A DNA stretch of 43,745 nt. Origin: Chryseobacterium gleum (lineage in GTDB: Bacteria; Bacteroidota; Bacteroidia; UBA10329). The notes beneath the pieces are model-generated. The model did no database searches and was not told where the DNA came from. It saw nothing but the letters and a program-made list of their open reading frames with translations. The stretch covers positions 1-43,745 of the forward strand of contig CAMDOM010000024.1 in assembly GCA_945903645.1 (NCBI GenBank). Reading direction: 5' to 3'. Positions 1-43,745 of this stretch are shown in pieces (positions within the stretch are counted from its first letter, which is position 1; each line of letters opens with the position of its first letter). Position numbers and translations under genes: made by a program.

Positions 1-178
1 TGGAACAAATATTTGAAAAGATAAACGTGTGCTAATAGCACCTATAAGAAATTGGAGGTTCAGTGGTTAAATGAAGTTCAGTTTTTCAATCAAACTTTCG
101 TGCAGGTTGAAAGTTTTGTGCTTCTAAATCGCCAACTTCTTGTAGCTGCCAAAAGTTATGGTCATATTAAATAACACC

Positions 179-922
179 ATGAAAAGAATTTTGGCTAATA
201 TTTGCAAAGTAGCATTCGTTTTTTCAAATATTATTTATTTATATGGACTACTAGTTGCTATTGGTGGTGCGGAAGCGTATTTGTTATCAGAAGATGACGA
301 TAAGGCTTTTTATTTTTTAGGTTTATTTATTGGGTTTATAGGTTTGTTATTGATTGGAATTTTCTTTTATTTCTTTAAAGGTAGACCGACCTTGTCTTTT
401 ATTTTAACTGAATATAAAAAAGTTATTGTCTCGTATTTAATTGCTTTTATTCTATCAATTCTAGCACCATTTTATATACTCAATTTTAATAGCTATTCTA
501 ATGTTATATCAAGGGCTGATTACCGATATGAAGATGGGAAATGGCATAAAGCAATGAGAATATACCTTCTTTTAAGTTGGCGCCTTGATACTCCCAAATT
601 GGAAATACTAGAAATGCAAAAAATACTAAATAAAGCAGGTTATTATGATTACACTATAGACGGGAAACCACATTTAAATATAATTGCTCAACTTCAGAAT
701 TTTCAAAAGGAAAATAATATAAATAGTGACGGATATTTTGGAAAAGAAACGAGAACATTAATTTACGGTATTATTTTTAAAGATAAACTAAATATTAAAT
801 CTTTAAAACCAACATTAGAGCAAGTAAATGATGCGGTGAAGCATTTCCAAAAAATAAATGAAATATACATTGATGGGTATATTGGAGATGAAACTTTAAA
901 TTTATTAAGAAATTTGAAATAA
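179..922 (+). CDS. Membrane protein with C-terminal peptidoglycan-binding-like repeats
   Basis: The N-terminal half has three hydrophobic segments (about residues 5-30, 43-66 and 81-101 from this start), so the protein is probably anchored in the inner membrane. The C-terminal half carries two repeats that look like PG_binding_1 folds. The first contains LEMQKILNKAGYYDYTIDGK followed by QLQNFQKENNINSDGYFG; the second contains AVKHFQKINEIYIDGYIGD. Such repeats bind peptidoglycan in lytic enzymes, but no catalytic domain is present here. An in-frame ATG at 158 is also possible; 179 was chosen because it gives a lysine-arginine start leading straight into the first membrane segment. The gene is strikingly AT-rich and lies just upstream of a GH25 muramidase, so the pair may share a cell-wall role. 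The exact function is unknown. Confidence 0.7.
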   Translation: MKRILANICKVAFVFSNIIYLYGLLVAIGGAEAYLLSEDDDKAFYFLGLFIGFIGLLLIGIFFYFFKGRPTLSFILTEYKKVIVSYLIAFILSILAPFYILNFNSYSNVISRADYRYEDGKWHKAMRIYLLLSWRLDTPKLEILEMQKILNKAGYYDYTIDGKPHLNIIAQLQNFQKENNINSDGYFGKETRTLIYGIIFKDKLNIKSLKPTLEQVNDAVKHFQKINEIYIDGYIGDETLNLLRNLK

Positions 923-925
923 ATA

Positions 926-991
926 ACCAGCATATAGCAGCGCCTATACGCAATGCCCTTAGGGACAATACGCATAGCCAAACGTTGTGGT
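926..991. repeat. 66-base imperfect palindrome between two AT-rich genes (attC-like shape)
   Basis: The outer arms are ACCA (926-929) and TGGT (988-991). The inner arms are CCTATACGCAATGCCC (943-958) and the roughly complementary GGGACAATACGCATAG (962-977), with a tip of TTA. The arms are interrupted by mismatches and unpaired bases, as in the recombination sites of gene cassettes. It fills nearly all of the space between the two flanking genes. No second copy was found by eye, so cassette identity is only a suggestion. Confidence 0.45.
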
Positions 992-996
992 GTATT

Positions 997-1779
997 ATGA
1001 CTAAAAAAGGAATCGTAAAAAAAAATACATTGATAGCGTTAATTGTTGCTATAATAATTGGACTGTCCACTATTATTTTACTTCAATTTGATTTAATTCA
1101 TAGAATAAAAGATAAACTTTGTAGTAAAATATACGATCAAGAGAACACCATAAGTTCCAAAGATGAAATTGGAAATATTTATGGAATCGATGTTTCGCAT
1201 CATCAAAAAACAATTGATTGGCAAAAAGTAAAGCGGTGGGAAAATAAAAAAATCAGTTTTGTATATATTAAGGCAACTGAAGGAGCAACCTACTTAGACA
1301 AAAGATATCAAACAAATCTAAATGGGGCAAAGAAAAATAATTTATTAGTTGGTAGTTATCACTATTTTAGGACGACTTCATCTGTTAAAGATCAGTTTGA
1401 TAATTTTATTAAAAACGTTGATAAAGACAAACAAGACTTAATCCCCCTAATTGATGTGGAGGAAAAAAGTAATTGGAGTAATTCAGAATTTCATGAGAAT
1501 TTTCAAGAATTTTTAGACATGGTTGAAAATCATTTTGGTTCGAAACCTATGATTTATACAGTTAATAGTTTTTACAATCATCACCTATCTGGAAAGTATA
1601 ATTCATATTATTTTTTAATAGGAAGATATGGGAAAAACATACCTAACATGAGAGATAACTCCAGTTGGATGGTTTGGCAATTTTCAGAGACAGGAAAAGT
1701 CAATGGAATAACAAAAGATGTGGACATAGATGTAATTAATAAAAAATATAGTTTAAACGACTTATTATTAAAGAAATAA
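997..1779 (+). CDS. GH25 family muramidase (lysozyme), membrane-anchored
   Basis: Glycoside hydrolase family 25 enzymes cut the beta-1,4 bond between N-acetylmuramic acid and N-acetylglucosamine in peptidoglycan. The domain spans about residues 60-250. It starts with YGIDVSHHQ, continues through FVYIKATEGATYLD and GSYHYFR, and contains PLIDVEE, the Asp-x-Glu motif that holds the catalytic acid in this family. It ends with WMVWQFSETGKVNGI and DVDIDV, also typical. An N-terminal hydrophobic stretch (about residues 10-28) should act as a membrane anchor or uncleaved signal. ATG 997 is preferred over a TTG four codons upstream. Base composition is very AT-rich like the preceding gene, unlike the rest of the window, which suggests recent acquisition. 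A role in remodelling, competition or lysis cannot be separated from sequence alone. Confidence 0.9.
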   Translation: MTKKGIVKKNTLIALIVAIIIGLSTIILLQFDLIHRIKDKLCSKIYDQENTISSKDEIGNIYGIDVSHHQKTIDWQKVKRWENKKISFVYIKATEGATYLDKRYQTNLNGAKKNNLLVGSYHYFRTTSSVKDQFDNFIKNVDKDKQDLIPLIDVEEKSNWSNSEFHENFQEFLDMVENHFGSKPMIYTVNSFYNHHLSGKYNSYYFLIGRYGKNIPNMRDNSSWMVWQFSETGKVNGITKDVDIDVINKKYSLNDLLLKK

Positions 1780-2068
1780 CGACACGACAAAGATTCCTGT
1801 TTACAGACTGTTTGCTGCTATTGTGCCGTTTCCTTAGATAAGTGGCAAATGTCGCGATGCGGAAACAAGTCATCGGATTGTTTCAATGATGTTGACCGCC
1901 ACATAATGCTCATTAAGGCCTGTGGTTTTCACATTAACAGGTCATCCACCCCCAACACCAGTAAAGCAAAAATCATATACTCATGGCCACCATTGAACAT
2001 TTTTCACCAACTTGCAGCGCATTTAATTGCAACGCGTTCTTTGACCTACTTTGCGAATGAACCTGAAA

Positions 2069-2092
2069 ATCGGTGGAGCATTCGGTGGAGTT
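2069..2092. repeat. Two-copy imperfect 12-base tandem repeat
   Basis: The units are ATCGGTGGAGCA (2069-2080) and TTCGGTGGAGTT (2081-2092); they share the 9-base core TCGGTGGAG. It lies about 45 bases before the tRNA-like remnant and could be an arm-type recombinase site or chance. Confidence 0.4.
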
Positions 2093-2135
2093 GGGAGCTT
2101 TTTGGTTTGTTAACTATTTGTTTTATAAGTAATTG

Positions 2136-2165
2136 AGTCTGGGTAGTAAGTCCCGTCCAGACCGC
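2136..2165 (+). pseudogene. tRNA remnant, probably tRNA-Asp with the middle missing
   Basis: The 3' part, AAGTCCCGTCCAGACCGC (2148-2165), matches the T-arm 3' half, acceptor strand and discriminator expected of bacterial tRNA-Asp genes with a GGTCTGG acceptor stem. The 5' part, GTCTGGGTAGT (2137-2147), resembles the start of the same tRNA. GTCTGG (2137-2142) and CCAGAC (2157-2162) pair perfectly as six base pairs of acceptor stem. The D arm, anticodon arm and 5' half of the T arm are absent, so it cannot be a working tRNA. It is followed at once by a strong terminator, as an intact tRNA gene often is. It could be an internal deletion, or the 3' tRNA fragment left at one end of an integrated element. 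The tRNA identity rests on remembered consensus, not a search. Confidence 0.5.
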
Positions 2166-2166
2166 T

Positions 2167-2194
2167 AAAAGGCTCCTCATTTGAGGAGCCTTTT
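2167..2194 (+). terminator. Rho-independent terminator
   Basis: The arms AAAAGGCTCCTC and GAGGAGCCTTTT pair perfectly around a tiny T-rich loop. The symmetry means it may stop transcription in both directions. It directly follows the tRNA-like remnant. Confidence 0.85.
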
Positions 2195-2326
2195 GCGTTT
2201 TTAGTGGTTCTAGGTTATTATTACAATATTTTCTGATGGTTGAATTTCGCCTTGTGTTGAAGTATGCCATGGAACTCAATTCCCCTAGATTCTGAGCTGA
2301 CTCGAAATGGAAGCTTCTAAGTGATT

Positions 2327-2360
2327 TTTGTATGCCTTACCTAGGTTATACCTACTTTCG
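2327..2360 (+). promoter_or_regulatory. Candidate Bacteroidota promoter for the aminotransferase gene
   Basis: TTTG at 2327-2330 is followed after 22 bases by TACTTTCG (2353-2360), one base off the -7 consensus TAnnTTTG. The spacer contains the 8-base palindrome ACCTAGGT (2339-2346). It would give a leader of about 50 bases before ATG 2417. Confidence 0.4.
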
Positions 2361-2416
2361 TGGCCTTGTATTATTGAAGATTTTTAGGGTTAACACAAGA
2401 AAAATAGCTACATCTC

Positions 2417-3616
2417 ATGGGGAAATTGTCCCAACGTATTAATGCACTAAGCGAATCGCAAACCATAGCCATGGCGCGCAGAAGTCGCGAATTGCAAGCT
2501 CAAGGCATAGATATTATTTCACTGAGTCTTGGCGAGCCAGACTTAAATGTGGCCGAGCATGTAAAAACTGCTGCTAAAAAAGCCATTGATGACAACTTTA
2601 GTCATTATCCGCCTGTTGCGGGATATCCAGAATTGCGAAAAGCAATTTCTCAAAAGTTTAAGGAGCAAAACGGTTTGGATTACTCTCCAGAGCAGATTTT
2701 GGTAAGCACCGGAGCCAAGCAATCGTTGGCTAATGTGGTGCTGAGTTTGGTAGACCCAGATGATGAAGTGGTGATTCTAGCACCATATTGGGTGAGTTAT
2801 TTGGAATTGGTGAAGCTTGCTGAAGGAAAGCCAGTGTTTGTTAATTCTGATATATCTTCAGATTTTAAGGTTACTCCTGCGCAATTGGACAATGCCATTA
2901 CCTCGGATACTAGACTGATTATGTTCAGTTCGCCTAGCAATCCTACAGGCTCTTTTTACACCAAAGAAGAATTAGCAGCCTTTGCTAAGGTAATAGCCCG
3001 ATATCCGAATGTGATTGCTGTGGCTGATGAGATATACGAGCATATTATTTTTGATGGAAAGCACGAGAGTTTGGCGCAGTTTCCTGAAATTTATAAGCAA
3101 GTAGTTACGGTAAATGGTGTTTCTAAAGCCTATGCTATGACTGGCTATAGAATTGGGTATATCGGTGCGCCTCTGTGGATTACCAAAGCTTGCGATAAGA
3201 TGCAAGGGCAGTTTACTTCGGCAGCAAGCTCAATTGCCCAACAGGCTACCATAGCTGCGTTGTCTACCCCACAAAAAGACTTGGATGCCATGTGCGAGCT
3301 TTTTCGCACACGAAGAGATTTGGTGACCAAACTTTTTAGTTCCATTGAAGGATTCAAAACCAATGTTCCAGGTGGCGCATTCTATCTTTTTCCCGAGGTG
3401 TCTGAGCTGTTTGGGCATTCTTTTAACGGTCAGGAAGTGAATGATGCCAACGATTTGTGCATGTATTTCCTTAATGAATGTCACGTGGCAATGGTGCCAG
3501 GGGAGGCTTTTGGTGCTCCTAGTTACGTTCGACTTTCCTATGCTACATCTGAGGATAAGTTAATTGAGGCTGCGCGAAGAGTGAAGGTAGGCGTGGAGAA
3601 GTTGCTTCACCACTAG
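2417..3616 (+). CDS. Class I PLP-dependent aminotransferase, aspartate aminotransferase type
   Basis: Members of this group transfer the amino group of aspartate (or a related amino acid) to 2-oxoglutarate using pyridoxal phosphate, in the cytoplasm. The 399-residue protein has the usual length and starts LSQRINALSESQTIAM, typical of the subgroup Ib enzymes. Visible family features include SLSLGEPD near residue 38, the substrate loop YPPVAGYPELR, the tyrosine/asparagine region FSSPSNPTGSFY, and GVSKAYAMTGYRIGY with K237 as the expected PLP-binding lysine. The C-terminal YVRLSYATSEDKL includes the arginine that binds the substrate carboxylate. It appears to be a single-gene unit, with an upstream terminator and its own candidate promoter. 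Close relatives act on aspartate, but the precise substrate cannot be read from these motifs. Confidence 0.93.
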   Translation: MGKLSQRINALSESQTIAMARRSRELQAQGIDIISLSLGEPDLNVAEHVKTAAKKAIDDNFSHYPPVAGYPELRKAISQKFKEQNGLDYSPEQILVSTGAKQSLANVVLSLVDPDDEVVILAPYWVSYLELVKLAEGKPVFVNSDISSDFKVTPAQLDNAITSDTRLIMFSSPSNPTGSFYTKEELAAFAKVIARYPNVIAVADEIYEHIIFDGKHESLAQFPEIYKQVVTVNGVSKAYAMTGYRIGYIGAPLWITKACDKMQGQFTSAASSIAQQATIAALSTPQKDLDAMCELFRTRRDLVTKLFSSIEGFKTNVPGGAFYLFPEVSELFGHSFNGQEVNDANDLCMYFLNECHVAMVPGEAFGAPSYVRLSYATSEDKLIEAARRVKVGVEKLLHH

Positions 3617-3742
3617 TAATTAGCTTCAGTTTTCTCTATAGAATTGCTGCTACATTCCATTTTAAGGTGTGTTTTATAATTTCTTATCCATCAAAACTCA
3701 GCCTTTGTGTACTATTGGCTTCAAATCAATAGGATTAAAGCA

Positions 3743-4894
3743 ATGGATGCAGTAGGGTTTATTACCGAAGTTGTTACCCGTTTTGGGGGGCGATATTTTG
3801 GAAGTCAACAGGAGAAAGAAGCGCAATTGTACACAGAAAGTGTGTTTAAGAATTATTGCAATTCTACATCTGTTGTACCTTTCGAATCTGCGTTAGAAGC
3901 TCACTTTCATTCGCTTAAGTTGTTTTGTGCGGTTTATTTCGTCACGCTTGGGCTATACCAGATTTCTGTTCCAGTTGCTGCAATTGTCGCAGTGGTAAAC
4001 ACAATATTGTTCCTTGGCCATTTCGTTACCTACCGCCATTGGTTGGATTTTCTTTATCAAAAAAAGACTTCCTATAACGTAATTGGAGATATTGAACCAC
4101 TTAGTGAAGCCACAAGCACCATCATTTTCGCAGGTCATATAGATAGTGTGAAGGAATTTAAGTGGTGGTTTAAGCTAAAGAAATTAGGTGGAATTCTATC
4201 TGTAATTGCTGGAGTTTTATTTCTATTGTTGGCTATATTTATGATAGTTGCGGCATTTGTGGATGGTGCTTGGACGCAGTATGTCTGGTATTTCTTTTTG
4301 ATTTCGTCACCAATTCTAGTAGTCTATTTTAATATGCATGGCGAAAACGTGGTGGATGGCGCATTGGATAACCTCACAGGCGTTGCTATGACTGTGGAAA
4401 TGGCGAAAGTGTTTGCGGCTAACCCACTCAAAAACACCAGAATTCGTTGCGTCAGTTTTGGAGCCGAAGAAGCAGGATTGCGCGGTGCCTGGGCTTATGC
4501 TAAGGCTAATCGAAATCAACTTCTTGCAGAAAATGCGGTTCTCATAAATATCGATACTATAAAAGATGAGGAGTTTCTCACCATTGGAACTCGAGAAACC
4601 AACACGTTGGTCACATTCGACAAGGTATTAATTGCCCGGATGGAACGTTCGTTCAGCGCTTTGAACGTGCCTGTGAAGAAACTTCCTTTCGATATTGGGG
4701 CTTCTGATGCTTCAGCTTTCCGAATTCTAGGACTTCCAGCACTATGCATCATTGGTTTACGAACTGATACGTTGGATCCATGCTATCATACTCGATTGGA
4801 CAACCTTGACCACTTGGATGGTAGAGCCATGGAAAAACTTACCGGGGTGCTAACCCATTTTGTGACGGATTGGGATAAACGTTCGCAAGAATAA
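3743..4894 (+). CDS. Membrane-embedded M28 family zinc peptidase
   Basis: M28 enzymes are two-zinc aminopeptidases or carboxypeptidases. All five expected ligand motifs are visible: FAGHIDS (H132), DGALDNLTG (D209), GAEEAGLRG (Glu-Glu), NIDT (Asp) and CYHTRLDN (His). The unusual part is the membrane topology. Two hydrophobic helices precede the domain (about 58-75 and 76-96). Two more (about 149-173 and 179-197) lie inside it, between the first ligand H132 and the second D209. A hairpin there leaves both halves of the active site on the same side of the membrane. ATG 3743 is preferred over an in-frame ATG twelve codons upstream because it gives a conventional N-terminus. The gene converges with the prolyl oligopeptidase gene. 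Substrate and cellular side of the active site are unknown. Confidence 0.85.
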   Translation: MDAVGFITEVVTRFGGRYFGSQQEKEAQLYTESVFKNYCNSTSVVPFESALEAHFHSLKLFCAVYFVTLGLYQISVPVAAIVAVVNTILFLGHFVTYRHWLDFLYQKKTSYNVIGDIEPLSEATSTIIFAGHIDSVKEFKWWFKLKKLGGILSVIAGVLFLLLAIFMIVAAFVDGAWTQYVWYFFLISSPILVVYFNMHGENVVDGALDNLTGVAMTVEMAKVFAANPLKNTRIRCVSFGAEEAGLRGAWAYAKANRNQLLAENAVLINIDTIKDEEFLTIGTRETNTLVTFDKVLIARMERSFSALNVPVKKLPFDIGASDASAFRILGLPALCIIGLRTDTLDPCYHTRLDNLDHLDGRAMEKLTGVLTHFVTDWDKRSQE

Positions 4895-4952
4895 TATCAC
4901 CTAAAAGTTTCACTAAAGAGCAGATTTAGGGGTATTTGCTGGTTTACTTAAA

Positions 4953-7058
4953 CTAAAATCTCATTCCAAGATGTTTGAAAACGAAGGACCAGATGTCAGT
5001 GTTTTCTTCAATTTGCTTGCTTAGAGGTTTTCCGGCTCCATGTCCAGCTTTTTTGTCAATGCGAATCAATACAGGGTTTTTTCCTGTTTGATGGGCCTGC
5101 AATGCCGCAATAAATTTGAACGAATGTGCCGGAACAACCCTATCATCATGGTCGGCCGTGGTGACCAAAGTGGCAGGATACTCTGTTTTTTTAACGTTGT
5201 GTAAAGGTGAATATGCATACAGCGCTTTGAATTCTTCGGCATTGTCGCTGCTTCCGTAATCACCCGTCCACGCCCATCCAATAGTGAATTTGTGAAAGCG
5301 TAGCATATCCAAAACTCCAACAGCTGGAAGTGCAACTTTGAATAAATCCGGGCGCTGCGTCATGCAAGCTCCCACAAGCAAGCCACCGTTGGATCGGCCC
5401 GAAATTGCCAATTTTTCTGATGACGTATATTTCTTGGAAATGAGGAATTCTGCTGCAGCAATAAAATCGTCAAACACATTTTGCTTTTGAAGTTTGGTGC
5501 CCGATTTGTGCCATTTTTCGCCATACTCACCGCCACCACGCATGTTGGCACTCGCATAAATCCCACCTTTTTCGAGGAATAGAATGTCGCTAGAAGAGAA
5601 GTTTGCTGTGTTGCTAATGTTGAATCCACCATAGCCATAAAGTAAGCACGGGTTTTTTCCATCCATACTGATTCCTTTACGGTGAATCACAAACATGGGA
5701 ATCTTTGTTCCGTCTTTGCTTGGATAGAAAACTTGATTCACCTCAAAATCGTCAGGATTGAATTTTAGGTCAGGTTTCTTGAAAAGATTGGATTCACCGT
5801 TGGAAATGTTGTAGCTGAATATGGTGTTTGGGTAGGTAAAGGAACTGAACCCAAAAAATGCCAAACTATCATTTCTACTGCCGCTAAAATTGGCTTCTCC
5901 TTTTGTTGGCAAGGCAATGGTGCGGATGAACGTTCCATCCAACGCATGCACATCCAGTTTCGATGCCACGTCTACTAAGTAAGAGGCTACGAACTTACCT
6001 CCAGCAACTACAGCTCCTTCTAAAACGTGTTCTTTTTCAGGAATAATCGTTTTCCATTTTTCTGGCGAAGGATTTTTGGTGTCTATTTCCACAAGTCGAT
6101 AATTTGGAGCGCCATTGTTGGTTTTGCAAAGCAATTTCCCATTGGCATGGTCTATTACTGCATAGTCATGATCGAATCCTTGTACAACAGGAATAAATTC
6201 TTTCATGCCATCTTTTTTGAAATACATGGCTTGACCACTTGTAGATTCCGATTCGTAAACCACTACTGCATCTTCATTATCGGTCACTTGGGCATAATAG
6301 TTTCGCAATGGCTTGGTCGCGTTCCAATAGATTAGCTGGTCTTTGTCTTGTGAAGTACCCAACCCGTGGTAATACACCTTATGAAACTCATTTTTGCCCG
6401 AAAACGCGGCTCCTTTTGTTGGCGCATCATAGCGACTGTAGAAAAACCCATTGCCTTTCCATTCTAAACCTGAAAACTTAACCCATTCCAGTACTTCGTT
6501 GAGTTTAGTGCCAGTGGCAATGTCCAGAATTTCGATTGTATTCCAATCAGATCCTGACGATGAAAGTTGATAAGCGAGGTATTTTCCATCGTGAGATGCA
6601 GAGATGCTTCCTAACGAAACTGTACCGTCTTTAGACAACAAATTTGGGTCTATCAATAGTTTTGATTCCCCATTTAAACCATCTTGCGTGTAAAGTACTG
6701 ATTGATCTTGAGTGCCATTATTTCTGAAATAGAAATAGCGCCCACCGCGTACAATTGGAGTGCTAAAACGCTCATAGTTTGCAAGTTCAGTTAGCCGTGT
6801 TTTTATACTATCGCGGCTTGGAAGTGCGTTTAGATAGTTGAATATAATGGAATTCTGCGTATCTACCCAAGCCTTTGTTTCTGCACTGTTGTCATCCTCC
6901 AACCAACGATAGGGGTCGGCTACTTTGATTCCAAAATAGTCGTCTACAATAGAAGTGTCCTTTCGTGTAATAGGGTAATTCAAAGTGGTGATATTTTCAG
7001 GTTGTTCGCTGCATCCTATTGCAACTAGGGAAATGAAAAACCAAGGTTTAATCTTCAT
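4953..7058 (-). CDS. Prolyl oligopeptidase family (S9A) serine peptidase, lipoprotein
   Basis: S9A enzymes cut short peptides after proline. The N-terminus is a lipoprotein signal: a positively charged start, a hydrophobic core and LVAIGC, whose cysteine would be lipidated, so the enzyme probably works in the periplasm or on the outer membrane. After a region starting DPYRWLEDDNSAETKAWV comes the beta-propeller (about 70-400). The alpha/beta hydrolase domain then holds SGRSNGGLL with S556 as nucleophile, TTADHDDRVVP with the aspartate, and KAGHGAGK with the histidine. The length of about 700 residues fits the family. An ATG seven codons further upstream is in frame, but the chosen start puts the lipobox at the usual distance. 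The gene converges with the M28 peptidase; both could serve peptide nutrition. Confidence 0.93.
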   Translation of the reverse strand: MKIKPWFFISLVAIGCSEQPENITTLNYPITRKDTSIVDDYFGIKVADPYRWLEDDNSAETKAWVDTQNSIIFNYLNALPSRDSIKTRLTELANYERFSTPIVRGGRYFYFRNNGTQDQSVLYTQDGLNGESKLLIDPNLLSKDGTVSLGSISASHDGKYLAYQLSSSGSDWNTIEILDIATGTKLNEVLEWVKFSGLEWKGNGFFYSRYDAPTKGAAFSGKNEFHKVYYHGLGTSQDKDQLIYWNATKPLRNYYAQVTDNEDAVVVYESESTSGQAMYFKKDGMKEFIPVVQGFDHDYAVIDHANGKLLCKTNNGAPNYRLVEIDTKNPSPEKWKTIIPEKEHVLEGAVVAGGKFVASYLVDVASKLDVHALDGTFIRTIALPTKGEANFSGSRNDSLAFFGFSSFTYPNTIFSYNISNGESNLFKKPDLKFNPDDFEVNQVFYPSKDGTKIPMFVIHRKGISMDGKNPCLLYGYGGFNISNTANFSSSDILFLEKGGIYASANMRGGGEYGEKWHKSGTKLQKQNVFDDFIAAAEFLISKKYTSSEKLAISGRSNGGLLVGACMTQRPDLFKVALPAVGVLDMLRFHKFTIGWAWTGDYGSSDNAEEFKALYAYSPLHNVKKTEYPATLVTTADHDDRVVPAHSFKFIAALQAHQTGKNPVLIRIDKKAGHGAGKPLSKQIEENTDIWSFVFKHLGMRF

Positions 7059-7108
7059 TTTAAGGTTGTGAGTTAACACGCTTATTCGCTGGATTTAGGC
7101 AATTTTGG

Positions 7109-7501
7109 CTATTTCACTTCTCGCTCTCGAAGACTGTTAATCCATTCCATCGCTTCCAAATCGGTAGCAAATACACGAATAGGGTGATGACGTCTTCTTG
7201 TACGTGTGTAAAAATTAGCAATTATGCGATGCCCTAAAGAATTGACTACTAACGCTTCAGCTTTCTTTAACTGTTCCAAATCGTTATCCATATATTCACG
7301 GGCTTCCTTTGTATAGGTAGCAGTTGTATCACTGATAAAGAGCAGGTAATAAGTAGCTCCTCTTATTAAATCTTTAACTGCTTTGGTATCTTCTTTAATG
7401 CTTTCTAATGTCATTTCTACACAAGGCTTAGAAACCGATCGAAGTAAATCGGGTTCTTCAAAAGAAAGTATAGAACAACTTGTTTCCGCGAAAGTGCTCA
7501 T
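7109..7501 (-). CDS. Conserved hypothetical protein, STAS/SEC14-like (DUF7793 type)
   Basis: The 130-residue protein has no signal peptide or membrane segment, so it should be cytoplasmic. The central part alternates strands and helices, for example GATYYLLFISDTTATYTKEA and LKKAEALVVNSLGHRIIANF, and the end has HHPIRVFATDLEAMEWINSL. This pattern is seen in a Bacteroidota family of small proteins assigned a STAS or SEC14-like fold (DUF7793). The function is not known; STAS folds often work in protein-protein regulation. It has its own upstream -7 box at 7527-7534 and runs in the same direction as the oligopeptidase gene downstream, only 50 bases away, so co-transcription is possible. The family name is from memory and should be treated as likely, not certain. 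Confidence 0.6.
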   Translation of the reverse strand: MSTFAETSCSILSFEEPDLLRSVSKPCVEMTLESIKEDTKAVKDLIRGATYYLLFISDTTATYTKEAREYMDNDLEQLKKAEALVVNSLGHRIIANFYTRTRRRHHPIRVFATDLEAMEWINSLREREVK

Positions 7502-7526
7502 TTGGTGGTTGAGATACTAAGTAGGT

Positions 7527-7534
7527 CAAATTTA
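7527..7534 (-). promoter_or_regulatory. -7 promoter box TAAATTTG
   Basis: Read on the minus strand this is a perfect match to TAnnTTTG, about 25 bases before the start codon of the gene at 7501. No clear -33 TTG is visible. Confidence 0.4.
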
Positions 7535-7653
7535 ATCATTTGTCGATAAAAAGCTCAGACTAGTCTCGAATATTTCACTTTTTATCTAACGAGAGACTTT
7601 AAGTGGATGAAACGGAAATGCTGTCACGCTTTACTTTCTAATTGGAAGAAGAA

Positions 7654-7670
7654 ACTGACAAGTGGTCAGT
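7654..7670. promoter_or_regulatory. Perfect inverted repeat upstream of htpG
   Basis: ACTGAC and GTCAGT flank the 5-base centre AAGTG. It sits about 60 bases before the htpG start, close to where an operator for a heat-shock gene would lie. It does not match the CIRCE element, so the regulator is unknown. Confidence 0.35.
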
Positions 7671-7728
7671 TGCATAGCAATGGCACGTAGCTTGACAAGC
7701 GGGTTGGGAAATAAATACGTAAGCTATT

Positions 7729-9645
7729 ATGGCAAAAAAATCAACTACTGCCCAAACGGGTACCATCAATGTTTCTACGGAAAATATCTTTCCGATTATC
7801 AAGAAATTCCTTTACAGCGATCACGAAATTTTCTTGCGCGAACTCGTTGCCAACGCTACCGATGCGACTCAGAAAATGAAAACGTTGAGTGGTCTTGGTG
7901 AAACTACAGACGAATTAGGCGACCTAACCATTGAGATTGTATTAGACGAGAAAGCAGGCACCTTAACCATTAAAGATCGTGGGGTTGGTATGACAGCCGA
8001 AGAGGTGAATAAATATATTAACGACATTGCGTTTTCTGGTGCTGAGGAGTTTGTAAATAAGTACAAAGACAAGGCAGAAGCAATTATTGGGCATTTTGGA
8101 CTTGGATTTTATTCCTCGTTTATGGTTTCAAAGCAAGTGGAAATCATCACTAAAAGCCATGTGGCCGGCACAGAAGCTGCGCATTGGACTTGCGATGGTA
8201 GCCCAAATTATACCCTCGATGCACACAAACGCACGGAGCGCGGTACTGATATTATCCTTCATATTGCTGATGATAGCACCGAGTTTTTAGACAAAAATCG
8301 CATTCAATCCATATTGGATAAATACTGTAAGTTTTTGCCTGTTTCCATCAAATTTGGCACAAAAACACATACCGATTACGCCAAACGTGATGACAAAGGC
8401 GAGAAGATTGGTGAGGACGTTGAGATTACCGAAGACAATATCGTAAACAACCCAACTCCAGCTTGGACAAAGAACCCAGCTGACTTGACCACCGAGGAAT
8501 ACAACGAGTTTTATAGGGAGCTCTATCCTATGAACTATGAAGAGCCATTGTTTCACATACACCTAAACGTAGACTATCCGTTCAATCTTACTGGAATCCT
8601 CTATTTCCCTAAAATAAAGGACAACATTTCTGTTCAGAAAGATAAGATTCAACTCTACAGCAATCAGGTGTTTGTTACGGATTCTGTGGAAGGAATTGTT
8701 CCCGAATTCCTAACCCTCTTGCATGGTGTGCTCGATTCGCCCGATATTCCGCTGAACGTGAGCCGCAGTTATTTGCAAAGCGACAGCAATGTGAAGAAAA
8801 TTAGCAGTCACATCAGCAAAAAGGTAACCGATAAATTGGCCGATCTTTTTAAAGAAGACCGCGCAGATTTCGAAAAGAAATGGGATGACATCAAGATTTT
8901 CATTCAATACGGAATGCTTTCGGATGAGAAGTTTCAGGAGCGTGCTACCAAATTTTGGTTGTTCAAAAGTACCAATGGCACCTACAACACCATAGAGGAA
9001 TACAAGGACAAGATTGCTGCGGTGCAAACCGATAAAGATGGCAAATTGGTGCATTTATATACCACCAATGCCGAAACGCAGCATACCTATGTTGAGAATG
9101 CTACCTCGCATGGATATGATGTTTTACTTATGGAAAGTCCATTTGATGCCCACTTTGTAAATCAGCTGGAGCAGAAATTGGAGAATACCACATTCGCACG
9201 AGTGGATGCCGATACCATCGACAAATTAATCAAGAAGGATGAAGAGGCACCAAGTAAACTTTCGGATGCAGAGAAGGAAAAGCTTAAGCCCGTATTTGAG
9301 GCCGAGGTGAACCCTGAAGGTGGAAGAGGCAAGTTTAGCGTGACGTTCGAAAACCTGAGCGAGAAAGATATGCCTGTAGTAATTACGCAGCCAGAGTTTA
9401 TGCGCAGAATGAATGACATGCAAAAGCTTAGCGGACAAGGAATGATGGGCATGGGTGGGTTCGAATTCTTCAACCTTGTGGTTAATGCAAATCATCCAAA
9501 AGTGAGCGAGTTGCTTGCCGAAACCGATGCCGAAAAGCAAAAGAACCGTACTAAACAACTTACGGACATTGCCCTTTTGGGTCAAGGGATGTTGAAAGGA
9601 AAAGCGCTTACCGATTTCCTAAAGCGCAGCGTAGAGTTGGTGTAA
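7729..9645 (+). CDS. htpG: Molecular chaperone HtpG (Hsp90)
   Basis: HtpG is the bacterial Hsp90, an ATP-driven cytoplasmic dimer that helps client proteins fold. The N-terminal ATPase domain (about residues 1-230) shows HEIFLRELVANATDATQK with the ATP-site Glu and Asn, DRGVGMTAEEV, FSGAEEF and IGHFGLGFYSSFMVS. The middle domain follows with YPMNYEEPLFHIHLNVDYPF and LPLN-type sequence IPLNVSRSYLQ, which includes the conserved arginine loop. The C-terminal dimerisation region contains QEFMRRM-like sequence PEFMRRMNDMQKL. The length of 638 residues is normal. The long upstream space has an inverted repeat at 7654-7670, and a terminator follows the gene, so it appears to be transcribed alone, probably with heat-shock control. 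Confidence 0.97.
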   Translation: MAKKSTTAQTGTINVSTENIFPIIKKFLYSDHEIFLRELVANATDATQKMKTLSGLGETTDELGDLTIEIVLDEKAGTLTIKDRGVGMTAEEVNKYINDIAFSGAEEFVNKYKDKAEAIIGHFGLGFYSSFMVSKQVEIITKSHVAGTEAAHWTCDGSPNYTLDAHKRTERGTDIILHIADDSTEFLDKNRIQSILDKYCKFLPVSIKFGTKTHTDYAKRDDKGEKIGEDVEITEDNIVNNPTPAWTKNPADLTTEEYNEFYRELYPMNYEEPLFHIHLNVDYPFNLTGILYFPKIKDNISVQKDKIQLYSNQVFVTDSVEGIVPEFLTLLHGVLDSPDIPLNVSRSYLQSDSNVKKISSHISKKVTDKLADLFKEDRADFEKKWDDIKIFIQYGMLSDEKFQERATKFWLFKSTNGTYNTIEEYKDKIAAVQTDKDGKLVHLYTTNAETQHTYVENATSHGYDVLLMESPFDAHFVNQLEQKLENTTFARVDADTIDKLIKKDEEAPSKLSDAEKEKLKPVFEAEVNPEGGRGKFSVTFENLSEKDMPVVITQPEFMRRMNDMQKLSGQGMMGMGGFEFFNLVVNANHPKVSELLAETDAEKQKNRTKQLTDIALLGQGMLKGKALTDFLKRSVELV

Positions 9646-9665
9646 AACCACTTAAAGCAAATGCA

Positions 9666-9703
9666 AAAGCCCTAATACCTTTATTGGTGTTAGGGCTTTT
9701 TTT
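9666..9703 (+). terminator. Rho-independent terminator after htpG
   Basis: AAAGCCCTAATACC (9666-9679) pairs with GGTGTTAGGGCTTT (9686-9699) with one mismatch, followed by a run of T. It lies 20 bases after the htpG stop codon. Confidence 0.85.
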
Positions 9704-9746
9704 GTGGGTATCGAGACAGCTCTTTTTCTTTTTTGCCCCAATAGTT

Positions 9747-10586
9747 CTACAATTCGCTTAGTCGAAATGTATTGCCTGCCCGCACTCCTTTATCTGTAGT
9801 GATTACCGTGCAGCATTCGTTAACAGGGTCGTGCTCAAAAAATAGAATGTAGTTTTTGGCTGTGGCATCATTGAGGAATACCTCTTTTTCGGCCATTGTT
9901 AGCAGCGGTCGTGTGTCATAGCCCATCACATACGGAAGCGGAAAATGCCCCACCGATGGCAGCAAATCGGCCATAAAAGCGATTGTATTTTCCTTGTAAT
10001 GAATCAAAGGAATCATTTGGGCATCAGTATGGCCGTTGGCAAAAAAGATGTCGATGTTGGGGAGCCATTCACCAGCATTCTCAATAAATTTAAGTTGTCC
10101 GCTTTCGCGAATTGGCAAAATATTCTCTTTCAGAAAACTGGCCTGTTCTCTGCGGTTGGGCACGGTGGCCCATTGCCAATGGCGTTCGTTGCTCCAATAA
10201 GTAGCATTTCGAAAGTTCATTTCGCAGCCACTTCTATCGCTGTTCCAAGCCACGCTGCCACCGCAATGGTCAAAATGAAGATGGGTGAGAAACACATCGG
10301 TAATGTCGTCTTTGCCAAAACCCAGTGCAGCAAGGCTTTTTTCAAGCGTAGTATCGCCATGCAAATGATAATGCTTCAGAAAATTTTTATCCTGTTTGTT
10401 GCCAATGCCATTATCTACCAGAATTAGTCTACTGCCATCTTCAATAAGCAAACAGCGCATGGCCCAAGTGCATAGATTGTCCGCATCGGCAGGATTGGAG
10501 CGCTGCCAGAGGGATTTTGGTACCACTCCAAACATGGCGCCTCCGTCTAATTTAAAAAAACCTGTGTCTATTGTGTGCAGTTTCAT
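9747..10586 (-). CDS. MBL-fold metallo-hydrolase
   Basis: The metallo-beta-lactamase fold binds two metal ions and hydrolyses varied substrates such as lactones, thioesters and phosphodiesters. The signature LTHLHFDHCGG (HxHxDH) lies near residues 107-117. A third-ligand histidine is in FFANGHTDAQMIPLI, a further metal ligand aspartate in IAFMADLLPSVGH, and a late histidine in LFFEHDP. There is no signal peptide, so it should be cytoplasmic. The length of 279 residues is close to that of quorum-quenching lactonases and similar hydrolases, but no substrate can be assigned. The gene diverges from asnS, and its 3' end faces the htpG terminator. Confidence 0.9.
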   Translation of the reverse strand: MKLHTIDTGFFKLDGGAMFGVVPKSLWQRSNPADADNLCTWAMRCLLIEDGSRLILVDNGIGNKQDKNFLKHYHLHGDTTLEKSLAALGFGKDDITDVFLTHLHFDHCGGSVAWNSDRSGCEMNFRNATYWSNERHWQWATVPNRREQASFLKENILPIRESGQLKFIENAGEWLPNIDIFFANGHTDAQMIPLIHYKENTIAFMADLLPSVGHFPLPYVMGYDTRPLLTMAEKEVFLNDATAKNYILFFEHDPVNECCTVITTDKGVRAGNTFRLSEL

Positions 10587-10713
10587 GGTGTGTTTCTAGG
10601 CCGTAAAGATGCACTGCTTCTCAGAATTGGCTTTTGATTTTAGACTTAAGGCATCAAATTTTCGCATTCAGAATTCAACGTCATTCAATAGATGGTAGCG
10701 CCAAGTGCATTTC

Positions 10714-10721
10714 TACCTTTG
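10714..10721 (+). promoter_or_regulatory. -7 promoter box TACCTTTG before asnS
   Basis: A perfect match to TAnnTTTG that ends 11 bases before ATG 10733. It implies a very short 5' leader and argues against longer reading-frame starts upstream. Confidence 0.5.
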
Positions 10722-10732
10722 CATCTCGAAAA

Positions 10733-12190
10733 ATGACCATTATGGAAAGCATTAAGCAATTGTTACAAAGTACTAACCTCGACCGCGAAGTCACAGTGAG
10801 AGGATGGGTGCGCACCAAGCGAGGCAACGCTTATGTCAATTTTGTGGCAGTGAATGATGGATCCACAGTCAATAGCATCCAAATGGTTTTTGAGTTAGAA
10901 CGATTTTCTGAAGCCGACTTAAAAGAAGTGACCACAGGAGCGTGTATTTCGGTGGTGGGTAAGCTAGTGCAAAGCCAAGGCAAAGGGCAAAGTGTTGAAT
11001 TGCAAGCTACTGCTGTACATGTGCATGGTGCTGCCGATCCGGAGTCATTTCCTATGCAGCCCAAAAAGCACAGCCTCGAATTTCTTCGCGAAAAGGCACA
11101 TTTGCGGGTGCGCACAAGCACATTTAGCGCGGTGTTTCGCATTCGACATGCGCTCACCTTTGGCATACACAAGTATTTCAACGACCGTGGGTATTTCAAT
11201 GTGCATGCTCCAATAATTACAGGTTCGGATGCAGAAGGTGCCGGAGAAATGTTTCGAGTTAGCACCCTCGATGCCAAAAAACCACCGTTAACTGCCGATG
11301 GAGTTGTTGATTTTTCGCAAGATTTTTTTGGCAAGGAAACTAGCCTTACTGTAAGCGGACAATTGCAGGCCGAACTTGCGGCTTTGGCATTGAGTAAGGT
11401 CTATACGTTTGGACCAACATTTAGAGCGGAGAATAGCAACACATCGCGCCATCTCGCTGAGTTTTGGATGATAGAGCCCGAAATGTCTTTCTGCGATATT
11501 AATGGCAACATGGATATTGCCGAAGATTTCCTGCAACAAGTCATTGCGTATGTAAAGCTCGAGTGTGCTGACGATATTGCTTTTCTTGCCCAACGTTTGG
11601 AAGAAGAAGAGAAAGCAAAACCCGCCCATGAACGTAGCGAATTGGGATTGATTGAAAAGCTCGATTTTGTCATTGCAAACAAATTTGAACGCATCACCTA
11701 CACCGAAGCCATTGCAATTCTTCGCGAATCACAACCCAACAAAAAGAAGAAATTCAATTACCAAGTGGATGAATGGGGTATCGATTTGCAAAGTGAACAC
11801 GAGCGTTTTCTAGTAGAAAAACATTTCAAAAAGCCAGTAATTATCACCGGCTATCCAGCTAAGATTAAGGCATTCTATATGCGCCTCAACGAAAACTGCG
11901 AGCAAGGCAAAGAAACCGTGGCCGCAATGGACATTCTATTCCCAGGAATTGGCGAAATTGTAGGAGGGTCGCAACGTGAAGAGCGCTATGACGTTTTGGT
12001 GGAAAAAATGAAGCAGTTTCACATTCCTGAAGAAAGCATGTGGTGGTACCTCGAAACCCGCAAGTTTGGTACAGTAACGCACAGTGGTTTTGGTTTGGGG
12101 TTTGAACGATTAATGATGTTCATCACGGGAATGACCAATGTTCGGGACGTCATTCCATTTCCGCGAACTCCAAAAAACTGTGATTTCTAA
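10733..12190 (+). CDS. asnS: Asparaginyl-tRNA synthetase
   Basis: This class II enzyme charges tRNA-Asn with asparagine in the cytoplasm. The N-terminal OB-fold (about residues 15-110) reads TVRGWVRTKRGNAYVNFVAV. The catalytic domain shows class II motif 2 as FRAENSNTSRHLAEFWMIEP, where the histidine-leucine-alanine-glutamate context favours asparagine over aspartate specificity. Motif 3 is GLGFERLMMFITGMTNVRDV, and the end is PFPRTPKNCDF. The 485-residue length is usual. The start at 10733, or the ATG three codons later, is chosen because a -7 box overlaps the upstream part of the longer frame. The stop codon overlaps a short minus-strand coding remnant. Confidence 0.96.
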   Translation: MTIMESIKQLLQSTNLDREVTVRGWVRTKRGNAYVNFVAVNDGSTVNSIQMVFELERFSEADLKEVTTGACISVVGKLVQSQGKGQSVELQATAVHVHGAADPESFPMQPKKHSLEFLREKAHLRVRTSTFSAVFRIRHALTFGIHKYFNDRGYFNVHAPIITGSDAEGAGEMFRVSTLDAKKPPLTADGVVDFSQDFFGKETSLTVSGQLQAELAALALSKVYTFGPTFRAENSNTSRHLAEFWMIEPEMSFCDINGNMDIAEDFLQQVIAYVKLECADDIAFLAQRLEEEEKAKPAHERSELGLIEKLDFVIANKFERITYTEAIAILRESQPNKKKKFNYQVDEWGIDLQSEHERFLVEKHFKKPVIITGYPAKIKAFYMRLNENCEQGKETVAAMDILFPGIGEIVGGSQREERYDVLVEKMKQFHIPEESMWWYLETRKFGTVTHSGFGLGFERLMMFITGMTNVRDVIPFPRTPKNCDF

Positions 12191-12288
12191 AGCGGATTTG
12201 CCTCAATTTTTTGAATCATATCTTCTAGCATCTGAATATTAGCTGCCAAGCGAGGCTGCATGATTTCTTGGGCGTAGTGCGTGTGAAA
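12187..12288 (-). pseudogene. Possible 3' remnant of a lost gene
   Basis: On the minus strand a 33-codon open stretch ends in a stop codon and has protein-like composition: FHTHYAQEIMQPRLAANIQM followed by LEDMIQKIEANPL. It is cut off upstream by TAA (12289-12291) and has no plausible start. It overlaps the asnS stop codon. It may be the C-terminal end of a decayed gene or chance; I do not recognise a family. Confidence 0.3.
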
Positions 12289-12363
12289 TTATACTCCGGG
12301 CATGGGTCTAAATTTCAGGTAAATGCGACCTGTTTATTGCAATACTATGGCCTGCAAATGGGC

Positions 12364-14127
12364 TTACTCCGCACTATTTAGCCGTTTCCAAATCATAAAA
12401 ATGGAAGCACCTCCAACAATGGAAACTGTGGAAAGGGCAATCGTCAACAGTGTATTTCCATAAATAAATGAACCAGTGGCAAAAAGGGCAGCATACACCG
12501 TGGCACAACCGATAAACATGCCTAAGATTTGAAGTGGGAAATTGCCGCTTGATCTTTGGTTAGCAGATCTGAATTGTTTCCAACCTATAGTGGGATTTAC
12601 TTTGGAGCAAAATTCACGCAATACAGTCTCTTTTTCTGGAGAAGTTAGTAATGTTACAGCCACCCATCCTAAGGTGGTGATACTTACACAAGCCACTAAA
12701 TTCCAATGGGAAGCCATTTCAATTAGACTAAATTTCGGATTAATTATTTCGAAGAAAATGGCACAGAGAAAGGAAATTATCATTCCGCTAATCTCGGTCC
12801 ATGCGTTTATTCTCCACCAAAACCAACGCATAATAAAGATTAATCCTGTGCCTGCCCCTACTTGAAGCAAGATGTTGAATGCTTGCAAGGCATTGGTTAA
12901 AACAAGTGCAAATAAGGCTGCAAACACCATCAAAAGCACGGTGGAAATGCGGCCCACCATAACCAATTGCTTTTCTGTGGCGTCAGGTTTAAGAAAGCGT
13001 TGGTAGAAATCGTTTACAACATAGCTCGAACCCCAGTTAAGATGCGTGGAAATGGTGCTCATAAACGCGGCAATCAATGACGCGATAACCAACCCCATAA
13101 GACCAGCAGGCAAAAAAGTGAGCATGGCAGGATAGGCCAAATCATCGTTTATCATGCTAGCATCAATGTGCGGAAATGCGTGTTGAATGCTTTCTAGCGT
13201 GGGAAAAACGATTACCGAGCAAAGGGCAATCAAAATCCAAGGCCAAGGACGTAAGGCATAATGCATCACATTAAAAAGTAGGGTAGCACCCATGGCATGC
13301 TGTTCGTTTTTGGCGGCCAACATACGCTGGGCTATGTAACCACCACCACCAGGCTCGGCACCAGGATACCACACGCTCCACCATTGCACCGCAAGTGGGA
13401 TAAATAGTAAAGGAATCAAATGATCCGTTTGGCTGAAATCAGGGAAAAATGGTGTGAGTTTAAATACTTCTGGTTGTGCCAAAAGCGCATCAAGTCCGCC
13501 AACTTGTGGAATATCCACTAAAACAACAGCGGCCCAAATGGTGCCTGCCATTGCAAGGGTAAACTGAAAAAAGTCGGTTATAAGTACTCCGCGCAAACCG
13601 CCCATTGAGCTGTAAATTACCGTAATAACACTAGCAATTATCAAGGTTTGATTTGGAGATAAACCCAAAAGAACGCTTCCAATCTTAATGGCCGCCAAGC
13701 ACACCGTGGCCATTATCATTACATTGAAAAACACACCAAGATAGATGGCACGGAAACCACGAAGAAACGCAGCGCCTTTTCCTCCATAACGTATTTCATA
13801 AAATTCTAAATCCGTAAGTACGCCCGAACGCCTCCACAGCCTAGCATACACAAAAACTGTAAGCATTCCTGTAAGTAGAAATGCCCACCACACCCAGTTT
13901 CCCGAAACTCCATTTTTTCGAACAATGTCGGTTACTAAGTTGGGCGTATCAGCACTAAACGTAGTTGCCACCATACTAACGCCAAGAAGCCACCACGGCA
14001 TGTTTCGGCCCGAAAGGAAAAACTCTGCGGCATTAGAGCCCGCGCTTCGCGAAACCCATAATCCTATCAATAACGAAATCGCAAAAAAGGCCACGATAAT
14101 GGCCCAATCAATAGTGGCTAGTTGCAT
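12364..14127 (-). CDS. Sodium:solute symporter family transporter
   Basis: Members of this family (SSS, TC 2.A.21) use the sodium gradient to import sugars, amino acids, carboxylates or vitamins across the inner membrane. The 587-residue protein has about 13-14 hydrophobic segments over its whole length. It begins MQLATIDWAIIVAFFAISLL and shows FFLSGRNMPWWLLGVSMVAT and FSADTPNLVTDIVRKNG, the conserved first part of the family. SSMGGLRGVLITDFFQF near residue 190 is a further typical motif. ATG 14127 is chosen over one 15 codons upstream because the extra residues are not hydrophobic and the family starts here. The substrate is not predictable from sequence. Its nearest neighbours, asnS and ndpA-like, give no hint. 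Confidence 0.9.
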   Translation of the reverse strand: MQLATIDWAIIVAFFAISLLIGLWVSRSAGSNAAEFFLSGRNMPWWLLGVSMVATTFSADTPNLVTDIVRKNGVSGNWVWWAFLLTGMLTVFVYARLWRRSGVLTDLEFYEIRYGGKGAAFLRGFRAIYLGVFFNVMIMATVCLAAIKIGSVLLGLSPNQTLIIASVITVIYSSMGGLRGVLITDFFQFTLAMAGTIWAAVVLVDIPQVGGLDALLAQPEVFKLTPFFPDFSQTDHLIPLLFIPLAVQWWSVWYPGAEPGGGGYIAQRMLAAKNEQHAMGATLLFNVMHYALRPWPWILIALCSVIVFPTLESIQHAFPHIDASMINDDLAYPAMLTFLPAGLMGLVIASLIAAFMSTISTHLNWGSSYVVNDFYQRFLKPDATEKQLVMVGRISTVLLMVFAALFALVLTNALQAFNILLQVGAGTGLIFIMRWFWWRINAWTEISGMIISFLCAIFFEIINPKFSLIEMASHWNLVACVSITTLGWVAVTLLTSPEKETVLREFCSKVNPTIGWKQFRSANQRSSGNFPLQILGMFIGCATVYAALFATGSFIYGNTLLTIALSTVSIVGGASIFMIWKRLNSAE

Positions 14128-14289
14128 GGGTGAAAAATAGCAAAAGCAGCTTTCATATTTTGTTTGTCCCAAAAATCCAATCCTTTATTTATTCACTTTT
14201 CTGTAGAAATAGTCTGAGCAATTGAGATAATTTTCAAACTAATCTGTTTCTAAAAACCAATCTTTGCAAAAGCACTTTATGCAAACCCA

Positions 14290-15336
14290 ATGATTGACTA
14301 TTCGCAAGCAAAAATCACCTCTATTGCACTACATAAAGTGGGAAACCGCCATAGAGAAGAAGGGAATTTTATCTCAAAAGAATTGGCGCAGGTCAAACCA
14401 CAAGCGGAGGAATTACTGATGCAATACTTCCTGCGTCCTTTTCTGAAAGCTACCGATGTGTATCAATTTGGTGCTATTGATGAGCTAGGGGCGAATGTGG
14501 TTTTTAATAGTGCACAAGCCATTTTTGATGATATCAGCTCGGTTTTACCTGAGTCAATCAATCTTTTGATGCACTTGCACGATCAATCCAATCATCCTCA
14601 CATTAAAATAGGGGAGGTATTTGTGGTGCATTTCAGTACCATGGCATTTGATAATGAAGTGGTGGATGCCATTGGTATTTTTAAAGTGGAAACGAAAATT
14701 CCGTTCTTCAAATTCATCGAACAGACCGATATATTGGAGTTGGTAGACCATTTGGGTGTTAGCGCCAATAAGTTGGATAAGGGTTGTCTAATCTTCAATA
14801 CCCAACGCGAACTTGGTTTTAGAGCGCTTACTGTGGATGCCAATAATTATGATTCGGAGTATTGGAAACTCAATTTCTTGAATATTGAGCGTTGCAACGA
14901 CAATCACTTTCAAACTAGAAGTCATGTGGAAATGGTGAAAGAATTTTCTAGAGATATTCTTGCCCCCAACAACAGAACGGAGCAAATTGCGTTTGTCAAC
15001 GAATCGATGGAGTACATGAACGATAAGGAGGAATGGGACAACGATGATTTTGGAGTAACTGTGTTGCGCAATGCTGATTTGCAGCATGCTTTCAACGATT
15101 ATCGCCAGCAATATTCCGAGCGAACGGGCGTGGCTTTGGAGGATAGTTTTGATATTTCAGTTCCTGAACTGCAAAGTCAAAAGAAGAAGTATCGCAATCA
15201 AATTAACCTCGATACCCATATTCAAATCAAACTTCCTTTTAGTCCAGATGGGCAGCAAGCCAATATAGAGCGTGGCTATGACGAAGTGAGAGGAATGTTT
15301 TATTATAAAGTGTTCTTTATGAAAGAGCTCGAGTAA
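14290..15336 (+). CDS. Nucleoid-associated protein, NdpA/YejK family
   Basis: The whole 348-residue protein fits the 37-kDa nucleoid-associated family (Pfam NA37), whose E. coli member YejK binds the nucleoid and interacts with topoisomerase IV. The start, with IALHKVGNRHREEGNFISKE, the middle, FVNESMEYMNDKEEWDNDDF, and the end, IKLPFSPDGQQANIERGYDE, are like Bacteroidota members. No membrane segment or signal peptide is present. The gene is alone, converging with the polysaccharide operon. CAATCTTTGC (14258-14267) upstream resembles a -7 box but lacks the TA. The detailed role in this organism is inferred from the family name only. Confidence 0.85.
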   Translation: MIDYSQAKITSIALHKVGNRHREEGNFISKELAQVKPQAEELLMQYFLRPFLKATDVYQFGAIDELGANVVFNSAQAIFDDISSVLPESINLLMHLHDQSNHPHIKIGEVFVVHFSTMAFDNEVVDAIGIFKVETKIPFFKFIEQTDILELVDHLGVSANKLDKGCLIFNTQRELGFRALTVDANNYDSEYWKLNFLNIERCNDNHFQTRSHVEMVKEFSRDILAPNNRTEQIAFVNESMEYMNDKEEWDNDDFGVTVLRNADLQHAFNDYRQQYSERTGVALEDSFDISVPELQSQKKKYRNQINLDTHIQIKLPFSPDGQQANIERGYDEVRGMFYYKVFFMKELE

Positions 15337-15363
15337 CTCTTATACGATAAAACTCCAACCTAT

Positions 15364-16815
15364 TTATTCAGATTTTTGTTTCTTACGCTTAGTGTGATAC
15401 ACATCAATAGCCACAATGGCAGCTGTGAAACCCCAAAAGGGCGCTGATATTTTATCTGTATCAAGAAAGTTGTTGAGCATGCCATGAAGCATGTAGGTAA
15501 CAAGCCCTAAGAACATGCAAACCATATACATGCGGTGCTCTCGATTATCTATCCGAACGTAGAGTCTGACGGAGTAATAGATGATGCAAATGATGATTAA
15601 CGTGAATGAAATCATTCCAAATAACCCTTGTTCGCTAAGTGGTCCTATATACTCGCTGTGTGCATTACCAGCATCGCCAGCATTGGTGCTTATGATGGTT
15701 TTTTCGCTCGCCAATTGAAACGGAGCATATTGAAATGCATAGGTTCCAGGACCCCAACCCACAGCTGGGCGCTCGTTAAACATTCTCCAAGCAGATCCCC
15801 AGCGATTCAAGCGCTCAAGATTTGATGCATCCGTTGAAATGTTGGTCATAGACTGCAAATGCTCTGTGAACTCAGCGGAAGAATCTTGACGGTTTTGTTC
15901 CAGTTCCATCACAATCGTACTCCATGAAACAGCCAAAACGGCCAAAGCGCACAGACCAATAATCGCCACTTTGGTGAAGCGAATTCTAAACCACATTATT
16001 ACGAAAACTCCAAAGCATCCAGCCAAACTAATCCAAGCAGCACGGGTATAGGAAAGCACTAGCGCTACCGAAAAAAGGAGCAGCAATCCAAGAAACAAAA
16101 CTTTCCAGCTCCTACTGTATTTGCTCATAATAGTTAACCCAAAAATAAGCGGGTAAAAGAGTGCTAGAGCGGCTCCGTAGGATGTATGGTCGCTAAAAAA
16201 TGGCTCCATAACCCAATGCGCAGGTTGCTCTTCAAAACCATAAATAGCATGGCGAATCACAGTGTAGCAAATGATGACTGTGAATGAAGCGAGATAGAGG
16301 CCAGTAAATAGTTTGATTTTTGAAAAATCCCTAAAAAGCTGGGTTGCTACAAAATAAAACGTAGCCAAATACCACATGCGGGAAACCAAAAACTTAAAAG
16401 AAACCATCGGCATTTCGCTCGTTATGGTGGTCATAGCCATCCAAACAACATTGACAATTATGGCAAGCGTGATAGGATGTTCGGTGATTTCTTTCGGGAA
16501 TCCACGCTCTGCTAGCAATTTCAATAGGAACATGAGCAGTACCCCAAACATCAGTGGGTCGGTGGGCAGCGTCATTCCCACGCCCATTCCGATATCCGTT
16601 AGATTTACCGATAATGGGGTAAGAAATACGATTAACAGCACTAATTTATCCAGTGCCAACAGCGCCAAAAGGGCTATGGCAAGGGCAATTGGAACCAAAG
16701 GAAGATAATAGAATTCTGTGGCAATAAGCACTGCATTCAGTAATGCAAAGAGCCCACCAGCAGCATAAATGTACTTTACTCCGTTGCCGGTAATATCAGC
16801 ACTCACCAGTTTCAC
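15364..16815 (-). CDS. O-antigen ligase / Wzy-type polymerase family membrane protein
   Basis: The protein has about 12 hydrophobic segments and one large loop at about residues 290-390. That loop holds WGPGTYAFQYAPFQL, and then NAHSEYIGPLSEQGLFG, the Wzy_C motif in which the histidine is important for polymerising or ligating lipid-linked glycans on the periplasmic side. The reading frame starts with GTG, whose last two bases overlap the TGA stop of the upstream Wzz gene (GTGA), so translation is coupled. It is the last gene of the flippase-Wzz-Wzz operon, so it most likely polymerises the repeat unit brought across by the flippase, with Wzz setting chain length. Ligase and polymerase cannot be separated from sequence. 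Confidence 0.85.
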   Translation of the reverse strand: MKLVSADITGNGVKYIYAAGGLFALLNAVLIATEFYYLPLVPIALAIALLALLALDKLVLLIVFLTPLSVNLTDIGMGVGMTLPTDPLMFGVLLMFLLKLLAERGFPKEITEHPITLAIIVNVVWMAMTTITSEMPMVSFKFLVSRMWYLATFYFVATQLFRDFSKIKLFTGLYLASFTVIICYTVIRHAIYGFEEQPAHWVMEPFFSDHTSYGAALALFYPLIFGLTIMSKYSRSWKVLFLGLLLLFSVALVLSYTRAAWISLAGCFGVFVIMWFRIRFTKVAIIGLCALAVLAVSWSTIVMELEQNRQDSSAEFTEHLQSMTNISTDASNLERLNRWGSAWRMFNERPAVGWGPGTYAFQYAPFQLASEKTIISTNAGDAGNAHSEYIGPLSEQGLFGMISFTLIIICIIYYSVRLYVRIDNREHRMYMVCMFLGLVTYMLHGMLNNFLDTDKISAPFWGFTAAIVAIDVYHTKRKKQKSE

Positions 16816-17777
16816 GCGTTTTCAGAAACTGAACTGGTCCTAAAATTTTCAAGAATCGCAATTACAACAAGTGCCGTAAGCAATGTTCCGAGTATTGAGC
16901 CTAAAACAATTAGCCATCTTATAGGATAGGCCTTTTTATCAGCAATTTCGGGATGTGTGATTATGTTACAGTACGTAAGTTGTTTCTCCACATCTTGCTG
17001 GGCTAGTTCCAGCTTTTCCTTCATATCGTTGTAACTACCACGGGTTCTCCAAAGATGTTCGTTGAGGGCAACAAATTCTCCACCACGCTCTTTTAATGCT
17101 GTTAGTAATGGCTCTATTTCTTTAGCCGAGTTTCGTTTTGAAGGTGTGGTAATCACATCTAAATAGCGCTCAGTTGCGTATTCCGTTTGAAGGTCGTAAT
17201 CCAAGATGCCATACTCTTTGCGAATACCTGTTAGCACAGCTTCCATGCTATCCATTTCGTGCTTTTTTTCGCTTACTTGACGGGTAAGAATTATTACCAA
17301 CTCCATGGATTTTTCCTTCTGCATCAACTTTTCTTTCTTGTTAAAGAAATGAATCATTGAATTTACCATGTCTCGCGAACGAATTGGGTCTTTGTCCAAA
17401 ACCTCTATCACCACAGATTCATATTCCGTTTTTCTTGCAGTAACAGCGGATTGATACTCACGAATCATTTCGCTACGAGAGCCAATCGCATCTGGCGACA
17501 CGTTATAAACGGTATATAAATCGTACAGTTTTATAATGGAGTCTCTAATTTGATCTGAATCAAATACTTGCAACATTTGTTCCGTAGGAGTTTCCGTTCC
17601 CATGGGTATAATGTTGGCTGGATACAAAACTGCAAATGATTTAAACTTAGGATCAATAACCCAAGAACTGGAAAACACGGAAGAAAGCACCAAGGTTATC
17701 AACCCCAACACCGCCAGTTCTTTTTTCCATTTTACTAAAAGACTCCAAATGGAGGAGTTATTCCTATAATCGGTCAT
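16812..17777 (-). CDS. Wzz-type polysaccharide chain-length determinant (second copy)
   Basis: The layout is that of polysaccharide co-polymerases: an N-terminal membrane helix (about residues 18-38), a long periplasmic helical region with coiled-coil character, and a C-terminal helix (about 283-305) preceded by KAYPIRWLIVLGS, the proline-rich motif of the family. There is no cytoplasmic tyrosine kinase domain. It resembles the upstream gene in shared stretches such as SDQIRDSIIKLYDLY and YPIRWLIVL, so the two are paralogues. It begins with ATG, 12 bases after the upstream stop, and overlaps the downstream ligase/polymerase by GTGA. It probably regulates the length of the exported glycan, alone or as a mixed complex. 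Confidence 0.8.
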   Translation of the reverse strand: MTDYRNNSSIWSLLVKWKKELAVLGLITLVLSSVFSSSWVIDPKFKSFAVLYPANIIPMGTETPTEQMLQVFDSDQIRDSIIKLYDLYTVYNVSPDAIGSRSEMIREYQSAVTARKTEYESVVIEVLDKDPIRSRDMVNSMIHFFNKKEKLMQKEKSMELVIILTRQVSEKKHEMDSMEAVLTGIRKEYGILDYDLQTEYATERYLDVITTPSKRNSAKEIEPLLTALKERGGEFVALNEHLWRTRGSYNDMKEKLELAQQDVEKQLTYCNIITHPEIADKKAYPIRWLIVLGSILGTLLTALVVIAILENFRTSSVSENA

Positions 17778-17789
17778 GGGGTGACGGGT

Positions 17790-18812
17790 TTATTGGGAAT
17801 TGAGGTTTTTGACATTCTCAAACGCAATGATTACCAATAAGGCAAAAAGAAAGGATGAGATAGTGGAAATTAGCACAATAAGCCAACGAACAGGGTAAGT
17901 TTTCTTCTCTGCTGGAACCGCATTATTCACAATAAACTTGTGTGGCAATGTCTGTTCAGCATCCACCTTAGCTTCGTGATATTTGGCTCGCAAATGGCTC
18001 AATTGCTTTTTCTCATGCTCCAAAATGTCACGGATGGAAACGTATGCACCTCCATATTTCGAAAGTATAGCCAACTGTTCTTCCAATTTGCTCATGGCGC
18101 GTTGATTGCCTTCTAGAATGGCTTTGGCATAATACTCTGTAAAACGTTCTGACATAGATTCGTAGTCATTTACCCCCATTGCACGCAATGCGCCTAACGA
18201 ATCTTCCAATTCCTTGATGTAGTCGCGCATTTGAAAATATTCCGCTTCAGCAATATGCATGGCTTGCGATGCGCGTTCTTGCTGCATCCTGTTTTTTACA
18301 GAATCTACCAAGGCTGCAATATCGTTGGCAATGTTTGCAGCCATTAAGGGGTCCGTGTCCATCACATCCACTCGAACAGATTGAAATTCAGTGCGTTTAT
18401 ACTTAATATTTGACTCAAATTCTTTATACAATTCGGTAAACTTGAACTGAGCCGCTGTATCAATATCGTAGTGATTCATCAAATCGTATTTCACCACAAT
18501 ACGGTCCCTAATTTGGTCAGAATTAAGGATTTGAAGCAATTGTTCCGCTTGCTCTTCCTCGCCAAACGTCATCAAATCTTCTTTACCCGATGTGTTTTGC
18601 GACAACAGCGATTTTGAAATTGAAGCAGAGGAAGTTGGGAACATGATAACCGTGCTCTCAAACTTTGGTGGAATGAAAATTGGAGACGAGAAAATCATGG
18701 AAGCTACCGCAGCACCTATCGTAATGATAGTCAACGGTTTTTTCCAGCGAACAATGAAAAGCAGAAGATTGGAAGAATTGAAATCCAAGCCTTTATTAGC
18801 TTCCTCTGTCAT
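17790..18812 (-). CDS. Wzz-type polysaccharide chain-length determinant (first copy)
   Basis: The 340-residue protein has an N-terminal helix (about 23-43), starting right after IVRWKKPL, then a periplasmic domain with FESTVIMFP, QILNSDQIRDRIVVKYDLM and a coiled-coil region (about 190-280). It ends in a C-terminal helix preceded by KTYPVRWLIVLIS. It lacks a kinase domain. The same order of motifs recurs in the next gene, showing tandem duplication followed by divergence. It has its own -7 box at 18846-18853, so the last three genes of the operon may also be transcribed without the flippase gene. Confidence 0.8.
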   Translation of the reverse strand: MTEEANKGLDFNSSNLLLFIVRWKKPLTIITIGAAVASMIFSSPIFIPPKFESTVIMFPTSSASISKSLLSQNTSGKEDLMTFGEEEQAEQLLQILNSDQIRDRIVVKYDLMNHYDIDTAAQFKFTELYKEFESNIKYKRTEFQSVRVDVMDTDPLMAANIANDIAALVDSVKNRMQQERASQAMHIAEAEYFQMRDYIKELEDSLGALRAMGVNDYESMSERFTEYYAKAILEGNQRAMSKLEEQLAILSKYGGAYVSIRDILEHEKKQLSHLRAKYHEAKVDAEQTLPHKFIVNNAVPAEKKTYPVRWLIVLISTISSFLFALLVIIAFENVKNLNSQ

Positions 18813-18845
18813 AGTTTAGTTAAGGTATTTTCTAGTGGGGCGCGC

Positions 18846-18853
18846 CAAAAGTA
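18846..18853 (-). promoter_or_regulatory. -7 promoter box TACTTTTG before the first Wzz gene
   Basis: A perfect match to TAnnTTTG on the minus strand, 33 bases before ATG 18812, inside the 115-base gap after the flippase gene. No well-spaced -33 element is visible. Confidence 0.4.
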
Positions 18854-18927
18854 GCACTTTTTATACCTGTGGAAGTGTTCAATGGAACTGCTAAAACTGT
18901 ACTCATTTCTGGTTGTGAACAAACTGC

Positions 18928-20352
18928 TTAAGACTGCTTTCGCAGTACATGAAGATTCGGGAGAATTAGAAGCAAGGTACATAATGCGCCCAAAACAAGA
19001 ATCACCACAGAAGCTATGTACCAAGACAATGAAATGGTCAGTGCACCAGTTCCAATTACCACTCCAATACATCCGAGCAAACCAACAAGTTCTCCTTTTG
19101 AAAAGCTTATGTTGAACAAACGTTTCGCCAAGGCAAATTGGAGTAAAAACGTTACCATTTGAGTAGACAAACAAGCTGCCGCTGCTCCCATCGGACCCCA
19201 AATTGGTATCAATACCCAGTTTGCAATAAGACTCAAAACTACACCTCCTAAAGCAATAATATTTAAGTTCTTAAGATTACCATTTGCCGTGAGCAATGTG
19301 CCAAACACATAGGTTCCTGCCATCGGAACGAATGAAAATAACAACAACGAAAGCACTTTTCCCGAAGCTTCAGCGTGTGCGCTGTATAGCGATGCCATAA
19401 TTGCTTCACCATGCCACCACGCCACCAATGCGATCGAAAAAGCTGGGAGTAAAAGCAGTTTTGAACCCAAAATTGCTAATGGCCTAATATCCTCTTTTTG
19501 CTTCAGCATTCGCGAAAACATGGGTAGGAGTATGACCGCAAAGAGATATCCAATCATATTCACGGCATCTAGTAAGCGAAATGCCTGCGCGTAAATTCCA
19601 GTTTGCAAATTTCCATCGGGCAGCAAACGCTCCAACATTACAGAGTCGACACGTCCATAAATGCCCATCAAAAAAATAAGTAAAGCGAATGGAATGCTTT
19701 GTTTTAAGATGCCTCGAAATAGGCGTCCGTTCCAATGCACAGAAAATGGCCTGCCATAATAAACGACTACAAAAAGCGCCACTGCCATTGTTACAGCAAG
19801 AGCTAAGGTTTGCATAATAACGAACCACTCTATTTGAAATGGTTCTGCTCCAACCCTTCCCCAAAGTAAAAACGAACATCCCACAATGAGCAATAAACGG
19901 TCTAGTATAGAAAGCAGACTGTCAATTCTAAATAATTGGAGCCCCGCTACATTGCTTCTCAGAAAAAGGATGAAAGAAAGTAGAAACTGATTGAAGCTAA
20001 GCAAAGCTAAGAGCGACATTTGCGTTGCATCATAGCCAAAAGCAAGTCCTGCAATGAGGCAGAGGATAGAGTAACCCACTGCAAGAACCAATCGAAGGGC
20101 TACAATTCGCGTAAAATATTTGCCGAGCAAATGGCTGTGCTGGCTTATGTGGCGATTGTTATAATTAGTTATTCCTAAGTCCAGAAAAATGTTCAGGATT
20201 AAGGAAAGGTTGAAAAGCGCGAAATATGAACCGTAGATCTCTGCGCCAACCTCGTTTTGCACCGAACGGTCAATTCCCAGTATCCAAAATGGTTTCACCA
20301 GCAGGTTAACCAGAATGAGAAAGAACAAATTGGAAAGAAACTTCTTTTGCAT
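18928..20352 (-). CDS. Polysaccharide flippase (Wzx-like, MOP superfamily)
   Basis: Wzx proteins move lipid-linked glycan units across the inner membrane. This 474-residue protein has about 12-14 hydrophobic segments. Its start is typical of the polysaccharide biosynthesis group: FLSNLFFLILVNLLVKPFWI followed by YFALFNLSLILNIFLDLGIT and NYNNRHISQH. Central IPFALLIFLMGIYGRVDSVM with a charged residue in the helix is also usual. ATG 20352 is preferred over an upstream in-frame TTG (20364) because a perfect -7 box sits at 20362-20369 and would overlap that TTG. It is the first gene of the operon with two Wzz proteins and a ligase/polymerase. Confidence 0.88.
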   Translation of the reverse strand: MQKKFLSNLFFLILVNLLVKPFWILGIDRSVQNEVGAEIYGSYFALFNLSLILNIFLDLGITNYNNRHISQHSHLLGKYFTRIVALRLVLAVGYSILCLIAGLAFGYDATQMSLLALLSFNQFLLSFILFLRSNVAGLQLFRIDSLLSILDRLLLIVGCSFLLWGRVGAEPFQIEWFVIMQTLALAVTMAVALFVVVYYGRPFSVHWNGRLFRGILKQSIPFALLIFLMGIYGRVDSVMLERLLPDGNLQTGIYAQAFRLLDAVNMIGYLFAVILLPMFSRMLKQKEDIRPLAILGSKLLLLPAFSIALVAWWHGEAIMASLYSAHAEASGKVLSLLLFSFVPMAGTYVFGTLLTANGNLKNLNIIALGGVVLSLIANWVLIPIWGPMGAAAACLSTQMVTFLLQFALAKRLFNISFSKGELVGLLGCIGVVIGTGALTISLSWYIASVVILVLGALCTLLLILPNLHVLRKQS

Positions 20353-20361
20353 TGTCTTCGG

Positions 20362-20369
20362 CAAAAGTA
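20362..20369 (-). promoter_or_regulatory. -7 promoter box TACTTTTG before the flippase gene
   Basis: A perfect TAnnTTTG on the minus strand, 10 bases before ATG 20352. It implies a leader of only a few bases and supports ATG over TTG as the start. Confidence 0.45.
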
Positions 20370-20644
20370 GTAGAAGAACTTAGGCTATTTCTTCTCGAAA
20401 TAATTGGAGTACTCAGATTTTACGTAATAGGAATACTATGCTTGTCAGGAATTCTACTTCCAATGTCGCCAAAGAATCGCACCTTTGCACGCACAATCAC
20501 AACCACGATTGTTCGAACTGGAATTCAGGATTTAGCTTCCCTTTAAATTCCTTCACCTTAGTGGTTTTTTGCTTTGAGAGACTCTCCTTTGATGGGTTTG
20601 GAGCAAATGAAAGTAATTGCAGTAAAGTTCTAGCATAGACCGTC
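20365..20644. other. Intergenic region between divergent genes, with two small hairpins
   Basis: No convincing protein gene. ACAATC (20493-20498) pairs with GATTGT (20507-20512), and GAGAGACTCTC near 20576 is a palindrome. ACCTTTGC near 20481 resembles part of a -7 box facing right. If that is a promoter, the small lysine-rich gene at 20645 has a leader of about 150 bases. This is weak evidence. Confidence 0.3.
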
Positions 20645-20848
20645 ATGGCAAAATCACAGCATACATTTATGAAGCGGCAACGCGAAATTGACAAGAAGAA
20701 AAAAGCCACTGAAAAGCGTGAAAAGAGAGAAGATAAGAAGAACAACCCAACAACTTCTTCCACAGATTTGGATGGTTATGTAGTAAATCATGGAGTGGTA
20801 ATTAATTCCATAAAGGAGTCTGATTTGGACGAAGACAAAAGGTCTTAA
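20645..20848 (+). CDS. Small lysine-rich conserved protein
   Basis: The 67-residue protein begins MAKSQHTFMKRQREIDKKKK and continues with alternating lysine, glutamate and arginine (about residues 10-35). The second half is polar and more acidic, ending near SDLDEDKRS. Small proteins with the start M-A-K-S-Q-x-T-F and a lysine-rich helix are widespread in Bacteroidota, often near cold-shock genes; that link is from memory, and no cold-shock gene is seen here. The charge pattern suggests nucleic-acid or ribosome association, which is inference. It is followed after about 75 bases by the holin-like gene in the same direction. Confidence 0.7.
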   Translation: MAKSQHTFMKRQREIDKKKKATEKREKREDKKNNPTTSSTDLDGYVVNHGVVINSIKESDLDEDKRS

Positions 20849-20922
20849 TTGAACGGGTTGGAAACTGTGTTTTTTACTGTCGTAACATTGGTTGTACTAT
20901 TTTTACATTCCTCAATATCAGT

Positions 20923-21288
20923 ATGAATATTTTCCTAAAAGTCATCATATCATCGCTAGCCGTTTTTTTAGCGGCCTACCTGCTTCCTGGCATTGACGTA
21001 GATAATTACTTGACTGCTGTTTTGGTTGCTATTGTTTTGGCATTGCTTAATGGGTTTTTGAAGCCCTTGCTGATTATACTAACCATTCCGTTCACGGTTT
21101 TTACTCTAGGACTTTTCCTTTTTGCCATCAACGCTGCAATGGTTTTGCTGGCAGCTCGATTTGTAGATGGGTTTTCGGTTGATGGTTTTTGGTGGGCAGT
21201 GGTTTTTAGTATTCTTTTGTCAATTCTAACATCAATTTTGGAATCGCTAGGTAAGAAATCCAAGCATCAAGGATTAGAACAGAACTGA
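20923..21288 (+). CDS. Phage holin family IV-like small membrane protein
   Basis: The 121-residue protein has four hydrophobic segments (about 5-20, 28-50, 54-80 and 88-108). It contains VAIVLALLNGFLKPLLIILT and LPFTVFTLGLFLF-like sequence IPFTVFTLGLFLFAINAAMV, the signature of the four-helix family Pfam 04020. Despite the holin name these are common chromosomal membrane proteins with no proven lysis role. No phage gene is nearby, so a housekeeping envelope role is more likely. The gene is followed by a DUF962 gene 22 bases downstream. Confidence 0.85.
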   Translation: MNIFLKVIISSLAVFLAAYLLPGIDVDNYLTAVLVAIVLALLNGFLKPLLIILTIPFTVFTLGLFLFAINAAMVLLAARFVDGFSVDGFWWAVVFSILLSILTSILESLGKKSKHQGLEQN

Positions 21289-21310
21289 AAACTAGAATGA
21301 CATTGAGCTA

Positions 21311-21652
21311 ATGGTATCGCACAATCGATTTTCCACATTTAAAGAATTTTATCCGTTTTACCTGACGCAACATGCTGATGCCATATGCAGAACATTGCAT
21401 TTTGTGGGCACAACGCTTGTAATCGTATGCTTTATCTTAGGTCTTATTTCGGGTAATTGGATGTTTTTTGCATTGATGCCAATTGCTGGTTATGGATTTG
21501 CATGGCTCGGACATTTTGGGTTCGAAAAGAATAAACCAGCTGCTTTTGGTAATCCGTTTTATAGTCTAGCTTCAGATTTTGTGATGTATTGGCACATCCT
21601 TTCCGGACAATTGCCAGGGAAACTGGAAGCCGCTAAAAAGCAATTTCCGTAG
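21311..21652 (+). CDS. DUF962 family membrane protein (Mpo1-like), copy 1
   Basis: The 113-residue protein starts FSTFKEFYPFYLTQHADAIC, then has RTLHFVGTT and two hydrophobic helices (about 33-52 and 54-68), GHFGFEKNKPAAFGNPFYSL, and SDFVMYWHILSG. The histidines in the first block and in GHFGFEKNKPA are conserved in DUF962; yeast Mpo1 of this family is an iron dioxygenase that shortens 2-hydroxy fatty acids. The small Bacterial type seen here has only the core. It is followed after four bases by a DUF985 cupin gene, so the two are likely co-expressed. A second DUF962 gene lies at 29997. Enzymatic function is inferred from the yeast relative. Confidence 0.85.
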   Translation: MVSHNRFSTFKEFYPFYLTQHADAICRTLHFVGTTLVIVCFILGLISGNWMFFALMPIAGYGFAWLGHFGFEKNKPAAFGNPFYSLASDFVMYWHILSGQLPGKLEAAKKQFP

Positions 21653-21656
21653 TCCA

Positions 21657-22175
21657 TTGTTTACCGCATTATCTCCTAAGAGTGCCCAACAGTGGGCCGA
21701 TTTGCTCCAATTGCTTCCTCATCCTGAAGGTGGATGGTTTAAGGAAATGTATCGCTCGCAAGGCAAAATTGCTGCAGATTCGCTGCCTAGCGAGTTTATT
21801 GGAGAACGCAGTTTTTCTACAGCCATCTATTTTCTCCTTGCAAAAGGAACATTTTCGGCATTTCATCGCATTTTATCGGATGAAGTTTGGCATTTCTATT
21901 CGGGAGATGCACTTGTTATTCACGAAATAACACCACAAGGACAGTATTTTGCGCACCGTTTGGGACAGGATGTTATCAATGGTGAACGATTTCAATTGGT
22001 TATTCCTGCTGGAAGTTGGTTTGCTTCGGAAGTATGTGAAGAAGGCCAATTTGGATTAGTGGGTTGCACAGTGGCTCCAGGGTTTGATTTTTCAGATTTC
22101 GAAATGGCTCAGCAGTCGCTTCTTCTAGCGGCTTTTCCACAACACGAAACAGTCATTTCTCGGCTTTGTCGATAG
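21657..22175 (+). CDS. DUF985 family cupin
   Basis: The 172-residue protein is a single cupin barrel. LLQLLPHPEGGWFKEMYRS is the DUF985 hallmark; FHRILSDEVWHFYSGDALVI gives the histidine and glutamate expected at a cupin metal site, and VIPAGSWFASEV and GLVGCTVAPGFDFSDFEM complete the barrel. No membrane segment is present. The start is TTG at 21657, four bases after the DUF962 stop; the next ATG would remove the conserved first motif, so TTG is favoured. DUF985 proteins have been likened to sugar epimerase or isomerase-type cupins, but no substrate is established. A decayed alpha-oxoamine synthase pseudogene follows. Confidence 0.88.
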   Translation: MFTALSPKSAQQWADLLQLLPHPEGGWFKEMYRSQGKIAADSLPSEFIGERSFSTAIYFLLAKGTFSAFHRILSDEVWHFYSGDALVIHEITPQGQYFAHRLGQDVINGERFQLVIPAGSWFASEVCEEGQFGLVGCTVAPGFDFSDFEMAQQSLLLAAFPQHETVISRLCR

Positions 22176-22218
22176 TTGAAATTCGCGCGTTTGTCTCGGA
22201 TTACTTACCAGTTGAAGG

Positions 22219-22741
22219 ATTGACATAACAATAGCCTCTTTTGTCTGTTGTGTCGGCTACATTGCGGGCACCAAGGCGCTTACAAACTGTTTGAAATATA
22301 CTACTCTATTGTTTCGTTAGAGTGTGGGAATTAGCCCATCTAATGCCGCAGCGGAAGTTACTGCTGTAGGTTATTTTTCAAAAATCATGGAGTGCTTAAA
22401 AGCTGCGCAGCAATTGCGAATTGTTTGTGCGCTTAGCCAAAGCAAACGGTTTGGACACAGGTATTGGAAAAGGAACAGCTGTTGTTCCTATTATCGTGCG
22501 AAATTCTGCGCATCCATTGGTTTTGGCACAAATGCTGTCTGAAGCTGGCATCAATTTGTAGCAAATTCTTTATCCAGCTGTGGCCGATAACGAATCTCGG
22601 TTGCGGTTTTTCATAACCTGCGACCATACCGAACAGGAGTTGACAACAGCAGCATATACTTTTGCTAAAATTTTGGCGGCCATTTGGAAGGAGATGAATG
22701 GATTTTTTCTGTTATTCCAACCAATTGTGGTAGGTTTTTAG
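22219..22741 (+). pseudogene. Decayed alpha-oxoamine synthase (PLP enzyme) gene, C-terminal half
   Basis: Three consecutive coding blocks rebuild the C-terminal half of a serine palmitoyltransferase / KBL / BioF-type enzyme. Block 1 (from 22219) reads ASFVCCVGYIAGTKALTNCL, equivalent to the sequence after the PLP lysine. It meets TAG at 22318-22320 and continues in frame with SVGISPSNAAAEVTAVGYFS. A frameshift near 22400-22410 leads to block 2: LFVRLAKANGLDTGIGKG and LVLAQMLSEAGINL. TAG at 22559-22561 interrupts it, and block 3 continues QILYPAVADNESRLRFFITC and HTEQELTTAAYTFAKI, ending at TAG 22739-22741. At least two stops and one frameshift make it non-functional. The N-terminal half is missing. 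The exact subfamily cannot be told. It overlaps the purL stop codon from the opposite strand. Confidence 0.85.
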
Positions 22742-24981
22742 GACGCCATCTTTCCTCCAAGCACACCGTCATACAAGTCAACAGCTTTGGTTAGCGTGTC
22801 GAAGTTTTGACCGTCTATAACCATTTCGTCCAACGCAGTTACTTCGCCTAAGTAAGTAAAATCGATTTCGCTGGCAGTAAGGCGTTCAACGAAAGCCTCT
22901 TGCATTTCTGGTTTCACAGTAACCACAGCGCGACTTTGGCTTTCGCCAAACAAAAAGGCATCTGTGCGAATTTCTTCATCGGTGCTAACATCAAAACCCA
23001 ATTGGCCCGCTCTAGCTGATTCAAAAAGGCTAATGAACAGTCCACCATCGCTTACGTCATGCACCGAAGCCACTTCTCCGCTGCGGATAAGTTGCAACAA
23101 CAATTCGTGCAGTAATGCTTCTTCATCTAAGTTGATAAATGGAGCAGGAGAACCTTTGATGCCGTGGTAGGAATAGAGATATTCAGATGAACTGATATCA
23201 TCGCGAGATTGGCCCACTAAGTAAATAAGGTCGCCTGATGCCTTGAAATGCAAAGTCATGCGGTCTTTTTTGCTTTTTAGCAAGCCCAACATGCCGATAG
23301 TTGGTGTTGGAAATACGGGTTCTACCTTACTATCGAACACACTTTGATTGTAGAAACTCACGTTGCCACCCGTTACTGGCGTATCGAATTTGCGACATGC
23401 AGCGCCCATTCCTTTTATTGCTCCAACAAACGTCCAATATACTTCGGGCGAATATGGATTGCCAAAGTTGAGGCAATTGGTAATGGCAGTAGGTTCGGCA
23501 CCCGAGCAAATGATGTTTCTAGCAGCTTCAGCTACCGCAATAGCAGTGCCCATTTCGGGGTCACTTTTAATATAGCGCGAGTTGCAGTCAACCGTCAAAG
23601 CCAAGGCTCTGTCTGAACCTTTGATGTTCACAATTGCGGCATCACTTGGTGCGTTGGTACTCATATTAACGGTACCTACCATGCTATCGTATTGGTCATA
23701 CACCCATTTGCGCGAAGCGATATTGGGATGTCCAATAAGATGCCAAGCTGCTTCTTTCAAATCTTCGGGCTCGGTTACATCATCAATGTTAAACTTTTGA
23801 TACTCTTGGAAATAAGCAGGTTCGGCAAACTCGCGTTTGTAAACGGGTGCTCCACCGCCCAAAACGAGGTCGTGAGCTGGCACATCTGCCACCAATTCGC
23901 CATGCATAAAGTATCGCAAACGCCCACCTTCAGTCACTTTTCCAATTTCAACGCAGTTCAAATCCCACTTGTCAAACACGGCAAGCACATCTGCTTCTCT
24001 GCCTTTTTCTACCACGATTAACATACGTTCTTGGCTCTCGCTAAGTAGAATTTCCCATCCGTGCATTCCTTCTTGCCGCGTAGGCACTCGGTCGAGGTAA
24101 ATCTCCATGCCGTGTTCGCCTTTTGCGCTCATTTCGCTGGTACTACACGTAATTCCTGCAGCCCCCATGTCTTGCATTCCAATCACCGCGCCTGTTGTGA
24201 TTACTTCCAAAGAGGCTTCCATCAAGAGTTTTTCTTGAAATGGATCACCAACCTGAACGGCTGGAATCTTTTCGGCAGAAGCTTCAGTGATGTCTTCAGA
24301 TGCAAATGTGGCTCCGTGAATACCGTCTTTTCCGGTAGAAGAACCAACTATAAACACAGGATTTCCAGCGCCATAAGATGTTGCCGAAACTGTTTTACCT
24401 ACTTCAACAATACCAACACTCATAGCATTGACCAATGGATTTTGGTTGTAGCAATCATCAAAATACACTTCACCGCCAACAGTTGGAATGCCGAAAGCGT
24501 TGCCGTAATCGCCAATGCCTTTCACCACACCTTTCATCAACCATTTTGTTTTTTGCAAATCGGGATTGCCAAAGCGCAAGGAGTTGAGTTGCGCTATAGG
24601 ACGAGCGCCCATGGTAAAGATGTCGCGATTGATACCACCAACTCCTGTTGCTGCACCTTGGTAGGGTTCTAACGCGCTTGGGTGATTGTGCGATTCGATT
24701 TTGAACGCACATGCTAAACCATCACCAATGTCAACAAGCCCAGCGTTTTCTTCACCGGCTTCCACCAATATTTTTGACCCTTTTTTAGGAAGGGTTTTAA
24801 GCCACGTAATGGAGTTTTTATAGCTGCAATGCTCGCTCCACATCACCGAGAAAATGCTCAGTTCTGTGAAATTTGGCGTGCGACCAAGTATTTCCTTAAT
24901 TCGCTCGAATTCTTCGGGCAGCAAGCCCAATTTTTTGGCGGTTTCTACAGTTATTTGTGCGGCAGTCTGCGACTCTTGCAT
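22738..24981 (-). CDS. purL: Phosphoribosylformylglycinamidine synthase subunit PurL
   Basis: PurL catalyses the fourth step of purine synthesis, turning FGAR into FGAM with ATP and ammonia. This is the small form (747 residues) that needs PurS and the glutaminase PurQ, neither of which is in the window. Recognisable parts are [14 protein letters not shown] near residue 45, [20 protein letters not shown] with ATP-site residues, [20 protein letters not shown], and [20 protein letters not shown]. The second half repeats the AIR-synthase-like fold, with [20 protein letters not shown] and [17 protein letters not shown]. The start is ATG 24981. TACCTTCG on the minus strand (25013-25020) is one base off a -7 box. 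It lies 120 bases from the nitronate monooxygenase gene in the same direction. Confidence 0.97.
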
Positions 24982-25012
24982 AGGAAAAGGAGGTAGGTTT
25001 AGAACAGTGCAG

Positions 25013-25020
25013 CGAAGGTA
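25013..25020 (-). promoter_or_regulatory. Weak -7 promoter box TACCTTCG before purL
   Basis: One base off TAnnTTTG on the minus strand, 32 bases before ATG 24981. Confidence 0.3.
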
Positions 25021-25103
25021 ACTTTCTGACTTGGGAGGTTATTGCGGAGTTATTAACAGATAAAGCGATTGGATTTGAGTTTTTCAAGTGAGTTTTTTGT
25101 GCG

Positions 25104-26051
25104 TTAAAGTCGCATTGCGCCAAGTTGACCGCTCACAAAATTGAACTCGTCCACAATTTCCCGAACGATATCACCAGCAGATTTCATAGCATCGATGTAG
25201 CCTGAAATTTGGCCTATTTCCAATTCGCCTTCTACCATATCGCCTTCAAACATGCCTTTTTTTGCACGGGCTCGGCCAAGCAATTCGAGGAGTTCACCAC
25301 CTTCAGCACCGCGGTCTTCGAGCTTTTTTACTTCGTCAAAAAAATGGTTTCTCAGTAATCGAACAGGTACCAGTTTTTTCATGCTCAACTTGGTGTCGCC
25401 TTCTTTTGCATCCAATATGGCTTGTTTAAAGAGGTCGTGGGCAGAACTTTCTGGACTTGCTACAAAGCGGCTACCTATTTGCACACCTTCTGCACCAAGT
25501 GCGATAGCTGCAAGCATACTTCGGCCAGTGCCTATTCCTCCAGCTGCTATAATCGGGATATTTACAGCCTGCACGGTTTGTGGAATGAGCACCATAGTTG
25601 TAGTTTCCTCGCGGCCGTTGTGTCCGCCAGCTTCAAATCCTTCGGCAACCACAGCATCACAGCCCGCCTCTTCGCATTTCTTCGCGAGCATAGAACTTGC
25701 TACCACGTGCACTACAGTTATGCCATGTTCTTTCAATAGTGGAGTCCATTTTTTGGGGCTTCCTGCAGATGAAAACACAATAGGTACGTTCTCTTCAATA
25801 ATAATCTGAATGTGTTTGTCGATATCGGGATAGAGTAGGGGCACGTTTACACCAAAAGGCATTGAAGTGGCTTGTTTGCACTTACGAATATGCTCGCGCA
25901 ACACATCAGGATACATGCTCCCCGATCCAATAATGCCCAAGCCACCAGCGTTGCTCACCGCGCTTGCTAATCGCCAGCCGCTGCACCAAATCATTCCAGC
26001 TTGAATTATGGGATATTGGATGTCGAAAAGTTGTGTAATCCTATTCTGCAT
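25104..26051 (-). CDS. Nitronate monooxygenase / 2-nitropropane dioxygenase family FMN enzyme
   Basis: These TIM-barrel flavoenzymes oxidise alkyl nitronates; some members are enoyl-ACP reductases (FabK). The protein starts MQNRITQLFDIQYPIIQAGM, typical of the family. MPFGVNVPLLYP, VAEGFEAGGHNGRE, IIAAGGIGTGRSMLAAIALG and GVQIGSRFVASPES cover the FMN phosphate-binding loops. HNG in AEGFEAGGHNG contains the histidine expected to act as catalytic base in this family. A 22-codon upstream extension is in frame, but a perfect minus-strand -7 box at 26073-26080 overlaps it, so ATG 26051 is used. It diverges from glyA with overlapping promoter boxes. Without a search I cannot separate nitronate oxidation from a FabK-like role. 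Confidence 0.88.
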   Translation of the reverse strand: MQNRITQLFDIQYPIIQAGMIWCSGWRLASAVSNAGGLGIIGSGSMYPDVLREHIRKCKQATSMPFGVNVPLLYPDIDKHIQIIIEENVPIVFSSAGSPKKWTPLLKEHGITVVHVVASSMLAKKCEEAGCDAVVAEGFEAGGHNGREETTTMVLIPQTVQAVNIPIIAAGGIGTGRSMLAAIALGAEGVQIGSRFVASPESSAHDLFKQAILDAKEGDTKLSMKKLVPVRLLRNHFFDEVKKLEDRGAEGGELLELLGRARAKKGMFEGDMVEGELEIGQISGYIDAMKSAGDIVREIVDEFNFVSGQLGAMRL

Positions 26052-26072
26052 TTGAGTATTTGGGTTGAACGC

Positions 26073-26086
26073 CAAAGCTACTTTTG
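26073..26086. promoter_or_regulatory. Overlapping divergent -7 boxes sharing one TA
   Basis: On the plus strand TACTTTTG (26079-26086) is a perfect TAnnTTTG facing glyA. On the minus strand TAGCTTTG (26080 down to 26073) is equally perfect and faces the nitronate monooxygenase gene. They share the base pairs at 26079-26080, so two polymerases could not use both at once. A plus-strand TTTG lies at 26059-26062, 16 bases before the glyA box. Confidence 0.5.
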
Positions 26087-26140
26087 TTGGCCGCACGAAT
26101 GTAAAACTTGCTGGCATAAACAGACGTCACTTAATAGAAA

Positions 26141-27415
26141 ATGAACAGAGATACCGCAGTATTCGACTTGATTGCCAAAGAACGTGTGCGCCAAACAGAA
26201 GGCGTTGAATTGATTGCTTCCGAAAATTATGTGAGCAATCAAGTGATGGAAGCACAAGGTTCTATCCTTACTAATAAGTACGCAGAAGGCTTGCCCGGAA
26301 AGCGCTATTATGGAGGATGCGAGAACGTTGACGAAATTGAAACACTTGCTATTGAACGGGCAAAAGAGTTGTTTAATTGTGGGTTCGTAAACGTACAGCC
26401 ACACTCGGGTGCACAAGCCAATGCGGCAGTGATGCTGGCTTGTTTGAAGCCTGGTGATAACATTCTAGGATTCAATTTATCGCATGGAGGCCACCTTACC
26501 CATGGTTCGCCAGTGAATTTCAGTGGCATTTTGTATAAAGCGAATTTCTATGGTGTTAACCGTGAAACAGGTTTTGTGGATTATGACGAAATGGAGAGAA
26601 CCGCCAAATTAGTGCGGCCAAAAATGTTGATTGCAGGAGCATCTGCTTACAGTCGTGATTGGGATTATGCGCGTATGCGTGATATTGCAGATGAAGTTGG
26701 CGCGCTTCTAATGGCTGACATTAGCCATCCATCTGGTCTTATTGCCCGTGGATTGCTTACCGATCCTATGGACGATTGCCATATTGTGACTACAACCACC
26801 CACAAAACGCTTCGTGGGCCTCGTGGTGGTATGATTATGATGGGCGAAAATTTTGATAATCCTTGGGGACAAACAACTCAAAAAGGAACATTGAAAAAAA
26901 TGAGCATGTTATTGAACAGCGCGGTTTTTCCAGGCACTCAAGGTGGCCCACTAGAGCATGTGATTGCTGGGAAAGCGGTTGCTTTTGGTGAGGCACTTTC
27001 AGATGCGTATTTGGAATACTGCGTTCAGGTGGTGAAGAATGCCAAAATCATGGCAGAGGAATTTGTGGCCCGTGGATACAAGATTATTTCAGGCGGAACG
27101 GACAATCATTCCATGCTTATTGATTTAAGAAGCAAGAACATTACAGGCGCGGATGCAGAAAATGCGCTCATCAAAGCGGATATCACTGTAAATAAGAATA
27201 TGGTGCCTTTTGATGAACAACCACCAATGGTTACGTCAGGTATTCGTGTGGGCACACCAGCCATCACTACAAGAGGAGTGAAAGAAGATGCTATACGTGA
27301 AATTGTAGATTTGATGGATTGCGTAATTACCAATGCTGATAATGACGCCATCATCTCAGAATGCCGCAAGAAAGTGAACCACATGATGGAGGGATTACCT
27401 TTGTTTGCTGAATAA
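26141..27415 (+). CDS. glyA: Serine hydroxymethyltransferase
   Basis: GlyA interconverts serine and glycine using PLP and tetrahydrofolate, the main source of one-carbon units for purines and other products. The 424-residue protein is the usual length. It shows [13 protein letters not shown] near residue 23, [56 protein letters not shown] and [14 protein letters not shown], with K222 as the PLP-binding lysine. [20 protein letters not shown] near the end is also characteristic. It is preceded by the shared divergent promoter region and followed by a hairpin terminator. The nearby purL uses purine-pathway one-carbon chemistry, but the two are on opposite strands. Confidence 0.98.
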
Positions 27416-27436
27416 TTCCTACGATTTTACCCAAAG

Positions 27437-27473
27437 AAAACGCCCCTGAGCAATGAGCACAGGGGCGTTTTTT
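27437..27473. terminator. Bidirectional rho-independent terminator between glyA and the secreted hydrolase gene
   Basis: AAAACGCCCCTG (27437-27448) pairs with CAGGGGCGTTTT (27460-27471), followed by more T. The A-run on one side and T-run on the other allow it to stop both converging genes. Confidence 0.88.
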
Positions 27474-27491
27474 ATTTGGACTTAGTTGAAA

Positions 27492-28724
27492 TTACTGTTT
27501 CACAAAATGGGCAGTAGCGATTGATTCGCCAATTACTTGAAGCACGTATGAACCGTTTGGAAGGCTAACCACATTAAGTTGTTGCACACCAGCATTTATA
27601 GAATGCGAAAGCACCATTCTACCTGTCATGTCATACACTTGAGCCAATCCTTGTGAATCAGCGGTGAAACGTAATTCATTGGTAGTTGGGTTTGGATAAA
27701 CATTCACCATGTTGCGCTCAACAGTCGGATTGTCAACGCCTACGAAATTGCTACCGCAGAAACTTCCGCCATCGCAAACCATATCGGCTGCAAAACGTGT
27801 GGCAAAATCAAGAGCAATCTGATCAAATCCACCACTGAAATAACCAACGTGGTTGGTAACGCCAGGATAAGTGAGTAGACAGTTGTCTAATCCCAAATGC
27901 GCTGCTCGAGCATGCAAATCGCGGCTACCAGATGCAACTAGACCAGTAGGAAAACCGCTAACACTCACTTCTGTTGTGTTGTAAGGTACGGTTGGATCCA
28001 GTTCTTCGTGAATGCTGCAAATTGGAACACTGTTGGCATCAATCCATAACGAATCTCCAATAGCACCACTAAAACTAAGCACGCCTAACGGACGACTTGA
28101 ATAGCCAAGATTGCCTGTATTGCCTTCAATTCCGCCAAGTCCAGCGGAATCATTTGCCATATATGCAGGAAACTCATTGATATCGTCAAGATAAGCAGCA
28201 TGAACAGCGCCAATACCACCAGCAGAAATGCCGCCAATAATTACACGCTCGGCATCAATACCGTAAGGATTTCCTTCTTCAGCCACAGATTTTCTAAGAA
28301 AGCGCACTACGGCTTTAATATCATGCGCAGCACGAACCACAGCCAAGGTTGTAGAAACTTGATTGATGGGAAAGAAGAACCCAACGCGGTAGCTAGGGGC
28401 AATTACTACGTAGCCCATTTTAGCAAATACACGCGAAATATCCGCAACATCTTCTTTCGCTCCGCCAATAAATGACCCACCAAAACACATTACAATTACG
28501 GGGCGATTGGTTTCTGTGTCTCCAGCAGGCTCATAAATGTCAAACTTGAGAATTTGATTTCCCCCAGATACCGCGGTGTTTGCACCGTAGGTAATGTTAG
28601 CAGTTTCCTCAAGATTTGGAAACAAATTGTAGGTGCGATACCTAGTGCCATTGCACTCCGTTTGGGCCTGAGTGCCCATGACGGTAAGCGTTACTAAAGA
28701 AATTAGGGTAAAGATTTTTTTCAT
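27492..28724 (-). CDS. T9SS-secreted alpha/beta hydrolase (esterase-like)
   Basis: The first 20 residues, starting MKKIFTLISLVTLTVMG, are a signal peptide ending near TQAQ. The hydrolase domain (about 40-320) has VMCFGGSFIGGAKED for the oxyanion hole and GGISAGGIGAV with S167 as nucleophile; the catalytic histidine may be in TYPGVTNHVGYF. The last 75 residues begin VYPNPTTNELRFTAD and end YVLQVIGESIATAHFVKQ, the type A sorting domain that sends proteins through the type IX system to the cell surface. The enzyme should therefore act outside the cell on an ester or peptide-like substrate. Cysteines in the middle may form disulfides. It ends at the bidirectional terminator and lies downstream of galK, 46 bases away, in the same direction. 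Confidence 0.9.
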   Translation of the reverse strand: MKKIFTLISLVTLTVMGTQAQTECNGTRYRTYNLFPNLEETANITYGANTAVSGGNQILKFDIYEPAGDTETNRPVIVMCFGGSFIGGAKEDVADISRVFAKMGYVVIAPSYRVGFFFPINQVSTTLAVVRAAHDIKAVVRFLRKSVAEEGNPYGIDAERVIIGGISAGGIGAVHAAYLDDINEFPAYMANDSAGLGGIEGNTGNLGYSSRPLGVLSFSGAIGDSLWIDANSVPICSIHEELDPTVPYNTTEVSVSGFPTGLVASGSRDLHARAAHLGLDNCLLTYPGVTNHVGYFSGGFDQIALDFATRFAADMVCDGGSFCGSNFVGVDNPTVERNMVNVYPNPTTNELRFTADSQGLAQVYDMTGRMVLSHSINAGVQQLNVVSLPNGSYVLQVIGESIATAHFVKQ

Positions 28725-28770
28725 GATTTGAAATGATTAGAGATAAATGAGAAGGGCTAAAGGTATATTA

Positions 28771-29904
28771 TCAAATGGTTAACGCATTAACACCATCTGA
28801 TATTTTGCAGGGATAAAACGTAAGCGGTAAGTTGAATTGATTGGAATAGCTTTTTTTTAGGGATTCTTGCAATGAAAGGATGAATTTTTCTTCAATCAAC
28901 GCGATGCAGCAACCACCAAAACCAGCACCAGTGAGCCGAGCACCCAAACAGCCTTGATGCTGTTGCGTGACCTTTATAATGAAATCCAATTCCGCGCTCG
29001 AAACTTCATAATCGTCTCGAAGAGAAGTGTGTGACGCATTGAGCAGCTTTCCAAACTCGTGCAAATCTCCTCGCTTGAGAGCCGACATAGCTTTCTGCAC
29101 GCGCAGTTGCTCCGAAACTACATGACGTGCTCGTTTTTTAAGTAAATCATTGGTCATTTCGTTCACTTCATCCAAAGTTGCATCTACGAGATGCTTGAAT
29201 TTTCTCTTCGTTTGAAGTTCTGCAAGTGCGGCATCACACTCCAATCTCCGCTCATTGTAAGCAGATGTGGCCAAAGTGCGCGGTGCGTGAGAGTTTATAA
29301 CAAGTAGAGCATATTTACCTAACTCAATTGGAATCATTTCATAATACAATGTGCTACAATGCAGTGATATGGCATGATTTGCTCTTCCCAAAGCCACAGC
29401 AAATTGATCCATTATGCCGCAGTTTACTCCAATAAAGTTGTTCTCAATTCGCTGGCATTCTAAAGCCATTGCCACACGTTCTGGTGCAATTCCACTAAAG
29501 AAATGACTGAACATATAATAGGATAGTACTTCTAGGGCTGCCGAAGACGAAAGTCCAGAGCCATGCGGCAATGTGCTGGTGAAATAAACATCGCAGCCTT
29601 CCAATATCAGCTCCTTTTTTTGAAGCATGTGCAATACTCCAACAACATAATCCGTCCAGTGCAATGTTTTCTCAGGAAGCGCATCAATAGACAGAGATGT
29701 AATTTCTTCCGTGTGTTCGCTACATAGATTGATGAAAAGTGTTCCGTTCTTTCGGATATGCGCAGTTATACCTAATGAAATAGACGCAGGCAGCACTAAT
29801 CCTCCATTATAGTCAATGTGCTCGCCAATCAGATTTACCCGGCCTGGGCAGAAATAGGCAGTATCTGGCAAGTGCCCGTCATACAATTCAGTGAATTTTT
29901 TCAT
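28771..29904 (-). CDS. galK: Galactokinase
   Basis: GalK phosphorylates galactose at C1 with ATP, the first step of the Leloir pathway, in the cytoplasm. The galactokinase signature GRVNLIGEHIDYNGG lies near residues 22-36. GHMP kinase motif 2 is LPHGSGLSSSAALEV, and motif 3 is RLTGAGFGGCCIAL near the end. NCGIMDQFAVALG contains the catalytic aspartate region. The 377-residue length is normal. No galT, galE or galM gene is beside it, so the rest of the pathway is encoded elsewhere. TAAATTTC upstream on the minus strand (about 29923-29930) is one base off a -7 box. The gene reads toward the secreted hydrolase gene and may be co-transcribed with it. Confidence 0.95.
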   Translation of the reverse strand: MKKFTELYDGHLPDTAYFCPGRVNLIGEHIDYNGGLVLPASISLGITAHIRKNGTLFINLCSEHTEEITSLSIDALPEKTLHWTDYVVGVLHMLQKKELILEGCDVYFTSTLPHGSGLSSSAALEVLSYYMFSHFFSGIAPERVAMALECQRIENNFIGVNCGIMDQFAVALGRANHAISLHCSTLYYEMIPIELGKYALLVINSHAPRTLATSAYNERRLECDAALAELQTKRKFKHLVDATLDEVNEMTNDLLKKRARHVVSEQLRVQKAMSALKRGDLHEFGKLLNASHTSLRDDYEVSSAELDFIIKVTQQHQGCLGARLTGAGFGGCCIALIEEKFILSLQESLKKSYSNQFNLPLTFYPCKISDGVNALTI

Positions 29905-29996
29905 ACTCTCAAGCTAAAGGCGAAATTTACAACTGCAATTCGAGTAGGTTTGCCTTCCTGTGCTAATTTTACAACTTCTCAATTTCAATTCGAAGC

Positions 29997-30464
29997 ATGA
30001 GCAAACTCACATCCTTGATGGCCCGATACAAGGAAAGCCATCAAAATCCTACTAATCAGCGTATTCATTGGGTGTTTGTGCCACTTATTTTTTTAAGTGC
30101 AATAGGACTGCTTTGGGATGTGAAACTAGGAGTTGCACTCGATTTTTTTGGAGGTCAACAACTTAATGTTGCAATGATAACCTCAGTGCTTGTATTTGCT
30201 TATTACTTGTCGCTGTCCTTCTCTATCGCTGTGGGAATGCTCATTACATCAACATTAGGCTTGATTGCTTGCTACTTTTTGGATGGCTTCATTTCCGTTT
30301 GGGCGGTTTCGATCGTAGTATTCATAGTTTCGTGGATATTCCAATTTATCGGACATAAAGTTGAAGGTAAAAAGCCATCATTTCTCAAAGACGTTCAATT
30401 TTTTCTCATTGGCCCAGCTTGGGTAATGAGTGCCTTATACACCAAACTCGGCATACGATTTTAA
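29997..30464 (+). CDS. DUF962 family membrane protein (Mpo1-like), copy 2
   Basis: The 155-residue protein has the full-length DUF962 layout. It starts SLMARYKESHQNPTNQRIHW, with the HxxP..N..IH block, then four hydrophobic helices (about 25-40, 57-78, 82-98 and 100-118). GHKVEGKKPSFLKDVQFFLI and GPAWVM complete the pattern. In yeast, Mpo1 is an iron(II) dioxygenase that converts 2-hydroxy-palmitate to pentadecanoate during phytosphingosine breakdown; both histidine blocks are required and are present here. It is 13 bases upstream of an aldehyde dehydrogenase gene, which in turn overlaps a phosphodiesterase gene. This suggests a lipid-degrading cluster, by inference. Confidence 0.88.
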   Translation: MSKLTSLMARYKESHQNPTNQRIHWVFVPLIFLSAIGLLWDVKLGVALDFFGGQQLNVAMITSVLVFAYYLSLSFSIAVGMLITSTLGLIACYFLDGFISVWAVSIVVFIVSWIFQFIGHKVEGKKPSFLKDVQFFLIGPAWVMSALYTKLGIRF

Positions 30465-30477
30465 AACCCAATTCAAG

Positions 30478-31890
30478 ATGGAAGCAGAAACAATTTACAA
30501 ATCGGAAGTAGCGAAATTCGCTCAAACAGTTCAGAAGCAACGCGACTATTTCAATACGGGAGCCACTAAATCATTGGCTTTTCGCAAAGAACAATTGCTA
30601 AAGCTGAAAAATGGCATTCGTAAGCACGAAAAAGCACTACTTGCTGCATTAAAGGCCGATTTGAACAAGCCAGAACTGGAAGCCTATGCCACCGAAATTG
30701 AGGTAACCGTTTCTGAAATAGACCACATTATTCGCAATTTGGCAGATTGGATGGAGCCTGAGCGTGTTTCTACACCGCTGTTTTTTCAGCCTGGATCTGC
30801 CAAAATTGTTCCTGAGCCCTATGGTGTCGCCCTAATTATTGCTCCATGGAATTATCCTGTGAAAAACCTCATTGGTCCTTTGGTTGGAGCCATGTGTGCT
30901 GGAAATACTGCTGTGTTGAAACCTTCCGAGATTTCGCCCGCATGCAGCAAAGCCATCAGTGTCATGATTACCGACACGTTCGAAGCCCACTATTTGGTGA
31001 GCATTGAAGGTGGAGTAGCTGATACCACCGAATTGCTTAAAGAGCGTTTCGATTATTTGCTTTTCACAGGAGGTACCGAGATTGGCCGTATTGTGTATCA
31101 ATCAGCTGCCAAGCATCTTACGCCAGTTACTTTAGAATTGGGTGGAAAAAGTCCATGTATTGTAGATGAAGACATCAACATGGATGTGGCGGCTAAGCGC
31201 TTGGTTTGGGGCAAGTTTGTGAACACCGGGCAAACCTGTATTGCACCCGATTATATTTTCGTAAACAAGAAAATAAAAGCGAAATTCTTGGAGAAAGTGA
31301 AGCAGCATATCACCGAGTTTTTTGGCAAACCCGAGGATAAGAGCAATGACCTTGGACGTATTATTAGCGATCGTCATTTTCAACGTTTATCCAAAATGCT
31401 AACAGGCGATATTATTGCGGGTGGAGTTACAGATGCTTCGCAACGCTATATCAGTCCAACCGTGATTGATAATGTGACCTTAGATCATCCTGCCATGCAA
31501 GAAGAGATATTCGGTCCCATTATGCCCATCATTGGTTACGATAGTTTTGATGAGGTTATTGCCCATATCAATCGCGGAGAGCGTCCTTTAGCATTGTATC
31601 TTTTTTCCAATAACTCTGATTTGCGCAAACGTTTGGAAAACGAAACATCTTCGGGTGCTATTTGTGTGAACGAAACAATGGTACACGCTGGGCATCCTGG
31701 TTTACCTTTTGGTGGAGTTGGAAATAGCGGAATTGGTGGCTACAACGGTAAGTTTGGCTTTGATACCTTTTCGCACAAAAAGCCAGTATTAGTGCGCTCT
31801 TACCTTGGCGATGTGAAGCAGAAGTATCCTCCCTACAACGCGTCTAAAGTCAGTTTCATTAAATTCGCGGCCAAGTGGTTCTTGCGCTAA
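30478..31890 (+). CDS. Aldehyde dehydrogenase, class 3 (fatty aldehyde) type
   Basis: The enzyme oxidises aldehydes to acids with NAD(P). The 470-residue length, shorter than class 1/2 enzymes, and the sequence EPYGVALIIAPWNYPVKNLI followed by GAMCAGNTAVLKPSE place it with the ALDH3-like group. E220 in LELGGKSP and C254 in GQTCIAP are the catalytic residues. PFGGVGNSGIGGYNGKFGFD near the end is the typical ALDH3 motif. The C-terminus SFIKFAAKWFLR is basic and hydrophobic and might touch the membrane, as in fatty aldehyde dehydrogenases. ATG 30478 is chosen because the longer frame overlaps the DUF962 gene. The stop TAA and the next ATG overlap as TAATG, indicating coupled translation with the phosphodiesterase. 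Confidence 0.93.
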   Translation: MEAETIYKSEVAKFAQTVQKQRDYFNTGATKSLAFRKEQLLKLKNGIRKHEKALLAALKADLNKPELEAYATEIEVTVSEIDHIIRNLADWMEPERVSTPLFFQPGSAKIVPEPYGVALIIAPWNYPVKNLIGPLVGAMCAGNTAVLKPSEISPACSKAISVMITDTFEAHYLVSIEGGVADTTELLKERFDYLLFTGGTEIGRIVYQSAAKHLTPVTLELGGKSPCIVDEDINMDVAAKRLVWGKFVNTGQTCIAPDYIFVNKKIKAKFLEKVKQHITEFFGKPEDKSNDLGRIISDRHFQRLSKMLTGDIIAGGVTDASQRYISPTVIDNVTLDHPAMQEEIFGPIMPIIGYDSFDEVIAHINRGERPLALYLFSNNSDLRKRLENETSSGAICVNETMVHAGHPGLPFGGVGNSGIGGYNGKFGFDTFSHKKPVLVRSYLGDVKQKYPPYNASKVSFIKFAAKWFLR

Positions 31891-32828
31891 TGCGTTACAT
31901 AGCCGCTCTGCTGACGGTCATTTTATTTCAAGGCCCATTTGTGCACGCGCAAATGGGCCTTCCCATTGCCGACCATGTTATTGTGATTGGAGTTGATGGT
32001 ATGAGCCCTGCGGGAATAGAAGGAGCGCACACACCCGTTATCGTCAGTTTGCTGAAATATTCGGCCTACACATTTGTTTGTGAAGCAGTATTGCCCACCA
32101 GCAGCAGCCCCAATTGGGCTAGCATAGTTATGGGCGCACCGCCTTCGCTACATGGCGTAACGTCCAATAGCTGGCAGCCTGGCCTTCAAACTGAACCATT
32201 GGTTTGCACAGGTACCGATGGAAAAGGAAAGAGCAGCAACGCGTGGCCTACCATTTTTGGCGAATTGCGCAAACAAAAACCCACGGCAGATATTGCCTGC
32301 TTTTTCGATTGGAGAGACTTTGGCCGATTGATAGAAAAAGGCGTGCTAACCAAAGAACGCAGATCTAATTTGATGGAAAAAGCCTTTGGCACAGGTCATC
32401 AATCCATGAGAAGGGGCGCAGCGCGCTATTTTAAGAAGAACACGCCCGATTTAATGTTCTTGCATTTGGATAACGTAGATCATGCAGGACATGAATATGG
32501 CCACGGCACTGCGCAATACTTTGATGCTGTAGCCGAAGCAGATAGGCAAATTGGTAAACTGATAGAGGCGGTAAAAGCCTCAGGCAAAGCTGACCGCACA
32601 GTAATTCTAATTACCGCAGACCACGGAGGCATAGGCACAGGCCATGGAGGGGATAGTCCAGCAGAACGCTTTGTGCCTTGGATATTGAATGGGCGAAAAG
32701 TGGTGCATGGTAAGTTGTCAACTGCGGTTCAAACCTTTGACACAGCTGCCACATTGAGCTATATCTTGGGCATTCGAGTACCTTCGTGCTGGACAGGTCA
32801 AATTGTGTTGCAGGCTTTGCCGCAGTAA
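31890..32828 (+). CDS. Secreted NPP-type phosphodiesterase (alkaline phosphatase superfamily)
   Basis: The first 20 or so residues are a signal peptide (MRYIAALLTVILFQGPFV), ending near HAQ. The catalytic domain binds two zinc ions: VIGVDGMSPAG gives the first aspartate, PTSSSPNWASIVMG holds the nucleophile, LHLDNVDHAGHEYGHG and TADHGGIGTGHGG hold the remaining Asp/His ligands. In nucleotide pyrophosphatase/phosphodiesterases the nucleophile is usually threonine (K-T-x-P-N); here the aligned residue is serine (S-S-S-P-N). It has no T9SS domain, so it is probably periplasmic. The ATG overlaps the aldehyde dehydrogenase stop. Relatives include nucleotide, glycerophosphodiester and sphingomyelin hydrolases, and the substrate is open. 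Confidence 0.88.
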   Translation: MRYIAALLTVILFQGPFVHAQMGLPIADHVIVIGVDGMSPAGIEGAHTPVIVSLLKYSAYTFVCEAVLPTSSSPNWASIVMGAPPSLHGVTSNSWQPGLQTEPLVCTGTDGKGKSSNAWPTIFGELRKQKPTADIACFFDWRDFGRLIEKGVLTKERRSNLMEKAFGTGHQSMRRGAARYFKKNTPDLMFLHLDNVDHAGHEYGHGTAQYFDAVAEADRQIGKLIEAVKASGKADRTVILITADHGGIGTGHGGDSPAERFVPWILNGRKVVHGKLSTAVQTFDTAATLSYILGIRVPSCWTGQIVLQALPQ

Positions 32829-32949
32829 TTACTACTGAGAACCTCTAGTGTTTGCTGTCCTGGAAGTTCATTGGGCTCAAGTACATTTTTTTGCATAAAA
32901 ATGGAATGTATTGGCTTTGCGCAACAGGCTATTGCACCAATCTTAGGAA

Positions 32950-33174
32950 TTAAATCCCTCCCGATGCAGTGCATTGCGCACCATTTGATTCGGCTTCATC
33001 AATAGCCGCTTCGTATTGCGATGGGGTGTCAAACTCCGTTTCGCATAGGGTTTCCGACCCGCCAGCATCATACTTGCATTCTTGGCAACGGCCGCAGCCC
33101 ACAAAGGCCAAGCCGAGCGAAAAAAGTACCACAAGCGTTGAATTATTCTTCACAAACTCCGCCAAGTTCTTCAT
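32950..33174 (-). CDS. Small cysteine-bearing lipoprotein (second of a tandem pair)
   Basis: This 74-residue frame begins MKNLAEFVKNNSTLVVLFSL and reaches the lipobox LAFVGC, after which GRCQECKYDAGG and ETLCETEFDTPSQYEAAID carry four more cysteines in total with the late AQCTAS. It should be exported and lipid-anchored; the mature part would be only about 45 residues. A GTG seven codons inside (33153) gives a more compact signal with the start K-N-N and is equally possible. The gene overlaps the end of the upstream lipoprotein gene by 32 bases with the ATG start or 11 with GTG. The cysteine spacing is like that of the neighbour: CxxC, then a single Cys after about ten residues, then a last Cys near the end. 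Function unknown. Confidence 0.6.
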   Translation of the reverse strand: MKNLAEFVKNNSTLVVLFSLGLAFVGCGRCQECKYDAGGSETLCETEFDTPSQYEAAIDEAESNGAQCTASGGI

Positions 33175-33337
33175 ATTCTCTAATGTAGTTTTCATAATCG
33201 CCATCCACTTGATAATCATCTTTGCAAATCACTTTATCGGCTGTAATTCCTGTGCATGTTGCACATCCATCATCGCAAGAAGGTAGCGTTGCGATGAGCA
33301 GAAGTAGGTAAAATGAAGCCAATATTTTGTTGTTCAT
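33143..33337 (-). CDS. Small cysteine-bearing lipoprotein (first of a tandem pair)
   Basis: The 64-residue product begins MNNKILASFYLLLLIATLPS followed directly by the lipobox cysteine (LPSC). The mature part, starting CDDGCATCTGITADKVIC, has CxxC and a further single cysteine, then an acidic stretch DDYQVDGDYENYIREYEELG and a final GVCEE. The pattern repeats in the next gene. Paired cysteines suggest disulfides or metal binding in the envelope, but no known domain is recognised. A perfect -7 box (33346-33353) gives a very short leader. The gene sits just after the TPR-like gene in the same direction. Confidence 0.65.
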   Translation of the reverse strand: MNNKILASFYLLLLIATLPSCDDGCATCTGITADKVICKDDYQVDGDYENYIREYEELGGVCEE

Positions 33338-33345
33338 TGATAGGA

Positions 33346-33353
33346 CAAATTTA
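33346..33353 (-). promoter_or_regulatory. -7 promoter box TAAATTTG before the lipoprotein pair
   Basis: A perfect TAnnTTTG on the minus strand, 8 bases before ATG 33337. It overlaps the stop codon of the upstream TPR-like gene. Confidence 0.45.
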
Positions 33354-34130
33354 CTTGTCTTTTATCTTTTGAAGCAGTTTTTTTGCCTCTAAATGCATCA
33401 CGCGCTGTTCCAATAGATGATTTTTATCGGGCGCAAATGCCAATACTTGCTGCAAATAGAGCTGTGCCTCATTTCCTCTGCCATTCTCGTACAATGCCTC
33501 TGCGTAATAAAACGTGTTTCCCAAATCGTTGGGATAGCTCGCCATGACTTCGGTCATCAATGCCATAGATTTCTTCTTATCGGGCCAACTGATGATAAAA
33601 GGTATGGATGGAACCTTGTAGTTGAGCACGGCCAATGAGCGTTTTCCAACGCCATTCATAAATTCTGGATCGAGATGAATCATGGCCTCACAAGCTTCTT
33701 TCATCCGTGTAGCAATGCCTTCGGTGGCGGCCCGAATAATACCAATGCTTTCACCCCATAAACCCAAGCCTGCCAAATGCTCGAAGCGCAATTCTCTATT
33801 ATTTGGATGTTTTATGATCATTTGTTCGCCAATAATTTTCGCTTGCTCCAGTGCTTTACTGCGATGGCGCGAATCGGTTTCTACAAATCGGCCCTTAAAT
33901 ATGTAGCTGCGGCAGAGGTAAATGCTGGCTTGCAATTCGCTTTGAGGTGTTGCCATAGCCTTGCGTAGATGCAATATCGCTTGGTCGATAGGTTCTCGCT
34001 TGGCTTGAATTCCAACCGCTCCTTCTGTGCGCTGTTCAAACCACGAAATACCCTTTTGCAAATCGGTTTGAGCCGCTGCAATACGCGTATTCGCCACAAT
34101 GGCAAGCAGAAGAATTAAGCGATTGAACAT
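33351..34130 (-). CDS. Exported TPR-like protein of unknown function
   Basis: The 259-residue protein begins MFNRLILLLAIVANTRIAAA, a signal peptide probably cut after AAA. The rest is almost all helical and can be read as degenerate tetratricopeptide units: DQAILHLRKAMATPQSELQA with ASIYLCRSYIFKGRFVE, MKEACEAMIHLDPEFMNGVG, and a clearer final pair LGNTFYYAEALYENGRGNEA with QLYLQQVLAFAPD. TPR folds usually hold protein partners. It should lie in the periplasm. TAGCTTCG just upstream (minus strand) is one base off a -7 box. The gene stands between the S8 peptidase and the small lipoproteins, all in the same direction, with an 84-base gap after the peptidase. Confidence 0.7.
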   Translation of the reverse strand: MFNRLILLLAIVANTRIAAAQTDLQKGISWFEQRTEGAVGIQAKREPIDQAILHLRKAMATPQSELQASIYLCRSYIFKGRFVETDSRHRSKALEQAKIIGEQMIIKHPNNRELRFEHLAGLGLWGESIGIIRAATEGIATRMKEACEAMIHLDPEFMNGVGKRSLAVLNYKVPSIPFIISWPDKKKSMALMTEVMASYPNDLGNTFYYAEALYENGRGNEAQLYLQQVLAFAPDKNHLLEQRVMHLEAKKLLQKIKDK

Positions 34131-34214
34131 TGCCCGAAGCTAAAGAAAATCTACTTAAATGAATAACTCCAGAATAAAATTGACCCAGATTAACGCAAAG
34201 ATTTTCGGGGATGG

Positions 34215-35867
34215 TTAATCCACCTTAATCATCTTGCTATGAAATTTCCCTTCTTTAGAAATTGCATGGATATAATATGTGCCCGCCTGCAAGCTATTTA
34301 GCCCAGTGAATCGGAATTCATGCACACAGGTTTCGCATCCAACGCCTTTAATAATCTGCACTTGTTGCCCCATAGAATTCACCAATTGGAATTCTAAATC
34401 TTGATTGATTGCGCTAAAAAATGCGCCTTTTAGTTCGGATGAAAATGGATTGGGAAATGCGGTGAGCAATTCGTCTTGTTCCAAATTGGTAGGATTGTAT
34501 CCAGCCAAAACTACTCGTGCTTTTGGGAAATAGGGGATTCCATAACCCAGTTGTGCAGTGGGAGCGGTGTAAATATGTGCGCTTCTTTCGATGGATTCAA
34601 ATACCTGCATATTGGTAGCATTTGGATTGCTCTGCCACAAGCAAGCTGCCATTCCAGCCATAATGGGTCCCGAAAATGATGTGCCATTGCTTGGTCCAAC
34701 TCCGCCCAAAGTGCCAGCAACAATTGCCAACTGACCTTGTGCGCAAACATTGGGTTTTACTCGTCCATCCGAACTTGGACCGATGGAGCTGAACGAGGCA
34801 TATTCGCGGGTTGCGTTCACAGCTCCAATGGCTAGGGCGCTGTCTGCATCAGATGGAGTTCCAATAAATTTCCATACATTATTCCCGCTATTTCCGGCAC
34901 TATTCACAACTAGCATACCTGCAGAGGCAGCCATATTTGCAGCTCGCGCTCCATGCGTTTTTTTTCCGTCCATATCGGCATAGGTATGGTCGTAGGCGGT
35001 ATCGTCAAAGGTGGTGTAGCCCAAGGATGAATTGATAATATCCGCGCCTGCACTATCGGCATATTCTGCTCCAGATATCCAATAGTCTTCCTCAATTGGA
35101 AATTCACTGTCCACATCTTCGGTGCGAATAAGTAAGTAGCTGGCTTTGGGAGCCGTGCCAATCATAACTCCTGGCTGATAGGCCGCCATAGTACTCAAAA
35201 CTGCAGTGCCATGGCTCGAATATCCATATACGTTTGCTGTGCGACCAACAATATCCCACGTGCCCACCAATCGGCCATTCTGCCGCAGGCTATCAAAAAC
35301 GGAAAGTTGGTCTGCCGATGAAAATCCGCCATCCAACACGGCTATCATCATGCCTTGCCCCATCAGATTTTGCTCATGAAGCAGCACACCGCCTAGCATT
35401 TCTATTTGATTAAAAGCAGTGCCGTAATCCGCGTCTGCAATAACCGTTTCCAAATTTTTAGAGACGGCAATTTCATCCCATTTGGACCATTCGCCAGCCG
35501 AAGATTTTTGCTTGCCTACTGGCATTGAATTGATGACAAAAGGAAGAGCAAGCACTTGCTGCAGCACTGCATTGTCCACAATGCGAAGCGTAACTGCATT
35601 CATCCATTTCGATACGCTCAACACTTCTGCACCTGTTGCGCGAACAAGTTCGATGTATGCAGGATCTACGGGTAAATCCCTGCTTTTTATGAGAATGTTT
35701 TGTCGCGTTCTTCTGTCTATGGCGCGCTGCGAAAGAAATGCTTCGGGTTGTGTGATGGTATAGGGCGTATTGTCTTTGTCCGAAAATTGAATCCAATATT
35801 TTTCGGGCGCCACTTGAGCCATTGCAGCTATTGGAAAGAACAGTACGGCAATTATCCACAGTTTCAT
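34215..35867 (-). CDS. S8 family subtilisin-like serine peptidase with T9SS sorting domain
   Basis: The N-terminal signal peptide MKLWIIAVLFFPIAAMA precedes an I9-like propeptide-type region (about 20-130). The catalytic triad is complete: D179 in MIAVLDGGFSS, H219 in SSHGTAVLSTMA and S397 in GTSFSGPIMAGM; the oxyanion asparagine lies in VVNSAGNSGNNVW. The end, from TAFPNPFSSELKGAFFSAIN to YYIHAISKEGKFHSKMIKVD, is the C-terminal sorting domain of the type IX system. CETCVH in that domain contains a likely disulfide. The enzyme should be released or held on the cell surface and degrade proteins there. The start ATG overlaps the stop of the upstream lipoprotein gene (ATGA), so the two are made together. 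Confidence 0.93.
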   Translation of the reverse strand: MKLWIIAVLFFPIAAMAQVAPEKYWIQFSDKDNTPYTITQPEAFLSQRAIDRRTRQNILIKSRDLPVDPAYIELVRATGAEVLSVSKWMNAVTLRIVDNAVLQQVLALPFVINSMPVGKQKSSAGEWSKWDEIAVSKNLETVIADADYGTAFNQIEMLGGVLLHEQNLMGQGMMIAVLDGGFSSADQLSVFDSLRQNGRLVGTWDIVGRTANVYGYSSHGTAVLSTMAAYQPGVMIGTAPKASYLLIRTEDVDSEFPIEEDYWISGAEYADSAGADIINSSLGYTTFDDTAYDHTYADMDGKKTHGARAANMAASAGMLVVNSAGNSGNNVWKFIGTPSDADSALAIGAVNATREYASFSSIGPSSDGRVKPNVCAQGQLAIVAGTLGGVGPSNGTSFSGPIMAGMAACLWQSNPNATNMQVFESIERSAHIYTAPTAQLGYGIPYFPKARVVLAGYNPTNLEQDELLTAFPNPFSSELKGAFFSAINQDLEFQLVNSMGQQVQIIKGVGCETCVHEFRFTGLNSLQAGTYYIHAISKEGKFHSKMIKVD

Positions 35868-36589
35868 TGGCCGTAGTCTATAACGCTCATTTCAAAATCA
35901 TAGCCAATAGAATCTATAATTGCAGGATTGCTGGCGTTTTGCTGAATGTTGTATACCGTCAATTTCTTATGAATCATGCCCACATGTTCGGCATAAACCT
36001 CCATGGCATACACCGAAACACCAAACACTACGGGTCGGTTTAGCTGAATTACAGTAACAGTGCTATCGAAGGTAAAACCGTTAATTTCATACGGCTGATT
36101 CACATCCGAATAGGTGTAATTCCAGTCTGTTGGAATGTTCTGTTGCCCATAATATTCCTGAATACTTTGAGGAGTAGCGCGAATGTGTCCATCCCAAAAT
36201 TTATCTTCAACAATGGGGAAATTGTGCTTCACGAAAATTACGTTTTCCTCGTTTTGTTCCGCGAAATCTGGAGTTGAAACGCGACTCCAAACATCCTTAA
36301 TGCTCCAATTGCTTTCAGAACTAATTTGACGTTCAACGCGAATGGCTTCACGTCCTTCTTCATCCAAAAATGTAGATTGATTGATGTCGCGCAACACGTA
36401 GCTTACCGCTCCAGAGCCAACTGGCCCAATAACATCATCGCGCCAAATGCTATCAACTTGATAAGTTACATACGTTCCTAGTTCGACTGGGAAGTAGCTG
36501 TACCCAAGGTCGCTGCCGGACAAATCTTCGTCATAGCAGGACCAGAGCACAACCGATAAGGCAACGAATATGAGGATGAGTTTGCGCAA
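35864..36589 (-). CDS. Lipoprotein of unknown function, coupled to the S8 peptidase
   Basis: The 241-residue protein starts (TTG codon) MRKLILIFVALSVVLWSC, a lipoprotein signal with the cysteine at residue 18. The mature part is beta-rich: YSYFPVELGTYVTYQVDSIW, ISSESNWSIKDVWSRV, NYTYSDVNQPYEINGFTFDS. It resembles Bacteroidota lipoproteins that recur as single-domain beta-barrel-like surface proteins; no catalytic motif is seen. Its stop codon overlaps the peptidase start by four bases, so a joint role such as inhibitor, chaperone or anchoring partner is possible, but this is inference. No in-frame ATG lies near the start, which is why TTG is accepted. Confidence 0.7.
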   Translation of the reverse strand: MRKLILIFVALSVVLWSCYDEDLSGSDLGYSYFPVELGTYVTYQVDSIWRDDVIGPVGSGAVSYVLRDINQSTFLDEEGREAIRVERQISSESNWSIKDVWSRVSTPDFAEQNEENVIFVKHNFPIVEDKFWDGHIRATPQSIQEYYGQQNIPTDWNYTYSDVNQPYEINGFTFDSTVTVIQLNRPVVFGVSVYAMEVYAEHVGMIHKKLTVYNIQQNASNPAIIDSIGYDFEMSVIDYGQ

Positions 36590-36688
36590 CGGAAAAACTA
36601 GATTGAAAAAAGATTAAAGACGTGTAAAGGTGTAAATGTTTATGATTTCAAGTTCAATCAGTATTCATCAATCGTTAATCAGCAATCA

Positions 36689-37777
36689 TCACTTCAATAT
36701 AAAGCCACCGCCAACCACATCACTTCCATCATAAAACACCGCAGATTGACCCGGAGCAATTGCGCTTACTTCTTCCAAAAAACGAACAGAAATGTCAGTC
36801 CCATTTTGCTTAATCCATGCTTTACTTCCCGGATGTTTGTACCGCACCTTGGCCACAACCTCCATTTCTTCGCCAATTTCTGGGTATTTGATGAGGTTGA
36901 TGTCGCGCACTGCCATTTCGGTTTTTAACAAATCAGCCTCTGTTCCCAATACAACGGTGTTTGTATCGGGAAATATTGCGGTTACATACATCGGTTCGCC
37001 CAATGCAATTTCCAATCCTTTGCGCTGGCCAATGGTGTAAAATGGGTAGCCACGATGGGTTCCAAGTAGCTTTCCGTTTTTGTCCACAAAATTTCCGCCA
37101 TCTACTTTGGCTTCCAAATCGGGCAATTTCCGTTTTAGAAAACCACGGTAGTCGTTATCGGGGATAAAGCAGATTTCGTAGCTCTCGCTCTTTTTGGCAA
37201 TGGTTTCGTAGCCGCTATCCAAGGCTATTTGACGAATATCCTTCTTGTGATATTTGCCCAATGGAAAGATAGTTCTCGCCAAATTCTTTTGACTTAAGCC
37301 CCACAACACGTAGCTCTGGTCTTTGCTTTCGTCCAATCCTTTGTAGACGATGTAGCGGCCATTTTCCAAACGAACTTGGGCGTAGTGACCAGTGGCAATG
37401 AATTCGCAACCCAATTGATCTGCTCTGCGCAGCAACGCATCCCATTTTATGTGCGTATTGCACAGCACACAAGGGTTTGGAGTTCTTCCTGCCACATATT
37501 CTTCTACAAAATTGTCGATAATGTATTCTCCAAACTCGGCTCTTATGTCAATGATGATGTGCGGAAAACCATGGTCGACAGCTAATTGTCGCGCATCATT
37601 TATATCGTCCAAACTGCAGCATCCTGTGGTGCGTGTGCTTCCTCCAGAAGATGAATAATCCCATGTTTTCATGGTTACTCCAATCACTTCATAGCCTTCG
37701 CGGTGCAGCATTAACGCTACCACCGAACTATCGAGGCCGCCACTCATGGCTACCAATACTTTTCCTTTGCTGCTCAC
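36689..37777 (-). CDS. mnmA: tRNA-specific 2-thiouridylase MnmA
   Basis: MnmA puts sulfur on uridine 34 of tRNA-Lys, -Glu and -Gln, which improves decoding. The PP-loop SGGLDSSVVALML binds ATP near the N-terminus. GRTPNPCVLCNTHIKW holds one catalytic cysteine, and ESYEICFIPDNDYRGFL the second; TGHYAQVRL and KDQSYVLWGL are further conserved parts. FYTIGQRKGLEIALG begins the C-terminal half. A longer frame with a TTG start exists, but GTG 37777, which overlaps the upstream MORN gene stop as GTGA, gives the common start just before the PP-loop. It is the second gene of an operon with the MORN-repeat gene. Confidence 0.95.
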   Translation of the reverse strand: MSSKGKVLVAMSGGLDSSVVALMLHREGYEVIGVTMKTWDYSSSGGSTRTTGCCSLDDINDARQLAVDHGFPHIIIDIRAEFGEYIIDNFVEEYVAGRTPNPCVLCNTHIKWDALLRRADQLGCEFIATGHYAQVRLENGRYIVYKGLDESKDQSYVLWGLSQKNLARTIFPLGKYHKKDIRQIALDSGYETIAKKSESYEICFIPDNDYRGFLKRKLPDLEAKVDGGNFVDKNGKLLGTHRGYPFYTIGQRKGLEIALGEPMYVTAIFPDTNTVVLGTEADLLKTEMAVRDINLIKYPEIGEEMEVVAKVRYKHPGSKAWIKQNGTDISVRFLEEVSAIAPGQSAVFYDGSDVVGGGFILK

Positions 37778-38796
37778 GGTTTCCCTTCCCAATCTATGGA
37801 GCTTTTTAGCTCACTATTTTCCCATATTTCCACTTTCTCAATGGACCCATCTTGTTTGTAATGCGTCACTTTACCATTCAGCACATCCTCATTATAGTAG
37901 CCTTTTACTCGCAATTGAGTGCCCACTAATTGTTCCAACACCTCATCAGGTCCGCCCATGGTGCCAGGTTTTGTTTCACTCACAAATTTCCCCAAGTCAT
38001 ACCATTCTTCAAAATCGCCTTGGCGCTTTCCTTTGGCGTAGGTGTATTTGCTTTTGGGAATCCCACTTTCAAAAGTTTCCTCAAATTCACCATTCTCTAA
38101 CTTTTTCTTCTTTAGAATGCCGTTTGCGTACACATCTTGTGTGCGAACTGAGCCATTCAAATTGAACATCAACCACACGCCATTACGCACTCCGTCTACG
38201 TACGAGCCTTGTACTTTCGGTTTGCCATCGTCTCCAAACAACTTGAACAACCCATCTAGGTTTCCATTCTTATAAAATGCCTCGGTCCATTTCTTGGAGT
38301 TTGGAAAAAACTTGAGCCAAGAACCATGTTTCACACTATCACGATAGTGAAGTTCTTCGCCCATTTGACCGTTGTCGTAGTAAGAGCGTTGCACTCCGTG
38401 AAGCAAATTTTGCTTGTAGGTTTCTTCTAGCACTAACACTTCGGCTTCATTAAAGTATTGCCAAAGGCTGTCTTTCTTCATATTGCGATAAATGCCTTTC
38501 GCTTTTATCTTCCCATTGGAGTGGTAATGATGGGAAGAAACTGCTCCGTCAGGGCTGTGGTTGTTCGTAGCACTCAGCTTGCCATTGTCGAAGTAATACT
38601 GAAAAAGTCCAATCGCTTTATCATCTTTAAACTGACCAGAATAGCGCACTTGACCATTGGGATGCATTTGTTTCCAATCGCCTTGCTTTCTGCCTTCGGC
38701 ATCAGTCACATTGGTTTGCTGACCAAAAGAAACAAACGCTACTAACACCAAAATCAGTATTGCTAGCGCATGGGTAATTGTTGCGGGTATCTTCAT
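37774..38796 (-). CDS. Exported MORN-repeat protein (YwqK-like)
   Basis: The signal peptide, from MKIPATITHALAILILVLVA to SFGQ, is followed by about ten short repeats of the MORN_2 type. Examples are HPNGQVRYSGQFKDDKAIGL, YHSNGKIKAKGIYRNMKKDS, YYDNGQMGEELHYRDSVKHG and NLNGSVRTQDVYANG. Repeats of this kind form a stacked beta-sheet. Databases often call such proteins YwqK family antitoxin, but there is no toxin gene here, and the protein is exported, so that name is misleading. ATG 38796 is chosen because a perfect -7 box (38805-38812) overlaps any longer frame. It is the first gene in an operon with mnmA. The function is not known. Confidence 0.85.
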   Translation of the reverse strand: MKIPATITHALAILILVLVAFVSFGQQTNVTDAEGRKQGDWKQMHPNGQVRYSGQFKDDKAIGLFQYYFDNGKLSATNNHSPDGAVSSHHYHSNGKIKAKGIYRNMKKDSLWQYFNEAEVLVLEETYKQNLLHGVQRSYYDNGQMGEELHYRDSVKHGSWLKFFPNSKKWTEAFYKNGNLDGLFKLFGDDGKPKVQGSYVDGVRNGVWLMFNLNGSVRTQDVYANGILKKKKLENGEFEETFESGIPKSKYTYAKGKRQGDFEEWYDLGKFVSETKPGTMGGPDEVLEQLVGTQLRVKGYYNEDVLNGKVTHYKQDGSIEKVEIWENSELKSSIDWEGKP

Positions 38797-38804
38797 TCCA
38801 GTTG

Positions 38805-38812
38805 CAAAGTTA
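38805..38812 (-). promoter_or_regulatory. -7 promoter box TAACTTTG before the MORN-mnmA operon
   Basis: A perfect TAnnTTTG on the minus strand, 8 bases before ATG 38796, with TTG 16 bases further upstream on that strand. The leader would be only a few bases long. Confidence 0.5.
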
Positions 38813-38888
38813 AGGCAGTTAGGCAAGGCAATTATGGGCTTTTTTTTGGATGATTTTAATTTACGGTGACGGCAGTGTTTAATTGCAA

Positions 38889-38896
38889 TAATTTTG
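38889..38896 (+). promoter_or_regulatory. -7 promoter box TAATTTTG before cca
   Basis: A perfect TAnnTTTG that ends six bases before GTG 38903. It overlaps the TTG that starts the longer reading frame, so that TTG is unlikely to be used. Confidence 0.45.
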
Positions 38897-38902
38897 CCGA
38901 CC

Positions 38903-40324
38903 GTGCATTTTTCCAATCATATCACTCATCCTGTCTTTGCAATCGTTTCCGAATGTGCGGAGGTGCTGGGTGTAGAAGCCTATGTAATTGGTGGTTTTGT
39001 TCGCGATAGTTTGATGAATCGCCCCACCAAGGATATTGATATTGTATCCATTGGAAAGGGTATCGAATTGGCCGAGGCAGTTGCCAAAAAGGCGGGTGGA
39101 GTTAAAGTATCGGTGTTCAAACGCTACGGTACGGCAATGCTTCGCTACAAGGATGTAGATGTAGAATTTGTAGGCGCTCGTAAAGAATCCTATCATTTCG
39201 ATTCGCGCAAACCTGTGGTTGAAGACGGTACTATTGCTGACGACCAAAATCGAAGAGATTTTACCATCAATGCCTTGGCCATAAGTTTGAACAAGAAAAA
39301 CTGGGGCAAATTGATTGACCCATTTAATGGAGTAGGGGACATCAACAACGGAATACTTCGCACGCCTCTTGCACCAGTTCAAACCTATAGCGATGATCCG
39401 CTGCGCATGATGCGTGCGATTAGATTCGCTACACAACTCAACTTTCAAATTCACCCCGATTCGTTTCAGGCAATTTCCGATTACAAAGAGCGCATTCGTA
39501 TTGTTTCTCAAGAACGCATTACGGACGAACTGAATAAAATTATTCTAGCAAAAACGCCATCTGTAGGTTTTAAATTGCTGTTTAACACTGGATTGCTGCA
39601 CATCATTTTTCCGAAAATGGTCGAACTTTTTGGAGTAGATATTATCAATGGCAGAGGTCACAAGGACAATTTCTACCACACGTTGCAGGTTTTGGACAAC
39701 ATTAGCCAAAACACCGAAGACCTTTGGCTACGATGGGCAGCAATCATGCACGATATCGAAAAACCAGTAACTAAAAGGTTTCATCCGCAGCAGGGATGGA
39801 CATTTCACGGCCATGAGGACAAAGGAGCACGGGCTGTTCCAGAAGTATTTAAAGATTTAAAGCTGCCACTCAATGAGAAGATGAAGCTTGTTCAGAAATT
39901 GGTCTTACTTCATCTGCGGCCTATTGTGTTGGCGCAAGATATTGTGACCGATTCGGCAATTCGCAGGTTGGCATTTGAGGCCGGTGAAGACATTGACGAT
40001 TTGATGATGCTTTGCGAAGCGGACATTACAAGCAAAGACGATGTGCGCGTGAAACGCTACTTGCGGAACTTTCAATTGGTGCGTCAAAAACTAAAGGAAG
40101 TAGAGGAGAAAGATAAAATGCGCACATGGCAGCCTCCTATTTCTGGTCAGGATATTATGGATGCGTTCAATATTGGTCCAGGCAAAGAGATTGGTATATT
40201 GAAAGATGCTATTCGCGATGCAATTCTTGATGGACACGTTGAAAATACACGGCAAGCGGCAGTTGCTTTTATGGAAATGAAGGGCAATGAGATTGGCCTA
40301 ACAACCGCAGTACACATCATTTAA
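38903..40324 (+). CDS. CCA tRNA nucleotidyltransferase with HD domain
   Basis: The enzyme adds or repairs the CCA end of tRNAs. YVIGGFVRDSLMNRPTKDID is the class II nucleotidyltransferase motif with the two metal-binding aspartates. RRDFTINALAISLN follows, then DPLRMMRAIRFATQL, the region that selects ATP and CTP. The C-terminal part is an HD domain, with WAAIMHDIEKPVTKRF and TFHGHEDKGARAV giving the histidine-aspartate metal site, as in the phosphohydrolase domain of some bacterial Cca proteins. The start is probably GTG 38903, because a -7 box lies just before it and the message would then be almost leaderless; the true start needs experimental support. The gene diverges from the MORN-mnmA operon. 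Confidence 0.9.
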   Translation: MHFSNHITHPVFAIVSECAEVLGVEAYVIGGFVRDSLMNRPTKDIDIVSIGKGIELAEAVAKKAGGVKVSVFKRYGTAMLRYKDVDVEFVGARKESYHFDSRKPVVEDGTIADDQNRRDFTINALAISLNKKNWGKLIDPFNGVGDINNGILRTPLAPVQTYSDDPLRMMRAIRFATQLNFQIHPDSFQAISDYKERIRIVSQERITDELNKIILAKTPSVGFKLLFNTGLLHIIFPKMVELFGVDIINGRGHKDNFYHTLQVLDNISQNTEDLWLRWAAIMHDIEKPVTKRFHPQQGWTFHGHEDKGARAVPEVFKDLKLPLNEKMKLVQKLVLLHLRPIVLAQDIVTDSAIRRLAFEAGEDIDDLMMLCEADITSKDDVRVKRYLRNFQLVRQKLKEVEEKDKMRTWQPPISGQDIMDAFNIGPGKEIGILKDAIRDAILDGHVENTRQAAVAFMEMKGNEIGLTTAVHII

Positions 40325-40460
40325 CCGGACGGAATTGGCTAGTTTATTTAGATAAAATTTAGTGTAACCATTTCCCACGAATCTTTTCCACTTTTGCGCT
40401 TTGATTTTTCATGGTTTTAAATCCATTGCAATAACCCTCAACGTCTAATTTTTCTTTCGA

Positions 40461-41138
40461 ATGGCTGTATACCGTTTCCGCGTTTTTATTGAGGACAATC
40501 ACGAAATTTATCGTGATATCGAAATTCTTGGTCGCCATGATTTTGCCGATTTACATCGTAGCATTGTTACTGGATTTAACTTTGTTGGAGGGCAGCCAGC
40601 CGAATATGTTACTTCAGACAGCACATGGTATGAGGGCGAAGATGTAGTAGCCTTGGATGCCGACTTGAATGGGAAGCCAGCTCGAATCGTCTCACATATT
40701 AACGATCCACATCAGCGGTTTTTGTGCGTTACAATTAGCTTCAAGCAAGTGGGCTTAGCCTTAGAGCTTTTAAAAATCCTTCCAGAAGTTGAAAATGTTT
40801 TTTATCCACGTGTTGTTAAAACCCACGGTGATGCACCATTCTACACCCAACCTCCTGTTAAACCAATTTCTAGCGATGTAGAAGACGATGAGGATGAGAA
40901 AGAAAAGAAGAAATCTGGAAAGAAAGGCGCGGCTTTATTGTTGGATGAAGAGCCAACGGATGATCAGCTAGGAGAAGAGGATACCGACTTGCTGCATGAT
41001 GATACAGAAAGTGGTTCAAATGCACCAGCTGGTGACGATGATGACGATGTTGTTGGTGCTGGTGGCGATGGAGATGACGATGATGAAGATGGCGAGGATG
41101 ACCCTGGCTTCTCTAACTTCGACATGGACGAACTCTAA
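40461..41138 (+). CDS. PRiA4 ORF-3-like protein with acidic tail
   Basis: The first 130 residues match the pRiA4b ORF-3 fold: MAVYRFRVFIEDNHEIYRDI followed by FADLHRSIVTGFNF and a middle region FLCVTISFKQVGLALELLKI. The rest (about 135-225) is low-complexity and strongly acidic, with DDEDEKEKKKSGKKG, then long runs of Asp and Glu and Gly, ending GFSNFDMDEL. Some databases name this family IS1096 element passenger TnpR, but nothing here indicates transposition. The stop lies two bases before the miaA start (TAATAATG), so the two are probably translated together. TAATTTTT upstream (about 40447) is near a -7 box, with a TTG 17 bases before it. The acidic tail could bind basic proteins or metal; that is a guess. 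Confidence 0.75.
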   Translation: MAVYRFRVFIEDNHEIYRDIEILGRHDFADLHRSIVTGFNFVGGQPAEYVTSDSTWYEGEDVVALDADLNGKPARIVSHINDPHQRFLCVTISFKQVGLALELLKILPEVENVFYPRVVKTHGDAPFYTQPPVKPISSDVEDDEDEKEKKKSGKKGAALLLDEEPTDDQLGEEDTDLLHDDTESGSNAPAGDDDDDVVGAGGDGDDDDEDGEDDPGFSNFDMDEL

Positions 41139-41140
41139 TA

Positions 41141-42031
41141 ATGTCCGACAAGGCCAAAACGCTCCTTGTCATTTGTGGACCAACTGCCGCAGGAAAATCT
41201 GATGTTGCGCTTCATTTGGCTCAACGCCTCAAAACGGAGATTGTTTCTGCTGATAGCCGTCAAGTGTATCGCGAGATTCCCATTGGCACAGCTCAGCCCA
41301 ATGTAACTGAACTTGCTTTGGTTCCACACCATTTTGTAGCATCTCGTTCCATTCATGAGGACTACGATGCAGGCAAATATGCCCGCGAGGCTTTATCACT
41401 TTTGGAATCGCTTTTCCATCATCACGATACAGTTGTTATGTGCGGTGGTACTGGACTCTACATCCAAGCAGTTTGCGAAGGTTTAGATGAAGTTCCGCCT
41501 TCTGATAGCGAGGTTCGAGCTCAATTAACACATAGATTAGCCACAGAAGGATTACTCTCGTTGCTCAATCAATTACAGCAGTTAGATGTGGTGCATTACA
41601 ATCGAATGGATCGAAAAAACCCGCAACGCGTGCTTCGCGCATTGGAAGTTTGCTTAGTTAGCGGCAAGCCTTTTTCATCGTTTCATATAAAAAAGGCAGA
41701 GCCTCGCTCGTTTAATGTGGTGAAAATTGGAATTCAATTGCCTAAAAAAGAATTAGACGAACGCATTGCCAAGCGAACCATTCAGATGATAAATTCAGGA
41801 TGGTTGGAAGAAGCAAAATCCGTTTTTCCTGTTCGCCATCTTAACGCATTAAATACTGTCGGTTATAAAGAACTGTTCGACCATTTAGAGGGTAAAACCT
41901 CGCTAAATGATGCCGTAAAATTGATTCAACTGCGCACCTCCCAATTTGCCAAGCGCCAAATGACGTGGTTTAAGAAAGATGAAACCGTGCAATGGATGTC
42001 GCCTACCGAAGCTTATCGCTGGTCGAAGTAG
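41141..42031 (+). CDS. miaA: tRNA dimethylallyltransferase MiaA
   Basis: MiaA transfers a dimethylallyl group to adenosine 37 of tRNAs that read codons starting with U. The P-loop GPTAAGKSDVAL lies at residues 12-23. DSRQVYREIPIGTAQP, GGTGLYIQAVCEGL and the later VGYKELFDHL and RTSQFAKRQMTWFKKD are the conserved blocks for substrate and tRNA binding. The length of 296 residues is normal. It is coupled to the acidic protein gene upstream. Its last 19 bases overlap the end of the LptD-type gene on the opposite strand. Together with mnmA and cca, three tRNA maturation genes fall within 6 kb. Confidence 0.95.
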   Translation: MSDKAKTLLVICGPTAAGKSDVALHLAQRLKTEIVSADSRQVYREIPIGTAQPNVTELALVPHHFVASRSIHEDYDAGKYAREALSLLESLFHHHDTVVMCGGTGLYIQAVCEGLDEVPPSDSEVRAQLTHRLATEGLLSLLNQLQQLDVVHYNRMDRKNPQRVLRALEVCLVSGKPFSSFHIKKAEPRSFNVVKIGIQLPKKELDERIAKRTIQMINSGWLEEAKSVFPVRHLNALNTVGYKELFDHLEGKTSLNDAVKLIQLRTSQFAKRQMTWFKKDETVQWMSPTEAYRWSK

Positions 42032-43745
42032 TCCTTTCTTCTGCTCAATTTTAAATCTTGCAGCATAGCCGATTTCACTTTTAAGTCGAAGCTCCAGCTT
42101 TGTATCGAGCCAAATGGGACCCAATTCAAACTGAAGTCCCAGCAATGTAAATCTCGATAAATACTTAATGAGGTCTGCGAAACTTTATTGTTTACAAAGT
42201 CATACCCCGTGGAAAAACCAATTTTCCATTTGGGGGTAATGTTAATATCGCTATTTATTCCAACGGTTTGAGTAACCCTATCTTCTTGAATCAGCTTTAC
42301 CACGGACAAATTGTAATTGACCATCACATTCCAAGGAACGTTAAAATCTACATAAGCTCCTTGTTGTGCGTTTAGCATAGCCAATTCATTAGGCGAACCT
42401 TGCGTGCTTTGAAGCGGATTCGGTTTGGTTTTTCCATTCAAATTGAAGGTTACAGCCACAGAAGCGTTTGTCATACGCGTAAGTTCTCCTGTTTCATAAA
42501 CCAACCAACGATTGACCTTTCTGCCAACAGTATCTTGGGCGTACGGAGTTAAATTGAACGCAAAATTGAGACTCAGCTTTTCTAAAATTGTTGTTCGTCC
42601 ATTAATATTGATGTCTGCAAGATTCAATGAATCCGCAAAAATGTTGTAGGATGAAGAGATGTTGAAGGCCTCTAAAATTTTAATCTTCTTAAAGCCAGTG
42701 ATGGTATCTTTTTTCGAGGCGACTTTCATTTCAAGGTTGTTACCGAAACCAAAAGTTACTGAACCTGTGTTGGAAGTTGGAGCCCGACCAAAAAGACTCA
42801 ACTCATCAGGATGATACCGCGCTATTGTGCCTCCTTCTCCGTAGTACCCAACTTCATCGTCCGATAATTTAGGTCGATAATTGTAGCCAATAGATGGAGT
42901 TAACACGTGACGAATTCCACGAATAGGCCCACGTTTAAACTGAACCAAACCGTAAATCTGAGTGGTCATATTCACATTCGCGTTCACATCTCGGTTACTA
43001 AAAAAACCAGTTGATGTGTCGGAAAATGCTTGTTGAGTTTCGTTGCTAAATCCCTTCTTAACCGATTGAAAAAACCATCTTTCGTTGTAGGTAACCGAAG
43101 GGGAAACCGTGAAATACTTGAATGCTTTGAACGAAGTACTGATAGGAATAGTATGACTAATTCCATTGCGCATTTTTTGTAGTGTTCCAGCACTGAAAAA
43201 CGTTGAATCGGCAGTGGAGATTACGTTTTTGGCATTGAAGGCATAGCTCACACCAATTTTTTCGTACCAGCGTTGTTTACCCACAGGATTCTTTCTGGCG
43301 AATGGAAAAATTCGTTGGATATTGAAGGCTACGTCTGGAAATGTGACTGTTACGTTATGAGTATTTGTATTCTGACTGTGCGCCAAATTGGTGGCAAATG
43401 TGAAGGGTTTTCCTAACCAACGTTTCGAAAACGCTATACTGGAAGTGAATGTATTTGTTAAGAAATCGTTTTGATTGGTGCGCAATCCGTTTGTGAAGTT
43501 GGTGGCCGTACCAGCATTCACATTTGCCGCAAATGTGGTCGTAGGTCGGGCTTTTGGGTCTTGGGTGTGCGACCAGCGCACGAAGTAATTGTTTTGAACC
43601 GAAAATCCCGGAAAATCTGAATCACCACTACGTAAACTGTTGTGTGTCAACTCAATTTGACCGCGAAATCTATAGCGTTTATTGTAGTTCGATACCAACT
43701 TGAGCCCATAACTTCCTTGAGTATAGATATCGCCTGAAACGGCCA
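42013..43745 (-). CDS. LptD/OstA-type outer-membrane LPS assembly protein, 5' end outside the window
   Basis: The frame is open to the right edge, so the N-terminus is missing. What is visible (about 577 codons) is almost entirely amphipathic beta-strand repeats: NNYFVRWSHTQDPKARPTTT, TSSIAFSKRWLGKPFTFATN, YEKIGVSYAFNAKNVISTAD, FTVSPSVTYNERWF, VLTPSIGYNYRP and FDLKVKSAML. The end is a barrel-like terminus with aromatic residues. This matches the large C-terminal beta-barrel of the Bacteroidota LptD group, which inserts lipopolysaccharide in the outer leaflet. The edge residues GDIYTQGSYGLKLVSNYNKR continue the same pattern. The lptE partner is not in the window. The 3' end overlaps miaA by 19 bases on the opposite strand. 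Confidence 0.85.
   Translation of the reverse strand, partial: AVSGDIYTQGSYGLKLVSNYNKRYRFRGQIELTHNSLRSGDSDFPGFSVQNNYFVRWSHTQDPKARPTTTFAANVNAGTATNFTNGLRTNQNDFLTNTFTSSIAFSKRWLGKPFTFATNLAHSQNTNTHNVTVTFPDVAFNIQRIFPFARKNPVGKQRWYEKIGVSYAFNAKNVISTADSTFFSAGTLQKMRNGISHTIPISTSFKAFKYFTVSPSVTYNERWFFQSVKKGFSNETQQAFSDTSTGFFSNRDVNANVNMTTQIYGLVQFKRGPIRGIRHVLTPSIGYNYRPKLSDDEVGYYGEGGTIARYHPDELSLFGRAPTSNTGSVTFGFGNNLEMKVASKKDTITGFKKIKILEAFNISSSYNIFADSLNLADININGRTTILEKLSLNFAFNLTPYAQDTVGRKVNRWLVYETGELTRMTNASVAVTFNLNGKTKPNPLQSTQGSPNELAMLNAQQGAYVDFNVPWNVMVNYNLSVVKLIQEDRVTQTVGINSDINITPKWKIGFSTGYDFVNNKVSQTSLSIYRDLHCWDFSLNWVPFGSIQSWSFDLKVKSAMLQDLKLSRRKDYFDQR

Follow-up and report, generated by a model that had tools for sequence, protein, structure and literature searches.

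Three consecutive genes on the forward strand of a 43,745-nucleotide contig of Chryseobacterium gleum (the window, meaning the whole stretch analysed) raise the question of whether they act together in degrading 2-hydroxylated lipids. We find that they probably constitute one module of a catabolic pathway of the sphingolipid type that is dispersed and has the eukaryotic layout. This reading rests on gene identities, conserved catalytic positions, linkages and co-occurrence, from which we infer the substrates and the order of reactions.

Three genes encoding an Mpo1-like protein, an aldehyde dehydrogenase and a phosphodiesterase

The open reading frames agree in coordinates, strand and family (PF06127, PF00171 and PF01663) with a sequence-only reading that had taken them for a candidate 2-hydroxy-lipid degrading operon. 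Gene 1 (29997..30464) encodes a long-form Mpo1-like (DUF962) integral membrane protein of 155 amino acids, gene 2 (30478..31890) an ALDH3-type aldehyde dehydrogenase of 470 amino acids, and gene 3 (31890..32828) a secreted NPP-type phosphodiesterase of 312 amino acids. Genes 1 and 2 are separated by 13 bases, with the stop at 30464 and the ATG at 30478, and the TAATG overlap between genes 2 and 3 is real because the TAA of gene 2 occupies positions 31888-31890 and the ATG of gene 3 begins at 31890. Scans for promoters and terminators near the operon yielded nothing beyond chance expectation, and a search for plasmid copies of the operon returned none. A short Mpo1-like gene elsewhere in the window (21311-21652) was weighed as a possible further member and dropped, as no link was found.

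In a profile search, gene 1 matched PF06127 with 75.4 bits (curated cut-off 24; E 4e-21), and residues H15, H24, H120 and E123 were invariant across 45 homologues. Its AlphaFold model is all-helical with a pLDDT of 94; neither sequence nor fold comparison identified PDB relatives of the Mpo1-like protein, and comparison with viral models likewise gave no relative. We propose that this protein shortens 2-hydroxy fatty acids by one carbon.

Gene 2 matched PF00171 with 294 bits, and its best PDB relatives, class-3 aldehyde dehydrogenases (1ad3, E 7e-138) and human fatty aldehyde dehydrogenase (FALDH; 4qgk), place it in class 3. The catalytic Cys254 and Glu220 are near-invariant in linked homologues, which also carry a conserved helix-like C-terminal tail behind a YPPY/YAPY motif. 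In gene 2 this tail aligns up to residue 454 of FALDH, an alignment that is only suggestive of a preference for long-chain aldehydes; the proposed substrates are fatty or 2-hydroxy fatty aldehydes. Assignment as the benzaldehyde dehydrogenase MdlD was rejected, the score of 442 bits lying below the NCBIfam equivalog cut-off of 550.

Gene 3 has a hydrophobic, signal-peptide-like N-terminus and matched PF01663 with 106 bits (E 4e-30). Alignment with XaNPP located the NPP metal ligands, the nucleophile position (S72) and the Asn, and residues D36, S72, N93, D197, H201, D244, H245 and H252 show at least 95% conservation across 24 homologues. The protein is a candidate remover of head groups outside the cell, for example from sphingomyelin-like or other phosphosphingolipids. 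Partial matches to PafA-type alkaline phosphatase and phosphonoacetate hydrolase fell far below the cut-offs. An ENPP7-type assignment by sequence was likewise rejected, since ENPP7 (E 6e-6) ranked behind Xanthomonas NPP (5e-12) and ENPP1, a ranking that does not exclude activity on sphingomyelin.

A conserved gene pair that tracks sphingolipid-type enzymes

We surveyed 247 Bacteroidia genomes, in which the long Mpo1 type occurred in 29 families (families are coded f, genomes G). By coordinates, an Mpo1-ALDH3 pair was present in 23 genomes from 7 of these 29 families, far beyond chance; a pair was counted when ALDH3 directly followed the Mpo1-like gene or, in f13, followed it with one or a few genes between them. 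Lineages as distant as f28 and two Flavobacteriales MAGs (L069 and L072) keep the two genes at lower identity, with different flanking genes. The NPP gene adjoins the pair in 8 of the 9 genomes of the window's genus and in one other family. Adjacency of all three genes, which the sequence-only reading had named as a test of its proposal, is thus rare, with a single family outside the genus; the conserved core is therefore Mpo1-ALDH3, and the phosphodiesterase is the changeable part.

What takes the place of NPP elsewhere points to lipids. Between Mpo1 and ALDH3, f13 carries a secreted sphingomyelinase (SMase) homologue unrelated to NPP (TIGR03395 E 1e-33; PDB E 7e-20), and in f23 the order is SMase-DUF1571-Mpo1, the SMase homologue standing just upstream of Mpo1. 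The window's own genome holds three SMase homologues, one of them paired with DUF1571. The homologues of f13, f23 and the own genome scored 117, 97 and 90 bits, short of the TIGR03395 equivalog cut-off of 248, and the catalytic positions N54, E90, H175, D214, N216, D301 and H302 were at least 90% conserved in 26 sequences. The DUF1571 model matched LolA/LprG/RseB (E 4e-7).

Co-occurrence was compared in 83 Mpo1-type genomes, 23 with the pair and 60 without it. A ceramidase was found in 23/23 pair genomes against 16/60 others (p 2e-10), a sphingosine-1-phosphate (S1P) lyase in 22/23 against 7/60 (p 5e-13), and an SMase in 22/23 against 11/60 (p 5e-11). After collapse to families, the sole correction for phylogeny, p ranged from 5e-4 to 1e-3. 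The ALDH3 orthologue taken alone was accompanied by ceramidase in 37 of 38 genomes. Long Mpo1-like proteins as such are widespread in Bacteroidota with other neighbours, and about half of 85 genomes carry one without any other pathway gene, so the family is not confined to a sphingolipid pathway.

In the window's own genome the pathway parts lie mostly on separate contigs. The neutral-ceramidase homologue (PF04734, 376 bits; E 2e-76 against the Pseudomonas aeruginosa enzyme) did not reach the curated equivalog cut-off. Its His, His, Glu and Tyr align with the zinc ligands of 2zws, and the position usually taken as the nucleophile Ser is Thr in this genus and Ser, Thr or Met in relatives. It lacks a signal peptide and seems cytoplasmic. 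The ceramidase gene is followed by a D-threonine-aldolase-like gene; such an alanine-racemase-N/aldolase-type PLP protein (SphD-like) adjoins the ceramidase homologue here and in f20, f23 and f46. An S1P-lyase homologue (human 4q6r, E 2e-91) had ten S1P-lyase sequences at the top of its PDB list (E 2e-92 to 8e-56) and retains the PLP lysine, K247; about 110 C-terminal residues are missing in this assembly, and the protein is intact in another genome of the genus (G007).

Among most relatives in the genus a kinase adjoins the lyase, and this FGGY-family protein is a candidate sphingoid-base kinase. A ceramidase-PHP-kinase-lyase cluster occurs in G073 and G224, the G073 contig also bearing SMase-DUF1571-Mpo1. 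Ceramidase lies divergently to Mpo1-ALDH3 in G074 and to ALDH3 in G031, and SMase is linked to ceramidase in G156 and, by coordinates, in G185. Altogether, co-occurrence and linkage lend strong, though indirect, support to the lipid part of the operon proposal, while NPP does not hold as a fixed component.

A proposed route and its competitors

Eukaryotic membranes and detritus are rich in sphingolipids and their 2-hydroxy chains, and to our knowledge bacterial sphingolipid degradation past the ceramidase step is barely described. In the proposed route, the secreted NPP-type phosphodiesterase, or elsewhere the secreted SMase homologue, would strip the phospho-head group outside the cytoplasm. 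The ceramide-like core would then move inward, perhaps with help from DUF1571, the LolA/LprG-fold protein paired with SMase, and the neutral-ceramidase homologue would release the sphingoid base and an often 2-hydroxylated fatty acid in the cytoplasm. Cleavage of the base between C2 and C3 would yield a fatty aldehyde, 2-hydroxylated if it came from a phytosphingosine-type base. This step could be carried out by the S1P-lyase homologue after phosphorylation, with the adjacent FGGY-family protein as candidate kinase, or by the D-threonine-aldolase-like enzyme encoded beside ceramidase; in the window's genome it probably falls to the aldolase-like enzyme or to the lyase, which lacks its C-terminus in this assembly. 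ALDH3 would turn the aldehyde into an acid, like yeast Hfd1, and the Mpo1-like protein would use Fe-dependent alpha-oxidation to take C1 off the 2-hydroxy acid, opening the chain to beta-oxidation.

The main competing explanation is that the same enzymes recycle sulfonolipids made by the cell itself and not sphingolipids from outside. Given the likeness of capnine (2-amino-3-hydroxyalkane-1-sulfonate) to sphinganine-1-phosphate, an S1P-lyase-like enzyme could cut capnine without a kinase: the ceramidase homologue would first remove the N-acyl chain, the lyase would release taurine along with a fatty aldehyde, and the aldehyde and the hydroxy acid would pass to ALDH3 and Mpo1. It ranks as the main rival because the window's genome encodes a homologue of capnine synthase (CapB; cysteate-C-fatty acyltransferase 28eh, E 7e-180) and a search of its aminotransferase-family proteins turned up no serine palmitoyltransferase; the three acyltransferase-type candidates there proved to be a glycine C-acetyltransferase, a BioF-like protein and the capnine-synthase homologue itself. 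The apparently cytoplasmic ceramidase homologue fits as well, as does a search of this genome that found no FGGY kinase. Against it, we know of no lyase activity on capnine, a kinase does stand beside the lyase in most congeneric relatives, and, as sulfonolipids lack a phospho-head group, secreted NPP and SMase homologues would serve no purpose on them. In Bacteroidota, making sulfonolipids and making sphingolipids seem to exclude each other (PMC10191378), which again favours sulfonolipids; on balance we consider this explanation unlikely.

Mpo1 and ALDH3 might instead serve as a general clean-up pair, disposing of fatty aldehydes and 2-hydroxy fatty acids whatever the membrane lipid they come from, with the phosphodiesterase, a glycerophosphodiester or nucleotide enzyme, co-transcribed by chance. 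The varied neighbours of long Mpo1-like proteins across Bacteroidota agree with this, as does the adjacency of NPP in two families only, and the sequences do not reveal the substrate. However, the pair tracks ceramidase, S1P lyase and SMase very closely, the ALDH3 orthologue does so more broadly still, and homologues of SMase and ceramidase lie immediately beside the pair or beside ALDH3, which makes a general clean-up rather improbable. That the linkage merely reflects gene order inherited inside one clade, with no shared function, is very improbable: most linked families score near each other and may be related at the order level, but several rearrangements keep the same functions together, NPP is replaced by a non-homologous SMase, and f28, L069 and L072 keep the pair amid different flanks.

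A sphingolipid-type module thus remains the preferred reading. The three genes look like its outer and final steps, and the own genome and relatives hold candidates for most of the missing ones, so that a pathway hardly described in bacteria becomes testable. Together the gene sets supply a named candidate at each step, among them a bacterial Mpo1 and a sphingoid-base kinase that may belong to a new class. For DUF1571 and the long DUF962 proteins they provide functions that can be tested, and they suggest an environmental route from phytosphingosine and 2-hydroxy ceramides to odd-chain fatty acids. More tentatively, and with some doubt, Bacteroidota may possess a complete, partly operon-assembled sphingolipid-to-fatty-acid pathway with Mpo1-type alpha-oxidation and a new FGGY-family sphingoid-base kinase next to S1P lyase; if so, this kinase would share no ancestry with the diacylglycerol-kinase-type sphingosine kinases known so far.

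Comparison with known systems

The suggestion that such a pathway would be new to bacteria holds only in part, as sphBCD and a sphingosine-induced ceramidase are already known from P. aeruginosa; its sphingosine response comprises PlcH, CerN, SphA and SphBCD (PMC5150637, PMC11893366), and the product of its sphingosine metabolism is still unidentified (PMC11893366). Both systems combine neutral ceramidase with SMase, an activity there and homologues here, and the PLP protein beside ceramidase is likened to SphD by described family only. In contrast to P. aeruginosa, the ceramidase homologue here seems cytoplasmic, the SMase belongs to the beta-toxin/B. cereus family and not to that of PlcH, and S1P-lyase, ALDH3 and Mpo1 homologues are present.

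Gene 3 shares with ENPP7 and ENPP6 (alkaline sphingomyelinase and choline phosphodiesterase) the NPP-fold metal site and the diesterase-type Asn; it is shorter, has Ser rather than Thr at the nucleophile position and lies closest in sequence to Xanthomonas NPP, not to ENPP7. The catalytic part of the lyase is clearly homologous to the solved bacterial S1P lyases (Symbiobacterium 3mad, Legionella 4w8i and Burkholderia 5k1r) and keeps their PLP lysine, whereas here the own copy is truncated, and in many Bacteroidia families the lyases go together with homologues of ceramidase, kinase, ALDH3 and Mpo1.

The closest parallel is phytosphingosine degradation in yeast, which runs through Dpl1, Hfd1 and Mpo1 (Kitamura, Seki and Kihara 2017; Seki et al. 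2019; Mori et al. 2020; as cited in PMC10864336 and PMC9624242). Here, too, genomes combine homologues of these three proteins (lyase, fatty aldehyde dehydrogenase and Mpo1), and the Mpo1 and ALDH3 genes are adjacent. Unlike the yeast pathway, the putative one here is bacterial and partly operonic, includes a candidate FGGY-type kinase and has a secreted head-group hydrolase in the operon.

The three genes and the extent of their conservation

All three ORFs lie on the forward strand exactly where the sequence-only reading had placed them: gene 1 (29997-30464, +) encodes a long-form Mpo1-like (DUF962) protein of 155 aa matching PF06127, gene 2 (30478-31890, +) an aldehyde dehydrogenase of 470 aa, and gene 3 (31890-32828, +) an NPP-type phosphodiesterase (312 aa, PF01663 match), with the 13-base gap between genes 1 and 2 and the TAATG overlap of genes 2 and 3 also as described there. 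By its sequence, gene 2 is assigned to ALDH class 3 (ALDH3), the nearest solved structures in a PDB comparison being class-3 ALDHs and human fatty aldehyde dehydrogenase (4qgk). Benzaldehyde dehydrogenase was rejected, its score falling below that family's cut-off. The gene 3 product has a signal-peptide-like N terminus. Across 24 homologues, all NPP metal ligands and the diesterase Asn are conserved, with Ser occupying the nucleophile position. In gene 1, His15, His24, His120, and Glu123 are invariant (45 homologues); AlphaFold predicts its product with high confidence (pLDDT 94) as all-helical, and a fold comparison with solved structures found none related to it. The window also encodes, at 21311-21652 (+) and thus ~8 kb upstream of gene 1, a shorter Mpo1-like protein (113 aa; E 2e-37 to PF06127) that lacks the central transmembrane insertion and for which no connection with lipid genes was seen.

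The Mpo1-like and ALDH3 genes are adjacent in 9/9 genomes of the window's genus, with NPP after the pair in 8/9; in the genome G003, the operon is divided between two contigs. Across most of the genus, a divergent galactokinase and a secreted esterase, an alpha/beta-hydrolase with a type IX secretion sorting domain, are kept upstream (27492-29904, -). Of the Bacteroidia genomes surveyed (247), 85 have the long Mpo1-like protein, 121 an ALDH3 (counted at E <= 1e-90), and 22 the NPP subfamily of gene 3. ALDH3 follows the Mpo1-like gene directly, or one or a few genes on, in 23 genomes from seven families (f1, f4, f13, f28, f42, f46, f55), beyond which two further genomes have these genes at contig ends; the complete set, which the sequence-only reading proposed as a candidate operon, occurs only in the genus and in G053, a genome from a different family. 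Outside the genus, NPP occurs in four families that all have the pair (f4, f13, f42, f46), as a rule at another place in the genome; only two distant matches, from f57 and f32, depart from this. Because the pair recurs across families and the triplet is confined, Mpo1-ALDH3 is the conserved core, and the phosphodiesterase is an interchangeable, local addition. The pair also appears at two of the 80 named GTDB loci examined for the Mpo1-like protein, both from Flavobacteriales MAGs (L069, L072); in L072 (8948-10818) it is followed by a membrane protein and, by eye, a fatty-acid-desaturase-like protein.

Sphingomyelinase homologues beside Mpo1-like genes

In f13, the product of a gene between the Mpo1-like and ALDH3 genes is secreted and belongs to the DNase-I-like superfamily. 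Bacterial sphingomyelinases are its nearest relatives of solved structure (PDB E 7e-20), and it matches TIGR03395 at E 1e-33, yet under the curated cut-off; genome G063 has extra genes between this sphingomyelinase (SMase) homologue and ALDH3. In f23, the SMase homologue lies upstream of the Mpo1-like gene, with a DUF1571 gene in between. Its catalytic residues are conserved (26 sequences). A head-group phosphodiesterase of one superfamily therefore replaces that of another, and this exchange, as read from sequence, points to the substrate.

The DUF1571 protein is secreted, and its pairing with SMase recurs in f4 and in the window's own genome, which has three SMase homologues. Its model (pLDDT 72, moderate confidence) matches LolA, LprG, and RseB, whose fold is that of carriers of lipids or lipoproteins. 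At loci L081, L099, L112, L135, and L142, a DUF1571-LysM protein directly follows the Mpo1-like gene, which in all of these except L081 is preceded by paired secreted proteins of ~270-320 aa sharing a C-terminal sorting-like tail.

Co-occurrence and linkage of ceramidase, lyase, and kinase genes

Among 83 scorable genomes with a long Mpo1-like protein, a ceramidase homologue was present in 23/23 with the pair versus 16/60 others (p 2e-10), a sphingosine-1-phosphate (S1P) lyase homologue in 22/23 versus 7/60 (p 5e-13), and SMase in 22/23 versus 11/60 (p 5e-11); the sole pair genome without the lyase is 70% complete. Collapsed to families, which handles kinship but is no substitute for a tree-aware test, the counts were 7/7 versus 5 or 6/22 (p 5e-4 to 1e-3). 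The ALDH3 orthologue by itself was accompanied by ceramidase in 37/38 genomes.

Physical linkage was also found. Ceramidase is divergent from Mpo1-ALDH3 in G074 and from ALDH3 in G031, and SMase adjoins it in G156 and, by coordinates, G185. In G073 and G224, ceramidase, a PHP-family phosphatase-like gene, an FGGY kinase, and the S1P lyase form a row, which in G073 lies ~12 kb from SMase-DUF1571-Mpo1 on the same contig.

The FGGY-family kinase (~528 aa) adjoins the lyase in f1, f4, f28, and f23 (L181, L206, L180, L189, L177, L183, L207). It scores under every NCBIfam equivalog cut-off, its nearest solved relatives being sugar and glycerol kinases (E ~1e-26 or weaker). As the head of a sphingoid base is a glycerol-like 2-amino-1,3-diol, this protein is a natural candidate for a sphingoid-base kinase.

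Rival readings, the proposed pathway, and the own genome

One protein of the own genome (L220, G000:C2:71517-72557) is closely homologous to capnine synthase, a cysteate-C-fatty acyltransferase (28eh in the PDB, E 7e-180), and serine palmitoyltransferase was looked for among the genome's aminotransferase-family proteins and not found, so the organism probably makes sulfonolipids. Since capnine resembles sphinganine-1-phosphate, turnover of the cell's own sulfonolipids is a real rival, which the capnine synthase homologue favors and against which the secreted phosphodiesterases and the kinase speak. In Bacteroidota, sulfonolipids seem to exclude sphingolipids (PMC10191378). The long Mpo1-like family must have other work too, because such proteins are common without any of the pathway partners. 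Many Cytophagales-type loci (L077, L078, L088, L091, L102, L108, L117; around 6450-9300) have a different conserved setting, with the Mpo1-like gene between a conserved ~170-aa gene (hotdog-like by eye) and two genes of ~310 and ~285 aa, by eye acetyltransferase-like and glycosyltransferase-like.

Degradation of a substrate that is likely sphingolipid-like, begun outside the cell and completed inside, is most likely how the system works; its substrates and step order we infer from the observed gene identities and links. NPP or sphingomyelinase would take off the phospho-head group outside; inside, the ceramidase homologue would act first, followed by kinase and lyase or an aldolase-like enzyme, then ALDH3, and last Mpo1-like alpha-oxidation of 2-hydroxy acids. 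Sources of these acids may be bases of the phytosphingosine type or 2-hydroxy N-acyl chains, the latter present in bacterial and eukaryotic sphingolipids (PMC10002949). The original proposal of 2-hydroxy-lipid degradation is thus strengthened well beyond three genes, with its core shifted to Mpo1-ALDH3 and its phosphodiesterase interchangeable. The individual parts are of known kinds; new is their bacterial assembly with Mpo1 and the candidate FGGY kinase, and the system is worth bench testing.

The single PF00282 protein of the own genome is its S1P-lyase homologue (L169, G000:C9:31710-32980), with ten S1P-lyase sequences at the top of its PDB list. From residue 384, which lies in a short repeat (CACTCGTCA...), its homology to relatives is lost; this assembly lacks ~110 C-terminal residues, through either decay or assembly error, and the gene end abuts an opposite gene. 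The homologue of the closely related G007 is full-length. Searches for the FGGY kinase found none in the own genome, G007, or G002, so these genomes may take a different route. The own neutral-ceramidase homologue (PF04734, not found in any of 14 control genomes) matches the Pseudomonas aeruginosa enzyme at E 2e-76, with aligned Zn-ligand positions, Thr where Ser is usual, and no signal peptide. Twenty bases behind its gene lies that of a PF01168 protein related, among solved structures, to D-threonine-aldolase-type enzymes; this gene pair also occurs in f46, f20, and f23. By described type, the PF01168 protein resembles SphD of the sphingosine-induced sphBCD operon of P. aeruginosa, likewise described as of the D-threonine-aldolase type (PMC5150637; PMC11893366).
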